Shown: one piece after another, positions 1 to 64,000 of the stretch
Numbering within the stretch: position 1 is the first letter of the stretch
Layout: every line of letters begins with the position of its first letter
NCBI GenBank assembly: GCA_015655125.1
Contig: JAATFP010000061.1
Location: 1-64,000 of the forward strand
DNA length: 64,000 nucleotides
Direction of reading: 5' to 3'
From: Chitinophagales bacterium
Lineage (GTDB): Bacteria; Bacteroidota; Bacteroidia; Chitinophagales; Chitinophagaceae
The notes under the pieces: model-generated
The model's input: the letters and a program-made list of their open reading frames with translations, nothing else
Told to the model about the DNA's origin: nothing
Databases searched by the model: none
Program-made: the position numbers and the translations under genes

Positions 1-28
1 TGCCTGGCGAAAATAAGGAATTATTGGT

Positions 29-952
29 TTAAACTAAATTAATATCAAAATTAACCAGTTGTACAAACTCATTCAACCTTGCATTCACATCTTCCTGCGT
101 GATCTCTCTCAAACGTTCTGTACCGAATTTTTCCACACAGAATGATGCGAGAGCACTACCTACGATGATCGCCGTTTTCATATTTTCAAACGAGATATCT
201 TTTGTTTTAGCCAGGTGACCCATGAACCCACCCGCAAATGTATCACCGGCTCCTGTTGGATCGAACACTTCTTCCAAAGGTAATGCAGGAGCGAAGAACA
301 CGTGGTTTTCGTGGAACAACAAAGCGCCGTGTTCCCCTTTTTTGATGATGAGGAACTTTGGTCCCATCGTCAGGATCTTTCGTGCAGCTTTTACCAGCGA
401 CACTTCTTCACTCAGCTGGCGCGCTTCGCCGTCGTTTACAAGTAATACGTCCACTTCTTTTAGAACGGTTTTGAGATCATCCATCGCTATATCCATCCAG
501 AAGTTCATCGTATCCATCACGATCAGCTTCGGGCGTTTTTGCAACTGTTTTATCACACTCAATTGCAGGCTTGGCATCAGGTTGCCGAGCATGAGAAATT
601 CGGCCCCCTGGTAGCTTTCCGGTACGATCGGGTTGAAGTCTGCCAGTACATTGAGATCTGTTATCAATGTATCGCGTGTGTTCATGTCGATATGATATTT
701 ACCGCTCCAGAAAAATGATTTTTTGTCGGGTACTACTTCCACGCCATCCAGTTCTACCCCACGATTTATAAGTGCGTCCATTTCATCCTGTGGAAAATCA
801 TTGCCCACGATTGATATTTGCTGAACAGGTTTGATGAAATTGCTGGCAGCATAAGCTACGTAAGTGGCGGAGCCGCCAATGATCCTGTCTACTTTTCCAA
901 AAGGAGTTTCGATAGCGTCAAAAGCCATGGTGCCAACAGAAATGAGTGACAT
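29..952 (-). CDS. PfkB-family sugar/nucleoside kinase
   Basis: Predicted cytosolic ATP-dependent kinase of the ribokinase/PfkB family, which phosphorylates a sugar or nucleoside; the substrate cannot be told from sequence. With the start chosen here it is 307 aa. The N-terminus has a Gly-Gly motif (IGGSATYVAYAASN) typical of substrate binding, and the C-terminus has the family signature DPTGAGDTFAGGF, with Asp237 as the expected catalytic base. The open frame extends 66 codons further upstream, but that part does not look like the family and runs towards the divergent gene at 1114, so the ATG at 952 (MSLISVGTMAFD) is preferred. Family assignment is firm, specificity unknown. Confidence 0.85.
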   Translation of the reverse strand: MSLISVGTMAFDAIETPFGKVDRIIGGSATYVAYAASNFIKPVQQISIVGNDFPQDEMDALINRGVELDGVEVVPDKKSFFWSGKYHIDMNTRDTLITDLNVLADFNPIVPESYQGAEFLMLGNLMPSLQLSVIKQLQKRPKLIVMDTMNFWMDIAMDDLKTVLKEVDVLLVNDGEARQLSEEVSLVKAARKILTMGPKFLIIKKGEHGALLFHENHVFFAPALPLEEVFDPTGAGDTFAGGFMGHLAKTKDISFENMKTAIIVGSALASFCVEKFGTERLREITQEDVNARLNEFVQLVNFDINLV

Positions 953-1113
953 AACGAGTTTGTGTTTGGTGTATAAATTTAAAAAATCGTGCAAAAATAG
1001 GGAAATAAGGAGAACCGGCAACGGCCCCTGACTACCTGCGGCCACTGAAAAACGATGATTGGCTTGTGGTTGGTTACTGGTCGTCTTTCCTCCACTATTT
1101 CGTAATTTAGCAG

Positions 1114-1725
1114 ATGCTATTGCAAATTCATCCGGAAAATCCGCAGCCACGGCTCATTAAGCAGTTGGTGGAATGCCTGCTCGACGGCGGAGTGATCATT
1201 TACCCGACAGATACAATATACGGTATTGGTTGTGACATCTTTCAGCATAAGGCGATTGAACGGGTGGCAAAAATCAAGAATGTGGATCCGCAAAAGGCCC
1301 AGCTGTCCTTCATTTGCCGCGATCTCAGCAACCTCAGCGACTATACAAAAAGCATCGGTACGCCACTGTACAGAATGCTGAAGAACCATTTGCCCGGGCC
1401 CTACACTTTTATTTTGCCTGCAAGCAAGCAGGTTCCGAAGATCCTGCAAAGCAGGAAAGCCACGATCGGGTTGCGTGTGCCAGACAATGAGATATGCCGT
1501 AGTATCCTCGAATTGCTCGATCATCCGCTGCTCAGCGCATCTTTACCCGGCGACATGGTGGAAGAATATACCGATCCCGAAATCATGTATGAGCGATTTG
1601 GCGATAAAGTAGATTTTGTGGTAGATGGCGGCATCGGCGGGATGGTACCGTCAACTGTAGTGGATTGTACAACCGACGACTGGACGATCATCCGGCAAGG
1701 ATTAGGTGAGTTTGAGGAAGCGTAG
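1114..1725 (+). CDS. Sua5/YciO/YrdC family protein, YciO-like
   Basis: 203 aa YrdC-fold protein. The N-terminal stretch GGVIIYPTDTIYGIGCD and the block GPYTFILPASKQVPK are characteristic. TsaC/Sua5 members make threonylcarbamoyl-AMP for the t6A modification of tRNA, but the overall pattern here (N-terminal ENPQPRLI, ICRDLSNLS in the middle, STVVDCT near the end, no C-terminal Sua5 domain) recalls E. coli YciO, whose role is less clear. It is divergent from the sugar kinase. The sequence TAATTTAG sits two bases before the start codon, so the transcript may have almost no leader. Family is firm, exact subfamily is from memory. Confidence 0.85.
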   Translation: MLLQIHPENPQPRLIKQLVECLLDGGVIIYPTDTIYGIGCDIFQHKAIERVAKIKNVDPQKAQLSFICRDLSNLSDYTKSIGTPLYRMLKNHLPGPYTFILPASKQVPKILQSRKATIGLRVPDNEICRSILELLDHPLLSASLPGDMVEEYTDPEIMYERFGDKVDFVVDGGIGGMVPSTVVDCTTDDWTIIRQGLGEFEEA

Positions 1726-1872
1726 ATAATTAATAGTTGACAATTAATAGGTTTTCACGCGTACGAACTTTTACATATCAGCGGGCGGCCCGATACAAAA
1801 GCATTATTAATTATTCAATATCCGTTATTAATTATCAAAAATTGTTTTCTTTGCTTCCAAACCAAAACAGCA

Positions 1873-2151
1873 ATGAACATTCCTGTCCAAACCAAAACCC
1901 CGGAGGAGATCCAGCAACTTATTTACGCAGAGATCAGCAGCGGCGCCGACAAAGAATTGCTTAAATCACACCTGCGCCAGCAAGGTATCAACACGGAGGG
2001 ATATTATTTCACCACCGAAGCAGAACGGAACGCCATTTTAATGGAACCCAAAGTTTCTGACAATGGCATTACCGCCAAACAGGTGTTGCTGGCAATTTTA
2101 ACGATCGTGGTGGTAGTACTGAAGATCGCACGCTGCAGCCGGAATATGTAG
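1873..2151 (+). CDS. small protein with C-terminal membrane helix
   Basis: 92 aa protein I do not recognise. The first 65 residues are polar and probably helical (EEIQQLIYAEISSGADKELLKSHLRQQGI). Residues about 69-86 (QVLLAILTIVVVVLKIA) form one hydrophobic segment followed by a short basic tail, so it is probably a tail-anchored membrane protein. No signal peptide. The intergenic DNA before it is AT-rich, with TAATTATT-like direct repeats at about 1725-1850. It is followed 27 bases later by the WG-repeat protein on the same strand. Confidence 0.55.
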   Translation: MNIPVQTKTPEEIQQLIYAEISSGADKELLKSHLRQQGINTEGYYFTTEAERNAILMEPKVSDNGITAKQVLLAILTIVVVVLKIARCSRNM

Positions 2152-2178
2152 TTTATTTAATACCGTTAAAATATTAGC

Positions 2179-3900
2179 ATGAAATTATTTCTTGTGAGCT
2201 TCTTAACTTTGCTTGCCGTTCATTTGTTTGCGCAAAATATACTCGTGCCGTTCAATAGCGAAGGTAAATATGGTTTGCTCGATCCTAACGGAAAAGTGAT
2301 CGTTAAAGCTACTTTTGATGAGCTGAAATGGGAAACCGGTCAATATTTCACCAGTGCAAATGAAATTACAATAAAGGATACAGTGAAAACTGCATCGGGC
2401 GAACTCCGTATACGCGACCGGAATATTAAACGCAGGGGTGTTTTTTTTAAAGAGAAAGAGATCATCAAAAACAGCAATTATTCGAAATTCGAGATCATTC
2501 CGGGAAAATTTATCGTCGGGCAAAACGACAACCGCATCTACAACTCTTCGAAAGAAGAATTTTTAAAAGCATCTTCGAAAGGAGAATTTGTTTCGCTTTT
2601 TACTATTTCCGGGAAGAATGTGTTCCCCGAAGATTTTAAAAGGATCCAGAAATTTGATACGGCCGGCATCAGTTCAAAAAACGACCTCAAATCAAAATAT
2701 GTTTTGTTTGGTGCCGAACATATTGACAATACCAATAGTTTGTTTGTATTTGATACGGACAAACAGGAAATATCCGGATGGCTTGTAAAAAATGCAAAAA
2801 AAATAACGGTCGCAGATGCGCGTTATCCAAACAAAGTAATACGGTTCGATATTACGGATGAAAATTATAAATTATCAAGAAAGATCGTTGATTACCGTAG
2901 TGGAAAGTTTTTATTATCGAATGATCCGTCCCAGTTCAAGGCGCCTGTCAATACCGACAATACCGAAGTTCGCGAGTACGGAACGACGGCTGGTACGGGA
3001 AACTATGTAACCGATGCCCCGGGTGTGCCGGATAATATACGCGAAGACGTCTTCGGAAATGTTACCAAAAGAAATGACATTCCTTATGTGCAAAATTTCC
3101 AGATGAAGGGAGATTCCTTATTTTGGAACGCGTCTGCAACAGAAAAGGTTTTGATCACTGCACCCAAAGGAGCTGCGTTGTTTTTTGCAGAAGCAAATGG
3201 AAGCCACCAGCAGCTGCCGGTTATTTTTAAACAAGACAATCAATTCGGTTTATTGTGTGGCAATAAAATTTTAAAACCAACCTACGATTCATTGGTTTAT
3301 TTTGGCAGTGGATTCATCGCCGGAAAAATGAACGCAGGGAAAATGCAGTATTATTTTCTTGATAAATCTGGCGAAGCCGCCGATAAAGAACCGTATGATT
3401 CTATTCAAACCAAAATAAAACAATTTGATTCAGACGATGATCGTTCGCAGGGCTCAAAACGTTTCCTGGTGCTGAAGGATAAGCCAGGCTATTCTTCTTA
3501 TAATAAAAATGGGAATAAGTACAAGCTGGAGCCGTCGGAAAGGATGATCGTGTATAAGAATGGAAAGGCGGGAATGATCAATGCTTTGCGGGAGATCGTC
3601 ATTCCGGTTGAATACGATCTGATTGCAGATAACGGACTTAATTTTCAGCGGCCAAACTCCGGCAATTTTATCGTATTGAAAAAAGACGGGCTTTACGGAC
3701 TCACAGAAATCAGGTATAACAAAGAGTTGAAGAAATACGACATGTCAAATACCATCGACCCCGTATTTAAACAGTTCCCGGCATTTATAGCAAAAAATTA
3801 TTATGGCACACCCGGCTTAAGACTGGTGGGACTGTATGACGAAAGTTTCGGGTTCGTTGGATATGCTTCCGATAAAGGGGTTTTATATTTAAAAAAATAA
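2179..3900 (+). CDS. secreted WG-repeat-like protein
   Basis: 573 aa. An N-terminal signal peptide (MKLFLVSFLTLLAVHLFA, cleavage after FAQ) predicts export to the periplasm or outer membrane. Several degenerate WG-type repeats are visible: GKYGLLDPNGKVIVKATFDEL near residue 30, NQFGLLCGNKILKPTYDSL near 360, and GKAGMINALREIVIPVEYD near 475. In known WG proteins each repeat is a beta unit with a conserved Gly-Leu/Ile and a Tyr-Asp. Function of such proteins in Bacteroidota is mostly unknown. It ends 9 bases before the convergent prfA stop. Confidence 0.7.
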   Translation: MKLFLVSFLTLLAVHLFAQNILVPFNSEGKYGLLDPNGKVIVKATFDELKWETGQYFTSANEITIKDTVKTASGELRIRDRNIKRRGVFFKEKEIIKNSNYSKFEIIPGKFIVGQNDNRIYNSSKEEFLKASSKGEFVSLFTISGKNVFPEDFKRIQKFDTAGISSKNDLKSKYVLFGAEHIDNTNSLFVFDTDKQEISGWLVKNAKKITVADARYPNKVIRFDITDENYKLSRKIVDYRSGKFLLSNDPSQFKAPVNTDNTEVREYGTTAGTGNYVTDAPGVPDNIREDVFGNVTKRNDIPYVQNFQMKGDSLFWNASATEKVLITAPKGAALFFAEANGSHQQLPVIFKQDNQFGLLCGNKILKPTYDSLVYFGSGFIAGKMNAGKMQYYFLDKSGEAADKEPYDSIQTKIKQFDSDDDRSQGSKRFLVLKDKPGYSSYNKNGNKYKLEPSERMIVYKNGKAGMINALREIVIPVEYDLIADNGLNFQRPNSGNFIVLKKDGLYGLTEIRYNKELKKYDMSNTIDPVFKQFPAFIAKNYYGTPGLRLVGLYDESFGFVGYASDKGVLYLKK

Positions 3901-3909
3901 AGCAACGGA

Positions 3910-4974
3910 TCACTGACCCGCAGTAAGTTTTTCCGCGTTTTCTGCAAATTGGAGCGCATCGATAAATTCGCCTACTTCCCCGTTCAGCACCGAATCAAGA
4001 TTATAGACGGTGAGGCCGATGCGGTGATCGGTTACGCGCCCTTGCGGAAAATTGTAGGTGCGGATCTTGGCGCTTCTGTCGCCGGTGCTTACCAAACTTT
4101 TGCGCAGGTGCGAAATGGCTTCTTCTGCCTTCCTTACTTCCTCGTCGTATAATTTTGTACGCAACATTTCCATCGCCTTTAATTTGTTACCCAGCTGCGA
4201 TCTGTCCGTTTGGCACATTACTACGATACCCGTTGGTTTGTGTGTAAGGAATACTTTTGTTTCTACCTTATTTACATTTTGCCCGCCTGCTCCGCCGCTT
4301 CGCGCGGTTTCCATTTTTACGTCACTTTCTTTGAGTTCAAAATCCACTTCTTCGGCCTCCGGCATAACAGCTACGGTTACGGCGCTGGTATGAATACGAC
4401 CGCTGGCTTCGGTATCCGGAACGCGCTGTACGCGATGAACGCCGCTTTCAAATTTCATGGTACCGTATACGTCGTCGCCGGTGATCTCCACCTGCACTTC
4501 TTTAAATCCGCCAACCGTTCCTTCGCTTTCACTGAGCAATGCAGCCTTCCAGCCTTTCTTTTCGCAATATTTAATGTACATCCGGAAAAGATCGCCGGCA
4601 AACAGGGACGCTTCATCGCCACCGGTTCCTGCGCGGATCTCAAGGATCGCATTCTTTTCATCATAAGGGTCTTTGGGAATAAGCATATTGCGCAGTTGCC
4701 TTTCCTGCGCTTCTTTTTTCTCTTCCAGGCCCGGCAATTCTATTTTTGCCAGCTCACGCATTTCCTCATCGTCTTCTTTCAGCACATCTTTGTTGAACTC
4801 GATGTCTTCCAATGTCTTCACATATTCATTGCGGGCGATTACGATCTTTTCAAGACTGCGGTATTCCTTGCTCATGGCGCTGTAGCGCTTGTTGTCGCTC
4901 ACAATTTCCGGATTGGTGAGCGCAACGCCGAGGTCATCAAATTTTGCTTTTATGGCATCCAGCTTGTCTAGCAT
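3910..4974 (-). CDS. prfA: peptide chain release factor 1
   Basis: 354 aa, normal length for RF1. It recognises UAA and UAG stop codons on the ribosome and triggers peptide release. The GGQ tripeptide ([11 protein letters not shown]) is at residues 230-232, and the codon-recognition tripeptide P-D-T at 186-188 fits the PxT of RF1 rather than the SPF of RF2. The conserved block [15 protein letters not shown] follows. Start is the ATG at 4974. The upstream gap holds an inverted repeat. Because RF1 is intact, the two in-frame TAA codons found in recO and ilvE should be read as ordinary stops. Confidence 0.97.
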
Positions 4975-5005
4975 AGTGTATTTGTTATGGGCATCAGTTT
5001 GTCTG

Positions 5006-5067
5006 GTTTAGGGATTAGATGGCACGCACTTAGGTTTTTATCTAACCTCTAATCTCTAAACCCTAAA
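5006..5067. repeat. GTTTAGGGATTAG inverted repeat, copy 1
   Basis: Between prfA and the divergent amidohydrolase. The left arm starts with GTTTAGGGATTAGA and the right arm ends with CTAATCTCTAAACCCTAAAC; they are imperfect reverse complements around a centre of about 28 bases. A second copy with the same arm sequences lies at 35312-35380 before ilvC, which shows it is a dispersed family rather than a local hairpin. Confidence 0.7.
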
Positions 5068-5164
5068 CTTTTTAAAACCGGGTTTGATATTTTCGCCTGA
5101 TGCCTTTTTATTAATTTAGCGGCAAAATTACACTTTCTCAATTACACTTTCTTAACCAATCATT

Positions 5165-6316
5165 TTGTACAGAAAATTAAAACCAGCCGCCATTTTTACC
5201 GGAACCGAAATGTTGCCTTCAGGGAACGTGCTTATAACCAGTGAAGAAGGTGTTATAGCCGCTATCGTTCCGGAAGCAGAAGCTGGTGATGATGTGGAAC
5301 TATTTGAAGGCATTTTGTCGCCGGGATTTGTGAATGCGCATTGCCACATTGAATTGAGTCATTTGAAAAATAAGGTGCCGGAAAAGACGGGACTGGTGAA
5401 TTTTGTGCAGAAGGTCATGTCGGGCCGGGCAGCGGACGAAGAGGAAAAATATATTGCAATGAAAGCTGCCGCCAGCGAGCTTTTTGATTCCGGAACAGTT
5501 GCTGTAGGGGATATCTGCAATACTTCCGACAGCCTTTGGCTGAAACAAAACAGCCCGATGTACTGGCACAATTTCATCGAAGTAAGTGGTTTTACAGAAA
5601 CGGGAGCAGCTGCAAGGCTGGCATCCGCCGAGACAGTGCTGGATAAATTCAATGTGCCTTATGCAAAATTCAGCACGTTGTCGCCGCACGCGCCTTACTC
5701 TGTATCGGAAAAATTATTCGGCCTGCTGAATGAGAAAACTGCCGGCCAGCTCATTTCCATTCATAATCAGGAAACGGAGGCCGAGAATGAATTATACGAA
5801 AATAAATCGGGTCGTTTTTTAGAATTGTATCAGAATTTCGGCATCGATATCAGTTCTTTCGTCCCTAGCGGAAAGCGCAGCTGGCCGACATGGTTGCCAT
5901 ATTTCGACAAAAATCAGACGATCATTTCTGTTCACAACACGTTCATCAGTCAGCAGGATCTGAGTTTTGCTGCTTTCAATGAAAAATTTGCTGCATTGTA
6001 TTTCTGCGTTTGTATCAATGCCAATTTATATATTGAAAATGCATTGCCGCCGATCGGTTTGCTGGTGGAAAACAACGTCAATATTGTGATGGGAACGGAT
6101 AGTTATGCCAGCAATTGGAATTTGAATATGATGGAAGAAGTGAATGCGGTACAAAAATATTTTCCGGATATTTCCCTGGCCACAATCTTACGGTGGGCAA
6201 CTTTCAACGGTGCGAAGGCGCTGGGAATCGATCAGATGTATGGAAGTTTTGTAGCGGGAAAGAGGCCGGGTGTGGTGGAGATCTTGAATGGAGTGGCGAG
6301 GAGAATTTTTTATTAA
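5165..6316 (+). CDS. COG0402 amidohydrolase / deaminase
   Basis: 383 aa metal-dependent hydrolase of the TrzN/SsnA/aminofutalosine-deaminase type. Visible metal and catalytic motifs: H59-x-H61 (NAHCHIEL), SPHAPYSVS at 173-181, H200-N-Q-E203 (the HxxE of deaminases in this group), H257 and D312 (MGTDSYASN). Known relatives deaminate purine-like or pterin rings. In Bacteroidota using the futalosine menaquinone route a relative deaminates aminodeoxyfutalosine, so that is a reasonable but unproven guess. The frame opens with TTG at 5165; the next ATG, at codon 16, would remove the first beta strand, so TTG is preferred. Confidence 0.75.
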   Translation: MYRKLKPAAIFTGTEMLPSGNVLITSEEGVIAAIVPEAEAGDDVELFEGILSPGFVNAHCHIELSHLKNKVPEKTGLVNFVQKVMSGRAADEEEKYIAMKAAASELFDSGTVAVGDICNTSDSLWLKQNSPMYWHNFIEVSGFTETGAAARLASAETVLDKFNVPYAKFSTLSPHAPYSVSEKLFGLLNEKTAGQLISIHNQETEAENELYENKSGRFLELYQNFGIDISSFVPSGKRSWPTWLPYFDKNQTIISVHNTFISQQDLSFAAFNEKFAALYFCVCINANLYIENALPPIGLLVENNVNIVMGTDSYASNWNLNMMEEVNAVQKYFPDISLATILRWATFNGAKALGIDQMYGSFVAGKRPGVVEILNGVARRIFY

Positions 6317-6379
6317 AAAAATCATTTTTCATACGCGTAAAATTTGTAGATTTGATGTTACCCGAATATTGAAAACTAT

Positions 6380-8017
6380 ATGTGCTTCTACTTATTTAAA
6401 AGACCCGCTGCTTTTGTTTTTTCTTTTATCATTGTAATATTCTTCTTTTCCTGTAAAAAAACATCGCTTTTACTTGAAGATGTTAGTAATAAAACCGGAA
6501 ATTCCAAGGATTTTTTTTCTTATAATGTTCAAGATGCTGATCCATTAGTCATGAAGGTGCTGACTGAAGTAAAGAGAAGAAATGAGCAGTCGGCGTTTAT
6601 TGAGCAATTTGCGAAAAGTAATGGTTATGCGATATGGAATAAAAGTATTATAAAGAAAGGGGTAAAGAACAGAAGAAAAACAAATTCTTTCCAAAGTAGC
6701 GGCGGCGAAGACACCATGATATATATTCCTTTGGTGATGGAAGATTCATTGTCCGTTACCGGATTCATAATTGCCACAATAAATGACAGCATCGGTTTAA
6801 GCTTCAATCGGGCGTCATATTATCAATTTCTTTCATTTACAGACACAGAAAATGAAATGAACGCTTCTCAATATGCGGGTTTCATGTTAATGCTTGACAG
6901 ATGTGTATTTGGACATGATAAATATATCGTAACCGACCCAAGGCTTTTTAAGAGTAATTCGGACAATGGGATGGGTAACAAACTACTGATCTGGAAGAAT
7001 AATATTGGTTCAGGCGGAAATTATTTGGTTGGCGATGATGTTTGTGAAGAGTGGGAAATTTGGTACAATCCAGATGGCGACGCATGTAATTGTAGTGGCG
7101 ACGAATATTTGACAGGCGAAACTTACACAACAGGTGATTGCAGTACAGGCGGGGTTACCTGGTGGTGGCCGATAAGCGGTGGTGGCACAGCGCCGGGAGG
7201 GGGAACACCTGGTACTGGCGGTGGTGGTGGTGGCGGTGATATTCCGCCAACATATCCATGCAATCCTAATCTGCCGCTTTCTTTTTCAGGATCTTCTCCC
7301 ACAAATAACGTCGATCCAAACCCATTGCCTCCTTGTCCGCCTGAAGGCGGCGGTTGGACCCCTGCTCCAAACCCTTGTGATACTTACATGCAGGCGCTGC
7401 CGAATGACGCCTATTTTACTTCCATTTTTAAATATCTTAATAATCCGACAGTGATTAATCTTGACGTAGAAACGGGATTTCTGGTGATAAGATCTGCCGT
7501 GCCTTATCAGCAAGTTACCGGTGTTGATATTAACAGTCCTACAATAAATTGGACTAACCTTGCCGCTGGCGGTATAAAATATGATGGGTTTCTTCATTCT
7601 CATTATTGCCCCGATCCTCCAACAAAATGCCTAAGTGGTATATTTTCTCCCTTGGATGTGATATTTATGACCCAATTATATCTTGCTGGAAAAGCAAAGG
7701 ACTCTACCAATTTTTTTATTGGCGTCGCAAGCAGAGATAATCCATACATTTTAAAAGTAACCAACACAACGAAATTCAGACGATTTGCAGAGAAAATATC
7801 GGCCAGTTCTAAAGCTGTAAAAGATTTTCAGGCAGATTACAACCCTAAGCTGATTTCGGCGAATCCTGACAACAATGAAGAAAATTTTTTAAAAATGATG
7901 CAGGAAATGAATGCAGGCACCGGGCTAACTCTATTTAGAGGGAATAAAGATTGTAATCAGTGGACAAAGCTTAGTCTTTCTGGCACAGGAGGCGTAGTTG
8001 ATGAACCGTGTTTTTAA
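6380..8017 (+). CDS. lipoprotein with C-terminal JAMM-like domain
   Basis: 545 aa. The N-terminus is a lipoprotein signal (hydrophobic stretch then FFFSCKK), so it should be anchored by Cys25. Residues 30-260 are an unrecognised domain ending in a Cys/Trp-rich stretch; about 265-345 is a linker very rich in Gly, then Pro, Asn and Cys. The C-terminal domain has Glu364 (VETGFLVI), His406-Ser-His408 (DGFLHSHY) and Ser423-x-x-Asp426 (FSPLD). That order (E, HxH, SxxD) is the metal site of JAB1/MPN+ (JAMM) peptidases, but with 14 rather than 7 residues between HxH and S. Peptidase activity is inference. Two paralogous secreted proteins follow directly. Confidence 0.6.
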   Translation: MCFYLFKRPAAFVFSFIIVIFFFSCKKTSLLLEDVSNKTGNSKDFFSYNVQDADPLVMKVLTEVKRRNEQSAFIEQFAKSNGYAIWNKSIIKKGVKNRRKTNSFQSSGGEDTMIYIPLVMEDSLSVTGFIIATINDSIGLSFNRASYYQFLSFTDTENEMNASQYAGFMLMLDRCVFGHDKYIVTDPRLFKSNSDNGMGNKLLIWKNNIGSGGNYLVGDDVCEEWEIWYNPDGDACNCSGDEYLTGETYTTGDCSTGGVTWWWPISGGGTAPGGGTPGTGGGGGGGDIPPTYPCNPNLPLSFSGSSPTNNVDPNPLPPCPPEGGGWTPAPNPCDTYMQALPNDAYFTSIFKYLNNPTVINLDVETGFLVIRSAVPYQQVTGVDINSPTINWTNLAAGGIKYDGFLHSHYCPDPPTKCLSGIFSPLDVIFMTQLYLAGKAKDSTNFFIGVASRDNPYILKVTNTTKFRRFAEKISASSKAVKDFQADYNPKLISANPDNNEENFLKMMQEMNAGTGLTLFRGNKDCNQWTKLSLSGTGGVVDEPCF

Positions 8018-8037
8018 CTCAGAGTAAACTATTTTAT

Positions 8038-8571
8038 ATGAAAGTTTTTATTTTTTTTAGCTTTTTATTTTTTGGCCTAAATGCATATGCTCAAAATAGC
8101 GGAACGAGATATGATACTTGTCAGTATCTAGGGCAGTATGCAGGTCAGTGGATCTACAAAAACGGATCTGATACAATAAGAATGACATTTAGAATAAACA
8201 GAGATTACAATCCATCCTTTAACAGTCTTTCCGATAATTTGTATGGCTGGATCGAGTATAAACGGGGCAATACAATTATTGAGAGTACTTATCCATATAA
8301 AAATATGGCACTTCCTTTTAATTCCTCTACCCAACAAGCAGATAACATTTCTGTTCAATTGCGGCTTTATACGTGCGAACCGACAAATCTGGTTTTAAGA
8401 GGTGGGATTACGGATTTTCATCAAAGCAAAGAGATTCATCAGGTTACCGCCACCGTTAACAGTACTAAAACTCAAATGACCTGGAAGCAGGAGTTTAGCG
8501 AATGGCATGGCGCTTTTACGGGCGCGGTCGGCATGACGTTACCGAGGGAATTTGTTTTGGTTAAACAATGA
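8038..8571 (+). CDS. secreted DUF6705-like protein, paralogue 1
   Basis: Secreted protein of 177 aa from the ATG at 8038, which begins the signal peptide MKVFIFFSFLFFGLNAYAQ; the frame is open 10 codons further upstream, overlapping the previous gene. The mature part resembles small beta-rich Bacteroidota proteins that I recall as DUF6705 (YAGQWIYKNGSDTIRM, then GWIEYKRGNTIIEST). Function unknown. It is clearly a duplicate of the next gene: the segment NRDYNPSF and the end of the protein (QMTWKQEFSEWHG, GMTLP) are nearly identical between them. Likely cotranscribed with the JAMM-like lipoprotein. Confidence 0.65.
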   Translation: MKVFIFFSFLFFGLNAYAQNSGTRYDTCQYLGQYAGQWIYKNGSDTIRMTFRINRDYNPSFNSLSDNLYGWIEYKRGNTIIESTYPYKNMALPFNSSTQQADNISVQLRLYTCEPTNLVLRGGITDFHQSKEIHQVTATVNSTKTQMTWKQEFSEWHGAFTGAVGMTLPREFVLVKQ

Positions 8572-8578
8572 GCTTAAA

Positions 8579-9112
8579 ATGAAATTTATTATTGTTCTTT
8601 TTTCGCTTTTGTGTATAATTGAGGCACAGGCACAGGGAATTACCACAAGATACGATACCTGTCAACATCTTAGCCAATACGCAGGTGAATGGATATATTT
8701 AAACGGTAGCGATACGATAAAAATGACTTTTAAAGCGAACAGAGATTACAATCCTTCCTTTAATAGTGTGGCAGATAACCTGTATGGCTGGATAGAGTAT
8801 AAACGCGGCAATACGACCATTGAAAGTACCTATCAATATAGAAATATGACGCTTCCTTCTAATTCTTCAACGCTGCAGGCAGATCACATTTCTATTCAAT
8901 TGCGACTTTATCCTTGCGAATCCTCAAGCCTGGTTTTGAAAGGAGGAATTACAGACTTTCATCAGGCTAAAGAAATTCATCAGGTGACGGCCACTCTGAA
9001 TAGTGCCAAAACGCAGATGGCGTGGAAACAGGAATTCAGCGAGTGGCATGGATTTGTAAGCGGTGCGCTCGGAATGACGCTGCCGACAGAGTTTGTCTTG
9101 ACAAAACAATAA
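8579..9112 (+). CDS. secreted DUF6705-like protein, paralogue 2
   Basis: 177 aa from the ATG at 8579 (MKFIIVLFSLLCIIEAQAQ signal peptide). About three quarters of the mature residues match the preceding protein, so the pair arose by tandem duplication. Shared features are RYDTCQ near the start, a conserved single Cys near residue 125 (LYPCE versus LYTCE), and GGITDFHQ.KEIHQVTAT in the second half. The two conserved Cys could form a disulfide. Function unknown. It ends 4 bases before the convergent recO reading frame. Confidence 0.65.
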   Translation: MKFIIVLFSLLCIIEAQAQGITTRYDTCQHLSQYAGEWIYLNGSDTIKMTFKANRDYNPSFNSVADNLYGWIEYKRGNTTIESTYQYRNMTLPSNSSTLQADHISIQLRLYPCESSSLVLKGGITDFHQAKEIHQVTATLNSAKTQMAWKQEFSEWHGFVSGALGMTLPTEFVLTKQ

Positions 9113-9116
9113 AGCC

Positions 9117-9851
9117 TTACGAAAACAACTCCTGCAACACCGCCAGCGTCCGCATCTGTCCGAAATCCTGGATATGCAACGCATAATATTCCTGGTATTT
9201 CAACAGCAACTCCCGTCTTTTTATATGATTTAATTTCAGTTGATCGAGTTCGTGCGGTTGCATGATCTTCAATACTTCTGCAGTTATCTGTGCGTTTTCT
9301 CCTTCGAGGAAATATGGATGAATGGGTTGATGATCGATGAAGGCGCCTTCCTGCAGATCAAGATAAGTGAGCGATTAATCTGCGGCATCGTTTATTCTGA
9401 AGCCAAAAAAATTGGCAAGATGCAAAGCAAAATACAACGGAAAGTTGGCTGCAATATGCGGCGGCGCTACGTCGAGCTGCTGGAGCGCATCTTCGCAGAA
9501 ATAAAAAAGATCGGCATTTTGCTCCGGTTGTTTCAGCGTTTTACACAGCAGTTCCATCATGTACATGGCCACGCTGTTTTTGACAACATCGCTTAATACA
9601 TTTTGATATAAAAATGCCCAGCCCGCTTCGCGAATTCGGTGCATCGATCTTTGATCGTTGTGATACACTTCCATATCCAGCATTGCTGCAGGCTGGTACA
9701 TGGCGGCCTTGGCACCGGATTTCTTTGTGGTCCGGATGCCGTTTACCATGTAAGTTTGTACGCCAAACAATTCAGTGAATACGGTAACAACCAGGCTGGT
9801 TTCGCCGTATTTGACGGTGCGGAGTATGATGCCTTTTGTTTTATGTGTCAC
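9117..9851 (-). pseudogene. recO: recO, DNA repair protein, interrupted by in-frame TAA
   Basis: RecO helps load RecA at gaps with RecF and RecR. The first 158 codons (KTKGIILRTVKYGETSLVVTVFT at the start, then an alpha-helical part) end at TAA, 9375-9377. Reading on in the same frame gives 85 more codons that look like the normal RecO C-terminus: TYLDLQEGAF, HPYFLEGE, KIMQPHELDQLKLNHIKRR, and IQDFGQMRTLAVLQELFS, then a natural TAA at 9117-9119. Together they make the usual length of about 244 aa. So one base substitution, a sequencing error, or readthrough separates the halves; no frame change is involved. A 158-residue product would lack the C-terminal domain. Confidence 0.85.
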
Positions 9852-9857
9852 GGTTGG

Positions 9858-9985
9858 GGTTCAAGGTTACATGTTCAAGGTTCCAGGTTCCAGGTTCAAG
9901 GTTACATGTTCAAGGTTCCAGGTTCCAGGTTCAAGGTTCCATGTTCAAGGTTTCAGGTTCAACGTTGAACATGGAACCTTGAACG
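9858..9985. repeat. heptad / 35-bp tandem repeat array
   Basis: Between divergent recO and the MMPL transporter. Three consecutive 35-bp copies (9858-9892, 9893-9927, 9928-9962), the first two identical, the third with three changes. Each 35-mer is itself five 7-bp units of the form GGTTCMA / TGTTCAA. The array ends with the units in reverse orientation (GAACATGGAACCTTGAACG), giving a possible hairpin. Not CRISPR: there are no unique spacers. Confidence 0.9.
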
Positions 9986-10040
9986 TTTTTGCCTTTCTTT
10001 GCACAATCATTGTATATATAGCAATTCAATATAGATATTT

Positions 10041-12389
10041 ATGTGGAAACAACTGGCAAAGTTCGTTATTAAGAACAGGATCGTTCTATTAATTTTATTG
10101 GTGCTGGCAACCGGCGTAATGGGCTATTATGCGTCGAAGATCAGGCTAAGCTATGAATTCAGCAAAGCAATCCCGACCGATAATCAGAAATACCAGGATT
10201 ACCAGGCCTTCAAGCAGCGCTTTGGCGACGAAGGCAATACGCTTGTGATGGGCATCAGATCCAGAGATCTTTTTCAATTAAAGAACTTCAAAGCCTACCA
10301 GCAGCTTGTTTCCAATCTTAAGAAGATCCCGGCCGTGGAAGATATCTTAAGCGCGCCCGGCGCAGTACAGCTTGTGAAAGATTCTATCACCGAAAAAATG
10401 GGTGCGGTGAAGATCTTTCCTGATGAAATATATTCGCAGCAAACACTTGACAGTGCCGCTGCAATTTTTTTCAACCTTCCTTTCTATGAGGGCCGGCTCT
10501 ACAACAAAGATTCCGCAGCCTATTTGATGGCCGTTCGCGTAAATAAGGAAGTGTTCATGACGAAAGAACGCACCAAAGTGGTGGCCGCCATCATGGAAAA
10601 GGTGAATGCATTTTCTGCCAACACAAAAATTGAAACGCACCTGAGCGGCCTGCCGCTGATCAGAACCGTTGTTGCAGACCGCATCCAGAAGGAAATGAAA
10701 TTGTTCCTGCTCGGCTCACTGGCCTTCAGCGTATTGATATTGCTGATTTTTTTCAGGTCCGTCACCACCACTTTGTTGTCGCTTGCCGTAGTGATAATTG
10801 GCGTGATATGGACAGTTGGCATCACAGAATTATGCGGCTACCAGATTACATTGCTTACCGCACTGATCCCGTCGCTGGTAGTTGTGATCGGGATTCCGAA
10901 CTGTATTTATTTTATCAATAAATATCATTCATCGTATTTACAATCCGGCAACAAAAATGAATCACTCGTAAACATGGTGAGCAAGATGGGCGTGGTTACT
11001 TTATTTTGTAATATCACTGCCGCCATCGGCTTTGCCGTATTTGCATTCACCAAAAGTGCCATTCTCAAAGAATTCGGTGTGGTAGCGGGTTGCAGCATCA
11101 TGGTGATCTTTGTGATCTCTTTTATTTTACTGCCGTCGGTACTTAGTTTTTTACCGGTTCCCGGAAAAACACAATTAAAATATCTCAACAGTAAATGGAT
11201 CACTACACTTTTATCAAATCTTGAAAAGTGGGTGTTTGGCCACCGAAAAACGGTGTTGGCTATAACGGCCGTCATTCTTGCATTTGCCATTGCCGGCATT
11301 ATGAAACTGAAGACGGTGGGTTATATCGTGGATGATCTGCCGAAAACGGATGTGGTATATCGCGACCTTAAATTTTTCGAACATAATTTTAAAGGTGTGA
11401 TGCCGCTGGAAGTGATGATCGACACCAAAAAGCCGAAAGGTATTTTGCAGTCGTCGATCGATATCCGCAAGATCGCCGGTTTCCAGGACAGTGTGCTGGC
11501 GGTGCAGCCCGATATTGCGAAGCCATTGTCTGTTGTTGATGGCATCAAATTCAGTTACCAGGCCATTAGCCAGGGCCAGGGCGACTCCACCTATGTATTG
11601 CCAAGTTTTGGTAACCCGCTGGCGGAACTACATAAAACATTGCGCGAGCTGCAGGTGAAAAGACAAAATAATGAACTGCAGGCCAAAGATTCAGCGATGC
11701 TGAAACTGGTAGGCGCTTTTGTAGATTCGAGCGAGCAATACATCCGCATCAGTATGAGCATGGCCGATGTGGGAACAGAAAAATTACCGCAAATTCTGGA
11801 TACGATCCAGAAAAGTGTAAGCCAGACATTCGACAGCAGCTATAAAGTGACACTTACCGGTACCAGCATCACTTTTTTGGAAGGTAGCCGGTTCATCATT
11901 AATGGACTAAAAGAAAGCATCATGTGGGCCTTTTTGCTCATATCTGTGTGTATGCTTTACCTGTTCAGATCTTTCCGGATCTTGATATGTTCTTTGATTC
12001 CGAACCTCGTTCCGCTGGTGATCACTGCGGGATTGATGGGTTGGGTGGGTGTTCCGCTCAAGCCCAGTACGGTACTGATTTTCAGCGTTGCACTGGGTAT
12101 CGCGGTGGATATTACCATCCGTTTTCTGGTAAATTATAAACAGGTGCTGCCCGAAAACAATTTTAACGTAGAAACTTCCGTTAAAGCCACGATCAATCAA
12201 ACGGGATTAAGTATCATCTATACTTCGCTGGTGCTGATAGCAGGTTTTATCATCTTCTGCGCGAGCAGTTTTGGGGGTACATTTTCACTGGGCTGGCTCA
12301 CTTCTGTGACCTTGCTGACGGCAACCGCAACAAATCTTATCCTGTTGCCCGTACTATTATTGGTTACCAGTAAAAAAACAAAAAATTAA
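10041..12389 (+). CDS. MMPL/RND-family transporter
   Basis: 782 aa inner-membrane protein with the RND layout: a first helix at about 12-32, a large periplasmic domain (40-210), a block of helices at about 215-390 (ILLIFFRSVTTTLLSLAVV), then the same plan repeated (helix near 405-425, second periplasmic domain, helices from about 630 to the end). Two-fold internal repeat and length fit the MMPL group of predicted exporters (lipids, hopanoids, or drugs in known cases), driven by the proton gradient. Substrate unknown. It has no adjacent membrane-fusion or TolC-like gene. Confidence 0.85.
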   Translation: MWKQLAKFVIKNRIVLLILLVLATGVMGYYASKIRLSYEFSKAIPTDNQKYQDYQAFKQRFGDEGNTLVMGIRSRDLFQLKNFKAYQQLVSNLKKIPAVEDILSAPGAVQLVKDSITEKMGAVKIFPDEIYSQQTLDSAAAIFFNLPFYEGRLYNKDSAAYLMAVRVNKEVFMTKERTKVVAAIMEKVNAFSANTKIETHLSGLPLIRTVVADRIQKEMKLFLLGSLAFSVLILLIFFRSVTTTLLSLAVVIIGVIWTVGITELCGYQITLLTALIPSLVVVIGIPNCIYFINKYHSSYLQSGNKNESLVNMVSKMGVVTLFCNITAAIGFAVFAFTKSAILKEFGVVAGCSIMVIFVISFILLPSVLSFLPVPGKTQLKYLNSKWITTLLSNLEKWVFGHRKTVLAITAVILAFAIAGIMKLKTVGYIVDDLPKTDVVYRDLKFFEHNFKGVMPLEVMIDTKKPKGILQSSIDIRKIAGFQDSVLAVQPDIAKPLSVVDGIKFSYQAISQGQGDSTYVLPSFGNPLAELHKTLRELQVKRQNNELQAKDSAMLKLVGAFVDSSEQYIRISMSMADVGTEKLPQILDTIQKSVSQTFDSSYKVTLTGTSITFLEGSRFIINGLKESIMWAFLLISVCMLYLFRSFRILICSLIPNLVPLVITAGLMGWVGVPLKPSTVLIFSVALGIAVDITIRFLVNYKQVLPENNFNVETSVKATINQTGLSIIYTSLVLIAGFIIFCASSFGGTFSLGWLTSVTLLTATATNLILLPVLLLVTSKKTKN

Positions 12390-12486
12390 CACCCGGTTTT
12401 TTCTTTGAATTGAAAAATACTGTAGTAAAAGCAGCATTTTTCTAAAGAAAACGTTCATTTAAGGAGTAATCTTACAAAGAGTACTA

Positions 12487-12494
12487 TATATTTG
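12487..12494 (+). promoter_or_regulatory. candidate -7 box for the susC operon
   Basis: TATATTTG matches the Bacteroidota -7 consensus TAnnTTTG exactly and lies 21 bases before the susC ATG. A clear -33 TTTG at the usual distance is not visible, so this is a candidate only. Confidence 0.5.
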
Positions 12495-12515
12495 TTTACA
12501 TAAACTAAACTGCAA

Positions 12516-15500
12516 ATGAGAAAAGTAATATCTACTTTACTGGTTGTGTGTGCATTCGTGCTTACCGCAACTGCGCAGAACCGTACCGTGATAGGGAAGG
12601 TTTTGGACGTGAATGGTTATCCTCTTAACAATGTTTCGGTAACGATCAAAGGATCTGCGACCGGAACGTCTACCGACGCCACAGGCGCCTACTCTCTTAT
12701 CATCAAGCCGGGCGATAAAGCGCTGGTATTTTCGTCTGTGGGGTTTGAACCTGTGGAGATCAATATCGGCAACAAAGGACTTATCAATGTAAGCCTGCAG
12801 GCTGCTGACAAGAAACTGGAAGAAGTGGTAGTAGTGGGTTATGGCGTTCAGCAGAAAAAAGCATTTACAGGATCTGCCTCTAAAGTAGATGTGAAAGAAT
12901 TTGCGCAACTCGTTACGCCGTCGATCGATAAGCAATTGTCTGGTCGCGCAAGTGGCGTGAATGTAGTCAATAGCAGCGGTACCGTAAATGCCCCGGCAAG
13001 GATCAGGATCCGTGGGCTGGGTTCCTATTCCCAAAATCTGAATCCGCTGGTAGTTGTAGATGGTGTTCCGATGACTACCGGTAATCTTGCACTTATTGGT
13101 AACTCCAATGCATTGGGCGATATCAATCCTTCAGATATTGAAACGATCGACGTGTTGAAGGATGGTTCTGCCACTGCGATCTACGGATCTGCAGCGGCAA
13201 ACGGTATCATCCAGATCACCACTAAAAAAGGTTCCAGGGGGAGATCACTGGTTTCGTACGACGTGACGCTTGGCCTTGCCAACCCGCAGACAACTTTCGA
13301 TATGCTAAATGCTAATCAGTTTGTAACCATTGCAAACGAAAAACTGGTAAATTCCGGCACTTTGCCTGCTGCCAGGCTGGATTCCATAGGAACCAACACC
13401 GATTGGCAAAAGAATATTTTTGCGAGCAATACTTTCACGCAGAATCATAACCTTAGCGTATCCGGTGGTACTAACAGGTCCACATACTTTTTGTCTTTTA
13501 ATTACAGCAGTAACCAAGGCATCGTTAAATCGAATCAAAACAGGTCTTTCAGGCTCAGGGCAAATATAGAACACGAGGCTTCCAAATGGTTGAAGGTTGG
13601 TAATAACCTGCTTCTGTCAAGGCAAAAAGATAATGATCAAAACAATGGTACAAATGCGCTCAGCGGCAGTATTGTAGGCGCTTTGAGAGCCTTACCAAAC
13701 GTTGCAATTTATAATCCGGCCAATCCAACAGGTTATAACATTCAGCCTTATCCGGCAAATGTATTGGGGCAGGGAAACAACCTTCGTCCGATTGATGATG
13801 GGTACACCAATATCATGTTTGTTTTGGACAATAACCGTTATGAAAGTGACAAGTACAGAATATTCAACATTTCTTATGTAGAGATCAGCCCATTTAAAGG
13901 CTTTAAATACAGAACACAGCTGGGCATCGATTACTTTAATGACAACAGCCTGCAGATCCTTGATGGCCGTCATGGCGATGGTTTCAGCACAACTGTTCCG
14001 GGGTACATTTACAACGGCCAGCAGAATTTCCTTTCCACAGATATCCAGAATTATATCAACTATACCTACGCAACAAGGGGTCACTCATTTTACCTTACAG
14101 TGGGTCACCAGTTGTCTCAAACCAAATCAAGATTCTTCTCTGCCAGCGGTAATAATATCTCCGATCCTTTCTTCCTGAAAGAAAACATCATTACCAATAC
14201 GGTGGGCGGCACGCAAACCGTTGGAGGTAATTATCTTGAAGGTGCAAGCGAATCTTTCTTCGGAAGGTTGAACTACGATTACAAAGGAAAATATTTTGTT
14301 CAGGGATCGCTCAGAAGAGATGGCCAGAACGGACTTGCACCAGGAAAAAAATACCAGACCTTCCCTGGCTTGTCATTCGGCTGGAGGCCGATCCAGGAAA
14401 AATTCTGGGGGAAAAGCAAATTCTTGTCCAGGACATTTACCGACTTCAAGGTTAAAGGTTCCTATGCCGTGGTGGGTAACCCGATTTCAGGGTTCCCTTA
14501 TCTCACCACCTACGGTGCAAGGCCTTACGGTAACTTAGGCGGTAGCGCCGCATCGTTAATCGGAAACCCCGAACTGACCGGTGAGCGCAGTATTAAGTAT
14601 GATATCGGTCTTGACGTAGGATTGTTCAACAGGGCGACTTTTGCGTTGGATCTTTTTAAGAACGACATCAATGAACAGATCCTGAACGTTCCGCAACCAT
14701 ATAGTGCGGGTATTCCGGGCAACCAGATCGCACAAAACATTGGCAAGATCCAGAACAAGGGGATCGAACTGAGCCTTGATGTTGATCTGGTGAAAACAAA
14801 AGATTTTACCTGGAACCTGAATACGAACTATTCTTATATCAGCAATGAATTAAAATCATTGTATTCTTTGGGCGGTATTCCTGTAACGGAACTTATCACT
14901 ACCAACTATAACATCAACCGTGTGGGTGAAGCGCTCAATGCGATTTATGGCTATCGCTTCGCAGGCGTAAATTCCGGCAACGGTAACCCTGTTTATTACA
15001 ACGCAGCGGGGCAACTTGTGCAGCGAAATATCGGTGCGAATGGCGGGTATTTCTTTGCAAACTCATTGTCAGACCCAACATTAGGTGCGCCAACGTCCCT
15101 TGCTACAACCGATAAGGTTATCTTGGGAAGTGCATTGCCTAAATACTATGGCGCCTTTACAAATACTTTCAGCTATAAAGGTTTGTCACTTGAAGTAATG
15201 TTCCGTTTCCAGGGTGGAAATAAGATAATGAACATTACCCGCCAGGAAATTTTGCTGAACCAGAAATTTGCAAACAACGGTACCGAAATTCTGAATCGCT
15301 GGACAACGCCAGGCCAGATCACAGATGTACCAAAGTTGTGGTATGGTCTGGATGCGAATGCAAATCAGAATGGCGAAGCCATTTCAAGATTCGTTGAGGA
15401 TGGGGATTTCCTGAAATTGCAAAATATTGTATTGAGCTACCAGATGAATCCGGAAAAACTGAGATCTGCTTCCGGCAATTCTGTGAAGAGCCTGCGTTTC

Positions 15501-15638
15501 TTCGTGCAGGTACAGAATGTTGCTACCTGGACGAAATATAAAGGAATAGATCCTGAAGCATATTCTGAATTGGGTCAGGATAACTCATTGTCACCACAGG
15601 TGAGAACAATCTCAACAGGATTTAATATCGGATTCTAA
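12516..15638 (+). CDS. SusC/RagA-family TonB-linked outer membrane transporter
   Basis: 1040 aa. A signal peptide (ending TATAQ) is followed by a carboxypeptidase-like CNA-B domain (residues about 22-100: VIGKVLDVNGYPLNNVSVTIKG), a TonB-box-like stretch (EEVVVVGYG), the plug domain (about 120-240, with RIRGLGSY and the SusC signature DVLKDGSATAIYGSAAANG), and a 22-strand type beta barrel to the C-terminus, which ends in Phe. SusC proteins import oligosaccharides, peptides or other large nutrients with a SusD lid and TonB energy. No glycosidase, sigma/anti-sigma pair or sensor is next to it, so the substrate is not predictable. Confidence 0.95.
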   Translation: MRKVISTLLVVCAFVLTATAQNRTVIGKVLDVNGYPLNNVSVTIKGSATGTSTDATGAYSLIIKPGDKALVFSSVGFEPVEINIGNKGLINVSLQAADKKLEEVVVVGYGVQQKKAFTGSASKVDVKEFAQLVTPSIDKQLSGRASGVNVVNSSGTVNAPARIRIRGLGSYSQNLNPLVVVDGVPMTTGNLALIGNSNALGDINPSDIETIDVLKDGSATAIYGSAAANGIIQITTKKGSRGRSLVSYDVTLGLANPQTTFDMLNANQFVTIANEKLVNSGTLPAARLDSIGTNTDWQKNIFASNTFTQNHNLSVSGGTNRSTYFLSFNYSSNQGIVKSNQNRSFRLRANIEHEASKWLKVGNNLLLSRQKDNDQNNGTNALSGSIVGALRALPNVAIYNPANPTGYNIQPYPANVLGQGNNLRPIDDGYTNIMFVLDNNRYESDKYRIFNISYVEISPFKGFKYRTQLGIDYFNDNSLQILDGRHGDGFSTTVPGYIYNGQQNFLSTDIQNYINYTYATRGHSFYLTVGHQLSQTKSRFFSASGNNISDPFFLKENIITNTVGGTQTVGGNYLEGASESFFGRLNYDYKGKYFVQGSLRRDGQNGLAPGKKYQTFPGLSFGWRPIQEKFWGKSKFLSRTFTDFKVKGSYAVVGNPISGFPYLTTYGARPYGNLGGSAASLIGNPELTGERSIKYDIGLDVGLFNRATFALDLFKNDINEQILNVPQPYSAGIPGNQIAQNIGKIQNKGIELSLDVDLVKTKDFTWNLNTNYSYISNELKSLYSLGGIPVTELITTNYNINRVGEALNAIYGYRFAGVNSGNGNPVYYNAAGQLVQRNIGANGGYFFANSLSDPTLGAPTSLATTDKVILGSALPKYYGAFTNTFSYKGLSLEVMFRFQGGNKIMNITRQEILLNQKFANNGTEILNRWTTPGQITDVPKLWYGLDANANQNGEAISRFVEDGDFLKLQNIVLSYQMNPEKLRSASGNSVKSLRFFVQVQNVATWTKYKGIDPEAYSELGQDNSLSPQVRTISTGFNIGF

Positions 15639-15662
15639 TTTTCAACTTATCAATACCACACA

Positions 15663-17285
15663 ATGAAATATACAACCAATAAAATTTTCGCATCGATCGT
15701 TCTCGCCGCAGGGCTGGCGGGTGGTTGCAAGGAAAAACTTGATCTGCAGCCGTATAACCAGATCGTAAATACAACGGCTTTCAATACTGCTTCAAGATGT
15801 GCGCTGGCGCTTAACGGCGTATATGACGCGGCGCAATCCGGCGTGTACGATCCGTTGAACGGAACGGCCACTTCCGATCGTGGTTACCCGTTCGGAGCCG
15901 CAGCCATTGAACAATCTGAAATGAGAGGAGAAGATTGTGTGAATATTCAAACTTTTTATCTCACTACATATCTTGCACAATACAACCCTACCACACCTAA
16001 CAACGTGAATATGTGGAAGGAACTGTATGCTTTGATTAATAAGGCCAATCTTTCCATCGCGGGCTTTCGCGGCGCGGGAACCGGTGGTGTAATTACTTCT
16101 ACCGTTGCGTTACAATATGAAGGTGAATGTCGTTTCCTGAGGGCGATGGCTCACCATGAATTGCTGATCAATTTCTGCAAGCCGTATTCCGACAATGCCG
16201 GTGCGGCATTGGGTGTCCCTTACCGCGATTACCCCATTGACGGACAATCTGCCGTAGCGCAGGCGCAGTCTCAACCAAGGGACCTTGTGAAAAATAATTA
16301 CACTGCCATTCTTGCTGACCTTGATTTTGCAGAAGCAAATCTTCCGGCAAACGGAGGCGCAGGTGTAAATACCATCCGCGCTACAAAAGCTGCGGCCATT
16401 GCATTGAAAGCGAGAGTAAAAATGCACATGGGCGACTGGACAGGCGTTCAAACCGAAGTGAACAAATTATTGCCGACGGGCGTATTGCCAACGTTCCCGA
16501 CATTGCCGGTTTCACCTGTGGGTGGCTGGACGCTGACCGCAAGCCCTGATGGTCCGTTTGTTGACAATCTTTCACTTGAAAGCATCTTTTCCATCAGGAA
16601 CGATCCAAACGATAACCCGCAAACCAACGCGGCGCTTTCCAGGTTATTTGGAAGTGTAACATTGGGTGGCAGAGGGTTGGTTTCCCTGAGTCCGATCCTG
16701 TTTAATTTGCCGGAATGGACCTGCTCAGATAAAAGAAAAACATTGTTGACTGCGGACGGAACAAGTGCGATCACAACCGCTACAAAATTCACGAAAAAAT
16801 ATAAGGATTACGGCACTTACAGCGATTACGCTCCTTACATCCGCTACGCAGAAGTGTTGTTGATGGGTGCAGAAGCAGAAGCAAGACTTGATGCAGGGAT
16901 TTCTGCACGCGGGCTCACTTTGTTGAATTATGTAAGAAACAGGTCATTGAACGACCCGGCAACCGAAGCCTACACTGCTGCAAGCTTTGCAGATAAAACA
17001 GCTTTCATCAAAGCGATCCTCGCCGAAAGAAGAATTGAATTTGCGGCGGAAGGAAAACGTTGGGGCGATATTCACAGACTGGCAACTGATCCTGTTTTTG
17101 GCACAGGTGGAATTCCTGCAAAAATGGCTTCGGGCTTTGTAGGAACTGCAGCATTTGCATGCGCAGGTGTGGTTCCGCCAAGAGGCGCCGACGCCATCGG
17201 ATATTCCGATTACAGGTTCCTGTGGCCAATTCCGGCACAGGAAAGAAATACCAACCCGATCGTTGCTCAAAACCCTGGTTATTAA
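15663..17285 (+). CDS. SusD/RagB-family nutrient-binding lipoprotein
   Basis: 540 aa outer-membrane lipoprotein that works as the surface lid of the SusC transporter just upstream (24-base gap). Lipobox ends at Cys22 (LAGGCKEKLDLQP). Typical SusD helical repeats follow, with ECRFLRAMAHHELLINFCKPY around 150 and the C-terminal block ILAERRIEFAAEGKRWGDIHRL near 460, which is the best known family signature. The final segment (DYRFLWPIPAQERNTNP) is also standard. Ligand unknown. Confidence 0.95.
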   Translation: MKYTTNKIFASIVLAAGLAGGCKEKLDLQPYNQIVNTTAFNTASRCALALNGVYDAAQSGVYDPLNGTATSDRGYPFGAAAIEQSEMRGEDCVNIQTFYLTTYLAQYNPTTPNNVNMWKELYALINKANLSIAGFRGAGTGGVITSTVALQYEGECRFLRAMAHHELLINFCKPYSDNAGAALGVPYRDYPIDGQSAVAQAQSQPRDLVKNNYTAILADLDFAEANLPANGGAGVNTIRATKAAAIALKARVKMHMGDWTGVQTEVNKLLPTGVLPTFPTLPVSPVGGWTLTASPDGPFVDNLSLESIFSIRNDPNDNPQTNAALSRLFGSVTLGGRGLVSLSPILFNLPEWTCSDKRKTLLTADGTSAITTATKFTKKYKDYGTYSDYAPYIRYAEVLLMGAEAEARLDAGISARGLTLLNYVRNRSLNDPATEAYTAASFADKTAFIKAILAERRIEFAAEGKRWGDIHRLATDPVFGTGGIPAKMASGFVGTAAFACAGVVPPRGADAIGYSDYRFLWPIPAQERNTNPIVAQNPGY

Positions 17286-17302
17286 TCTAAATCTAAACCG
17301 CC

Positions 17303-18094
17303 ATGCTAAAAAAAATATTTGTATATAGCCTGATCATTGCTGCAACCGCAGCGAGCTGCAAAAAACCGGATCCCCTTACAGGATTTGAAAAAACTGTTGG
17401 CAGTGTTTCTTTAACGAACGTAAACTCCAGTGGAAAAATAATGGACTTTTATATCGATGGTATTAAGATGACACAGAATGGAGCTTTAGCTGCCGGCGGA
17501 ACCATTCTCGGTTCTTATGTAGGCATCAACGCTGATCAACATGGTATCACGATCAAAGACGCTACAACGCCCACCATTGAATACATTGCAGGAACGTTTA
17601 CGGGTGTTGTTGGAAACGCGTATTCTTATTTCGTATACGATACACTTACCGCAGGTAAGATGAAAGGTATTTTGTTGCCCGCAAGCCGCAAACCCGCGAT
17701 CGGCGAAACAACTAATGCGAACATCCGCTTTCTTAATTTTTCACCAAAAGCACCGGAACTGGATTGCTGGGTAGTGAGACTTGTAGGAACAGTAAGAACA
17801 GACAGTGTAAAGATCGCTGCCACACGGTCTTACATCGGCAATATTGCATCTCCGGATGTAGATGCCCTGGGCGCATACACAACGATCAGAGCCAACCAGC
17901 TGGCCGGTGCCAACGGTACAGGAAGTCCGGCCACAACATATTCCATTAAGGTTACTTTGGCTAATACAAATACGATCGTGACTTCTGCAAGTGCTTCTTT
18001 CGTTCCCGCAAGAAATTATACTTTGTATTTAAGAGGCGTGTTTAATTACCCTGCTACTGCCACTTATGGTTTAGGGTTGATGACGGATAATTAA
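17303..18094 (+). CDS. DUF4397 lipoprotein of the SusCD operon
   Basis: 263 aa, predicted lipoprotein with acylated Cys19 (ATAASCKKPDP). The mature part has two beta-sandwich-like repeats typical of DUF4397: SVSLTNVNSSGKIMDFYIDG near residue 35 and NANIRFLNFSPKAPELD near 137, ending in FVPARNYTLYLRG. It lies 17 bases after susD and before a strong terminator, so it belongs to the same transcript. In SusCD loci such third proteins are often surface ligand-binding partners; that role is inferred from position. The family itself is of unknown function. Confidence 0.75.
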   Translation: MLKKIFVYSLIIAATAASCKKPDPLTGFEKTVGSVSLTNVNSSGKIMDFYIDGIKMTQNGALAAGGTILGSYVGINADQHGITIKDATTPTIEYIAGTFTGVVGNAYSYFVYDTLTAGKMKGILLPASRKPAIGETTNANIRFLNFSPKAPELDCWVVRLVGTVRTDSVKIAATRSYIGNIASPDVDALGAYTTIRANQLAGANGTGSPATTYSIKVTLANTNTIVTSASASFVPARNYTLYLRGVFNYPATATYGLGLMTDN

Positions 18095-18115
18095 TATCAT
18101 TTTGCCAATATTATA

Positions 18116-18147
18116 AAAAGGCCCGGTTAATTTTAACCGGGCCTTTT
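18116..18147 (+). terminator. intrinsic terminator of the susCD operon
   Basis: Perfect 15-bp inverted repeat (AAAAGGCCCGGTTAA / TTAACCGGGCCTTTT) with a 2-base loop, 21 bases after the DUF4397 stop. The A-run on one flank and T-run on the other let it work in both directions, also for the convergent TlpA-like gene. Confidence 0.92.
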
Positions 18148-18201
18148 GTGTGCCGAAGCCCCGGCCTGGATTCTTCCCGAAGCCCGGGCTTCAGGTCACA
18201 T

Positions 18202-19374
18202 TTATTTCAATACTTCCGCCAGCTTCTGTTCCAGGGCCGCACCCCGCAATTCCGTTGCGATCACTTTCCCTTCCGGATCCAGCAACACATTATACGGAAT
18301 AGACTCGTAACCGTACAATTGAACCGTTGCATTGCTCCAGTATTTAAGGTCGCTCACCTGCTTCCATTCCAGTTTGTCGTCTTTAATGGCTTTCAGCCAT
18401 GGTTCTTTTTTCTCATCGAGCGACACGCCGAGGATCGTAAAGTTTTTGCTTTTGTATTTGTTGTATGCAATCACCACATTCGGATTTTCACCCCGGCATG
18501 GTCCGCACCAGCTTGCCCAGAAATCTACCAGCACATATTTTCCGCGGAGCGAACTAAGTGTAAATGGTTTTCCTTCCGTATCGTTCATTGTAAAATCGGG
18601 CGCCGTCATTCCAAGCCGTACCACACCGCCGGTATTTCCGCCGGCTGCAGCTTGTTGTTGTTTGGCCGAAGCCTGTTGCTGCGCCGTTTTCATTTCATTA
18701 AAACGGGTTACCATGGCAGTAACACCGGAATGTTTTGGAAAACGTTTTCCCAACGCGGGAATAACCCTGTTCAAAACAGCAGTATCTGCTTTTTGCGTGT
18801 AACCCAACGCGAAAATAGCCACCACCGGGCTTTTTGCATCTTCAATCGTTTTGATGATGAAATCATTTGCGTCTTTATCAATCGTTGCGATCTGCGCTTT
18901 TTCTGCCGTCAGCGCGCTGTCGTTTTCTTTGTGAAGCTCCAGTTCCTTGATCCTGTTGGCTGTTTTTTCAAACGCTTCGCGGCGGGTGTCGAGATCCGTT
19001 AAAAATGATTTAAGCGAGTTGTTTGCGGGGCTATTAAAATTGGCACCGGTAAGGTTCATATCCTTTGCATCACCTGTGAAATCGATCTTGTTGTTGTCGT
19101 TGATAAAGAGGTACCCGTTTTCCTGTTTTTCCAGGCGAAGTCTGTAAAAGCCTTCCTCTGTTGAATTTGCGCCCACGGTAAATTTGCCGTTCTTCAATTC
19201 TGCGGTGTCCAGTACTTGCGGAGCCTGGTCGCTGAAGAACAATTGCTCGAGATATATTTTCTGGTCCGGAGCATTTTTTAGCATTCCGATCACAGTAAAT
19301 CCTGTATCTTCTTTTTTGTCGGAACACGCTGCAAAACCTGCGCACAGCATCAGTACGAGAACGATCCTTTTCAT
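18202..19374 (-). CDS. TlpA/ResA-like thioredoxin lipoprotein with DUF4369
   Basis: 390 aa. Lipobox with Cys17 (AGFAACSDK) puts it in the periplasm or outer membrane. Residues about 24-120 resemble DUF4369, 125-245 are a helical, Gln/Ala-rich connector, and 255-390 are a thioredoxin fold of the TlpA type with the redox site W-C290-G-P-C293. It should reduce or exchange disulfides in exported proteins; the partner is unknown. Such DUF4369-TlpA proteins are common in Bacteroidota. The upstream gap carries a dispersed repeat. Confidence 0.88.
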   Translation of the reverse strand: MKRIVLVLMLCAGFAACSDKKEDTGFTVIGMLKNAPDQKIYLEQLFFSDQAPQVLDTAELKNGKFTVGANSTEEGFYRLRLEKQENGYLFINDNNKIDFTGDAKDMNLTGANFNSPANNSLKSFLTDLDTRREAFEKTANRIKELELHKENDSALTAEKAQIATIDKDANDFIIKTIEDAKSPVVAIFALGYTQKADTAVLNRVIPALGKRFPKHSGVTAMVTRFNEMKTAQQQASAKQQQAAAGGNTGGVVRLGMTAPDFTMNDTEGKPFTLSSLRGKYVLVDFWASWCGPCRGENPNVVIAYNKYKSKNFTILGVSLDEKKEPWLKAIKDDKLEWKQVSDLKYWSNATVQLYGYESIPYNVLLDPEGKVIATELRGAALEQKLAEVLK

Positions 19375-19423
19375 GTATATTTTTTTATTAGTTGTTTAAT
19401 TTTATTGTTGGCGCCGCTCTAAA

Positions 19424-19482
19424 ATTCTGTCAGACTGAACTTGTCGAAGGTCGCTTTTAATAAGCTCAGGCTGACAGGATTC
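19424..19482. repeat. TGTCAG...CTTGTCGAAGG dispersed inverted repeat
   Basis: Between the TlpA-like gene and gatB. Left arm contains TGAACTTGTCGAAGG, right arm AAGCTCAGGCTGACAGG, so the arms are imperfect reverse complements. The same arms recur at 26310-26378 and 27837-27888, and a looser version at 30906-30955. Confidence 0.75.
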
Positions 19483-19508
19483 TTGGGGGTAATATTCAAC
19501 ATGTTTCT

Positions 19509-20948
19509 TTAACTTAATTTTTCGATGAGTACTTTATTCGTCAGCTGCATGTCGGCTTTGCCTTTGCTGCGTTTTTTTACTTCACCGGCAAACAATCCCA
19601 GCAAACCTTTTTTTCCTGACCTGTATTCTTTTACTTTGTCGGGCATAGAAGCGATCACTTCGTTCACCCAACCTTCAATGGCACCTTCATTGCTTTCCTG
19701 TAAAAGGTTGAGTGATGTTGCAATGGATTCCGCCGTTTGTGAAGGATCGGCGATCATCGCGTTCAGCATTTTTGTAGAAGCCGTGTTGAAACTCACTTTG
19801 CCCGTTTCGGTAAAATTAACGAGCGATGCAATATTAGTTTCATGCAAGGGAAATACGGTAATATCAATGTTATTTTCTGTACAATAGTTTTTTATGGCGG
19901 TCATCCAGTTTGCTGCAGCTTTGTAATGGTTCGTATGTTCAACGATCATTTCAAAAAGATCCGCATCATCCTTGTCATTGGTCAGCTGCGCAGCATCGTA
20001 TTCTGATAGCTGGTATTGCGAAATGTATTTTTGCTGCAATACCACCGGGAGCACCGGCATAGCTGCTTTCGTTTTTTCAAGGTATTCTGCATTAATAAAA
20101 AAAGGCGGCAGATCAGGTTCCGGGAAATAACGGTAGTCATCAGCTTTTTCCTTGCTGCGCAACGCAAACGTAGTATTGTTGTCTGCGTTAAAACTGCGCG
20201 TTTGTTGTATCACAGGCTCACCTTTTTCTGTCAGTGCGATCAATCTTGCACCCTCTGCTTCAATCGCTTTCTTTACATTGCGGATGCTGTTGAGATTTTT
20301 TACTTCTACGCGCGTACCCAAGGTAACAGCACCTTTCAGGCGAACAGAAATGTTGGCGTCGCAGCGCATGCTGCCTTCTTCCATATTGCCGTCGCAAACG
20401 TCCAGCCAACGTACAAGTTTGCGGAGCTCTGTAAGATATGCATAAGCTTCATCGGAAGTATGAAGGTCAGGTTCAGTCACGATCTCCAGCAAAGGCATTC
20501 CGGCGCGGTTAAGGTCGATGCTCGTGTATAGTTCGTTCTGAGCGTGCAAACTTTTACCGGCATCTTCTTCCATGTGAATGCGATTGAGCTTCACGTCTTT
20601 TTTACCGTCGTTGGTTTGTATGGAAACATATCCGCCTTGGCAGATCGGTGCAGTGTGCTGACTTACCTGGTAGCCTTTCGGCAGGTCGGGGTAAAAATAA
20701 TTTTTCCTGGCAAAATAATTTTCCTGCACAATACTACAGTTCAATGCGAGTCCGAGTTTTACTGCCAGCTCGATTACTTTTTCATTCATCACCGGTAAAG
20801 TACCGGGATGCGCCAGGGAGATCGCGCTCACTTGTGTATTTGGCTGGGCGCCGAATGATGTTCCGTCGCCGCAAAATAGTTTGCTTTCTGTTTGCAACTG
20901 GGCGTGAACTTCCAGTCCAATGACGAGTTCGTATTTGTCGTGAATCAT
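19509..20948 (-). CDS. gatB: Asp-tRNA(Asn)/Glu-tRNA(Gln) amidotransferase subunit B
   Basis: 479 aa, the usual length. GatB binds mischarged Glu-tRNA(Gln) or Asp-tRNA(Asn), phosphorylates the acyl group, and with GatA and GatC converts it to the amide. Diagnostic segments: YELVIGLEVHAQL at residues 6-18, SLAHPGTLPVMNEKV near 45, PKGYQVSQHTAPICQGG near 95, MEEDAGKSLH, and VEVKNLNSIRNVKKAIE. A C-terminal YqeY-type helical domain follows. gatA and gatC are not in this window. A TATTTTTG box ends only 4 bases before the start codon. Confidence 0.97.
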   Translation of the reverse strand: MIHDKYELVIGLEVHAQLQTESKLFCGDGTSFGAQPNTQVSAISLAHPGTLPVMNEKVIELAVKLGLALNCSIVQENYFARKNYFYPDLPKGYQVSQHTAPICQGGYVSIQTNDGKKDVKLNRIHMEEDAGKSLHAQNELYTSIDLNRAGMPLLEIVTEPDLHTSDEAYAYLTELRKLVRWLDVCDGNMEEGSMRCDANISVRLKGAVTLGTRVEVKNLNSIRNVKKAIEAEGARLIALTEKGEPVIQQTRSFNADNNTTFALRSKEKADDYRYFPEPDLPPFFINAEYLEKTKAAMPVLPVVLQQKYISQYQLSEYDAAQLTNDKDDADLFEMIVEHTNHYKAAANWMTAIKNYCTENNIDITVFPLHETNIASLVNFTETGKVSFNTASTKMLNAMIADPSQTAESIATSLNLLQESNEGAIEGWVNEVIASMPDKVKEYRSGKKGLLGLFAGEVKKRSKGKADMQLTNKVLIEKLS

Positions 20949-20952
20949 ACTG

Positions 20953-20960
20953 CAAAAATA
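20953..20960 (-). promoter_or_regulatory. candidate -7 box of gatB
   Basis: On the minus strand TATTTTTG fits TAnnTTTG and ends 4 bases before the gatB ATG. Transcription would then begin at or next to the start codon, suggesting a leaderless or nearly leaderless mRNA. No clear -33 box; an octamer repeat occupies that place. Confidence 0.5.
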
Positions 20961-20992
20961 GGCGTTTAGAAGTTTAGGCGTTTAGACGTTTA
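20961..20992. repeat. 8-bp tandem repeat upstream of gatB
   Basis: Four contiguous octamers: GGCGTTTA, GAAGTTTA, GGCGTTTA, GACGTTTA. They cover the region where the -33 element of the gatB promoter would lie. Confidence 0.8.
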
Positions 20993-21070
20993 GTTGAGTG
21001 TAAGCTATTCAGAATATTCTTGTTTAATTTAAACGCCCGGATCTTAGCGTGTGAACCTCTATGTTTTGAA

Positions 21071-21107
21071 CAAAAAAAGGCGCCATTGAGAACAACGGCG
21101 CCGTTTT
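21071..21107 (-). terminator. terminator of the double-PDZ gene
   Basis: Inverted GGCGCC arms with a 12-base loop, flanked by an A-run on the plus strand that reads as a T-run on the minus strand. It lies 16 bases past the stop of the minus-strand PDZ gene, in the correct orientation. Confidence 0.65.
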
Positions 21108-21122
21108 ACATAAACTAAACTT

Positions 21123-22184
21123 TTAAAGATTTGTCGTTTTGAGCTTCTTTGGGATTTTTACATTCAATGTTATTTCGCTGCCGTTGCGTTTTACCTTAAC
21201 GGGATAATTTATATTATCGCTGTTCGCCTGCATTTGCTCACGCGCCTCATCGGTGTTTGCGATTTTTTTGCCGTTGACTTCAGTTAGAATATCGTCTTTC
21301 CTGATGCCGGCTGTTGCAGCAGGTGAAGCATCATCTACATCGAGGATCTTTACGCCGTTACCTTCTTCGGTGTCCTGGATCTTGATGCCGAGTTTTTGTT
21401 TTTTCATTGTTACGATCATATTTCGAAACGACGACCTGTCGTTGTCCCAGCCGTTTACCGGTGGCGTAGGCGGAGTTGGCCTGCGCGGGAAGGAAAAAGA
21501 TTTCACGGCACCATCCGGGCCGGTCAATGTATAAGCCAGCACGTCACCATCGGGCCCCGTGATGGCGGAAGTCGTTTCCTGTAAAGTAGCTTTAACCGTT
21601 TTTTCTTTGTCGGAGCCTCTTTTATAAGAAACTTTTATTTCGTCCTTTGGTTTGAGTTTGCCGATGGTTGTAAAAAGATCGGCCGGGCCGGTCACTTTTG
21701 TATCGTTGATCTTCGTAATGATATCATCTGCCTTAAGACCTGCGGCTTCCGCCGCACTTTCTTTTGTTACCGAAATTATCTTTGCGCCATCGTCGGTTTT
21801 ATCAGTTGATACACCCAGAAAAGGCCGTGTTTTCTGTGAACCGGATATGTCGAAGTTTAGTCCTTTAATATTATCTACATCAAAGTCGTCAAAATTAATT
21901 CCATTAAAATCGAAGTTGAGCTTGTCGCCGCTGATCACTATCTTTTTATTGTTGATCGTGATGCCATCGTCATTGAATTCCACCAACGGTTTGCCGTTTA
22001 CGGTTACTTTGTCGCCGTTGATCTGAAGGTTGAGCGTTACATCTTTATCGCCTTTTTTGCGAATGATGATTTCCTGGGTTTCTTTTTTGTCTTCTACAGT
22101 TTTTTGCGTATCCTGCGCAATGGCCGTCTGGCCGAAGAACGCTGCCAGCCAGGGAAAGAGCGCTGCCGTTAATAATTTTTTCAT
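21123..22184 (-). CDS. exported protein with two PDZ domains
   Basis: 353 aa with a signal peptide (MKKLLTAALFPWLAAFFGQTAIAQ). Residues 25-110 are charged and repetitive in Lys, Asp and Asn. The first PDZ domain is about 118-200 (PFLGVSTDKTDDGAKIISV, AAEAAGLKADDIITKINDTKV) and the second about 260-345 (KLGIKIQDTEEGNGVKILDV, AATAGIRKDDILTEVNGKKI). There is no protease domain, so it is not a DegP or CtpA enzyme; it may bind C-termini or act as a scaffold in the periplasm. Function unknown. Followed by its own terminator. Confidence 0.8.
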   Translation of the reverse strand: MKKLLTAALFPWLAAFFGQTAIAQDTQKTVEDKKETQEIIIRKKGDKDVTLNLQINGDKVTVNGKPLVEFNDDGITINNKKIVISGDKLNFDFNGINFDDFDVDNIKGLNFDISGSQKTRPFLGVSTDKTDDGAKIISVTKESAAEAAGLKADDIITKINDTKVTGPADLFTTIGKLKPKDEIKVSYKRGSDKEKTVKATLQETTSAITGPDGDVLAYTLTGPDGAVKSFSFPRRPTPPTPPVNGWDNDRSSFRNMIVTMKKQKLGIKIQDTEEGNGVKILDVDDASPAATAGIRKDDILTEVNGKKIANTDEAREQMQANSDNINYPVKVKRNGSEITLNVKIPKKLKTTNL

Positions 22185-22404
22185 GGTATAATTTTTATGT
22201 ACGAAACTTTTAGTACATCAAAACTAATGGTTAAATTTTAATTACGAAACATTTCGCAAATAAATATTTTCCTTTAACAATTTTTTGGCATTTAACGGCG
22301 GAACATTTCAAAATGCTGATAGTATTGTCATAATTCCGCGATACAATAGCTGACCCCGATGGTGCGTACCGGGCATAAAAGTATGAACCGGCGCCGGCAG
22401 AATT

Positions 22405-23163
22405 TTATTTCGGCTTAAACAATTTGATCGTGTAATACAACAGCTGCTGGTTTCCATAATCCCCGTGCCCGGGAATGACGATCTTCACATCCGGGTATTG
22501 CTGCCTCACTTTTTCAACAGTGGTTGGCCAGGCTGCTACATTCGCATCGCCCAAATAACCTTTGCCGGCGCCGATCTCTTTTACCAGACAACCACCAAAC
22601 AAGATGTTGTCGCCGGTAAAATAGCCCACCACGTTATCTATTGTATGACCTTCACCCAAAAATTTTGCGGTAATAGCTTGATCGCCCACTTTCAGTACAA
22701 GTGAATCCTGAAAGCTATTTGCAGGAACTGCATATTTATTTTCTTTTGCAAGCTCAATCGTTTTAAAATACGCATACGAAGGAACATTAGCTTCATCAAA
22801 TGCTGTCAACCCGCCAAGGCAATCATGGTGAAAATGGGTGGGAATGACGGCGTTTATTTTGCAACGAAGGGAATCTCTTATCCAGTTGATCAGCTCCGTG
22901 GAAGCGGAGTCGTTGGCAGGCGTATCAAAGACAATCGTTTCACCATTGTTTCTTACCACGAGGCCGTTGCATTCAACATTCCCAAAATCGGTGGTTTGTA
23001 AAAACGAAATGTGTTCAAAAGAATTTGGCGCAACCTGTGTAATGATGAGCCGGGCAGACTTATAGATTTCTTTTGCTTTGAACGTGGTTCTTTTTTGTGC
23101 CTGGCAAAGAAGAACCGTTGCCGAAAACAATACAAGCAATAGCGGTTTAAGTATAGCTTTCAT
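22405..23163 (-). CDS. subclass B1-type metallo-beta-lactamase homologue
   Basis: 252 aa, exported (signal peptide ending LLCQAQ). All zinc ligands of subclass B1 beta-lactamases are in place and order: H110-x-H112-x-D114 (THFHHD), H173 (GEGHTIDN), C192 (FGGCLVK) and H233 (IPGHGDYGN). Lys195, three residues after the Cys, corresponds to the substrate carboxylate-binding Lys of B1 enzymes, and the block following it (YLGDANVAAWPTTVEKV) matches the usual LGN-DA-WP pattern. The enzyme should open beta-lactam rings, possibly carbapenems, in the periplasm. Activity is predicted, not shown. No mobile element lies nearby, so it appears intrinsic. Confidence 0.85.
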   Translation of the reverse strand: MKAILKPLLLVLFSATVLLCQAQKRTTFKAKEIYKSARLIITQVAPNSFEHISFLQTTDFGNVECNGLVVRNNGETIVFDTPANDSASTELINWIRDSLRCKINAVIPTHFHHDCLGGLTAFDEANVPSYAYFKTIELAKENKYAVPANSFQDSLVLKVGDQAITAKFLGEGHTIDNVVGYFTGDNILFGGCLVKEIGAGKGYLGDANVAAWPTTVEKVRQQYPDVKIVIPGHGDYGNQQLLYYTIKLFKPK

Positions 23164-23182
23164 ATTAATGATTGTAGGGAAG

Positions 23183-23190
23183 CAAAGTTA
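23183..23190 (-). promoter_or_regulatory. candidate -7 box of the metallo-beta-lactamase gene
   Basis: Minus-strand TAACTTTG matches TAnnTTTG and lies 19 bases before the ATG at 23163. A -33 TTTG at standard spacing is not evident. Confidence 0.45.
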
Positions 23191-23296
23191 ATGGAACGTC
23201 TTTTCTTTACTGTTCGCGTTTTCCACATCAGAAACTCCCGGAATTGTTGTTTTCAAAAACGAATGATTGCCATGCCTATAGCGGAATACGACGTAT

Positions 23297-24862
23297 TTAC
23301 CCTTGATCATTATTCTTTTTGATCCTGCTACTTTGAAATTTTCTTCGGATGATTTCCTGCACCGGCACATTGTGGATCTTGCTTTCCAGCCAGCTTACAA
23401 TATCAAGATACTGATAGGAGCGGCGGTTGTATTTACTTGCAGAAACCGTTTCCAGCTTGTCGCGCAATTGCATGAATGATTTTCTGACATCTTTAGGTTT
23501 GGATGAAAGCGACCTGCGGAGGAACGCAAATATTTCCGTAAGCACCGCATCAAGATTTTCCATTTTGGACAAAAAGCGATAAACGGATTTTATCAGGTAT
23601 TCCACCAGTTCCATATTTCCCAATTCATAATGTGCTATGAGATGCAGCAATCGTGCGAAACATTGAATGTCGGTACGCAACTGCCCCACTTTTAAATTGA
23701 TGATCTTATTGAGATATACGATAGCCCGTTCGTTATCACCGGAACCAAAATACAAACTGGCGATCTTATAGTAAAACACCAGCACACGATGAGTATCGAT
23801 GTACTGCTGATACTGTTTTAATTTTTCTTCAATCGGTTTCACCAGTTCCAGGCCCTCCGTGAATGTACCTTCGAGGAAATGCTGGTTAATTTTTGCGGTG
23901 TATAGATATACGAAAGTCTGTATCTCCAGGTTTTCGCTGAATCCGCCGGCCAGCGCATAAAATTTTTCCAGTTGCTTAAGCTCCTGGTTCATTCTTTCAT
24001 GTCGCCCGATGATGAACAGCGCATTCAATAAATTATGTACCGCTTTCACATAAAGAAACGGCTCTTCTTTTTTTGCTTCGGGGTGTTCGGTAAATAATTG
24101 TACCCACTTCTCCGCATGGCGGTAATATTTTGTAAAGTCGAGCTGTATAATGTAATACCAGCAATAGCTTTGATGAAAATATGCCTTGCCAAAAAAACTG
24201 ATCTGCGCCTCGTTGATGCCGTCGGTATTCTGGCGGAATATTTTTTCAATCTCCTTGCTGTGCGCTTCATCCGAAACATGGCCGTTTTCCAAATACAATT
24301 CATACATCCGCAGCGCAAGATTGGATAAATGCGTTACTTCATTTATTTGCTTGATGCTAAAATCCGTTTCGTCGATAAGCGCGCCGGCACGCCCTTTCAG
24401 GCTTCGGGTAATATGGCGCGATTCAATATCTTTTTCAAATTGCAGTATTTCCAGTGTCAAAATAAAATGACTGTTTGTCTTTGCCACCACTTTTACTTTC
24501 TCCAGGATCTTCAGTGCCTGGATGATCAATCCGCGGTTGTACAATATCCGCGCAAAATCGATCTGCTCACGGATCTGTATTTCCATGTTCTTCAAACTGT
24601 GCAGCAATCGCAGTGACGTAAGCAGTTCGCCGTATAAATGCGCCTTGATATTGGGTAATTGCTGCCGCGAAATGGAAGGAACTTTTTTCAAAACCGCTTC
24701 CTCGCTATATTCTTTTAAAGCATCCAATGCATCAAAAAGACGGGCAAATTTCGAATCTTCCGTAGCCTGGTTCCGTGATATATAAAGCTTAAAATGACGC
24801 TTTTCCGCTCCAACGAGCGATTTTACGAGTAAAAAAAGCGGGTCATTCACATTGTTTGGCAT
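23297..24862 (-). CDS. large helical protein, possibly TPR-like, unknown function
   Basis: 521 aa, no signal peptide and no membrane segment, so cytosolic. It is helix-rich throughout with repeated hydrophobic heptad-like patterns (for example ILYNRGLIIQALKILEKVK near 110, and SGDNERAIVYLNKIINLK near 380), which resembles TPR-type helical repeats without clear consensus. The C-terminal 60 residues are basic. I recognise the overall type from Chitinophagaceae genomes but know no function. A long gap separates it from the divergent leu genes. Confidence 0.6.
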   Translation of the reverse strand: MPNNVNDPLFLLVKSLVGAEKRHFKLYISRNQATEDSKFARLFDALDALKEYSEEAVLKKVPSISRQQLPNIKAHLYGELLTSLRLLHSLKNMEIQIREQIDFARILYNRGLIIQALKILEKVKVVAKTNSHFILTLEILQFEKDIESRHITRSLKGRAGALIDETDFSIKQINEVTHLSNLALRMYELYLENGHVSDEAHSKEIEKIFRQNTDGINEAQISFFGKAYFHQSYCWYYIIQLDFTKYYRHAEKWVQLFTEHPEAKKEEPFLYVKAVHNLLNALFIIGRHERMNQELKQLEKFYALAGGFSENLEIQTFVYLYTAKINQHFLEGTFTEGLELVKPIEEKLKQYQQYIDTHRVLVFYYKIASLYFGSGDNERAIVYLNKIINLKVGQLRTDIQCFARLLHLIAHYELGNMELVEYLIKSVYRFLSKMENLDAVLTEIFAFLRRSLSSKPKDVRKSFMQLRDKLETVSASKYNRRSYQYLDIVSWLESKIHNVPVQEIIRRKFQSSRIKKNNDQG

Positions 24863-25037
24863 CGTAAATTATTTTTAATAAACCCTTTGTCAACAGCACT
24901 TTCGGAAAAAAAAACCTCTTTCTTGAACCGTAAAACCAACATCATTTTGATTTCTTTTAGGGCGCCAATGGGTATATTTTACACAACTGCTTCAAAATTA
25001 CGGCAGCATTACGGTATTACACATTTAATATTTAAGC

Positions 25038-26204
25038 ATGGCTGACAATAGCAAAATTTTCATTTTTGATACCACTTTACGCGACGGCGAACAGGTGCCG
25101 GGCTGCAAGCTCAACAGCAACGAAAAGGTGGAATTGGCGCTGCAGTTGGAAGCGCTTGGTGTTGACATCATTGAAGCCGGGTTTCCTGTTTCATCGCCCG
25201 GAGATTTTGCATCCGTAAATGAAATTTCAAAAACATTAAAAAATGTTACCGTTTGCGGCTTGACAAGAGCTGTTCAAAAAGACATTGAAGTAGCTGCAGA
25301 AGCGCTGAAATATGCAAAGCGGCCACGTATTCACACAGGTATCGGCACATCCGATCTTCATATCAAGGCAAAATTCAATGCTACGCAGGATGAGATCCTC
25401 GAACGTGCTATTCAGGCAGTAAGGTGGGCGAAGAATTTTGTAGACGACGTGGAATTTTATGCAGAAGATGCCGGCCGCACCAGCAATGAATATCTTGCGC
25501 GCGTGATCGAAGCCGTGATCAAAGCCGGCGCTACTACGGTAAATATCCCGGATACCACTGGTTACTGCCTTCCGCATCAGTACGGCGAAAAGATCGCTTA
25601 TCTCGTCAACAATGTTCCGAACATCGATAAGGCCGTTATTTCCTGTCATTGCCACAATGATCTCGGACTCGCCACGGCAAATTCCATCGCGGGCATCATC
25701 AATGGCGCGCGCCAGATCGAATGTACCATCAACGGGTTGGGCGAAAGAGCGGGCAACACGTCTCTTGAAGAAGTGGCGATGATTATCCGGTCGCACAAAA
25801 CCCTGGGTTTTCACACAAATATTGATAGCAAACAGCTGAACCCGCTCAGTCGCATCGTTTCTGAAACCATGCGCATGCCGGTTCAGCCGAATAAAGCGAT
25901 CGTTGGAAGCAATGCCTTCTCGCATTCTTCCGGCATTAACCAGGATGGATTCTTAAAAGATGCGCTCACGTACGAGATCATCAATCCCGAAGAAGTAGGC
26001 GCCGATAGTTCTAAGATCGTACTTACAGCAAGAAGCGGCCGAAGCGCATTGGCATTCCGCTTTCAAAAACTTGGATTTCAATTTACGAGGAATGACGTCG
26101 ACACTTTATATGCAGAATTTGTAAAAATAGCCGACAGTAAAAAGGAAGTGAACGACGATGATCTTACTGTTATGGCGAAAGATTTTGCTGCGCAAACGGT
26201 TTAA
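25038..26204 (+). CDS. leuA: 2-isopropylmalate synthase, short form
   Basis: First committed step of leucine synthesis: acetyl-CoA plus 2-oxoisovalerate to 2-isopropylmalate. 388 aa. Motifs: [12 protein letters not shown] at 11-22 with Arg15-Asp16, and H204-x-H206 (SCHCHNDLG), the metal ligands, followed by [13 protein letters not shown]. Compared with the roughly 520-residue form it lacks the C-terminal leucine-binding regulatory domain, so classical feedback inhibition by leucine is not expected by that route. Homocitrate or citramalate synthase are alternatives within the family, but leuC, leuD and leuB follow directly, which settles the role. Confidence 0.93.
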
Positions 26205-26249
26205 AATGGGAACAAGAGTCGGGCTGAACTCTCATTGAGGCTGAACTTG

Positions 26250-26303
26250 TCACATTCCAGTCTCAACTCACATTCCAGTCAGCGCTCGCATTCCAGTGTG
26301 AAC
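26250..26303. repeat. 18-bp tandem repeat, three copies
   Basis: Between leuA and leuC. Three contiguous 18-mers (26250-26267, 26268-26285, 26286-26303) share the core CATTCCAGT. The first two start with TCACATTCCAGTC. Confidence 0.85.
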
Positions 26304-26309
26304 ATGCAT

Positions 26310-26378
26310 GTCAGCCTGAGCTTGTCGAAGGCAAATTGAATATCACTTTTCTTCGACAAGCCTAGCCTGGAATGACAA
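26310..26378. repeat. dispersed inverted repeat, leuA-leuC gap
   Basis: Left arm CAGCCTGAGCTTGTCGAAGG at 26312-26331; right arm starts CTTCGACAAGCCTAGCC at 26351. Same family as 19424-19482 and 27837-27888. It directly follows the 18-bp tandem repeat. Confidence 0.75.
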
Positions 26379-26424
26379 TGCTTTAAACAATAATAAACGA
26401 ATAGACCAAGCATAGAAAAACGAA

Positions 26425-27834
26425 ATGGGAAAAACATTATTTGAAAAGATCTGGGAAAAGCACATCGTCAAAACCATTGATGACGGGCCATCCGTGCTAT
26501 ACATCGACAAACATCTTATACACGAAGTAACGAGTCCGCAGGCGTTTGCAGGTATAGAAAAAAGAGGGTTGCAGCTTTTTCGTCCGAAACAGATCGTAGC
26601 AACGGCTGATCATAATGTACCTACGTTGGATCAGCACCTGCCGATCAAAGAGCAACTGAGCAGGATGCAGGTAGATACGCTGATAAAAAATTGCGCCAAT
26701 CACGGCATAGAATTATACGGTCTCGGACATCCGTACCAGGGCATTGTTCATGTGATCGGACCCGAGCTTGGCATCACGCAACCGGGCATGACGATCGTAT
26801 GTGGCGACAGCCATACCAGCACACATGGCGCTTTTGGATCAATCGCGTTCGGTATTGGTACAAGCGAAGTTGAAATGGTTTTTGCAACGCAGTGTTTGTT
26901 GCAAACAAAACCAAAGCAAATGCGCATCAACGTGGAAGGAGAACTAAGGGAAGGGGTTTTATCGAAAGACATTGTTCTTTATATCCTTGCAAAAATTTCC
27001 GCAAGTGGTGCAACGGGATATGCGGTAGAATATGCCGGTAGCACCATCCGGAATTTATCGATGGAGGCGCGAATGACGGTTTGCAATATGAGCATCGAAA
27101 TGGGCGCGCGTTGCGGACTCATCGCTCCTGACGAAACAACTTTCGAATACGTATACGGAAGAAATTTTGCGCCGGAAGGAATTGAATGGATCAAAGCGCT
27201 GCAATATTGGCAAACACTTTACAGCGATGATGATGCAACATTCGATGCAGAGATCAACATCGATGCCGCCGATATCACACCGATGATTACTTATGGAACA
27301 AACCCCGGAATGGGCATTGGCGTAAACCAGTTGGTGCCGCTTGGACAATCGCTTGATATAAAAGATCGTCCCTCATTTGCAAAAGCGATGGAATATATGG
27401 GCATCGAGCCGGGAAGCGCGATCAGGGGACAAAAAATAGATTACGTATTTATCGGAAGCTGCACCAACAGCCGGATTGAGGATCTGCGGCTCGTAGCCGA
27501 TTTTGTAAAAGGAAAGCACAAAGCCGATGAAGTAGAAGTGTGGATCGTACCCGGAAGCAAACAGGTAGAACAACAGGCGATCGAAGAAGGCATTGATAAA
27601 ATTTTTGAAGAAGCAGGTTTTCAATTGCGCCAACCCGGATGCAGCGCGTGTTTGGGAATGAATGAAGACAAGATTCCTGCAGGAAAATATTGCATCAGCA
27701 CCAGCAACAGAAATTTTGAAGGCAGACAAGGTGCAGGTGCGAGAACCTTACTGGCAAGCCCTCTTACTGCCGCCGCCGCCGCCATTACGGGTCGCGTAAC
27801 GGATGTAAGTGAACTGCTTGCGGGATATAATTAA
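26425..27834 (+). CDS. leuC: 3-isopropylmalate dehydratase large subunit
   Basis: 469 aa, full length for the bacterial LeuC. With LeuD it isomerises 2- to 3-isopropylmalate using a [4Fe-4S] cluster. Cluster ligands are visible in [14 protein letters not shown] and [16 protein letters not shown]; the substrate block DHNVPT and [16 protein letters not shown] near 130 are also conserved. It is separated from leuA by a 220-base gap filled with repeats, and from leuD by an inverted repeat, so these may be processed or terminated separately. Confidence 0.97.
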
Positions 27835-27836
27835 AA

Positions 27837-27888
27837 TTCTGTCGGCCTGAGCTTGTCGAGGGCCTTCGACAAGCTCAGGCTGACAGAA
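27837..27888. repeat. near-perfect inverted repeat between leuC and leuD
   Basis: 52 bases forming a long stem: left arm starts TTCTGTCGGCCTGAGC, right arm ends GCTCAGGCTGACAGAA, with about two mismatches over 25 bp and almost no loop. Same arms as the repeats at 19424-19482 and 26310-26378. It begins 3 bases after the leuC stop. On the RNA it could stall polymerase or protect the leuC 3' end. Confidence 0.85.
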
Positions 27889-27916
27889 GAAAAAACCAAA
27901 AAGGACACATATTTAA

Positions 27917-28507
27917 ATGAGTAAAAACAAAATAAATATCATTCACTCCACTTTCGTTCCGCTTAATATTGAAAATGTTGATACGGACCAGATTATTCCG
28001 GCGCGATTTTTAAAAGGCACGACACGAGATGGTTTTGGAAAGAATCTTTTCCGCGACTGGCGGTATGAAAATGATGACGAAGCGACCCCGAAAAAAGATT
28101 TCCCTCTAAATCAACCCCAATATAATGGAACCATTTTGGTGGCCGGCAAAAATTTCGGTTGCGGATCTTCCAGGGAACACGCCGCCTGGGCCATACTGGA
28201 CGCGGGATTTAGCGCTGTTGTCAGCAGTTTCTTTGCAGACATTTTTAAGAACAACGCGTTGAACAATGGCGTGTTGCCGGTAACGGTAAGCGAAAAATTT
28301 CTGGAAGAAATTTTTTCACAGGGCAATGAAGCCACATTAACCATCAGCCTTCCCGAACAAAGCATCACCATCGATGCCACCGGCATTAAAGAAAGATTTG
28401 ACATCAACAGTTATAAAAAAGAATGCCTGATAAATGGATACGACGATATCGATTATTTATTGAACATCAAAGAAGATATTATCAATTATGAAACCCAACA
28501 CGCATAA
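27917..28507 (+). CDS. leuD: 3-isopropylmalate dehydratase small subunit
   Basis: 196 aa, standard LeuD size. Partner of LeuC; it supplies the swivel domain with substrate-binding residues. Diagnostic motifs are NVDTDQIIPARFLKGT near residue 20 and NFGCGSSREHAAWAI near 76, which are shared by LeuD and the aconitase swivel domain. Followed by leuB 11 bases downstream. Confidence 0.97.
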   Translation: MSKNKINIIHSTFVPLNIENVDTDQIIPARFLKGTTRDGFGKNLFRDWRYENDDEATPKKDFPLNQPQYNGTILVAGKNFGCGSSREHAAWAILDAGFSAVVSSFFADIFKNNALNNGVLPVTVSEKFLEEIFSQGNEATLTISLPEQSITIDATGIKERFDINSYKKECLINGYDDIDYLLNIKEDIINYETQHA

Positions 28508-28518
28508 ACCTATAAACC

Positions 28519-29634
28519 ATGTTTAAAAAGATCGCGGTACTGAACGGAGACGGGATCGGCCCGGAAGTAACGAAACAATCAGTGAAAGTGCTGAAAGCAA
28601 TTGCAGAACAATTTGATCACGAGTTCGTTTTTACAGAAGCTTTAATTGGTGCGGACGCCATCGACAAAACAGGATCGCCGTTGCCCTCAGAAACGATTGA
28701 CATTTGTTTAGACAGCGACGCAATTCTATTTGGCGCTATCGGTCATCCGAAATACGACAATGACCCTTCAGCGAAAGTAAGGCCGGAACAGGGTTTGCTG
28801 GGATTGCGAAAAGCATTGCAGCTGTTTGCAAACATCCGGCCGGTAACGACTTATCCAACCCTTCATTTTTTGTCGCCGCTCAAAACAAAGAACATCGAAG
28901 ATGTCGATTTTGTGATCTTCCGCGAATTGACTGGCGGAATATATTTTGGTAAAAAAGAATTAAGCGAAGACGGCTTCACCGCTTCCGATGATTGCGTTTA
29001 TACAAAAGAAGAAATCGGGCGCATTGCTCATCCCGCATTTAAGGCGGCACAGCAAAGAAGAAAAAAACTTACGCTTGTTGACAAAGCAAACGTACTCGAA
29101 ACATCGCGTTTGTGGCGGAAAGTAGTGCAGGAAATAGCGCCGCAATACAGCGATGTTGCCGTTGATTATTTATTTGTGGACAATGCTGCGATGCAGATCA
29201 TTTTAAATCCGAAACAATTTGATGTGATCCTCACGGAAAATATGTTTGGCGACATCATCAGCGATGAAGCCAGCGTTATCAGCGGCTCGCTCGGCTTGTT
29301 ACCATCGGCATCTGCGGGGAACCGTACGGCTCTGTTTGAACCGATCCACGGTTCTTACCCGCAGGCTGCCGGGAAAGATATCGCCAACCCGATAGGTTCC
29401 GTGTTGTCTGCAGCGATGTTGCTCGATCATATAGGGTTAGCCGAAGAAGCTGCGCTTGTGCGCAATGCGGTGAAATGGACTATCGAAAACAGATTCGTTA
29501 CAAAAGATATCGATCCGGTCAACTTTTATTTCACCTCAACGGTAGGCGAGCTGATCATTGATTTCATCAACAAAAATTTCTTCGAAAGAGTTAACAGTGA
29601 AAATATTGAGTTGAGAAAGTCGACCATCATCTAA
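28519..29634 (+). CDS. leuB: 3-isopropylmalate dehydrogenase
   Basis: 371 aa. NAD-dependent oxidation and decarboxylation of 3-isopropylmalate to 2-oxoisocaproate, the last special step of leucine synthesis. Motifs: the start ...VLNGDGIGPEV, the substrate arginines in EQGLLGLRKALQLFANIRP, RELTGGIYFG near 135, DNAAMQI, and the Asp-containing ENMFGDIISDEAS that binds metal. The C-terminal 20 residues are an unremarkable extension. It closes the leu cluster; the ilv leader region starts about 80 bases later. Confidence 0.97.
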   Translation: MFKKIAVLNGDGIGPEVTKQSVKVLKAIAEQFDHEFVFTEALIGADAIDKTGSPLPSETIDICLDSDAILFGAIGHPKYDNDPSAKVRPEQGLLGLRKALQLFANIRPVTTYPTLHFLSPLKTKNIEDVDFVIFRELTGGIYFGKKELSEDGFTASDDCVYTKEEIGRIAHPAFKAAQQRRKKLTLVDKANVLETSRLWRKVVQEIAPQYSDVAVDYLFVDNAAMQIILNPKQFDVILTENMFGDIISDEASVISGSLGLLPSASAGNRTALFEPIHGSYPQAAGKDIANPIGSVLSAAMLLDHIGLAEEAALVRNAVKWTIENRFVTKDIDPVNFYFTSTVGELIIDFINKNFFERVNSENIELRKSTII

Positions 29635-29642
29635 GGATGTAG

Positions 29643-29700
29643 TGTCAATCTAAGCATGCCGAAAGGTAATCTAAATGGTTCGGCAAGCTCACCATGGCAT
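29643..29700. repeat. intergenic repeat with GCCGAA / TTCGGC arms
   Basis: After leuB. Contains GCATGCCGAAAGG and GGTTCGGCAAGCTCACC, arms partly complementary (GCCGAA against TTCGGC) and ending in ATGGCAT. It resembles the repeat type common in Bacteroidota intergenic DNA and is a looser relative of the CTTGTCGAAGG family in this window. Confidence 0.5.
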
Positions 29701-29716
29701 AAAAATATAAAAGTTC

Positions 29717-29747
29717 TTTGTTTATAAACCGGGCAGTCGTAGATTAG
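29717..29747 (+). promoter_or_regulatory. candidate promoter of the ilv leader transcript
   Basis: TTTG at 29717-29720 and TAGATTAG at 29740-29747 are 19 bases apart. This fits the Bacteroidota layout of a -33 TTTG and a -7 TAnnTTTG with one mismatch in the latter. Transcription would begin about 10 bases before the leader-peptide ATG at 29764. Confidence 0.55.
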
Positions 29748-29763
29748 CATTATAATACTCCTC

Positions 29764-29868
29764 ATGCACAAAAGGAAGGTAAATAATGTAATAGCTGTTA
29801 TAACCACAATAATTATTGTGGTTGTCATTATTATTATTCCATCGCATGGAGGAGGTGCTATCGTCTAA
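29764..29868 (+). CDS. Ile/Val-rich leader peptide (ilvL-like)
   Basis: 34-codon open frame between leuB and ilvE, too short for normal ORF calling. 10 Ile and 7 Val make 17 of 34 codons, including ten in a row (IIIVVVIIII, codons 16-25), then P-S-H-G-G-G-A. There are no Leu codons. The N-terminus is basic (MHKRK). The pattern closely recalls the E. coli ilvGMEDA leader, which has VISVVVIIIPP and then Gly-Ala. The stop codon lies 20 bases before a terminator hairpin. Established model: when charged Ile- or Val-tRNA is scarce, the ribosome stalls here, changes RNA folding, and lets transcription reach the ilv genes. That it does so in this organism is inference. Confidence 0.82.
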   Translation: MHKRKVNNVIAVITTIIIVVVIIIIPSHGGGAIV

Positions 29869-29888
29869 AAATTTAGAAATAAGATACT

Positions 29889-29924
29889 AAGCGGCCCGCC
29901 TCCAAAAAGGTGGGCCGCTTTTTT
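29889..29924 (+). terminator. attenuator terminator of the ilv operon
   Basis: 13-bp stem (AAGCGGCCCGCCT against AGGTGGGCCGCTT, one G-U pair), 6-base loop CCAAAA, then a run of T. It sits after the leader peptide and 33 bases before the ilvE ATG, so it would stop transcription before the structural genes. GGAGG at 29848-29852 (repeated at 29851-29855), inside the end of the leader frame, can pair with CCTCC at 29899-29903 in the terminator's left arm, a possible antiterminator. Confidence 0.88.
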
Positions 29925-29957
29925 ATGCGACCGTTTATAAACAATAAAAAATTAAGC

Positions 29958-30851
29958 ATGTACTACAACAACGACACGATCATTTATTTCAACGGAGAAT
30001 TTGTAAAAGCAGCAGATGCGAAGATGGATCTCTACAGTCAGAGTCTGCACTATGGCTATTCCGTATTTGAAGGGATCAAATCTTACGAAACAGCCAACGG
30101 TATAAAAATATTCAAAGCAAAAGAACATTATGATCGTTTGCGTCATTCGGCGAAAGTGATGCAGATGCCTTTTGATATCGGCACTGAAGAACTGACCAGA
30201 TTGACCTATGAAGTGCTGAAAAAAAATAATTTTAGCAATGCATATATAAGGCCGGTTGTTTTTTGTTCGCCCAACATGTCTTTGTCGAAAGGCAAAGAGG
30301 CGTTCCTCGCAATTGTTGCCTGGGAATGGACAAACGGTTACCTCGCCAATAAAATGCGGTTGATGACTTCTTCCTATTGCAGACCCAATCCGGGCGCTTT
30401 CCATATCGAAGCCAAAGTAAGCGGCCATTATGTAAACTCCATTCTCGCCTGCCAGGAAGCAAAAGACAGTGGCTTTGATGAAGCGATCTTACTGGATACA
30501 AATGGCTTTGTAGCCGAAGGGCCGGGCGCAAATGTATTCATTGAAAAAGATGGAATACTGTATACGCCGGCCAAAGGGAATATTTTGCCGGGTATTACAA
30601 GAGCAACGGTAATCGACATCTGCCATGAATTGAATATTACAATTGTTGAAAAACTATTTACTGCAGAATAAATGCGCAATGCCGACAGCGCCTTCTATTG
30701 TGGTACCGCTGCAGAAATAGTAGTATTGGAATCGCTCGACAATGCTGTGTTTAAAAAGGATTGGGAAGAAAGTTTAGGATACATCATTCAGCAGGCGTAT
30801 CAATGTAAGGTGCAGGAAAAAGAATTCAGGCTACAGCAACAGATAGCGTAA
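29958..30851 (+). pseudogene. ilvE: branched-chain aminotransferase interrupted by in-frame TAA
   Basis: Fold-type IV PLP enzyme that makes Val, Ile and Leu from the 2-oxo acids. The ATG at 29958 (MYYNNDTIIYFNGEF) is the natural start. Lys153 (EAKVSGHYVNS) is the PLP lysine, and the phosphate-binding block GNILPGITRATVI follows. After 237 codons the frame hits TAA at 30669-30671, then continues in the same frame for 59 codons that are plainly the IlvE C-terminus: NADSAFYCGTAAEIVVLESLD and SLGYIIQQAY, ending at 30849-30851. In relatives this place has an acidic residue, so GAA to TAA would explain it. The short product lacks the GTAAE segment that contacts the cofactor phosphate, so it is probably inactive unless the stop is an error or read through. 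Confidence 0.85.
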
Positions 30852-30860
30852 TACTCTGTG

Positions 30861-30877
30861 GCCGCCTGCTTGGCGGC
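30861..30877 (+). other. short GC-rich hairpin after ilvE
   Basis: GCCGCC and GGCGGC arms around a loop of about 5 bases, 9 bases past the natural ilvE stop. No T-run follows, so it is not a classical terminator. Confidence 0.6.
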
Positions 30878-30905
30878 ACACGAACCAAGGCGTTCTTCGG
30901 TGCCA

Positions 30906-30955
30906 CTGTCGGGCCAAGCTTGTAGAAGCCGGCTTCTACAGGCTCGGCCCGACAG
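30906..30955. repeat. 25-bp inverted repeat before ilvD
   Basis: Left arm begins CTGTCGGGCCAAGCTTG, right arm ends AGGCTCGGCCCGACAG; two mismatches over 25 bp and no loop. Related in outline to the CTTGTCGAAGG repeats. It lies 18 bases before the ilvD ATG, and an A-run rather than a T-run follows on the plus strand, so it is not an obvious terminator for the operon. Confidence 0.8.
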
Positions 30956-30973
30956 AAAAAATATAAAAAAATT

Positions 30974-32659
30974 ATGTCAGAAATAAATAAATATAGCAAA
31001 ACGCTCACGCAGGATGAAACCCAACCCGGCGCACAAGCCATGTACTACGCGATTGGTTTCAAAGACGAAGATTTTAAAAAAGCGCAGGTAGGGGTTGTGA
31101 GTATGGGGTGGGACGGTAATCCATGCAACATGCATTTAAATGATCTTGCTACAAGTGTAAGACAAAGTATCAATACTACAGAAGGCTTGCTGGGACTGCG
31201 ATTCTACACGATCGGCGTGAGCGATGGTATCAGTATGGGAACCGATGGGATGCGGTACAGCCTGGTAAGTCGCGATGTAATCGCTGACAGTATCGAAACA
31301 AATGCAGGCGCGCAATATTACGATGGGCTGATTGCGATTCCGGGTTGCGATAAAAACATGCCTGGTTCGCTAATGGCAATGGGAAGGCTCAACAGGCCGT
31401 CTATCATGATTTATGGCGGAACGATCGCGCCGGGCCACTACAAAGGCGAGGACCTTAATCTTGTAAGTGCATTTGAAGCGCTCGGCCAAAAGATCGCGGG
31501 GAATTTAGAGGAAGCGGAATTTAAAAATATTGTGAAGCATGCGTGTCCCGGCGCCGGTGCCTGCGGCGGAATGTATACGGCCAATACTATGGCGAGCGCG
31601 ATCGAAGCGCTTGGCATGAGCCTTCCAAACTCGAGCAGCAACCCGGCTTTGAGCAGTGCCAAACAAAAAGAATGCGAAGAAGCCGGGGCCGCGATAAAGA
31701 TATTATTGGAAAAGGATATCAAGCCAAAAGATATCATGACCATGAAAGCATTTGAAAATGCGATCACAGTAATTATGGTACTGGGCGGCAGTACCAATGC
31801 GGTACTGCATTTGATCGCGATCGCAAAAAGTGTGGATGTTCCCTTAACACAGGATGATTTTCAGGCGATCAGCAACCGCGTTCCCGTGCTGGCAGATTTT
31901 AAACCTTCCGGGAAATACCTGATGGAAGACTTGTTTAAACATGGCGGCGTTCCGGCGGTAATGAAATATCTGTTGAAAAAGGGATTGCTGCACGGCGATT
32001 GTTTGACCGTTACCGGAAAAACAGTAGCAGAAAATCTGCAGGATGCCCCTGATCTTGATTTTGAAAAACAGGATATCATCATGCCGTTGGAAAGACCATT
32101 GAAAGCCACCGGCCACCTGCAAATATTATATGGCAATCTTGCAGAAAAAGGAAGCGTAGCAAAGATCAGTGGTAAGGAAGGTGAGCGGTTTGAAGGAACT
32201 GCAAGGGTATTCGATGGTGAAAAAGATCTGATTGCAGGATTGCAGTCGGGTAAAGTACATGCTGGTGATGTAGTCGTGATCCGCAATATCGGACCAAAAG
32301 GTGCGCCCGGAATGCCGGAAATGCTGAAACCGACAGGAGCCATTATCGGCGCGGGTTTGGGCAAATCCGTTGCACTGATAACTGACGGAAGATTTAGTGG
32401 CGGAACACATGGCTTCGTCGTCGGGCATATTACACCGGAAGCCGTCGATGGCGGGTTGATCGGCCTGGTGGAAGATAATGACATCATTGAAATTGATGCG
32501 GTGAGCAATACACTAAACCTGAAAGTTCCGGAAGAAATTATTGCTCAACGACGCGCGCAATGGAAAAAACCCGCGTTGAAAGCAACAAAAGGCATCTTGT
32601 TCAAATACGCACAATGCGTGAAAGATGCGAGCGAAGGTTGTGTAACAGACGAATTGTAA
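30974..32659 (+). CDS. ilvD: dihydroxy-acid dehydratase
   Basis: 561 aa. Fe-S enzyme of valine and isoleucine synthesis that dehydrates the 2,3-dihydroxy acids to 2-oxo acids. Cluster cysteines are visible in [15 protein letters not shown] near residue 122 and [19 protein letters not shown] near 193, and the third conserved region [14 protein letters not shown] is near 475. Length and motifs fit bacterial IlvD. ilvB starts one base after its stop, so the two are translationally close. Confidence 0.97.
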
Positions 32660-32660
32660 A

Positions 32661-34424
32661 ATGACAGAAAGATCAAAAAAAATATTTATGGATACGCTTG
32701 AACTTATTAAAGACGAAGAGATAAAAAACGAATCTGTTTCTATCAGCGGATCTGTAGCGGTTCTTGAAGCATTAATTGCCGAGGGCGTTACCGAAATTTT
32801 CGGCTACCCGGGAGGTGCCATCATGCCCATTTATGACGCGCTGTACGATTACGAGTCAAAACTCAATCATATCCTTGTTCGCCACGAGCAAGGCGGGATC
32901 CATGCCGCGCAAGGTTTTGCGCGTGCAAGCGGACGCACGGGGGTTGTGTTTGCAACCAGCGGGCCGGGCGCTACAAATCTCGTTACCGGACTTGCGGATG
33001 CACAGATCGACAGTACCCCGATCGTTTGTATCACCGGACAGGTGTTTGCGCATCTGCTTGGGACGGATGCATTCCAGGAAACGGATGTGATCAATATTAC
33101 AACACCGGTTACCAAATGGAACTACCAGGTAACAGATGCCAGCGAAATCCCCTCCGTACTTGCAAAAGCTTTCTACATCGCCGGAAGTGGCCGTCCGGGC
33201 CCGGTATTGATCGACATTACAAAAAATGCTCAGCTGCAATTATTCGATTATAAAGGATATACCAAGTGCAATCACATTAGAAGCTACCGGCCGGTACCAA
33301 TCGTACGCAAAGAATATGTGGAAGAAGCAGCGAAGCTGATCAATGAAGCAAAAAAACCTTTCGTGATTTTTGGGCAGGGAATTATTTTGGGAAAAGCAGA
33401 AAAAGAATTTGCGGCATTCATTGAAAAAGGGAATTTACCGGCGGCATGGACGATCATGGGAATGAGCGCCATTCCTACGAATCATCCGCTGGGAGTGGGA
33501 ATGCTGGGCATGCATGGTAATTACGGACCCAACGTTCTGACCAATGAATGCGATGTGTTGATCGCAGTCGGAATGCGTTTCGACGATCGGGTAACAGGGC
33601 GCCTAGACAAATATGCAAAACAGGCCAAAGTGATCCACCTCGATATCGATCCTTCCGAAATTGACAAGAATGTAAAAACAACGGTTCCGGTTTGGGGCGA
33701 TTGTAAGGAGACATTGCCAATGCTGACCGCTTTGCTCGACAAAAAGGAAAATAAAGAATGGTTGCAGAAATTTGCTGACTACGCAAAAGAAGAAGAAACA
33801 ACCTGTATTATCCCGGATCTGCATCCGGCCACAGAAGAATTGTCGATGGGCGAAGTAATCAAAACATTAAATGAATTGACAGCGGGCAATGCCATCATCG
33901 TAACAGATGTGGGTCAGCACCAGATGGTGGCCTGCCGGTATGCAAAGTACAATAACAGCAAAAGCAATATAACGAGCGGAGGATTGGGTACAATGGGATT
34001 TGCGTTGCCTGCGGCAATCGGCGCAAAATTTGGTGCGCCTGAAAGTACCGTCGTTGCTATCATTGGTGATGGCGGTGTGCAGATGACTATCCAGGAATTG
34101 GGTACCATCATGCAAACGGGCGTTGATATAAAAATCTTAATTCTCAATAACCGCTTTCTCGGAATGGTTCGTCAATGGCAGGAACTTTTTCATGAAAAAA
34201 GATATTCGTTCACCAATATCCAAAGTCCGGATTTTGTAAAAGTGGCCGCCGCGTATGGCATCGATGGAAAAAAAGTAAGCGCAAGAAATGATCTGAGCTC
34301 ATCGCTTAAAGAAATGCTCAACCACAAAGGATCGTTCTTACTGGAAGTGATCGTGGGAAAAGAAAACAATGTGTTTCCAATGGTACCGCAGGGTTGTAGC
34401 GTTTCTGAAATCAGGTTAAAATAA
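32661..34424 (+). CDS. ilvB: acetolactate synthase large subunit
   Basis: 587 aa thiamine-diphosphate enzyme: condenses two pyruvates to acetolactate (valine, leucine) or pyruvate with 2-oxobutyrate (isoleucine). N-terminal domain with FGYPGGAIMPIYDAL near residue 52 and the catalytic Glu in RHEQGGIHAAQGFARASG; a middle domain; C-terminal TPP domain with GDGGVQMTIQELGTI and the end of the metal motif LILNNRFLGMVRQWQ. The start one base after ilvD is used; a second ATG at codon 10 is possible. The small subunit ilvN is one gene further on. Confidence 0.96.
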   Translation: MTERSKKIFMDTLELIKDEEIKNESVSISGSVAVLEALIAEGVTEIFGYPGGAIMPIYDALYDYESKLNHILVRHEQGGIHAAQGFARASGRTGVVFATSGPGATNLVTGLADAQIDSTPIVCITGQVFAHLLGTDAFQETDVINITTPVTKWNYQVTDASEIPSVLAKAFYIAGSGRPGPVLIDITKNAQLQLFDYKGYTKCNHIRSYRPVPIVRKEYVEEAAKLINEAKKPFVIFGQGIILGKAEKEFAAFIEKGNLPAAWTIMGMSAIPTNHPLGVGMLGMHGNYGPNVLTNECDVLIAVGMRFDDRVTGRLDKYAKQAKVIHLDIDPSEIDKNVKTTVPVWGDCKETLPMLTALLDKKENKEWLQKFADYAKEEETTCIIPDLHPATEELSMGEVIKTLNELTAGNAIIVTDVGQHQMVACRYAKYNNSKSNITSGGLGTMGFALPAAIGAKFGAPESTVVAIIGDGGVQMTIQELGTIMQTGVDIKILILNNRFLGMVRQWQELFHEKRYSFTNIQSPDFVKVAAAYGIDGKKVSARNDLSSSLKEMLNHKGSFLLEVIVGKENNVFPMVPQGCSVSEIRLK

Positions 34425-34428
34425 AAAA

Positions 34429-34713
34429 ATGGTAACCGAAATGGCGGTGCTAAAAATAAAGTCAGGGCAATCAGAAAGTTTTGAAACCGCTTTTTCTGAA
34501 GCATCGAACATTATCAGCAGCATGGTTGGATATATTTCTCATGAATTGCTGAGGTGCTTAGAGCAACCAGATCAATACCTGCTGATTGTTCGATGGGAAA
34601 AATTGGAAGACCACACCATCGGATTTAGAAAAAGCGAAAAATATCAAAGATGGAAGAAGCTGTTGCATCATTTTTACGGACCTTTTCCAACAGTTGAACA
34701 TTACATTAAATGA
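34429..34713 (+). CDS. ABM-domain monooxygenase-like small protein
   Basis: 94 aa, cytosolic. Resembles the antibiotic-biosynthesis monooxygenase / YgiN ferredoxin-like fold: start MVTEMAVLKIKSGQSESFETAFSEAS, centre LEQPDQYLLIVRWEKLEDHTIGFRKSEKYQRWK, and a C-terminal HHFYGPFPTVEHY. Members include small cofactor-free quinol oxygenases and heme-degrading proteins, but many have no known role. It sits between ilvB and ilvN with gaps of 4 and 1 bases, so it must be cotranscribed. Function in branched-chain amino acid synthesis is unknown. Confidence 0.75.
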   Translation: MVTEMAVLKIKSGQSESFETAFSEASNIISSMVGYISHELLRCLEQPDQYLLIVRWEKLEDHTIGFRKSEKYQRWKKLLHHFYGPFPTVEHYIK

Positions 34714-34714
34714 A

Positions 34715-35311
34715 ATGAACATGAACAAAGCCGAATACACGATCACCGTTTACACAGAAAACCAGATCGGTTTGCTGAACCGGATCGCGATCATTTTTTC
34801 ACGTAGAAAAATAAATGTGGACAGTCTCAACACTTCACCAACAGAAGTAGAGAGCGTTCATCGCTTCACGATCGTTATCAATGAAACGGAAGACGTTGTA
34901 AGAAAACTTTGCCGGCAGATCGAAAAGCAGGTAGACGTATTGAAAGCATTTTACAATACCGAAGACGAGATTGTTTGGCAGGAAATGGCACTATACAAAG
35001 TATCGACAGACGAGATAGCAGAGAAAGTAAAAGTGGAAAGATTGCTTCGCGAATACGGCGCGCGTGCGGTGGTGATCAGGAAAGATTATACTGTTTTTGA
35101 AACAACCGGTCACCGCGAAGAAACCGCCGGCCTGATAAAGGCGCTCGAACCTTATGGCTTGATTGAATTTGTGAGAAGCGCGAGGATAGCGATTATCAAG
35201 GACAGCAGCGGCTTTCATGAAAGATTAAAATATTACGAATCAGCAGCGCCGGGCGATGAGTTGGTGGAAAATGAATATTTGAATCAGCAGGATGAAGTAT
35301 TTAGCATGTGA
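34715..35311 (+). CDS. ilvN: acetolactate synthase small (regulatory) subunit
   Basis: 198 aa. Regulatory subunit of acetolactate synthase that binds valine and raises activity of IlvB. The first ACT domain is clear: YTITVYTENQIGLLNRIAIIFSRRKINVDSLNTSP, residues about 7-41, and a second ACT-like part starts near 95 (ALYKVSTDEIAEKVKVERLLREYGARAVVI). The open frame extends upstream to 34586 inside the ABM gene, but that part is not family-like, so the ATG at 34715 (or 34721, two codons later) is preferred. Slightly longer than E. coli IlvH because of an acidic tail. Confidence 0.93.
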   Translation: MNMNKAEYTITVYTENQIGLLNRIAIIFSRRKINVDSLNTSPTEVESVHRFTIVINETEDVVRKLCRQIEKQVDVLKAFYNTEDEIVWQEMALYKVSTDEIAEKVKVERLLREYGARAVVIRKDYTVFETTGHREETAGLIKALEPYGLIEFVRSARIAIIKDSSGFHERLKYYESAAPGDELVENEYLNQQDEVFSM

Positions 35312-35380
35312 GTTTAGGGATTAGCGATTAGTGGTTAGAACAAATTTCATAGCTTCCAAACTAACCTCTAAATCCTAAAC
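35312..35380. repeat. GTTTAGGGATTAG inverted repeat, copy 2
   Basis: Directly after the ilvN stop and before ilvC. Left part GTTTAGGGATTAGCGATTAG, right part CTAACCTCTAAATCCTAAAC, about 20 bases apart, imperfectly complementary. Same arms as 5006-5067. Confidence 0.7.
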
Positions 35381-35457
35381 AACTAAACCGTAAAACTATT
35401 AACGGTCGGTAATCTTTAAACATTCGATAAACTTTAATTAAATAAAAAACAATAAAC

Positions 35458-36564
35458 ATGGCAACATTAAATTTTGCAGGTACTGAAGAAAATGTGGTTA
35501 CACGCGAGGAATTTCCTTTATCAAAAGCGCAGGAAGTGTTGAAGAATGAAGTGGTAGCGGTAATTGGCTACGGCGTGCAAGGGCCGGGACAGGCATTGAA
35601 CCAAAAAGAAAATGGCATCAATGTCATCGTTGGTCAGCGCAAGAATTCTAAAAGCTGGGACAAAGCTGTTCGTGATGGTTTTGTAGAAGGCGAGTCTTTA
35701 TTTGAAATTGAAGAAGCGCTTGAAAAAGGCACGATTATTTGTTATCTCTTAAGCGATGCTGCGCAAATTGCTATGTGGCCAACGGTGAAAAAACATCTGA
35801 CTCCAGGCAAGGCGCTGTATTTTTCTCACGGTTTTGGAATTACATATAACGATCAAACCGGAATTGTTCCACCTGCGGATGTGGATGTTTTTTTAGTGGC
35901 GCCGAAAGGAAGCGGCACATCGCTTCGCAGAATGTTTCTGCAAGGTCGCGGTCTTAACAGCAGCTATGCCATCTTCCAGGACGCCACAGGCAAAGCTTTT
36001 GAAAGAGTGGTGTCTTTGGGTATAGCGATTGGTTCGGGATATTTGTTTGAAACAAACTTTAAAAAAGAGGTATACTCCGACCTTACCGGCGAACGCGGAA
36101 CATTGATGGGTGCTATACAAGGAATTTTTGCTGCGCAATTTGAAGTGCTTCGTTCAAAAGGGCACTCACCTTCTGAGGCATTCAATGAAACAGTGGAAGA
36201 ACTCACGCAATCACTGATGCCGCTTGTGGCAGAAAATGGCATGGACTGGATGTATGCTAATTGCAGCACTACTGCACAGCGTGGCGCACTCGACTGGTGG
36301 AAGAAATTCCGGGATGCTACGATGCCGGTATTCACTGAACTGTACGAGAGCGTGGCTGAAGGAAAAGAAGCAGCTAAATCAATTGAAAGTAACAGCAAGG
36401 CGGATTACCGAGAAAAGCTGGAAGCAGAATTGAAAGAATTGCGCGAAAGCGAATTGTGGCAGGCGGGAAAAACGGTGAGAAGTCTGCGTCCGGAAAATCA
36501 AAAGCCGGCCACAGAAGCGACGCCTGTACTCAATCCCAGAAAATTTACAGAATCGGTAAGCTAG
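35458..36564 (+). CDS. ilvC: ketol-acid reductoisomerase, plant/fungal-like form
   Basis: 368 aa. Isomerises and reduces acetolactate or acetohydroxybutyrate with NAD(P)H and Mg. Rossmann part: VAVIGYGVQGPGQALNQ (dinucleotide-binding Gly) and VIVGQRKNSKSWDKA near residue 55, where Arg-Lys and Ser would contact a 2'-phosphate, so NADPH is likely. C-terminal helical domain holds the metal ligands in SDLTGERGTLMGAIQG and the block GHSPSEAFNETVEELTQSL. From memory, the order and wording of these blocks follow yeast Ilv5 more than the E. coli enzyme. Confidence 0.94.
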   Translation: MATLNFAGTEENVVTREEFPLSKAQEVLKNEVVAVIGYGVQGPGQALNQKENGINVIVGQRKNSKSWDKAVRDGFVEGESLFEIEEALEKGTIICYLLSDAAQIAMWPTVKKHLTPGKALYFSHGFGITYNDQTGIVPPADVDVFLVAPKGSGTSLRRMFLQGRGLNSSYAIFQDATGKAFERVVSLGIAIGSGYLFETNFKKEVYSDLTGERGTLMGAIQGIFAAQFEVLRSKGHSPSEAFNETVEELTQSLMPLVAENGMDWMYANCSTTAQRGALDWWKKFRDATMPVFTELYESVAEGKEAAKSIESNSKADYREKLEAELKELRESELWQAGKTVRSLRPENQKPATEATPVLNPRKFTESVS

Positions 36565-36576
36565 TTTAAATAATTA

Positions 36577-37833
36577 ATGGAAACGATCAATCATATTACT
36601 GCGTCACTGGATTTTGCGGCAGCTGCAGAAAAGTTAAAGCCGGTTATCAACAGAACGGCCCTGCATTTCAACCAGCATCTTTCTGCGAAATATCAATGCA
36701 ATATTTTCCTGAAAAGAGAAGATTTGCAAATAGTGCGCTCTTACAAGATCAGGGGAGCCTATAATATGATGAGTCATTTATCATCCGAAAAATTACAGCA
36801 AGGCGTTGTGTGTGCAAGCGCAGGCAATCACGCACAAGGCTTTGCTTATTCGTGCAAGAAATTAAATTGCAAAGGCGTTGTATTTATGCCGGTGATAACA
36901 CCGAATCAAAAGATCCGGCAGACAGAAATGTTTGGCGAAAATTTCATAGAGATAAAACTCGCCGGCGACACGTTTGATGATTGCGCGATCGCGGCAAAAA
37001 AATATACCGAACAAAATAACATGACGTTCATTCCGCCATTTGACGATCTCAGGATCATCGAAGGACAAGGAACAGTTGCAAAAGAAATACTTGAAGATCT
37101 TACGGATATTGATGTTGTTTTTGTGCCGGTTGGCGGCGGCGGATTATGTGCAGGTGTGGGAACATTCTTTAAAATTTATTCTCCCAAAACGAAGATCATT
37201 GGTGCGGAGCCTGAAGGTGCACCGTCAATGTTCGAAGCTTTGAAGGCCGGCCATCCGGTGACTTTGGAAAACATCGAACGTTTTGTAGATGGAGCTGCCG
37301 TAAAAAAAGTAGGTGACATTACCTTTTCTATTTGCAAAGAAGTGCTGGATGATATGCATCTCGTTCCTGAAGGAAAAGTTTGTTCCACTATTTTAAAATT
37401 ATACAACGAAGATGCGATCGTTGTTGAGCCTGCCGGCGCATTGTCGATAGCAGCGCTGGACGCTTATGCCGATGTGATCAAGGGGAAAAATGTGGTATGT
37501 ATTGTAAGCGGCAGCAACAATGACATCGATCGCATGCAGGAGATCAAAGAACGCAGTCTTCAATACGAAGGCCTAAAGCATTATTTTTTGATCCGTTTTG
37601 CGCAGCGCCCGGGCGCACTGAAAGAATTTGTAAATCATGTGTTGGGTGACAATGATGACATCACGCGTTTTGAATACATGCAAAAACACAACAAAGAAAC
37701 GGGGCCGGCATTGGTTGGAATTGAATTAAAATCAAAAGAAGATTACAAAGTGCTGCTAAACAAACTGGATCAATACAAGATCAATTACACAGAATTAAAA
37801 AACAACGATAATGCTTTTGGTTACCTGGTATAA
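36577..37833 (+). CDS. ilvA: threonine ammonia-lyase, biosynthetic
   Basis: 418 aa PLP enzyme that makes 2-oxobutyrate from threonine, the first step of isoleucine synthesis. PLP lysine K57 in VRSYKIRGAYN; ASAGNHAQGFAYSCK near 90; VGGGGLCAG near 185 for phosphate binding. The C-terminal 90 residues (EGLKHYFLIRFAQRPGALKEFV onward) form one ACT-like regulatory domain, so isoleucine control is plausible. Starts 12 bases after ilvC and ends the ilv operon. It faces the minus-strand urease-associated genes. Confidence 0.95.
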   Translation: METINHITASLDFAAAAEKLKPVINRTALHFNQHLSAKYQCNIFLKREDLQIVRSYKIRGAYNMMSHLSSEKLQQGVVCASAGNHAQGFAYSCKKLNCKGVVFMPVITPNQKIRQTEMFGENFIEIKLAGDTFDDCAIAAKKYTEQNNMTFIPPFDDLRIIEGQGTVAKEILEDLTDIDVVFVPVGGGGLCAGVGTFFKIYSPKTKIIGAEPEGAPSMFEALKAGHPVTLENIERFVDGAAVKKVGDITFSICKEVLDDMHLVPEGKVCSTILKLYNEDAIVVEPAGALSIAALDAYADVIKGKNVVCIVSGSNNDIDRMQEIKERSLQYEGLKHYFLIRFAQRPGALKEFVNHVLGDNDDITRFEYMQKHNKETGPALVGIELKSKEDYKVLLNKLDQYKINYTELKNNDNAFGYLV

Positions 37834-37876
37834 GGTGTGCACAATTCGTAATCGTTTTTTTAATTGGTATTTATTT

Positions 37877-38566
37877 TTACCATCCCATAAACACCATTCC
37901 GGCCCCACAAATAAATACGGTTGCTCCCCCGATAGCGTGCATATATCTTTCTATCTTCTCTGTTTTTACAAAAGCAAAACCATAGTAGCCGAGTACTACC
38001 ATCAATACCATAGTGAGTAATGTACAGATCGTGTAAACGATGATGAGGGCCATCATTCCCCACCACGAATTTTGTGCGGCAGGAAAATACAGCAGCGGTA
38101 TCATTGGTTCGCACGGACCTAATAAAAAAACGATGAACATCACCCATGGCGTTACTTTGTGCCTTTCCTGCATGGCCACGGGCTGGCCATGCTTATGTTC
38201 ATATACGTACATTGTGCCATCTTCCACCATGTCGAAATGCTTGTGCGGCTTGTTTTGTTTTGCACGGTACAATCCCCAGATACAATAACAAAATCCGAAT
38301 ATCAGCATGCACCAACCCGCAACGCCCCCGCGCACCTGTTCCAACCATGCAACCTTTGAAAGCGACCACCCGATGGCCGCGCCACCAAGCGCCAGTATCA
38401 CCGAACTCCACACGTGACCGCAACCACAGAAGATGGTCCAGAAAATAGTTTTGGTAAAAGACCAGCCGCGCGATTTTGATAAAGCGATGAAAGGAATATA
38501 GTGATCCGGACCAGTAACGGTATGCAGACATGCGATAGAAATCGCAGTGATGATCAGTATTTCCAT
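37877..38566 (-). CDS. nickel/urease-associated membrane transporter, UreH/NiCoT-like
   Basis: 229 aa from the ATG at 38566, which begins one base after the ureD stop; an ATG at 38578 and a longer frame also exist. About six membrane helices. Near the N-terminus, CLHTVTGPDHYIPF has the His-x4-Asp-His arrangement seen in NiCoT/UreH nickel transporters, and a central cytosolic loop is His-rich (PHKHFDMV, YEHKHGQ). A second conserved stretch is LLGPCEPMIPLLYFPA. Position at the end of the urease operon makes nickel uptake for urease the natural inference. TauE/SafE or DsbD-like helices are alternatives. Confidence 0.7.
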   Translation of the reverse strand: MEILIITAISIACLHTVTGPDHYIPFIALSKSRGWSFTKTIFWTIFCGCGHVWSSVILALGGAAIGWSLSKVAWLEQVRGGVAGWCMLIFGFCYCIWGLYRAKQNKPHKHFDMVEDGTMYVYEHKHGQPVAMQERHKVTPWVMFIVFLLGPCEPMIPLLYFPAAQNSWWGMMALIIVYTICTLLTMVLMVVLGYYGFAFVKTEKIERYMHAIGGATVFICGAGMVFMGW

Positions 38567-38567
38567 T

Positions 38568-39365
38568 TCACCCGACATGCATACTATAATTTTGGAGGAT
38601 GAATTTATTTGCAATAGATTGAAAAAGATCAAACAACTGCTCTGCTCTATAGCCTAAAATCCGCACTATAACTCCATTGCAGGGAGCTTCGCTGATACCG
38701 TATTCAACGCCCGCTGCTTGCGACAGGAATGCGATAATCATTGCCCGTAATTCCTTTACGGCAAATGTTTCGTTCAAATAGATCATCGTAGCCTGGTGGG
38801 TAAATCCTTCCAATTGACCTATAGATGATACATCAACAGATTGCGGTTCTATCAAAATATTTTCCTTGATGACCAACTTATTTTCAATGAATATTTTTGT
38901 GATATTATGAAACCTGGAGAATAAAAAAGATTCTCCGCTGCCCTTTCTTCCGCAGGTGATCACCTCGCCCCATAACAACGAGCAATTTTTTTCGAGCCGG
39001 ATCTCGTTTACTGCCGAGAAAGATGCATTCGCGTGCGGCACCGATGGATGAGGCAAATAAAAAAAAGATGCACCGCTTTCCATGTTTACCCGCATTGTTT
39101 GCCTGGCCTCTGCCTTCATGTTATATAACCTTTGGTACGACTGGGTTTGAAGTTGAAGTGCACTGTCAGCAGCAATGTCAATTTTTATGTCATAAACGTC
39201 GCCGCTTAAAATACCGGGTGATGAGCTCATCAGCATCAACCGCAATAAGTTACTTTTCTTGTCCTCCGTAATATTGGCAAGTTTGAAAGGCTGCGTTAAA
39301 TATGATCCTTTCAAAAAAGTGATCCCATCGCGCAAGGCTGTTTGTATGTGAAGCTCAGATATCAT
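38568..39365 (-). CDS. ureD: urease accessory protein UreD
   Basis: 265 aa. UreD (also called UreH in some species) binds apo-urease with UreF and UreG and helps deliver nickel. Family features are [26 protein letters not shown] near residue 45, [15 protein letters not shown] near 73, and [14 protein letters not shown] near 103. The start overlaps the end of ureG by four bases (ATGA). Confidence 0.93.
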
Positions 39366-40003
39366 CTTATCAAAACAGGTTCAGTAGTTTCTTCTACCAA
39401 CGCATATTTTTTTATCCATCCGATCACATTGTCAAGTCCTTCCAGGCTCATGAGGTTGGTAAAAATAAATGGCTGGCCTTTACGCATCAGCTTTGCATCG
39501 CGTTCCATTACTCCAAGGTCAGCGTGAACATAAGGCGCCAGGTCAATTTTGTTGATCACCAGCAGGTCGCTGCGTGTGATGCCGGGGCCGCCTTTGCGCG
39601 GAATTTTATCGCCTTCTGCAACGTCGATTACGAATATGGTGACGTCCGCAAGATCGGGACTGAACGTTGCCGACAAGTTGTCGCCGCCGCTTTCAATAAA
39701 AATAATTTCTACGTCCGGAAAACGCGTTGCCATTTCTTCCACCGCTTCCAGATTCATACTCGCATCTTCCCGTATCGCGGTATGCGGGCAGCCGCCCGTT
39801 TCCACACCTATGATCCGATCTGCCGGAAGCAAACTGTTTTTCGTTAAAAATTCCGCATCTTCTTTTGTATAAATATCATTTGTGATCACAGCAACACTAT
39901 AATCGGCCAGCATCTTGCGGCACAACCGTTCTATTAACGCAGTCTTTCCCGAACCAACAGGGCCGGCAACGCCGATCTTTATGTATTTTCTTTCTTCTGA
40001 CAT
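39362..40003 (-). CDS. ureG: urease accessory GTPase UreG
   Basis: 213 aa. GTPase that powers nickel insertion into urease. P-loop [17 protein letters not shown] at residues 11-27; Cys-Pro-His nickel site in [19 protein letters not shown] near 70; [17 protein letters not shown] near 110; and the G4 motif NKID near 153. Normal length. Lies 8 bases after ureF and overlaps ureD. Confidence 0.97.
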
Positions 40004-40011
40004 TGTATTTG

Positions 40012-40698
40012 TTATGACATGTATAACCGTGAATATAATTGCTCATGCTGCATGCAACGAATATCAAAACCGGTACAACAAAGTCCGAGTTTTGTTTCGT
40101 CTGGTTGCATCGTTTTTTGTACCAGTTCATTGATTGTTGATTGCAAACCGAAAAGAATCTCCTGGCCATCTTGCTGGCCAAGCGGTATCAACTTCACACT
40201 GTTGGTCACAAACCCGGCTGCTGCATTATAATAGAAACCGGTAAGCGCATCTTCTTTTAAAATGTTCAATGCAGCAGCATATAATCCAAAACCGATACAA
40301 TAATGACCGGCATATTTTTTTTGCTGTACGCCTGTATAATACGCGGAAGTAATTTCGTTGCCTGAAATATTTTCAAATATTTTGCTCAGGCGGACAAGAA
40401 GTTTCTGACTGGCAACCCGGATTTCTGTAGCTAATTTGGCCGCATTACATTCTCTGTCCAGGTGTTCGATGCGCTTCAAATCCTTTGCCAGTGCGGCATC
40501 ATAAGCAAGTGAGGCAAAGGCTCCATCATTAAATTGAAGATTCCGGGTGAGTATTTGTGTTAAAAATTCTGTTGCTGTTCCCGCATCGTGCACCAATCCT
40601 TTTTGCACATACGTTTCTAATCCGGATGAATGCGAATATCCGCCGATCGGCAAAGCCGGATCCGACAATTGTAATAAACCTAATAATGCTGTATTCAT
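40012..40698 (-). CDS. ureF: urease accessory protein UreF
   Basis: 228 aa, helical. UreF bridges UreD and UreG in the activation complex. Typical segments: [27 protein letters not shown] at residues 7-33 and [17 protein letters not shown] near 55. Its ATG overlaps the ureE stop (ATGA, 40695-40698), indicating translational coupling. Confidence 0.93.
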
Positions 40699-41195
40699 TC
40701 CGGAGAATTGGTAAGTTTGAGGATCTTTGAAAAAAGGCTCTCACTGCTACTCCCATGCGCTGCAACAGTGGTTTTAAGCGGACTGATCAATTTTCTCATT
40801 TCATGTTTTACATCATAGCCGGACGACAACAATAAATTGAATAAAGGGTTTTCAAATGCGACAAGCAATTCTTCTTCGAAATAAAAAAGCGGGAGATGTT
40901 TGTTCCCGATCTCATAACAGATGGATGCTATTTCCAGTGCTGTGCGCGGTTTTAAAACGATGGCATCGCAGGGTAAAATTTCCACTACGATAATTATGGC
41001 ACCATCATCAGATAAAATATCACCTTCGGTAAGCTGTTGATTTTCTTTTAAAAATTTCATCGTCACCGAAGTTCCGGCATTCGTTTTTTTATGCAGTATC
41101 CTTTTGTTGGCTTCGTACCATTCCAATTCAAGCGTATCGATGATTCTATCACCAACAAAATAATCAATATGCCCTATCTTATTTTTTATAATCAT
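40695..41195 (-). CDS. ureE: urease accessory protein UreE
   Basis: 166 aa. Nickel metallochaperone that hands Ni to UreG. N-terminal beta domain (LELEWYEANKRILHKKTNAGTSV) and the C-terminal ferredoxin-like domain with GNKHLPLFYFEEELLVAF, where the conserved His binds nickel. It lacks the His-rich tail found in some enterobacterial UreE, so it has less Ni-storage capacity. Confidence 0.92.
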   Translation of the reverse strand: MIIKNKIGHIDYFVGDRIIDTLELEWYEANKRILHKKTNAGTSVTMKFLKENQQLTEGDILSDDGAIIIVVEILPCDAIVLKPRTALEIASICYEIGNKHLPLFYFEEELLVAFENPLFNLLLSSGYDVKHEMRKLISPLKTTVAAHGSSSESLFSKILKLTNSPE

Positions 41196-41261
41196 GGAGA
41201 AAATCTAAAATTTACTAAAAATGTAATCTGCGCAATCATTTTAATCTTCATAATCTGCGAT

Positions 41262-42977
41262 TCAAAATAAAAAATATCGCTGCGCCAAAGGCACTACAGT
41301 CGCAGGTTCGCAGGTGATATGAACTCCATCAACTTTCACTTCATAATTTTCCGGATTCACATCAATCTGTGGAGTTGCATCATTGTGGATCAAATCTTTC
41401 TTTGAAATATTGCGGCAGTTTTTTACCGGCAATACGATCTTTTGCAATTCATATCCTTTCATAATATTGTTATCAAGCGAGATCTGCGAAACAAAACTGA
41501 TGCAGGTTTTGTGCAATGCTTTTCCAAAAGTGCCAAACATGGGACGGTACATCACCGGCTGGGGCGTTGGAATAGAAGCATTCGGATCACCCATCCTGCT
41601 GGCGATGATCATGCCGCCCTTAATGATCATTTCCGGTTTGGCGCCAAACATCGACGGCTTCCACAAAACAAGATCCGCAAATTTTCCCGCCTCGACGGAA
41701 CCAACATATTCACTGATACCATGTGAGATCGCCGGGTTGATCGTATATTTCGAAACATATCTTTTTACCCTGAAATTATCGTTGTTGTTGTTTTCATCTT
41801 CTTTCAAAAAGCCGCGCTGCTGCTTCATCTTGTGTGCCGTTTGCCACGTACGGGTGATTACTTCGGCCACGCGCCCCATTGCCTGGCTGTCGGAACTCAT
41901 CATGCTGAACACGCCCATGTCGTGGAGGATATCTTCTGCTGCAATTGTTTCGGGACGAATGCGGCTGTCGGCAAATGACACGTCCTCCGGCACATTCTTG
42001 TCAAGATGATGGCATACCATCAGCATGTCGAGATGTTCATCAATGGTGTTTTTTGTATAAGGACGCGTTGGGTTGGTGGAAGACGGCAACACGTTTTGAT
42101 ACATGGCCGCTTTGATAATATCCGGCGCATGGCCGCCGCCGGCGCCTTCTGTGTGAAACGTATGGATCACACGTCCATCGATGGCCTTGATGGTGTCTTC
42201 TAAAAACCCCGATTCATTCAAAGTGTCGGTGTGAATGGCCACCTGCACATCATACTTATCTGCCACTTTTAGAGAAGCGTCGATGACGGCTGGCGTAGAA
42301 CCCCAGTCTTCATGTATCTTCAGGCCAAGTGCGCCTGCTTCGATCTGTTCTTCCAGCGGAAGTGCAGATGCACAGTTGCCCTTTCCATAAAAGCCAAGGT
42401 TCATCGGAAATGCCTCTGCAGCTTCCAGCATTTTTTGAATGTTCCATGCGCCGGGAGTTACAGTGGTTGCGTTGGTTCCATCAGCCGGTCCGGTGCCGCC
42501 GCCAAGCATGGTGGTGATGCCGCTGTACAAAGCGTGATCGATCAGTTGCGGACAAATAAAATGAATATGTGTATCGATACCGCCGGCTGTAGCTATCAAA
42601 CCTGCGCCACCATGAACTTCTGTTGAAGCGCCGATGATCATATTTTCGTCCACGCCATCCATTGTATCCGGGTTTCCGGCTTTCCCGATTCCGGCGATCT
42701 TTCCATCTTTGATGCCGATGTCAGCTTTTACAATTCCCCAATGATCGACGATCATCACACTCGTGATCACAAAATCAAGTACGCCTTCTTTGCGAGTTGC
42801 AGTAGCCGATTGCGCCATGCCATCACGGATCGTTTTACCGCCGCCAAACTTGGCTTCATCACCATACACAGTAAAATCTTTTTCAATTTCAATGATAAGA
42901 TCAGTATCACCCAGCCGCACTTTATCGCCGGTGGTGGGGCCGTACATGTTGGCGTATTTAATTCTGTTGATATTCAT
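41262..42977 (-). CDS. ureC: urease subunit alpha
   Basis: 571 aa, catalytic subunit; hydrolyses urea to ammonia and carbamate. Nickel ligands: H137-x-H139 (GGIDTHIHF), the Lys220 that becomes carbamylated ([10 protein letters not shown]), H249, H275 ([15 protein letters not shown]) and Asp363 ([11 protein letters not shown]). The mobile flap Cys322-His323 (MVCHHLDKN) is present. All required residues are intact, so the enzyme should be active when matured. Confidence 0.98.
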
Positions 42978-43014
42978 GGTTAAATGTTCAAAGTTGAATG
43001 TTGTGAAGACACCA

Positions 43015-43326
43015 TCATTTGTTCACGCTGCCGTTTACTTTATTATTAAAGCCAAATATTTTCTGATTTCCGCCGAAGGCGACCAGTTCCACTTCTTTTT
43101 CTTCCCCTGGCTCAAAGCGTACGGCCGTTGCTGCCGCAATGTTCAAACGCATGCCCAGCGCCTGTTCGCGGTCAAACTGCATCTGGCTGTTCACTTCGTA
43201 AAAATGATAATGTGAACCAACCTGCACAGGACGGTCGCCCGTATTTGTTACAGCAATTTTTACTGTGCGCCGCCCAACATTGATCTCAATGTTTCCTGCT
43301 GCTAAAATGTATTCTCCGGGAATCAT
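43015..43326 (-). CDS. ureB: urease subunit beta
   Basis: 103 aa beta-sandwich structural subunit of urease, standard size ([42 protein letters not shown]...). The block [13 protein letters not shown] and [23 protein letters not shown] are diagnostic. It is a separate polypeptide from UreA, as in most bacteria other than Helicobacter. The gap to ureA (152 bases) is unusually long and carries repeats and a G-tract. Confidence 0.96.
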
Positions 43327-43335
43327 GGTAATAAA

Positions 43336-43363
43336 GAATTAAGAATTAGAAATTACGAATTAC
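43336..43363. repeat. 7-bp tandem repeat between ureA and ureB
   Basis: Four contiguous heptamers: GAATTAA, GAATTAG, AAATTAC, GAATTAC. Third array of strict 7-bp period in the window, with a sequence unlike the other two. Confidence 0.7.
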
Positions 43364-43389
43364 GGATGCTTGCTCAGGATCGTCATTGA

Positions 43390-43398
43390 GGGGGGGGG
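43390..43398. repeat. run of nine G between ureA and ureB
   Basis: Nine consecutive G bases, 64 bases upstream of the ureB ATG. Such tracts can vary in length during replication; here it is not inside a gene, and it is also a place where sequencing errors are likely. Confidence 0.85.
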
Positions 43399-43478
43399 CG
43401 AAGCTATCTCCTGATGTTTCGCAATACACAATGAGGTTGCTTTGTTCCCCGCAACGGAAACATCCACCCATTGACGAT

Positions 43479-43781
43479 TCACCTGATGGGATCATGTACC
43501 GTCACCAGCTTCGTCCCATCCGGAAACGTTGCTTCAATTTGTATATCGTGAATCATTTCCGCGATACCCGGCATCACATCTTCCCTCCTTAAAATGGTGG
43601 CGCCATATTGCATCAGTTCTGCTACAGAACGTCCGTCGCGCGCGGCTTCCTGCAACCTGCTGCTGATAAGTGCTATCGCTTCGGGATAATTCAATTTCAA
43701 TCCGCGCGCCTTACGTTTCTCTGCAAGTTCGCCCGCAAGGAACAACAATAATTTTTCAGATTCTCTCGGTGTTAAATGCAT
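43479..43781 (-). CDS. ureA: urease subunit gamma
   Basis: 100 aa, first gene of the urease operon and standard UreA length. Start [35 protein letters not shown] and the C-terminal [17 protein letters not shown] match the family. It forms the trimer of the (UreABC)3 core. Its start faces gltB across a 379-base gap. Confidence 0.97.
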
Positions 43782-44160
43782 GATCGTTTGATCTGATATT
43801 GTTTATAAATAGCTTTGGCCGGTTCAATGTTCCGTCTGTACTGCAATATAAGCAGGAAACCAAAACCTTCGCACTGGGAGAAGGTGTATTGGGAGAAATT
43901 TTAAAAAAATTTGGAGATAATTTATTTTTCCTCTGAAACCCTTTATGGTAAAGGGTTTTGTTTTTTCAGATTCGTTTGCAGGTAATAATTAGGGCCAATA
44001 TTTGGTTTGAAAGTGGTTAATTATAAAATTATATTTAAAAACTGCAAACTCGACTGCGGAACCTGTCCAACTATCCTTTCATTTTTGATAACTATGCCAT
44101 GCATAGGTGCTGCCGGTCCGTCTGGACAATTCATTTTATTTGACCTAACATAAAGAAGTT
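43782..44160. other. ureA / gltB divergent intergenic region
   Basis: 379 bases without a gene on either strand that I can support. It must hold the promoters of the urease operon (minus) and of gltB (plus). A plus-strand hairpin with T-run lies in the middle (43936-43966). A 25-codon open frame from about 43829 has no notable composition. No clear TAnnTTTG box with a partner could be fixed. Confidence 0.6.
43936..43966 (+). terminator. terminator-like hairpin upstream of gltB
   Basis: 10-bp stem (AAACCCTTTA / TAAAGGGTTT), 3-base loop, then TG and six T. It lies 195 bases before the gltB ATG and reads towards it. No gene on the plus strand ends nearby (ilvA ends at 37833), so it may be an attenuator or pause site in the gltB leader. 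Confidence 0.65.
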
Positions 44161-47100
44161 ATGATTGCAACCAAAGGTTTATACGAGCCTTCTTTTGAAC
44201 ACGACTCCTGTGGAATCGGCTTTGTGGCGAATATGAAAGGGGGAAAGTCTCATCAGCAGGTTGCCGATGCATTGACTATCCTTGAAAACATGGAGCATCG
44301 TGGGGCCTGCGGCTTCGAAAACAACACCGGTGATGGTGCCGGCATCCTGATACAAATACCCCACGAATTTTTTTTCGATGAATGTCTGAAGCTTGGCTTT
44401 CACTTGCCGTCTTCCGGTAAATACGGCGTTGGCGCGATTTTCTTTCCACGTGAGATCAGGTTGCGGGAAGAATGCCGCGACATTTTCAACCGTTCAGCAG
44501 AAAAGTTGGGATTACAAATATTGGGTTACCGACAGGTTCCCGTTAATACTAATAATATCGGCGAATCTGCTTTGAGCGTAGAGCCCGCGATGGAACACGT
44601 ATTCATCGCTTGCCCCGATCATATCACCAATTCAGAAGTCTTTGAAAGAAAGCTATTCATTCTGCGAAATTATTCAACGCACACCATTACAAATACCGTA
44701 AAGCAGGATGCCATTGGTTTTTATCTTGCTTCGCTTTCACATAAAACAATCGTATATAAAGGTCAGCTTACAAGCAAACAGGTCAGGCATTATTTTCACG
44801 ACCTGAACGACAGGCGTGTGGTGAGCGCTTTTGGCCTGGTGCATTCACGTTTTGCCACCAACACTTTTCCGTCGTGGAAACTGGCGCAGCCATTTCGTTT
44901 CATCGCTCATAACGGCGAAATAAATACCTTGCAGGGAAATGTAAACTGGTTCAAAACAGGCGCCCATGGCTTCGCTTCGCCCTGTTTTACAAAGGAGGAA
45001 ATGGAGATGTTGTTCCCTATCATTACAAACGGGCAATCGGATTCTGCCTGCCTGGACAACGTGATAGAATTGCTCGTGCTTTCCGGCCGCAGTTTGCCAC
45101 ATGTGATGATGATGCTGATACCGGAAGCATGGGATGGCAACGAACAAATGGATCCGGTGAAAAAAGCCTTCTACGAATTTCACGCATCGATGATAGAACC
45201 CTGGGATGGTCCCGCATCCATTTCATTCACGGATGGAAAGATCATTGGCGCAACGCTCGACAGGAACGGGCTGCGCCCTTCGCGTTATTGCGTAACTTAT
45301 GACGACCGGGTTATTATGGCTTCCGAAGCCGGCGCACTTCCGGTGGATCCTGCGCTGGTAAAAGAAAAAGGAAGATTGCAGCCCGGAAAAATGTTTGTAG
45401 TAGATATGGAACAGGGGCGAATTATCAGCGATGAGGAACTAAAGCAATCGATCTGCTCTCAAAAACCTTATGGCGACTGGCTCAACCAATATAAGATCCG
45501 GCTGGAAGATCTTCCGGAGCCGCGCGTAACATTTTCACACCTCACAGATACTTCTATTTTAAAATACCACAAGGTTTTTGGTTACAGTACGGAAGATATA
45601 GAAATGGTCATCAAACCGATGGCGCTGGATGCAAAGGAACCGATCGGTTCTATGGGAACCGATACGCCGCTTGCGATCCTTAGCGATCAGCCGCAACATT
45701 TAAGTTCCTATTTCAAACAATTATTTGCACAGGTTACCAATCCGCCCATTGATCCGATCCGTGAAAGGATGGTGATGAGCCTTTCGATTTTTGTGGGCAA
45801 TATCGGCAATTTGCTGGATGAATCACCGCTGCACTGCCACAACGTGGCATTGAAGCAACCAATTCTCAGCAATAACAAGCTTGAAAAAATAAGAAGCATC
45901 GATACCGGAATTTTTCAGGCAAAAACATTGCAGACCTATTTCCGCGCCGACGGAAAGAACGGTTCGTTAAAAAAAGGCCTGGACCGGTTGTGCCGCTACG
46001 CGGAAGATGCCGTGAATGACGGATTTGAGGTATTGATATTAACGGATCGTGCGGTAGACAGCGATCACGCTTCGATTCCTACATTGCTCGCCACTGCTGC
46101 GGTTCACCATCATCTCATCAGGAAGGGTTTGCGCGGGCAGGTGGGAATTATTGTAGAAGCCGGGGATGTTTGGGAAGTGCATCATTTTGCTTGTTTGCTT
46201 GCTTTCGGCGCTACGGCCATCAATCCTTATCTCGCGCTGTCTACCATCCGCAGCATGAAATACAATGGCTCTCTGCAAACGGAATATACTGCATACGAGC
46301 TTCGTAAAAATTATATCAAAGCGGTTTGTGATGGCTTGCTGAAAGTTTTTTCCAAGATGGGAATTTCGACTTTGCAATCCTACCAGGGCGCGCAGATACT
46401 GGAAATATTGGGACTTAATCAGGATGTGGTTTCAAAATATTTTACTGGAGCCACCTCGCGTATCGAAGGCATCGGGCTGGATGAGATCGCAAGAGAAGCG
46501 CTGGCAAAGCATTACATCGCGTTCAGCAAAAAAACGATCCCGGTCGACAGGCTGCCTGTTGGCGGAATTTATCAATGGAAACGAAAGGGAGAGTTTCATC
46601 TGTTCAATCCGCAAACGATCCATTTGCTGCAGCATTCCACCCAAACGAATGACTACGCCATTTTTAAAAAATATTCAAGGCTGGTAAATGATCAGAGCGA
46701 AAAAGCGGCAACACTGAGGAGCTTGTTTCAATTTAAAAAGAACAGGCCTTCGGTTTCTATAAACGAAGTGGAGCCTGCAGAAAATATTTACAAACGTTTC
46801 GCCACCGGCGCGATGTCATTTGGCTCCATTTCCTGGGAAGCCCATACAACACTTGCTATCGCGATGAACCGCCTTGGCGGAAAAAGCAATACCGGCGAAG
46901 GTGGCGAAGATGAAATCCGCTACGATCGTTTGCCGAACGGCGATTCGATGCGCAGTTCTATCAAGCAGGTGGCGAGCGCAAGATTTGGCGTTACCAGTTT
47001 GTATTTGTCAGAAGCTGATGAGATACAGATTAAAATGGCGCAAGGCGCCAAACCCGGTGAGGGCGGGCAATTACCGGGATACAAAGTAGATGAATGGATC

Positions 47101-48678
47101 GGTAAGACACGGCATTCGACGCCCGGCGTAGGATTGATTTCTCCGCCGCCGCATCATGATATCTATTCGATTGAAGATCTTGCGCAATTGATATTCGATC
47201 TTAAAAATGCAAACCGTGCTGCACGTATAAATGTAAAACTCGTGAGCAAAGCCGGCGTAGGCACAATCGCTGCCGGCGTTGCAAAAGCAAAAGCAGATGT
47301 GATCCTAATTGCCGGGCACGATGGCGGAACGGGTGCTTCGCCTGTTTCTTCTGTTCGCCATGCAGGATTGCCCTGGGAACTTGGGCTTGCGGAAGCACAA
47401 CAGACCTTGCTTAAAAATAAACTGCGCAGCCGCGTGGTATTGCAGGCCGATGGTCAGATGAAGACCGGCCGTGATATTGCGATAGCGGCCCTGCTCGGCG
47501 CGGAGGAATGGGGCGTGGCAACGGCCGCGCTTGTGGTGGAAGGTTGCATCATGATGCGTAAATGTCATCTTAACACCTGCCCGGTGGGTGTTGCAACACA
47601 GGACCAGGATCTTAGAAAGCAGTTTACGGGCAATCCTGACCATATTGTGAATTTCTTCAGATTCATTGTTGAAGAACTACGCGAGATCATGGCGGAATTG
47701 GGTTACAGAACTGTGAATGAAATGGTGGGCCAGGTAAACGATCTTGAAATGCGGGAAAATATTTCCCATTGGAAATTTAAAAATCTTGATCTGTCACCGA
47801 TCCTGTATCGTGAGCCTGCAGCAGATTTCACCGGGTTGTATAACCAGGAAAAACAAGATCATGGATTGCGGGATGTACTCGACTGGAAGTTGTTGCAGGC
47901 AGCACAAAATGCACTTGATCACCAGCAAAAAATAACGGCATCGTTTAATATCATCAATACCGACAGAACAACCGGAACGATCTTATCCAACGAAATCACC
48001 AAACGCTACAAAGCGGCCGGACTTCCGGAAGACACGATACATTTTAAATTTACGGGTACGGCCGGGCAAAGTTTTGCGGCCTTCAATACATGCGGTGTTA
48101 CGATGGAACTGGAAGGTGATGCAAACGATTATTTTGGTAAAGGACTGAGCGGGGCAAAGCTGATCATTTATCCGCCGAAGGAATCTTCGTTCGTTCCGGA
48201 AGAAAACAGCATCATTGGCAATGTTGCCTTTTACGGCGCCACAAGCGGCAATGCTTACATACGCGGAAAAGCGGGTGAACGGTTTGCTGTCCGCAATTCC
48301 GGCGCAAACGTAGTGGTGGAAGGCATTGGCGATCATGGTTGCGAATACATGACGGGCGGCCGCGTGATTATTCTTGGCGGTACCGGAAGAAATTTTGCAG
48401 CCGGCATGAGCGGCGGGATCGCGTACATCTATGATGTGAATGCCTCGCTGGCGGCCAATTGCAACAAGGAAATGGTGGATCTTGACCCGGTGGATGAACA
48501 GGATGCAAAGGAATTATTCAGCATCATTGCGCATCATTACAATTATACAAAGAGTACGGTTGCAAAATTTGTGTTGGACGATTTTGAAAATCAATTACAG
48601 CATTTTGTAAAAGTATTTCCGAAGGATTACAAAAAAGTATTACAAAAAAATGCGGTCGCAGGAGTGAGTAAAGGATAA
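44161..48678 (+). CDS. gltB: glutamate synthase large subunit
   Basis: 1505 aa. Transfers the amide N of glutamine to 2-oxoglutarate. Cys17 (EHDSCGIGFV) is the glutaminase nucleophile, exposed after removal of a 16-residue propeptide. Domains in order: class II glutaminase (17-420), central domain, FMN-binding TIM barrel with GEGGEDEIRYDRLPNGD near 920 and KPGEGGQLPG near 965, the 3Fe-4S cysteines near 1135 (CIMMRKCHLNTCPVGVATQ), and the C-terminal beta-helix (GVTMELEGDANDYFGKGLSG). Matches NADPH-type GltB in length. gltD follows after a hairpin. Confidence 0.97.
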   Translation: MIATKGLYEPSFEHDSCGIGFVANMKGGKSHQQVADALTILENMEHRGACGFENNTGDGAGILIQIPHEFFFDECLKLGFHLPSSGKYGVGAIFFPREIRLREECRDIFNRSAEKLGLQILGYRQVPVNTNNIGESALSVEPAMEHVFIACPDHITNSEVFERKLFILRNYSTHTITNTVKQDAIGFYLASLSHKTIVYKGQLTSKQVRHYFHDLNDRRVVSAFGLVHSRFATNTFPSWKLAQPFRFIAHNGEINTLQGNVNWFKTGAHGFASPCFTKEEMEMLFPIITNGQSDSACLDNVIELLVLSGRSLPHVMMMLIPEAWDGNEQMDPVKKAFYEFHASMIEPWDGPASISFTDGKIIGATLDRNGLRPSRYCVTYDDRVIMASEAGALPVDPALVKEKGRLQPGKMFVVDMEQGRIISDEELKQSICSQKPYGDWLNQYKIRLEDLPEPRVTFSHLTDTSILKYHKVFGYSTEDIEMVIKPMALDAKEPIGSMGTDTPLAILSDQPQHLSSYFKQLFAQVTNPPIDPIRERMVMSLSIFVGNIGNLLDESPLHCHNVALKQPILSNNKLEKIRSIDTGIFQAKTLQTYFRADGKNGSLKKGLDRLCRYAEDAVNDGFEVLILTDRAVDSDHASIPTLLATAAVHHHLIRKGLRGQVGIIVEAGDVWEVHHFACLLAFGATAINPYLALSTIRSMKYNGSLQTEYTAYELRKNYIKAVCDGLLKVFSKMGISTLQSYQGAQILEILGLNQDVVSKYFTGATSRIEGIGLDEIAREALAKHYIAFSKKTIPVDRLPVGGIYQWKRKGEFHLFNPQTIHLLQHSTQTNDYAIFKKYSRLVNDQSEKAATLRSLFQFKKNRPSVSINEVEPAENIYKRFATGAMSFGSISWEAHTTLAIAMNRLGGKSNTGEGGEDEIRYDRLPNGDSMRSSIKQVASARFGVTSLYLSEADEIQIKMAQGAKPGEGGQLPGYKVDEWIGKTRHSTPGVGLISPPPHHDIYSIEDLAQLIFDLKNANRAARINVKLVSKAGVGTIAAGVAKAKADVILIAGHDGGTGASPVSSVRHAGLPWELGLAEAQQTLLKNKLRSRVVLQADGQMKTGRDIAIAALLGAEEWGVATAALVVEGCIMMRKCHLNTCPVGVATQDQDLRKQFTGNPDHIVNFFRFIVEELREIMAELGYRTVNEMVGQVNDLEMRENISHWKFKNLDLSPILYREPAADFTGLYNQEKQDHGLRDVLDWKLLQAAQNALDHQQKITASFNIINTDRTTGTILSNEITKRYKAAGLPEDTIHFKFTGTAGQSFAAFNTCGVTMELEGDANDYFGKGLSGAKLIIYPPKESSFVPEENSIIGNVAFYGATSGNAYIRGKAGERFAVRNSGANVVVEGIGDHGCEYMTGGRVIILGGTGRNFAAGMSGGIAYIYDVNASLAANCNKEMVDLDPVDEQDAKELFSIIAHHYNYTKSTVAKFVLDDFENQLQHFVKVFPKDYKKVLQKNAVAGVSKG

Positions 48679-48707
48679 GTTTTCCGAAGAAGAATTTTTT
48701 AACAGTT

Positions 48708-48743
48708 CCCGTCTTGCCGGCAAAATTTCGCCGGGAAGACGGG
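48708..48743 (+). other. hairpin between gltB and gltD
   Basis: 36-base imperfect palindrome: CCCGTCTTGCCGGC against GCCGGGAAGACGGG, two mismatches, extended by AAA/TTT at the centre. There is no T-run, so it is not a typical terminator; it could adjust the relative amounts of gltB and gltD mRNA. Confidence 0.7.
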
Positions 48744-48765
48744 AAGACGAAAGAAAAAAGGTGTC

Positions 48766-50277
48766 ATGGGTAAACCAACAGGCTTCACAGAATTCAACAG
48801 GCAACTGCCATCAAAAGTTCCGGTAGCGGAAAGGCTCCCGAATTACAACGAGTTTGTAAACCGATATTCTGATGAGGAGTTAAACAAGCAGAGCGGTCGC
48901 TGCATGGATTGTGGTGTTCCGTTTTGTCACAGCGGCTGCCCACTGGGCAATGTGATCCCGGAATTCAATGATGCGGTTTATAATAAAGACTGGCAGGAAG
49001 CTTATGATATCCTTTCGTCTACAAATAATTTTCCGGAATTCACGGGCCGCATTTGTCCGGCGCCATGCGAATCTTCCTGCGTGCTCGGTATCAACAGGCC
49101 GCCGGTAGCAATCGAAGAAATAGAGAAACATATCATCGAAATCGCTTTTGAAAAAGGTTTCGTTCAGGCGCATCAGCCCAATATCCGCACAGGAAAAAAA
49201 GTGGCCATCGTTGGCAGCGGACCGGCCGGCCTTGCAGCTGCCGCGCAATTGAATTCGGTGGGACATTCTGTAACCGTTTTTGAAAGAGATGATGCGCCGG
49301 GCGGCTTGCTTCGTTACGGCATCCCTGATTTTAAATTAGAAAAATGGGTCATCGACAGAAGAATCAGTCTGATGATGGAGGAGGGTATTGTTTTTAAATG
49401 CAACGCAAATGTTGGCGTAAACGTCAGCGTCAGCGATCTGCTTCGCGAATTCCAGGCGATCATATTGGCCGGTGGTTCAACGATCCCGCGCGACCTGGAA
49501 GTTCCCGGACGGAACCTGAAAGGTGTTCATTTTGCAATGCAATTCTTAAAGCAACAAAACAAGCGCAACGCGCACAAAGATCCCTTGGCAAACGACGGTA
49601 TTGAAAGCAATATTTATGCAGAGGATATTTTGGCCCGCAACAAAAATGTAGTAGTAATTGGCGGTGGCGATACCGGCAGTGATTGCGTGGGCACTTCCAA
49701 CCGGCATGGCGCAAAAAGTGTAACCCAGTTTGAACTGCTTCCGCGGCCGCCGGAAAATCGTACCTCACAAATGCCATGGCCGGGCTATCCGATGATACTT
49801 AAAACTACTTCTTCGCATGAAGAGGGCGCGAACCGGCATTGGAGCATTGCGACCAAAGCATTTTTAGGCGATGCAAACGGAAACCTCACCGCGTTGCAGG
49901 TGGTGGATCTTGAATGGAAAATGCCCCCAGAAGGCGGGCCGGCAAAATTTACAGAAGTTCCGGGAAGTGAGCGAGCCGTTCCTTGTGAACTGGCGTTGCT
50001 GGCGATGGGCTTCGTATCACCGCAAAAGGAAGGTATGCTGGCGGAACTGGATGTAGAACTGGATGAACGTGGGAATATCCGGGCCGCAGAAAAAAGCTAC
50101 CGCACCAATATCGCGAAAATCTTTACGGCCGGCGATATGCGCCGCGGGCAGTCTTTGGTGGTTTGGGCCATCAGCGAAGGAAGAGAATGCGCACGAAAGG
50201 TAGACGAAATGCTCTCCGGCCTTTCATTTTTGGAAACTAAAGATGCATCCGTTCAATTCTTTATAAACAATACGTGA
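48766..50277 (+). CDS. gltD: glutamate synthase small subunit
   Basis: 503 aa. Flavoprotein that takes electrons from NADPH and passes them through two [4Fe-4S] clusters to GltB. N-terminal cluster cysteines: GRCMDCGVPFCHSGCPLGN near 46 and GRICPAPCESSCVLG near 97. FAD-binding VAIVGSGPAGLAAAAQL near 146 and a second nucleotide site VVVIGGGDTGSDCVGTS near 290; C-terminal AGDMRRGQSLVVWAISEGRE is typical. Together with GltB it forms NADPH-GOGAT. Confidence 0.97.
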   Translation: MGKPTGFTEFNRQLPSKVPVAERLPNYNEFVNRYSDEELNKQSGRCMDCGVPFCHSGCPLGNVIPEFNDAVYNKDWQEAYDILSSTNNFPEFTGRICPAPCESSCVLGINRPPVAIEEIEKHIIEIAFEKGFVQAHQPNIRTGKKVAIVGSGPAGLAAAAQLNSVGHSVTVFERDDAPGGLLRYGIPDFKLEKWVIDRRISLMMEEGIVFKCNANVGVNVSVSDLLREFQAIILAGGSTIPRDLEVPGRNLKGVHFAMQFLKQQNKRNAHKDPLANDGIESNIYAEDILARNKNVVVIGGGDTGSDCVGTSNRHGAKSVTQFELLPRPPENRTSQMPWPGYPMILKTTSSHEEGANRHWSIATKAFLGDANGNLTALQVVDLEWKMPPEGGPAKFTEVPGSERAVPCELALLAMGFVSPQKEGMLAELDVELDERGNIRAAEKSYRTNIAKIFTAGDMRRGQSLVVWAISEGRECARKVDEMLSGLSFLETKDASVQFFINNT

Positions 50278-50442
50278 AACAACCAGGGATAAATTCTAAT
50301 AAATAATCGTCTTCAAAATTCCCACAAAAACGAATTATAAATTAATATATGTTTATCTAGGCGCTTATAAAATGCCATTTTTATACTATTTTGAGTAAAT
50401 ATTTAAATATTTTTATAAATTATAATGTAATATAACTTCTAG

Positions 50443-51837
50443 ATGAAGAAGCTCACTTTTAAGCAACTCGCACCTTTTTTTGTTTTGATAATTGTGGCAG
50501 TTGGCGCAGCTTTTGTTAAGCCTGTTGCGGATTATGTACCGGGTGTAAATGAAACGCAATACAATTCTTCCGATATAGCATGGGTGCTTGTTTCTACTGC
50601 GCTGGTATTTTTAATGACGCCCGGACTCGCATTTTTTTACGGCGGAATGGTACACCGGAAAAATGTACTTTCTACTATGATCAAAAGCGTGGTGGCTGCC
50701 GGAGTGGTAGGTGTGCTATGGGTGGTGTGCGGCTTCAGTCTTTGCTTTGGAGATTCTATTGGTGGTTTTGTTGGTAATCCCGGCACGTTCGCATTTTTCA
50801 AAGGTGTAAATTCAGGCCCTGCCTGGCCTGCGGCGAATACCATTCCATTATCATTGTTCTCACTATTTCAACTTATGTTCGCAGTCATTACACCGGGTCT
50901 TGTGGTAGGTGCCGTTGCCGAACGTATCCGCTTTACTTCCTATATCCTTTTTACCGTATTATTTTCTTTGCTGGTATACGCGCCCGTGGCACATTGGAGC
51001 TGGCACCCGAATGGGTTCCTTGCAAAAATGGGTGCGCTGGATTTTGCGGGTGGTACGGTTGTACATATTACAGCGGGATGCGCCGCACTTGCCGGCGCAT
51101 TAGTATTAAAACGCAGGAAAGTGCATAAAGAACATAAGGAAATCCCGCCTGCAAATATTCCTTATGTTCTTATTGGAACCGGCTTGCTTTGGTTCGGCTG
51201 GTTCGGTTTTAATGCAGGCTCAGCCGTAGCAGCCAATTCCCTCGCTGTAAATGCTTTCGGAACCACCAATACGGCAGCGGCATCGGCGGGGCTTGCCTGG
51301 ATGTTTTTTGACGTATTAAAAGGGAAAAAACCATCTGTATTGGGATTTTGTATCGGTGCGGTGGTGGGACTCGTTGCCATTACACCGGGTGCCGGTTTCG
51401 TTGGTATCCCGCAAAGTATAATTGTTGGCGTGGTAGGCGCCCTTGTTTCAAATATGGCGGTTAGCCTTAAACAAAAATCAACGCTCGACGATACGCTTGA
51501 TGTATTTCCCTGTCACGGTATCGGGGGTATGGTGGGTATGCTCCTAACAGGCGTGTTTGCTTCGAAAGCAGTAAACAGTGTGGGCGCAGATGGCCTGGCA
51601 TATGGCGGAGCGGGTTTCTTTTTTACACAATTGAAAGCGCTGCTGATCGTAGTGGCGTACAGCTTTACAGTTTCTTTCCTGATCTTTAAATTCATCAACT
51701 TTATTTTGCCCATCAGGGTTTCGGAGGAAGAAGAAGAACTTGGATTGGATGCAACCCAACACAATGAAAAATATTCGCAGGGAACCTTACTGGTTCACCA
51801 GAAGGATGGGCTGGTATCTGAAATAGACGTTGATTAA
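50443..51837 (+). CDS. amtB: ammonium transporter Amt
   Basis: 464 aa with eleven or twelve predicted membrane helices; the first serves as a signal or signal anchor. Signature segments: GLAFFYGGMVHRKNVLSTM near 62 and DFAGGTVVHITAGCAALAGALVLKRRK near 200, with the pore His pair in VVHI and DVFPCHGIGGMVGMLLTGVFA near 352. It has an acidic C-terminal tail after the last helix (SEEEEELGLDATQHNEK). No glnK/PII gene is adjacent, unlike many Amt loci. Its position after gltBD links uptake of ammonium to its assimilation. Confidence 0.96.
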   Translation: MKKLTFKQLAPFFVLIIVAVGAAFVKPVADYVPGVNETQYNSSDIAWVLVSTALVFLMTPGLAFFYGGMVHRKNVLSTMIKSVVAAGVVGVLWVVCGFSLCFGDSIGGFVGNPGTFAFFKGVNSGPAWPAANTIPLSLFSLFQLMFAVITPGLVVGAVAERIRFTSYILFTVLFSLLVYAPVAHWSWHPNGFLAKMGALDFAGGTVVHITAGCAALAGALVLKRRKVHKEHKEIPPANIPYVLIGTGLLWFGWFGFNAGSAVAANSLAVNAFGTTNTAAASAGLAWMFFDVLKGKKPSVLGFCIGAVVGLVAITPGAGFVGIPQSIIVGVVGALVSNMAVSLKQKSTLDDTLDVFPCHGIGGMVGMLLTGVFASKAVNSVGADGLAYGGAGFFFTQLKALLIVVAYSFTVSFLIFKFINFILPIRVSEEEEELGLDATQHNEKYSQGTLLVHQKDGLVSEIDVD

Positions 51838-52082
51838 GGTAGTTGCCCGCTAACGAAAAAGTACAGTATTGTAAATGTTCGTCGGCAAAGCTTCGCGCCA
51901 TGCCCCTTTTCTTTATCATTAAACCTGTACAATGTTACAAAAACTACAGGATTACATTTTTATGAAAAGGCAGTAACCGTACATTTTGAAAATCTGTAAG
52001 ACGGGGCCTAAACACAATGAAGCTTCGTTAGGCTTGTGTTGCATAAATCATTTTTTGTTACCCAATAGTTTCTTATCGTTTC

Positions 52083-54656
52083 CTATACAGAATTTCTTGC
52101 TGCATTAATAATACCGAAAGAGCTGCGGATCACTAATTTCTTATACACAGCCTTCTTCGCATCATCTTCATTGCCATTGCCAAGGCTGTTGATTTTGCCG
52201 ATCGCATATTGCTGGATCGTACTTAATGGCAACACGATCCGCTCGCGCATTTCCACAGAAAGCTTATCAACCGCATAATTTTCCATTAACTGATTTCTTT
52301 CTGTCAACAGTAAAATGTATTTCTTCGTCAGCAAAAATTCATCGTGGATCATCTTCCATATCGGGCCATAAACAGGGTGTGATGCCAGGTGTTCCGTGAG
52401 CGGAAAAAAACATTTTTTCATCGCCATCTCGCAATTGTCAAACAATGTTTTGATGAACAAGGATCTTTCATGCAATTCTTTGATCTCATTAAAACGACCG
52501 GCTTCTTCCAGAATCCTGAGCGCTGTGCCTACGCCATAAAAGCCCGTCACATTCTGCTTCAGCTGGCTCCACGCGCCCACATACGGAATGGCGCGAAGAT
52601 CTTTCAACGTGAGGTCGCCGCTTCCTCTTTTGGAGGGCCGGCTGCCGATATTGGTTTCGCTGTAATATTGCAGCGGACTGATATCATTGAGGTATTGCAT
52701 AAAATTCGGATGATCTTTCAGCTCGATATATTTCCGATAGCTGTCGTCTGATAACTGCTGCATCAGCTGCTCATCTTTTTCTTTCAATGTCGTTTCCAGC
52801 GTAGAAAATAGAGTGTTGGAAACGCCGGCGCTCAGCAATTGTTCGATATTATATTTTGCTGCATCTACTGTTCCGAAACTTGAACTGATCGTTTGTCCCT
52901 GCACCGTTACCTGGATTTCTTTACTGGCGATATTTTTTCCCATGCTGGAATAAAACCGGTGCGTCTTTCCACCGCCACGCGCCGGCGGACCTCCACGGCC
53001 ATCGAAGAAAACAACGTCGATCCCATTTTCTTTTGAAATGGCGCTCAGTTCTTCTTTCGCTTTGTAAATGCTCCAGTTGGCCATCAGGTAGCCGCCGTCT
53101 TTTGTGCCGTCAGAAAAACCAAGCATGATCGTTTGCTTATTGCCGCGACGTTTAAGATGCTCTTCATAAACTTTATTTGCATACAAGTCTTTCATTACCG
53201 ACGCTGCATTGCGCAAGTCGTCGACTGTTTCAAACAAAGGCAGGATATCAACAGTAAGTTCTGCGGCCTTCCAGCCACTCAGCAGAAAGAGTCCGTATAC
53301 TTCCAGTACATTCAGCGCAGTTTTGCATTGGCTGATGATGTAACGGTTGCATCCTTGTTCGCCATTATATTTCTGCACGCGTTTCATAGCAGCAATAGTT
53401 TGCAGCGTGTCCTTTATGATGCCTTCATAAACATAATTTGTAGCTGTTGACCGGATACCGCCCAGCAGCTTCATTTTTTCTTCTTCGCCAAGCGATGCAT
53501 AATTCTTTGGCAGAATATTTTCCTTTTCTGCAATTGTATTCAGTACATCGCCGTGAATGCCGCTCTCCTGGCGGATATCGAGGGCCGCAAAATGCAAACC
53601 AAACACATGGACCTTATTGATGAGGTCATTTACAAGGTGAATAAACAGGCTGTTGTGGTCCCGTATCAATATTTCTTTCGTCTGCAACAGCATATCCATG
53701 ATGATCTCCTGGCTGATGGCGGTGCGGTTTTCTGGAACATAGATGCTGTCGTATAATTTTTTCTCGAGCGATATCACCAAAGGCTCCACACCGCTGAAAG
53801 TGAGCCTGCGCCGCATCTGGCGAACATCGAGGTAATAGCATTTGATGATAAGGCAACGCAATGCATCTGCTACCCGCAGCGTTGTTGCGGCTGTTACAAA
53901 CGGATTGCCATCGCGATCGCCGCCCGGCCAGAAGCCCATTTTGATGATCGTGTTTTTTTGCGCCAGCATGTCCGGGTATTTCCCGGTGATCTGCGACATG
54001 ATGTCGCCGGCGGCATTGTAGAAAACATTTTCTAAAAACCACATCAGGCTCACAGCCTCGTCGTATGGCGTAGGTTTTTGTTTTTTCAAAAACGGAGTTT
54101 TGCCTAATTGTTGCAGGTATGTGTTAATATTAAATACATTGTTTTCAATCACCGCTTTGGTTGTATCATGAATAATGCCTAAAACGGACCCGGTATAAAA
54201 TTGCGTTGGATGCGCGGTGAGTACCAGTTGAACGCAAAAATCCGACAGCTTTTGCCGAAGATCTTCTTCACGGTCTTTCGTGGCAACATCTGCCAGCAGG
54301 TATTTGAGCGTTCCTGCGCCGCCGGTATCGTTTACCGAAGTAAATGCAGCATCTTCCAACGCGTCAAACAATACAACCTGCCTTTCTGCATATTGCGTAA
54401 ATCGAAACAGCATATCAATGCGTTCATCTTCACTTTTTGCAGAAATTTGTTTTGAAAAAAAATGATCGATGATCCGCTCCGGGCTCAACTTTTGTTGAAA
54501 ACCCTCTTCACATTCCGATAATAACAACGAAAGGAGGATACCTGTATTTTCTATCCTGTGAAATGGCAATGCAGTAAAGAGGCCGTTGTACAGCTGAAAC
54601 TTTATTGCTACCTGGTTGTTGAATTGCTGCAAAGCCTTTGGATCCTGTTGGTGCAT
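52083..54656 (-). CDS. ppc: phosphoenolpyruvate carboxylase
   Basis: 857 aa. Carboxylates PEP with bicarbonate to oxaloacetate, refilling the TCA cycle. Catalytic His in VLTAHPTQFYTG near residue 150, GFWPGGDRDGNPFVTA near 245, and the Gly-rich loop FFDGRGGPPARGGG near 560 are all conserved. The C-terminus is somewhat different from E. coli Ppc, ending SSFGIINAARNSV, with Asn next to the terminal residues as usual. Convergent with amtB. Oxaloacetate from this enzyme feeds aspartate and 2-oxoglutarate, the acceptor used by GltBD. Confidence 0.96.
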   Translation of the reverse strand: MHQQDPKALQQFNNQVAIKFQLYNGLFTALPFHRIENTGILLSLLLSECEEGFQQKLSPERIIDHFFSKQISAKSEDERIDMLFRFTQYAERQVVLFDALEDAAFTSVNDTGGAGTLKYLLADVATKDREEDLRQKLSDFCVQLVLTAHPTQFYTGSVLGIIHDTTKAVIENNVFNINTYLQQLGKTPFLKKQKPTPYDEAVSLMWFLENVFYNAAGDIMSQITGKYPDMLAQKNTIIKMGFWPGGDRDGNPFVTAATTLRVADALRCLIIKCYYLDVRQMRRRLTFSGVEPLVISLEKKLYDSIYVPENRTAISQEIIMDMLLQTKEILIRDHNSLFIHLVNDLINKVHVFGLHFAALDIRQESGIHGDVLNTIAEKENILPKNYASLGEEEKMKLLGGIRSTATNYVYEGIIKDTLQTIAAMKRVQKYNGEQGCNRYIISQCKTALNVLEVYGLFLLSGWKAAELTVDILPLFETVDDLRNAASVMKDLYANKVYEEHLKRRGNKQTIMLGFSDGTKDGGYLMANWSIYKAKEELSAISKENGIDVVFFDGRGGPPARGGGKTHRFYSSMGKNIASKEIQVTVQGQTISSSFGTVDAAKYNIEQLLSAGVSNTLFSTLETTLKEKDEQLMQQLSDDSYRKYIELKDHPNFMQYLNDISPLQYYSETNIGSRPSKRGSGDLTLKDLRAIPYVGAWSQLKQNVTGFYGVGTALRILEEAGRFNEIKELHERSLFIKTLFDNCEMAMKKCFFPLTEHLASHPVYGPIWKMIHDEFLLTKKYILLLTERNQLMENYAVDKLSVEMRERIVLPLSTIQQYAIGKINSLGNGNEDDAKKAVYKKLVIRSSFGIINAARNSV

Positions 54657-54731
54657 ATCATAACAAATTAATAAAAAATATCGGCGCAGCTATCTATCCA
54701 TAAAAATAACCCGAAATTTGCAATATTAGTA

Positions 54732-55250
54732 ATGGACGTTACACAATCATATAAAAATATTGCGGCCGAAACTGCAGCCATCTGGCACTTGCTGGAAGGC
54801 GTTGCTGATCCTGAAGTACCCGTACTTTCAATACTCGATCTCGGCATTGTACGCGATGTGAAACTTTCAGAAGATTTCGTGGAAATAGTAATTACGCCCA
54901 CTTATACCGGCTGTCCGGCGATGGATGCCATCAGTTTGGACATCAGGTTAATGCTTATCAGCCACGGTTATAAAAATGTAAAAGTTAGTTCCGTTTTATC
55001 ACCAGCCTGGACAACCGATTGGATGAGCGAAGCCGGAAAGGAAAAATTAAAGGCGTATGGTATTGCCCCACCTAACCCGTATCAGCAGGTTTGCAGCAAT
55101 GACTTGTTTACGCATAATGAAGCAATTCAGTGTCCGCAGTGTAATTCTTACAATACCCATTTATTGAGCCAGTTTGGAAGCACGGCATGTAAATCCTTGT
55201 ATCGGTGTGATGATTGCAAAGAACCGTTTGATTATTTTAAGTGTCACTAG
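54732..55250 (+). CDS. paaD: phenylacetyl-CoA epoxidase-associated protein PaaD
   Basis: 172 aa. N-terminal MIP18/DUF59 domain (about 15-110): GVADPEVPVLSILDLGIVRDV and the conserved Cys in TPTYTGCPAMD. C-terminal zinc-ribbon-like part with four or five Cys: CPQCNSYNTHLLSQFGST, then CKSLYRCDDCKEPFDYFKC. This two-part layout is specific to PaaD, thought to help mature the iron centre or Fe-S parts of the PaaABCE epoxidase. The paaABCE genes are not next to it. An AAATTTG box ends 12 bases before the start. Confidence 0.92.
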   Translation: MDVTQSYKNIAAETAAIWHLLEGVADPEVPVLSILDLGIVRDVKLSEDFVEIVITPTYTGCPAMDAISLDIRLMLISHGYKNVKVSSVLSPAWTTDWMSEAGKEKLKAYGIAPPNPYQQVCSNDLFTHNEAIQCPQCNSYNTHLLSQFGSTACKSLYRCDDCKEPFDYFKCH

Positions 55251-55252
55251 TG

Positions 55253-55301
55253 GTTGAAGGTTCCATGTTCCAAGTTCCACGTTCCATGTTCCACGTTGAA
55301 G
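55253..55301. repeat. 7-bp tandem repeat, seven units
   Basis: Immediately after the paaD stop. Seven contiguous heptamers of the form GTTCCAN, bounded by GTTGAAG on both ends. Same unit type as the array at 9858-9985. Confidence 0.9.
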
Positions 55302-55349
55302 CGTTCTAAATTCTAACAACTAATGTTATAGGTTGCCGTATTCTGTTAA

Positions 55350-55405
55350 CTTTGAACCTTAAACTTTGAACGTTAAACTTTGAACGTTAAACCTTAAACC
55401 TTGAA
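55350..55405. repeat. 7-bp tandem repeat, eight units, opposite sense
   Basis: Eight contiguous heptamers alternating CTTTGAA, CCTTAAA and CGTTAAA, ending CCTTGAA, 9 bases before the paaG ATG. Read on the other strand they are TTCAAAG-type units, so they run opposite to the array at 55253-55301. Confidence 0.88.
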
Positions 55406-55414
55406 CCTTTCGCC

Positions 55415-56191
55415 ATGAGTTCCATTTTATTTGAAATAAAAAACAGCATTGCCATCATTACGTTGAATCGCCCGGAGAAGTTCAATTCCTTCAATCGTGA
55501 AATGGCGCTGCTGCTGCAGCAAAAACTGGATGATTGTGCTGCCGATGATTCGATCCGGGCAGTTTATCTTACCGGTAATGGAAAAGCATTTTCTGCCGGC
55601 CAGGATCTTGCGGAACTTACCGGAGAAAATGCCATCGGCATAGATAAGATATTATCCGAGCATTACAACCCGATCGTTTCGCGCATCCGCAACCTGGCAA
55701 AACCTGTAGTAGCTGCGGTCAACGGGGTGGCTGCCGGTGCGGGCGCCAACATCGCGCTGTGCTGCGACGTAGTAGTGGCCACATTTTCCGCATCATTCAT
55801 CCAGGCATTCAGTAAGATCGGATTGATACCGGACAGCGGCGGAACTTATTTTTTGCCCCGCCTCGCCGGCTTTCAAAAAGCAAGTGCATGGATGATGCTT
55901 GGCGACAAGGTCAGTGCAGAAGAAGCAGAAAGAACAGGCATGTTGTATAAAGTTTTTGACGACGAGAATTTTGTAACGGATTCTTTCGCTATCGCCACAA
56001 CATTGGCTGCAATGCCTACACAAGGACTTGCATTTACAAAGGAAGCATTAAATCATTCGATGAATGTTTCATTTGAAACGCAATTGCAGAAAGAAGATGA
56101 ATTGCAACGGAAAGCCGCTGCTACAGCGGATTATGCGGAAGGTGTGAATTCTTTTTTGGAAAAAAGAAAGCCGGTTTTTACTGGAAAATAA
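55415..56191 (+). CDS. paaG: enoyl-CoA hydratase/isomerase, PaaG-like
   Basis: 258 aa crotonase-fold protein. ITLNRPEKFNSFNREM near the start, oxyanion-hole residues in KAFSAGQDLAEL (Ala-Gly) and VNGVAAGAGANIALCCDVVVAT near 105. In the phenylacetate pathway PaaG isomerises the ring-1,2-epoxide of phenylacetyl-CoA to the oxepin. The crotonase family is broad, but position between paaD and paaI and the overall wording of the sequence favour PaaG over a generic hydratase. The catalytic acidic residue is likely in IPDSGGTYFLPRLAG. Confidence 0.85.
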   Translation: MSSILFEIKNSIAIITLNRPEKFNSFNREMALLLQQKLDDCAADDSIRAVYLTGNGKAFSAGQDLAELTGENAIGIDKILSEHYNPIVSRIRNLAKPVVAAVNGVAAGAGANIALCCDVVVATFSASFIQAFSKIGLIPDSGGTYFLPRLAGFQKASAWMMLGDKVSAEEAERTGMLYKVFDDENFVTDSFAIATTLAAMPTQGLAFTKEALNHSMNVSFETQLQKEDELQRKAAATADYAEGVNSFLEKRKPVFTGK

Positions 56192-56312
56192 TCTGCCGCA
56201 GATGCGCGGGGGGAATAAATAATTTTATAATGAATAATGGTTTAAATTCAATATAGTCTGCTGAATGGCCGGCGCTTTTGGCCGCAACAAATTATCCATT
56301 AAAAAAGTAAGT

Positions 56313-56741
56313 ATGACAGAAATAAAAGACCCTTCAGCCGTTGTAGATCACATGATGCAGCACGACCTCTTCTCCCAATGGCTCGGCATTTCTGTGATCG
56401 AAGTGAAGGAGGGCTACAGCAAAGTAAAGATGACCCTGCGTGCGGAAATGATTAACGGCTTTGGTATCGTTCATGGTGGTGTCGCATTTTCCATGGCCGA
56501 CAGTTGCTTTGCATTTGCATGCAATAGCCGTAACAATTTATCAGTGGCGCTCGACACGTCCATCAACTTTTTAAAGCCGGTGCATGTCGGCGATGAACTG
56601 GTTGCAGAGTCAAAGGAATTGCACAATGGAAAGACGACAGGATTGTATCATATTACGATCACCAATCAGAAAGATCATGTGGTTGCCGTTTTTAAAGGGA
56701 CTTGTTTTAGAACGAATAAAGATCTTCTGAAATCAAATTAA
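56313..56741 (+). CDS. paaI: hotdog-fold thioesterase PaaI
   Basis: 142 aa from the ATG at 56313 (MTEIKDPSAVVDHMM); the frame is open 16 codons upstream but lacks similarity. Hotdog fold with MINGFGIVHGGVAFSMADSCFAFACNS near residue 43, including the His-Gly-Gly and the Asp/Ser that form the active site of PaaI. It hydrolyses hydroxyphenylacetyl-CoA and related dead-end CoA esters, freeing CoA. Third gene of the paa cluster. Confidence 0.9.
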   Translation: MTEIKDPSAVVDHMMQHDLFSQWLGISVIEVKEGYSKVKMTLRAEMINGFGIVHGGVAFSMADSCFAFACNSRNNLSVALDTSINFLKPVHVGDELVAESKELHNGKTTGLYHITITNQKDHVVAVFKGTCFRTNKDLLKSN

Positions 56742-56762
56742 AATCTGCGATAAAATCCCGCC

Positions 56763-57368
56763 ATGATCTACAAATTCAACGGTCATATTCCCATCATTCA
56801 TGAATCTGCCTTCATTCATCCTATGGCCACCGTTACCGGGAATGTCATCATCGGTAAAAATGTATATATCGGTCCGGGTGCAGCCATCCGTGGCGATTGG
56901 GGGCGCATCATTATCGAAGATGGATGTAATGTGCAGGAAAATTGTACCATACACATGTTTCCGGGTGTGACGGTTTTGTTGAAGGAATACGCCCATATCG
57001 GTCACGGCGCGATCATTCACGGTGCCAGCATCGGTAAAAATTGTTTGATCGGAATGAATGCTGTCATCATGGATAATGTTCAACTCGGCGATGAATGCGT
57101 AGTGGGCGCACTCACCTTCATCAAGGCCAATTCCGTCGTTCCGGCCAGAAGTTTGATCGTTGGTAATCCCGCAAAAATTATAAAGGAAGTTGGCGATGAA
57201 ATGATCGCATGGAAAACCGAGGGAACAAAGTTATACCAACAATTGCCCGCCGATATGCGAGAAGGCTGGGAGCTGTGCGAACCTCTCCGCGAAGCGCCGC
57301 AAAGTTATTCTGCAACAGAAGAAGAAAGAAGATATAAAACGTGGAAGCAATATGGTCCCGATCAATGA
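56763..57368 (+). CDS. paaY: gamma-carbonic-anhydrase-like protein PaaY
   Basis: 201 aa left-handed beta-helix (hexapeptide repeats, about residues 12-150: VTGNVIIGKNVYIGPGAAIRGD). Metal-binding His in ENCTIHMFPG and YAHIGHGAIIHGASIGKN, as in gamma carbonic anhydrases. The C-terminal helix with LREAPQSYSATEEERRYKTW is characteristic of PaaY, a thioesterase acting on a dead-end CoA ester of phenylacetate breakdown. Its end overlaps the next minus-strand gene by 7 bases. Confidence 0.88.
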   Translation: MIYKFNGHIPIIHESAFIHPMATVTGNVIIGKNVYIGPGAAIRGDWGRIIIEDGCNVQENCTIHMFPGVTVLLKEYAHIGHGAIIHGASIGKNCLIGMNAVIMDNVQLGDECVVGALTFIKANSVVPARSLIVGNPAKIIKEVGDEMIAWKTEGTKLYQQLPADMREGWELCEPLREAPQSYSATEEERRYKTWKQYGPDQ

Positions 57369-57682
57369 ATGGTTTTTACCTCAAAGAAATCGCCGTTCTC
57401 ATCTTCCAGCGGCATGGTTAATTTTATATTTCCACTGAATGTTACAGGCAAATCCTGTTCTTTATATTCTTCAGGGAGGTTGACCACGTTGAGTTTGAGA
57501 TGTTTTTCCGGACACTCGATCATGTATACGTCCTGGTTTCCGACCTGGTGAACGATTCCTTTTGCATAAGCGATCGTTTGAACAGTTTCTCTTTTTATAA
57601 TAGTGGTGCCTGTTGTTTTTTCTTCGTTTATATTAAAGAAAAAACCAACGGCGATGATGAGGATGGAGGCTATTACTTTCAT
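57362..57682 (-). CDS. small exported protein, unknown
   Basis: 106 aa. A hydrophobic N-terminus (MKVIASILIIAVGFFFNI) suggests a signal peptide or a membrane anchor. The rest is beta-rich with YMIECPEKHLKLNVVNLP and VTFSGNIKLTMPLEDENG. I do not recognise the family. It converges on paaY and overlaps it by 7 bases; the next minus-strand gene upstream is another exported protein. Confidence 0.55.
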   Translation of the reverse strand: MKVIASILIIAVGFFFNINEEKTTGTTIIKRETVQTIAYAKGIVHQVGNQDVYMIECPEKHLKLNVVNLPEEYKEQDLPVTFSGNIKLTMPLEDENGDFFEVKTIH

Positions 57683-57745
57683 ACAATAAAATTCACGGTT
57701 TAATATTACCTTTTTGTAACCGCGATATTAACTTAGCGTTAAGCG

Positions 57746-58210
57746 TTACTTTCTTTTATCGGCCCACACCAGCTTTTCATTGATGGCTTCTTTTTGGAAA
57801 TTGGGGAATTTGCCGTCGCCGCGACCGGTAAAGCCACCGTCAGGGTGGCCGAGCAATTCGCATCTGTCGTTGTACAAATTGCTGTATTGATCGCAACAAA
57901 CGGACGTCAAATAATATACGATTTGTCCTTTATAGGTGTAGCTGAATATTTTTCTTGGGGGATTTTGTACAGGGTCATTTGAAATGTCGCTGATCATTTT
58001 TTGAATACAATCAGGAATTGCGGCGGTGATCGGGCGTTCCGTCGCTGGTGCGATCACGATCGTAGGATCGTCCGGAATGCGGATACTGTCGGCTACGGGC
58101 GGAAGGCGCGATGGAATGGTATCGGTTTCCGCAACCGGTGCGTGGACGGTTTTTTTGGGTACACAGCTGGTGGCGGTGACCAATATTGCAATGATGAGGA
58201 GTTTGTTCAT
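57746..58210 (-). CDS. lipoprotein, possibly DUF6970
   Basis: 154 aa. Lipobox VTATSCVPKK with Cys16. A Pro/Ile-rich spacer to about residue 65 is followed by a compact domain: IPDCIQKMISDISNDP, YYLTSVCCDQYSNLYNDRCELLGHPDGGFTGRGDGK. The Cys-Cys-Asp-Gln and HPDGGFTGRGDG parts recall the DUF6970 family of Bacteroidota, from memory. Function unknown; Cys may form disulfides. Confidence 0.65.
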   Translation of the reverse strand: MNKLLIIAILVTATSCVPKKTVHAPVAETDTIPSRLPPVADSIRIPDDPTIVIAPATERPITAAIPDCIQKMISDISNDPVQNPPRKIFSYTYKGQIVYYLTSVCCDQYSNLYNDRCELLGHPDGGFTGRGDGKFPNFQKEAINEKLVWADKRK

Positions 58211-58226
58211 GTTTGTGTGAGTTTAG

Positions 58227-58274
58227 GTTGACATCCTGGTAGGTTGACATCCCGATGGGTTGACATCCCGGTAG
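58227..58274. repeat. 16-bp tandem repeat, three copies
   Basis: Three contiguous 16-mers (GTTGACATCCTGGTAG, GTTGACATCCCGATGG, GTTGACATCCCGGTAG) then a degenerate fourth (GTTGGCTTC), between the lipoprotein and obgE. Confidence 0.9.
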
Positions 58275-58358
58275 GTTGGCTTCTCACCAAAATCCAGCCA
58301 TTTTAAATTTATAAAGCAACAAAACTGTTGTTGAGCAAAAAAACAGACCTTTGCCGCA

Positions 58359-59360
58359 ATGGAGAAATCAAATTTTGTCGATCAGATCAAGATATTTTGC
58401 CGGACGGGCCACGGCGGTGCCGGGAGTAAACATTTTTTACGGAACAAGCTTACGGCATTCGGCGGCCCGGATGGCGGCGATGGCGGCCGCGGTGCGCATA
58501 TCATTTTACGTGGGAATGCCCAATTGTGGACGCTGTTGCATTTGCGGTATTATAAAAATGTATTGGCAGAAGACGGGGAAAACGGCGGCGGAAATCATTC
58601 TTCCGGTAAAAACGGGAAAGATATTATCATAGAAGTGCCGCTCGGTACCATCGCGCGCGATGAAGAAACCGGTGCTAAAGAAGCTGAAATATTGCACGAC
58701 GGCGAAGAGATAGTGTGGCTCAAAGGCGGCCGCGGTGGTTTGGGAAACAGCCATTTTAAAACTGCCACCAACCAGGCGCCGGAATATGCCCAGCCAGGCG
58801 AAGAAGGCGTGGAAGGCATCAAAGTATTGGAGTTGAAAGTATTGGCAGATGTGGGGTTGGTAGGCTTTCCAAATGCCGGCAAATCAACCTTGCTCAGCAG
58901 CATCACCGCAGCAAAGCCCAAGATCGCAGATTACGCATTTACCACATTGGTACCGCAATTGGGCATGGTGGATTATCGTGATGGAAAAAGTTTTTGCATA
59001 GCCGACCTGCCGGGAATTATCGAAGGCGCAGCCGAAGGCAAGGGACTCGGACATCGTTTCCTAAGACATATTGAACGAAACTCGATTCTTTTATTTTTGA
59101 TTCCGGCCGATAGCAAAGATCATGCGGCGGAATTTGAAGTATTGAAAAGTGAACTGGAGCAATACAATCCGGATATGTTGCAAAAGGATTTTGTGATCGC
59201 TATCAGCAAGTCAGACATGCTGGATGATGAACTGAAAGAAGCCATCAGGGCTGAATTGCCAAAAAATATTCCGAATATTTTTATTTCATCGGTAACCGGG
59301 AAAGAGTTGCCGCAATTGAAAGATCTGTTGTGGAATACCTTGAATACCGAAATCGCCTGA
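58359..59360 (+). CDS. obgE: GTPase Obg
   Basis: 333 aa. Ribosome-associated GTPase needed for 50S maturation and growth control. N-terminal Gly-rich Obg fold (residues 1-158: [37 protein letters not shown]), then the G domain with G1 [11 protein letters not shown] near 167, G2 YAFTTLVP, G3 [22 protein letters not shown], and G4-like SKSD near 285. It is short because the C-terminal OCT domain is missing, as in many Bacteroidota. ACCTTTGC ends 4 bases before the ATG, suggesting a very short leader. Confidence 0.96.
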
Positions 59361-59506
59361 AGAGGAAAATAATGAATTGCCTGGTACATTCATTGTTTTT
59401 AAAGCTTAAAAACATGAATAATGTGAGTGTTCCTGCAAGTAAACCATTGCCCGGCATCTCGCAATGATGATAATAATTTCTATGAATCGTTTTTCAAATT
59501 ACATCG

Positions 59507-60430
59507 GTGTTCAATCTCTTTGTCATCCTTCAATATATCGGCTCTTACTATGTTTCAGCCTTTAGGGCCTTGTATTTTATTTTGATATTGCTGCTTTTGT
59601 CAGGAATAATCTGGTTCAATTATTTTCATTTCCCGATCAGAAATTTTGCGGCAGATAATTGGTTGAGCCATTTTACCGCCAGTTATTTATTGTACCTCGT
59701 TCCGTTTGCAACCGCATTTGCATTACAGTATTTTTTTTACCCGGGTACAAATTATCTTAAAAATAAAAGGATGCACCTGTTGGTGATCGCTGCGCCGGCA
59801 ATATTTGCATTGCGGGTTAATTTTAATCTTCACCACGCGGCCATCGAAAAATATTTTAACGGCGATGCGACGATTTTCTGGATATGTTGTTCCGATTGGA
59901 TCGTACGCGCATTGTTCATCTTCGTAGTTATATATTTCATTAATTTATTTTACAAGCACAGGTATAATTATTCACCGGCTGGTATAAAAAATTTTAAACC
60001 TTATTTTTTGCTCGTCTGCTGCATGGTACCGGCAATCGCATTTGCAGCTTTTCAGCCATCGTTCATGCAGATGTATCCGCGTGTACAGATTGTGACAACA
60101 ATGAATATCCCGTACAAAATTATTCATTGCCTTATTTTCGAACTCAGCTATATTTTTGATTTCATCAGTATTGAAGCATTCTTTCGCGGCTTTCTTATCT
60201 TCGCATTCATGCGCATCTGCGGTAAGAATTGCATTGTTCCGGCAGCATGCTTTTATTGCTGCATTCATCTTGGAAAGCCAATGGGAGAAGCGATCAGCAG
60301 CTTCTGGGGTGGGATGTTGCTGGGTATTGTAAGCTATTACACCAAAAATATCTGGGGCGGCATCGTCCTCCATGTCGGCATCGCTGCATTGATGGAAATG
60401 GCTGGTTTTATCGCCCATTATTTTTCATAA
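59507..60430 (+). CDS. CPBP-family intramembrane protein
   Basis: 307 aa polytopic membrane protein, roughly eight helices. The C-terminal part carries CPBP (Abi) motifs: IEAFFRGFLIFAFMR near residue 225 (motif 1, EExxxR, here with only the second Glu) and CCIHLGKPMGEAISSFWGGMLLG near 250 (motif 3 His). CPBP enzymes include CAAX-prenyl proteases and unknown peptidases. The start is GTG at 59507; nothing better is visible. Whether it is active is uncertain. Confidence 0.7.
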   Translation: MFNLFVILQYIGSYYVSAFRALYFILILLLLSGIIWFNYFHFPIRNFAADNWLSHFTASYLLYLVPFATAFALQYFFYPGTNYLKNKRMHLLVIAAPAIFALRVNFNLHHAAIEKYFNGDATIFWICCSDWIVRALFIFVVIYFINLFYKHRYNYSPAGIKNFKPYFLLVCCMVPAIAFAAFQPSFMQMYPRVQIVTTMNIPYKIIHCLIFELSYIFDFISIEAFFRGFLIFAFMRICGKNCIVPAACFYCCIHLGKPMGEAISSFWGGMLLGIVSYYTKNIWGGIVLHVGIAALMEMAGFIAHYFS

Positions 60431-60543
60431 CATAAACTGCTTAGCTGTTATCCTTAGCTTGCCGGACGAGCCTTCTGCTAAATACCCATTGGCCGGTATT
60501 GTGATTTCCTTGACTAAGTATTACCTTCAAAAAAAATCAACTC

Positions 60544-61356
60544 ATGAGAAAGCTCTTTTTTTTAACAGTACTCCTCTTGTTTTCCGCTGCATCATTTGCA
60601 CAAAGAAGCAACATGGAAGAAGTGATGATATTGCAGATGCCAACTGATCCTGGCGCACGCGCATCTTCCGTTGCGTGGCACCCGACGCTCAAAAGATATT
60701 ACGCTCCAAAATCCGGCAACGCCGTATATTCAATGGGTATTTTCGACCCGGAAGGGAATCTGATTTCACCGGAAGGATTGCAAACGAACTTCGATATACG
60801 TGGTTTTTGGTACAATCCTAAACTGAAAACATTTTGTGCCAATGGTTACAACGATGATGGTTGGGTAACGTATAAACTTGATAAAGATGGCATCCCTGCT
60901 GATATTACACATGATGTAGAGTACATGGCACAGCCAGATGTACATAGCGTTGGCTCGTTTGATGCTAAAAATAATTATGTTTATTTTTTAAAAGGACAAA
61001 ATGTAATTGCTTACAATGCCAGCAAATTTGACGAAGCAAAGAAGATCCGCTTATACATTAATTCCAAAAACAAAGATGCGGCGGAACTGATGGATATTTT
61101 ATATAGTGAAGATGAAACGCCGGAAAACGTAAACTATACAACGGTGATATACACCGGCATTCCAAAAGCAGAATTCGCCTTGTTGAACGTGGAAGACAAG
61201 ACGATAGATTTTTATGATATGACGACCGGCTACATAACCAGGATCTCTAAATTACCATCTGATGCACCGGCCGAGACGATGCTCTGTTTTAGTTATGCCA
61301 ATAACATTTTTTGGTTGTTTGATCTGGGAAATAAGATGTGGCACGGATACAGATAA
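60544..61356 (+). CDS. secreted protein, possible beta-propeller
   Basis: 270 aa with signal peptide (MRKLFFLTVLLLFSAASFAQ). The mature part has repeated blade-like segments such as SVAWHPTLKRYYAPKSGNAVYSMGIFD, FDIRGFWYNPKLKTFCANGYNDDGWVTYKL, and VGSFDAKNNYVYFLKGQNVIAYN, suggesting a beta-propeller. No catalytic motif recognised. Follows the CPBP gene by 113 bases. Confidence 0.6.
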   Translation: MRKLFFLTVLLLFSAASFAQRSNMEEVMILQMPTDPGARASSVAWHPTLKRYYAPKSGNAVYSMGIFDPEGNLISPEGLQTNFDIRGFWYNPKLKTFCANGYNDDGWVTYKLDKDGIPADITHDVEYMAQPDVHSVGSFDAKNNYVYFLKGQNVIAYNASKFDEAKKIRLYINSKNKDAAELMDILYSEDETPENVNYTTVIYTGIPKAEFALLNVEDKTIDFYDMTTGYITRISKLPSDAPAETMLCFSYANNIFWLFDLGNKMWHGYR

Positions 61357-61716
61357 TTGAAGCGAAATATTTTGATCGCAGATTTTTTTCACCTTCGGTG
61401 ATTTAATTAAGGGATTACGCAGATTAGATTTTGCTGCACAAAATTTTAAGCGAAGACATGAGCGAAGATCGTCTGAATCAGGATTTGCAGGATTAAAAAA
61501 TTTACAGGATACAAAATCATTCATTAAAAACTGCACCATTCTTCGCGCTATCCCGCGAAGCGGGATCAAATCTGCGTAATCCCTTAATCAATTTTGCGAA
61601 AGCAAAAAAAAGAAATCTGCGATAAAAAATTCCAGTCACGCCAAGCCAATTAAAATTGCGTCGCTTTCTTTTTGTTTCTATTAAAGGTTTAAATTGCTTT
61701 AATAAAACGATTGCGC
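61357..61716. other. gene-free gap with nested inverted repeat
   Basis: 360 bases between the secreted protein and the fabH-type gene. I see no credible gene; it is filled by a repeat described separately (61375-61623), followed by about 90 AT-rich bases that should hold the fabH promoter. A short minus-strand frame here is a shadow of the repeat. Confidence 0.7.
61375..61623. repeat. 249-bp nested inverted-repeat element
   Basis: Outer arms ATCGCAGATTT (61375-61385) and AAATCTGCGAT (61613-61623), inner arms ATTAAGGGATTACGCAGATT (61406-61425) and its exact 20-base complement at 61569-61588. Between them are a further hairpin (ATCCCGC/GCGGGAT, 61550-61566) and AAGCGAAGACATGAGCGAAG-like direct repeats. 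No open frame encodes a transposase, so a small non-autonomous element or a structured RNA is possible. Confidence 0.8.
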
Positions 61717-62766
61717 ATGTCAAAAACAAAAATTGCCGGTATCGGCTATTACGTACCCGAGCAGGTTGTAACCAACAACGACCTCTTGCAATACATGGAT
61801 ACTTCCGATGAATGGATCCAGGAGCGCACCGGCATCAAAGAAAGGCGATATGCCCATCGTAGCGAAGAAACCACCACCACCATGGGCGTGGAAGCTGCGA
61901 AGGTGGCCATCGAAAGGGCCGGTATCACAAAAGACGATATCGACTTCATCATATTTGCCACCATCAGCCCTGATTATTATTTTCCGGGATGTGGCGTGTT
62001 ATTACAACGTGCCATGAAAATGAAAGAGATCGGCGCCCTCGATGTTCGCAACCAATGCAGCGGTTTTATATATGCGCTATCGATAGCAGATCAATTCATC
62101 AAAACAGGCATGTACAAAAATATTTTACTGGTGGCGAGTGAAAAACATTCATTCGGCCTCGACTTCAGCACACGTGGCCGCAATATTTCCGTGATCTTTG
62201 GCGACGGCGCGGGCGCGGTTGTGTTGCAGCCAACCGAAAAGGCAACCCAGGGGATTTTAAGTACACATCTTCACAGCGACGGAGAAAGCGCGGAAATGCT
62301 GGCGATGTTCAATCCCGGAACGCATGCCAATCATTGGGTTCCGGTGCCTGTTGCCGATTTTGACAATGCGCCTGTAGGCGGGATGTTCATGAGTCATGAA
62401 ATGATCGACAAGGCACAGAACTTTCCAAACATGGACGGGCCATCCGTTTTCAAAAAAGCGATCGTCAAATTTCCGGAAGTAATCATGGAAGCTTTGCAGA
62501 AAAATAATTTGAATCCTTCCGATCTGAATTTATTGATCCCGCACCAGGCAAATTTGCGCATCGCGCAATTTGTACAACAAAAATTACAGCTTCGCGACGA
62601 CCAGGTGTATAATAATATTGACAAATATGGCAATACCACAGCGGCGTCTATCCCAATAGCGTTGTGCGAGGCATGGGAGCAGGGAAAAGTAAAAGAAGGT
62701 GACCTTGTTTGCCTGGCAGCGTTTGGAAGTGGTTTTACGTGGGGAAGCGCGTTGTTGCGGTGGTAA
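61717..62766 (+). CDS. fabH: 3-oxoacyl-ACP synthase III family protein
   Basis: 349 aa from the ATG at 61717. Condenses acetyl-CoA or another acyl-CoA with malonyl-ACP to start fatty-acid synthesis. Active site: Cys114 (RNQCSGFIYALS), His in IPHQANLRIAQF near 266, and Asn in YGNTTAASIPIALCE near 297. N-terminal TSDEWIQERTGIKERR is the usual CoA-binding block. An insertion at about 190-240 (FNPGTHANHWVPVPVADFDNAP) makes it longer than E. coli FabH (317 aa). Bacteroidota often carry several such genes, so a role in a special lipid is possible. No fab genes adjoin. Confidence 0.85.
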   Translation: MSKTKIAGIGYYVPEQVVTNNDLLQYMDTSDEWIQERTGIKERRYAHRSEETTTTMGVEAAKVAIERAGITKDDIDFIIFATISPDYYFPGCGVLLQRAMKMKEIGALDVRNQCSGFIYALSIADQFIKTGMYKNILLVASEKHSFGLDFSTRGRNISVIFGDGAGAVVLQPTEKATQGILSTHLHSDGESAEMLAMFNPGTHANHWVPVPVADFDNAPVGGMFMSHEMIDKAQNFPNMDGPSVFKKAIVKFPEVIMEALQKNNLNPSDLNLLIPHQANLRIAQFVQQKLQLRDDQVYNNIDKYGNTTAASIPIALCEAWEQGKVKEGDLVCLAAFGSGFTWGSALLRW

Positions 62767-62832
62767 TATGTAGGGTCAATGGTGAAGTCATCATCGGGTA
62801 TAATTTAAAGGGTGCTTTTTTAAAAATCAGCC

Positions 62833-62840
62833 TACTTTTG
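62833..62840 (+). promoter_or_regulatory. candidate -7 box before the lipid kinase gene
   Basis: TACTTTTG matches TAnnTTTG exactly, 47 bases before the ATG at 62888. No clear -33 partner. Confidence 0.45.
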
Positions 62841-62887
62841 CCATTCCAAAAATTTCTTGATATTTTCACCATTGACCATTCACAAAA

Positions 62888-63784
62888 ATGCGGCGATTCG
62901 TTTATTTCATCAATCCAATTTCAGGAACAAAGAACAAAGATGTTCTTTTAGAACTTATTAAAAAAAGGACTTCCAAAGAAAACATTCCTTTTGAGATCTT
63001 ACATACGAATGCCGAAGGTGATTATATTTACCTGGTTGAAAAGATCAAATACGAAAACATCACTGATGTGATCATTTGCGGCGGTGATGGAACCGTTAAC
63101 CAGCTGGCCGCATCGCTTCTCGGCGTTGATGTAAACATTGGCATCATTCCGATGGGTTCCGGAAATGGACTCGCTTTGGCCGCCGGCATACCACGTAATC
63201 CCAACAAGGCCCTGGATATTATCTTCAAAGGAAATTCTGCATTGATCGACAGTTTTTATATCAATGAAAAATTCAGCTGCATGCTGTGTGGACTCGGCTT
63301 CGATGCACAGGTGGCACATGATTTTGCGAAACAAAAAAAACGCGGATTGGCTACTTACATAAAACAAACCATCAAAAATTTTGTGAATGCAAAAACATAC
63401 AATTTCGTTTTAAAAATGAACGATGTTACTGTTACCACCGAAGCATTTTTTATCAGCATTGCGAATAGCAACCAGTTTGGAAATAATGTGACGATTGCGC
63501 CCAAAGCCAGTATCAGCGATGGTTTGATAGATATCGTAATCGTAAGCAAAATGAGTAAAATGAAATTGCTGTATACAATTGCCAAACAAATAGCGGCTGG
63601 CGAACCGGATATCAGTCACAGTAAGAAATACAAACCCGAAGATATTTATTATTACCAGGCTAAGAAAATCAGTATTGAAAACCCTGATAAGGCGCCGTTT
63701 CACATCGATGGCGATCCTGCAACAACTTCAAAAAGTTTCGAGATACGCGTAGTGGAAAAAGCATTTCGATTATTACAACCTTAA
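62888..63784 (+). CDS. diacylglycerol/sphingosine kinase-family lipid kinase
   Basis: 298 aa, YegS/DgkB-type fold. Nucleotide motif IICGGDGTVNQLA at residues 62-75 and IGIIPMGSGNGLALAAGIPR at 84-103, which are the family hallmarks. C-terminal beta domain ends HIDGDPATTS, with the Gly-Asp typical of these kinases. It phosphorylates a lipid such as diacylglycerol or a ceramide-like base; in Bacteroidota, which contain sphingolipids, a sphingoid substrate is possible but not shown. Confidence 0.9.
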   Translation: MRRFVYFINPISGTKNKDVLLELIKKRTSKENIPFEILHTNAEGDYIYLVEKIKYENITDVIICGGDGTVNQLAASLLGVDVNIGIIPMGSGNGLALAAGIPRNPNKALDIIFKGNSALIDSFYINEKFSCMLCGLGFDAQVAHDFAKQKKRGLATYIKQTIKNFVNAKTYNFVLKMNDVTVTTEAFFISIANSNQFGNNVTIAPKASISDGLIDIVIVSKMSKMKLLYTIAKQIAAGEPDISHSKKYKPEDIYYYQAKKISIENPDKAPFHIDGDPATTSKSFEIRVVEKAFRLLQP

Positions 63785-64000
63785 TTACCGATCAATGCTG
63801 CCACCTGCTTCAGTGCACCGGAATTCATCGCATTGCTGAAAGATTCTTTTACGTCGCGCTTTTCGCCATGTGTCAAATGAAAATTGAGTGCCGCTGTTTT
63901 TTCCTCTTTTTCGGGTAAATACATGATCATGATCTTATGCAATCCGGAATCTCCGGAAGTTTTATAATAACTGAACTGATCCGTTTGAAAATAATCCTGC
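63781..64000 (-). CDS. 3' end of unrecognised gene, cut by window edge
   Basis: Minus-strand frame open from the window edge to TAA at 63781-63783; about 72 residues visible. Ends with NFHLTHGEKRDVKESFSNAM and a final helix GALKQVAALIGN; before that IMIMYLPEKEEKTAALN. The overlap with the convergent lipid kinase stop is 3 bases. I do not recognise the family from this fragment. Confidence 0.6.
   Translation of the reverse strand, partial: QDYFQTDQFSYYKTSGDSGLHKIMIMYLPEKEEKTAALNFHLTHGEKRDVKESFSNAMNSGALKQVAALIGN

Follow-up and report, generated by a model that had tools for sequence, protein, structure and literature searches.

The ilv operon of Escherichia coli is controlled by attenuation. 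In the part of a 2010 study that is accessible (PMC2965389), leader-peptide systems are described as known only in Proteobacteria and Actinobacteria, with Firmicutes added there. The attenuators of these phyla, all other than that of the locus described here, share with it a cognate-codon leader peptide and a terminator. Closer in phylogeny are candidates at amino-acid operons of Flavobacterium psychrophilum, a member of the same phylum, for which strong clues of leader-peptide attenuation were reported in 2021; in its accessible text there is no mention of an ilv leader, peptide or antiterminator (PMC9723704). The available text of three further sources mentions leader-like short frames in Bacteroides (PMC7366714), lists Bacteroid-trp as a cis-regulatory candidate of Bacteroidetes (PMC2864571) and cites Lopatovskaya 2010 (PMC4833913). 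Our search of the open-access literature, with subscription journals mostly outside its scope, found no description of a Bacteroidota ilv leader. The Lopatovskaya study may include Bacteroidetes.

Here we describe a locus within 64,000 nucleotides of contig JAATFP010000061.1 from a Chitinophagales bacterium of the family Chitinophagaceae, a stretch that we call the window. Conservation, covariation, antiterminator complementarity, spacing, and the match of Leu and His codons to downstream genes lead us to conclude, from comparative sequence analysis and with a probability of about 90%, that this element is a classical ribosome-mediated transcription attenuator of the ilv operon.

Results

Anatomy of the leader region

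The genes leuA, leuC, leuD and leuB lie upstream of the leader, and ilvE, ilvD, ilvB, ilvN, ilvC and ilvA lie downstream. The features, some of them predicted, are the following, with counts that refer to the 42 leaders compared below.

29717-29747, plus strand: promoter-like site, with TTTG at 29717, a 19-nt spacer and TAGATTAG at 29740
29758-29767, plus strand: segment 1 (CUCCUCAUGC) over the start codon, a possible protector of segment 2 in the predicted fold (0 of 200 shuffles)
29764-29868, plus strand: leader peptide gene (MHKRKVNNVIAVITTIIIVVVIIIIPSHGGGAIV), 34 codons, 17 of them Ile or Val; similar in relatives
29809-29838, plus strand: control codons, ten successive Ile/Val, from the frame translation and a shuffle test
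29844-29857, plus strand: segment 2 (GCAUGGAGGAGGUG), putative antiterminator strand within Gly codons, its pairing shuffle-tested; GGAGG or GGTGG in 35 of 42 leaders
29889-29903, plus strand: segment 3, the terminator left arm and loop start, of which CGCCUCC (29897-29903) is predicted to pair with segment 2
29889-29924, plus strand: intrinsic terminator, a 13-bp stem (29889-29920) plus TTTT, with covariation in relatives
29958-30671, plus strand: ilvE, first gene past the attenuator, scoring under the curated NCBIfam cut-offs, as its shortened frame would lead one to expect
30974-32659, plus strand: ilvD, dihydroxy-acid dehydratase
32661-34424, plus strand: ilvB, acetolactate synthase large subunit
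34700-35311, plus strand: ilvN, acetolactate synthase small subunit, start codon uncertain
35458-36564, plus strand: ilvC, ketol-acid reductoisomerase
36577-37833, plus strand: ilvA, threonine ammonia-lyase

A first-pass annotation of this DNA had pointed to a 34-codon frame rich in Ile and Val, with ten such codons in a row and no Leu, and the frame is present as claimed, with zero Leu codons. In dinucleotide shuffles of 29635-29957, scored over any frame of at least 10 codons, the longest Ile/Val run was 6, compared to 10 observed, and 0 of 2,000 shuffles went above 6. The predicted translation, half of it Ile or Val and standing before ilv genes, thus has the cognate codons expected of a classical attenuator. 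Within the control codons there is also a self-complementary 11-bp stretch (29800-29825), perhaps a polymerase pause hairpin or a product of chance.

The terminator was likewise found where it had been placed, with its stem beginning 20 nt after the leader stop codon. Nine of its 13 pairs are G-C, the loop is 6 nt and TTTT follows; among 22 terminator-like sites in the 15-kb stretch scanned it ranks first, with the most G-C pairs. The stem by itself is predicted at -25.7 kcal/mol (z -6.6), and the leader RNA from 29752 to 29930 at -62.2 kcal/mol (z -6.8), with no equally stable fold in 200 shuffles. The complementarity of GGAGG in the frame end to CCTCC in the terminator arm proved slightly better than first claimed: in the predicted folds, GGAGGUG (29851-29857) pairs with CGCCUCC (29897-29903) over 7 bp as long as the right arm is absent, and the terminator fold wins (-31.5) once the right arm is present, so that the two competing structures envisaged by the annotation both appear. 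The antiterminator fold of the window is modest, at -13.7 kcal/mol and a z of only -1.7.

Around the leader, the start of ilvE lies 34 nt beyond the terminator T-run. The ilvE frame is cut after 237 codons by an in-frame TAA (30669-30671) and is open on to 30851, while the ilvE frames of relatives are longer, at about 300 codons, and intact; the TAA is either genuine or an assembly error. Upstream of the leu genes, the terminator scan listed no terminator between 25000 and the leuA start, and inspection by eye of 24863-25037 revealed no recognizable leader of the ilv kind. Between ilvB and ilvN the window carries a gene for a 94-aa antibiotic biosynthesis monooxygenase (ABM, PF03992; 34429-34713), a relative of which occurs in 1 of 140 loci (L063), many of these loci stopping short of that place.

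Distribution among relatives

Related loci share a pattern before ilvE or ilvD that consists of an Ile/Val run, often a Pro, Gly codons and a terminator. Leaders were found at 40 of 80 ilvD loci from GTDB genomes, some of the leaderless loci being on contigs cut upstream; this count comprises 38 loci flagged by a simple scan, less 1 false one, plus 2 recovered by a covariance model (L105, L116) and 1 by eye (L134). The leader-bearing loci are mostly from Chitinophagaceae or from Bacteroidetes at large, and more diverged leaders occur in Chryseobacterium, Elizabethkingia, Pedobacter, Flavobacterium and one Cyclobacteriaceae genome. For detailed comparison we used 42 leaders, of which 36 came from the 80-locus scan and 6 were further ones, with the leader of the window as L001. 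Left out were L100, whose frame by eye resembles an ATP synthase epsilon subunit, and L097, which has the same leader as L005; an extra frame at L138 was removed, and the start at L140 was shifted to a later ATG. L105, L116 and L134 have leaders and stand outside this set.

A covariance model built from 13 leaders (R1) extended the search. The first-pass annotation had staked its reading on conservation of the short frame and hairpin in related genomes, and both the Ile/Val peptide and the hairpin are kept: R1 matches 212 of 394 family genomes and 72 of 101 genera at E<=0.01. The individual family matches listed extend down to E 2.8e-9; outside the family, some weak matches prove to be His or Thr leaders. 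The genome of the window has one match, at E 7.5e-16. In the class, 31 of 395 genomes matched, 5 of the 31 within the family, and in the phylum 7 of 296, with 6 of the 7 within the family; at the level of sequence, R1 is nearly specific to the family. At 25 R1 loci outside the family, where ilv genes were located by tblastn and other gene names assigned by eye, 7 have leaders of ilv type, 4 have His leaders before hisG, 3 have Thr leaders before thrA and 11 have no recognizable leader.

The common order among relatives is leuA-C-D-B, leader, ilvE in some, ilvD, ilvB, ilvN and ilvC. In Chitinophaga the leader precedes ilvE, and the upstream stretch that was fetched holds no leu gene. One ilv-type leader that matches R1 lies half a megabase from ilvD, on the minus strand at about 5001-5118 (L249, genome G062); it precedes an ACT-domain gene (PF13710) that may encode an acetolactate synthase small subunit, and the gene after that one looks, by eye, similar to the gene beside leuA at 23297-24862 of the window.

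We also compared these loci to described RNA families. Rfam release 15 at gathering thresholds returned no leader family in the window, and its E-value mode returned none at seven related loci; a known Rfam family as the identity of the element was rejected on these grounds. Bacteroid-trp RNA (RF01692), a Bacteroidetes cis-regulatory candidate that by its name stands before trp genes, has no match in the window or the seven relatives. The sole Rfam match in the window is elsewhere, to RF02514 (5_ureB_sRNA; 42533-42827, plus strand, 77.8 bits), and possibly reflects nothing more than conserved urease coding sequence.

Covariation, antiterminator pairing and spacing

The compensatory changes for which the annotation had proposed to look are seen in the terminator. 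In an alignment of 50 R1 matches, 94.9% of terminator cells are paired, all 11 of 11 modelled pairs show two-sided changes and there are 90 compensatory cells, a result that is favored because the alignment was fitted to the structure. None of 500 shuffles reached any of five covariation measures, and sliding the terminator model by 1 to 3 columns lowered the pairing to 36 to 63%.

Pairing energy between the frame end and the terminator left arm was compared to 200 shuffles for each leader and fell within the best 5% in 35 of 42; the 7 above that mark are L005, L070, L071, L077, L079, L120 and L123. The words that pair differ, with GGAGGA and TCCTCC in Chitinophaga, TGTGAGA and TCTCACA in Chryseobacterium, GAATCG and CGATTC in Elizabethkingia, and TTGGGGCG and CGCCCCGA in the Cyclobacteriaceae genome. 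By this measure the predicted antiterminator pairing is kept across lineages despite the differing words.

Spacing was measured in the 35 of 42 leaders that have GGAGG or GGTGG. The word lies a median of 15 nt beyond the first base of the codon that ends the final hydrophobic run, with both quartiles at 15 and a range of -13 to 24; from the first base of the word to the stop codon, the median is 12 nt (range 6 to 37). The corresponding distances in the window are 12 nt and 18 nt. A ribosome covers some 12 to 15 nt downstream, and with this footprint the spacing implies that a ribosome stalled in the run would leave the word free and that one at the stop codon would cover it.

Promoter-like site and start-codon helix

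A promoter-like TTTG-N19-box had been noted 17 nt before the leader ATG. Its positions hold and a similar box precedes the leaders of most relatives, but 16 nt separate the TAGATTAG box from the ATG, and the box is imperfect. The Bacteroidota -7 consensus is TAnnTTTG, to which the -7-like box of the window is an inexact fit. The pattern TAnnTT[T/C]G occurs at most 70 nt upstream of the ATG in 33 of 42 leaders and at 15 to 21 nt in 25 of those 33; the box of the window itself deviates from it.

One element had been absent from the first-pass annotation. CUCCUCAUGC, which spans the start codon, is able to pair with 29844-29854, and the most stable predicted fold of the window pairs it with segment 2. 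Measured against shuffles, this start-codon helix reaches the best 5% for 14 of the 42 leaders, including that of the window (0 of 200) and 3 of 5 from Chitinophaga; in the same shuffle test it misses the mark in Chryseobacterium, Pedobacter and the Cyclobacteriaceae genome. We regard the helix as probably real in the lineage of the window and not general. It lies at the start codon and off the control codons, so a ribosome stalled on those codons would leave it exposed, whereas another that loads after the stalled one could cover it.

Leader codons follow the downstream genes

The annotation had related the missing Leu codons to the position of the leu genes upstream and outside the control. 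Across leaders this relation is borne out: the median Leu/(I+L+V) is 0.44 where leu genes lie within 12 kb downstream (n=8, other families of the class), 0.17 where no downstream leu genes were seen (n=8, other families of the class) and 0.12 where, as in the window, leu genes are directly upstream (n=28), with Mann-Whitney p of 0.026 and 0.0002 for the comparisons, which ignore kinship and, with several rows from one family, overstate independence. Exceptions are L271, with one Leu in ten despite downstream leu genes, and L240 and L255, which are Leu rich with no leu genes within 12 kb. The scan behind this test covered 45 class-wide stretches upstream of ilvD and flagged 21 on the sense strand and 3 on the antisense control; 16 leaders were kept, with L231 and L256 (epsilon-subunit-like) and L236, L263 and L264 (longer hydrophobic proteins) dropped by eye.

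His-rich frames with a terminator stand upstream of hisG at 27 of 29 family loci (L171-L200). The hisG leader in the genome of the window (L194) is one such His-rich frame, MQNFIHIHHHHTLPHGKLC. Upstream of thrA there are Thr/Ile-rich leader frames (L201-L230; L203 in the genome of the window). That these share the ilv terminator design was rejected, as a terminator is within reach of the frame in 1 of 29; at 24 of 29 loci a short hairpin (for example, CAACCC-GTTAA-GGGTTG) holds the stop codon in or at its loop, with compensating stems such as ATCCGC/GCGGAT, ACCCTC/GAGGGT and AACCCC/GGGGTT. These leaders appear to be attenuators built in a different way, and they perhaps form a new RNA motif; L203 has no Rfam match. 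By eye, the L201 and L202 loci seem to rely on an ilv-like terminator that contains the words GGAGG and CTTCCTCC, in place of the stop-codon hairpin.

Discussion

Anatomy, conservation, covariation, geometry and codon-gene match support attenuation at this locus; transcription start, stalling, termination and readthrough are what we infer from them. RNA polymerase would initiate just upstream of the leader gene, with a ribosome following on the leader. When charged Ile- and Val-tRNA are ample, the ribosome would reach the stop codon and cover GGAGG in segment 2, the terminator would form and transcription would end near 29924. When Ile or Val is scarce, the ribosome would stall within the ten-codon run, its leading edge just short of segment 2, and the free segment 2 would pair with the terminator left arm while the right arm is still to be transcribed. 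The terminator would thereby be prevented, and polymerase would continue into ilvE-ilvD-ilvB-ilvN-ilvC-ilvA. Transcripts that run in from leuB would be subject to this switch as well. A weaker but probable addition is that the start-codon helix keeps the terminator on in an untranslated leader.

Could the terminator simply close the leu operon, with a small hydrophobic peptide that is unrelated to it and a separate promoter for ilvE? A strong terminator does come after leuB, and in its hydrophobicity the peptide resembles a membrane peptide. However, peptide and terminator also occur together at the Chitinophaga loci lacking an upstream leu gene in the fetched stretch, the leader codons vary with operon content, and complementarity between the terminator arm and the last part of the peptide gene recurs across lineages. 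On these three points we rejected this explanation, which we consider extremely unlikely. The leader might instead regulate mainly at another step, through initiation gated by the start-codon helix or through control of ilvE translation, the terminator then being incidental. The most stable fold of the window spanning the leader start codon would suit such a role, as would the Thr leaders of the same genomes, which are mostly without a terminator and thus show that other leader designs exist. Yet the helix passes in a minority of leaders, whereas terminator and antiterminator are conserved, and ilvE starts far enough past the T-run to be outside the switch; we regard regulation mainly at another step as quite improbable. 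Finally, the terminated leader RNA or its peptide could additionally act in trans on other genes, which would be compatible with attenuation. A discrete, stable short RNA is predicted, and a trans-acting leader peptide has been reported in Sinorhizobium (PMC7298713, in its accessible text), but the peptide here is conserved mainly in its control codons and the Gly codons of segment 2, and we give this suggestion scarcely any credence.

Ribosome-mediated attenuation of the ilv operon is the probable explanation of ilv control in many genomes of the family, and leader plus terminator constitute a candidate new RNA family. That such attenuation is the default control of ilv, his and, in a different build, thr operons across Bacteroidota is a tentative extension that we put forward with some doubt. 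If it is true, transcription and translation would be tightly coupled in Bacteroidota. Bacteroidota mostly initiate translation without Shine-Dalgarno pairing; on the same supposition, a GGAGG antiterminator word could sit freely in coding sequence. The protector would then be the start region of the leader itself, making leader initiation a second input. Ribosome-polymerase coupling in Bacteroidota becomes testable at these loci. We view the find as solid and useful and not startling, with its reach lying in the implication of family-wide attenuators for that coupling.

The ilv attenuator most likely belongs to a known mechanism, of which the accessible text on F. psychrophilum holds earlier general hints for the phylum (PMC9723704). 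For Bacteroidota, on which the literature searched offers general clues only, it provides a concrete and widely conserved example of the textbook mechanism. The nearest counterpart is ilvL of E. coli K-12, the leader of ilvXGMEDA (MTALLRVISLVVISVVVIIIPPCGAALGRGKA), which is likewise a short peptide encoded before ilv genes, in which Pro, Gly and Ala come after a Val/Ile run, and peptides compared by eye show that the leaders of relatives resemble it as well. The resemblance may stem from either descent or convergence. The two differ in codon content, as E. coli ilvL has Leu codons and the window leader has none. They also differ in architecture: unlike in E. coli, the antiterminator word GGAGG of the window lies inside Gly codons, and its possible protector is at the start codon rather than over the control codons.
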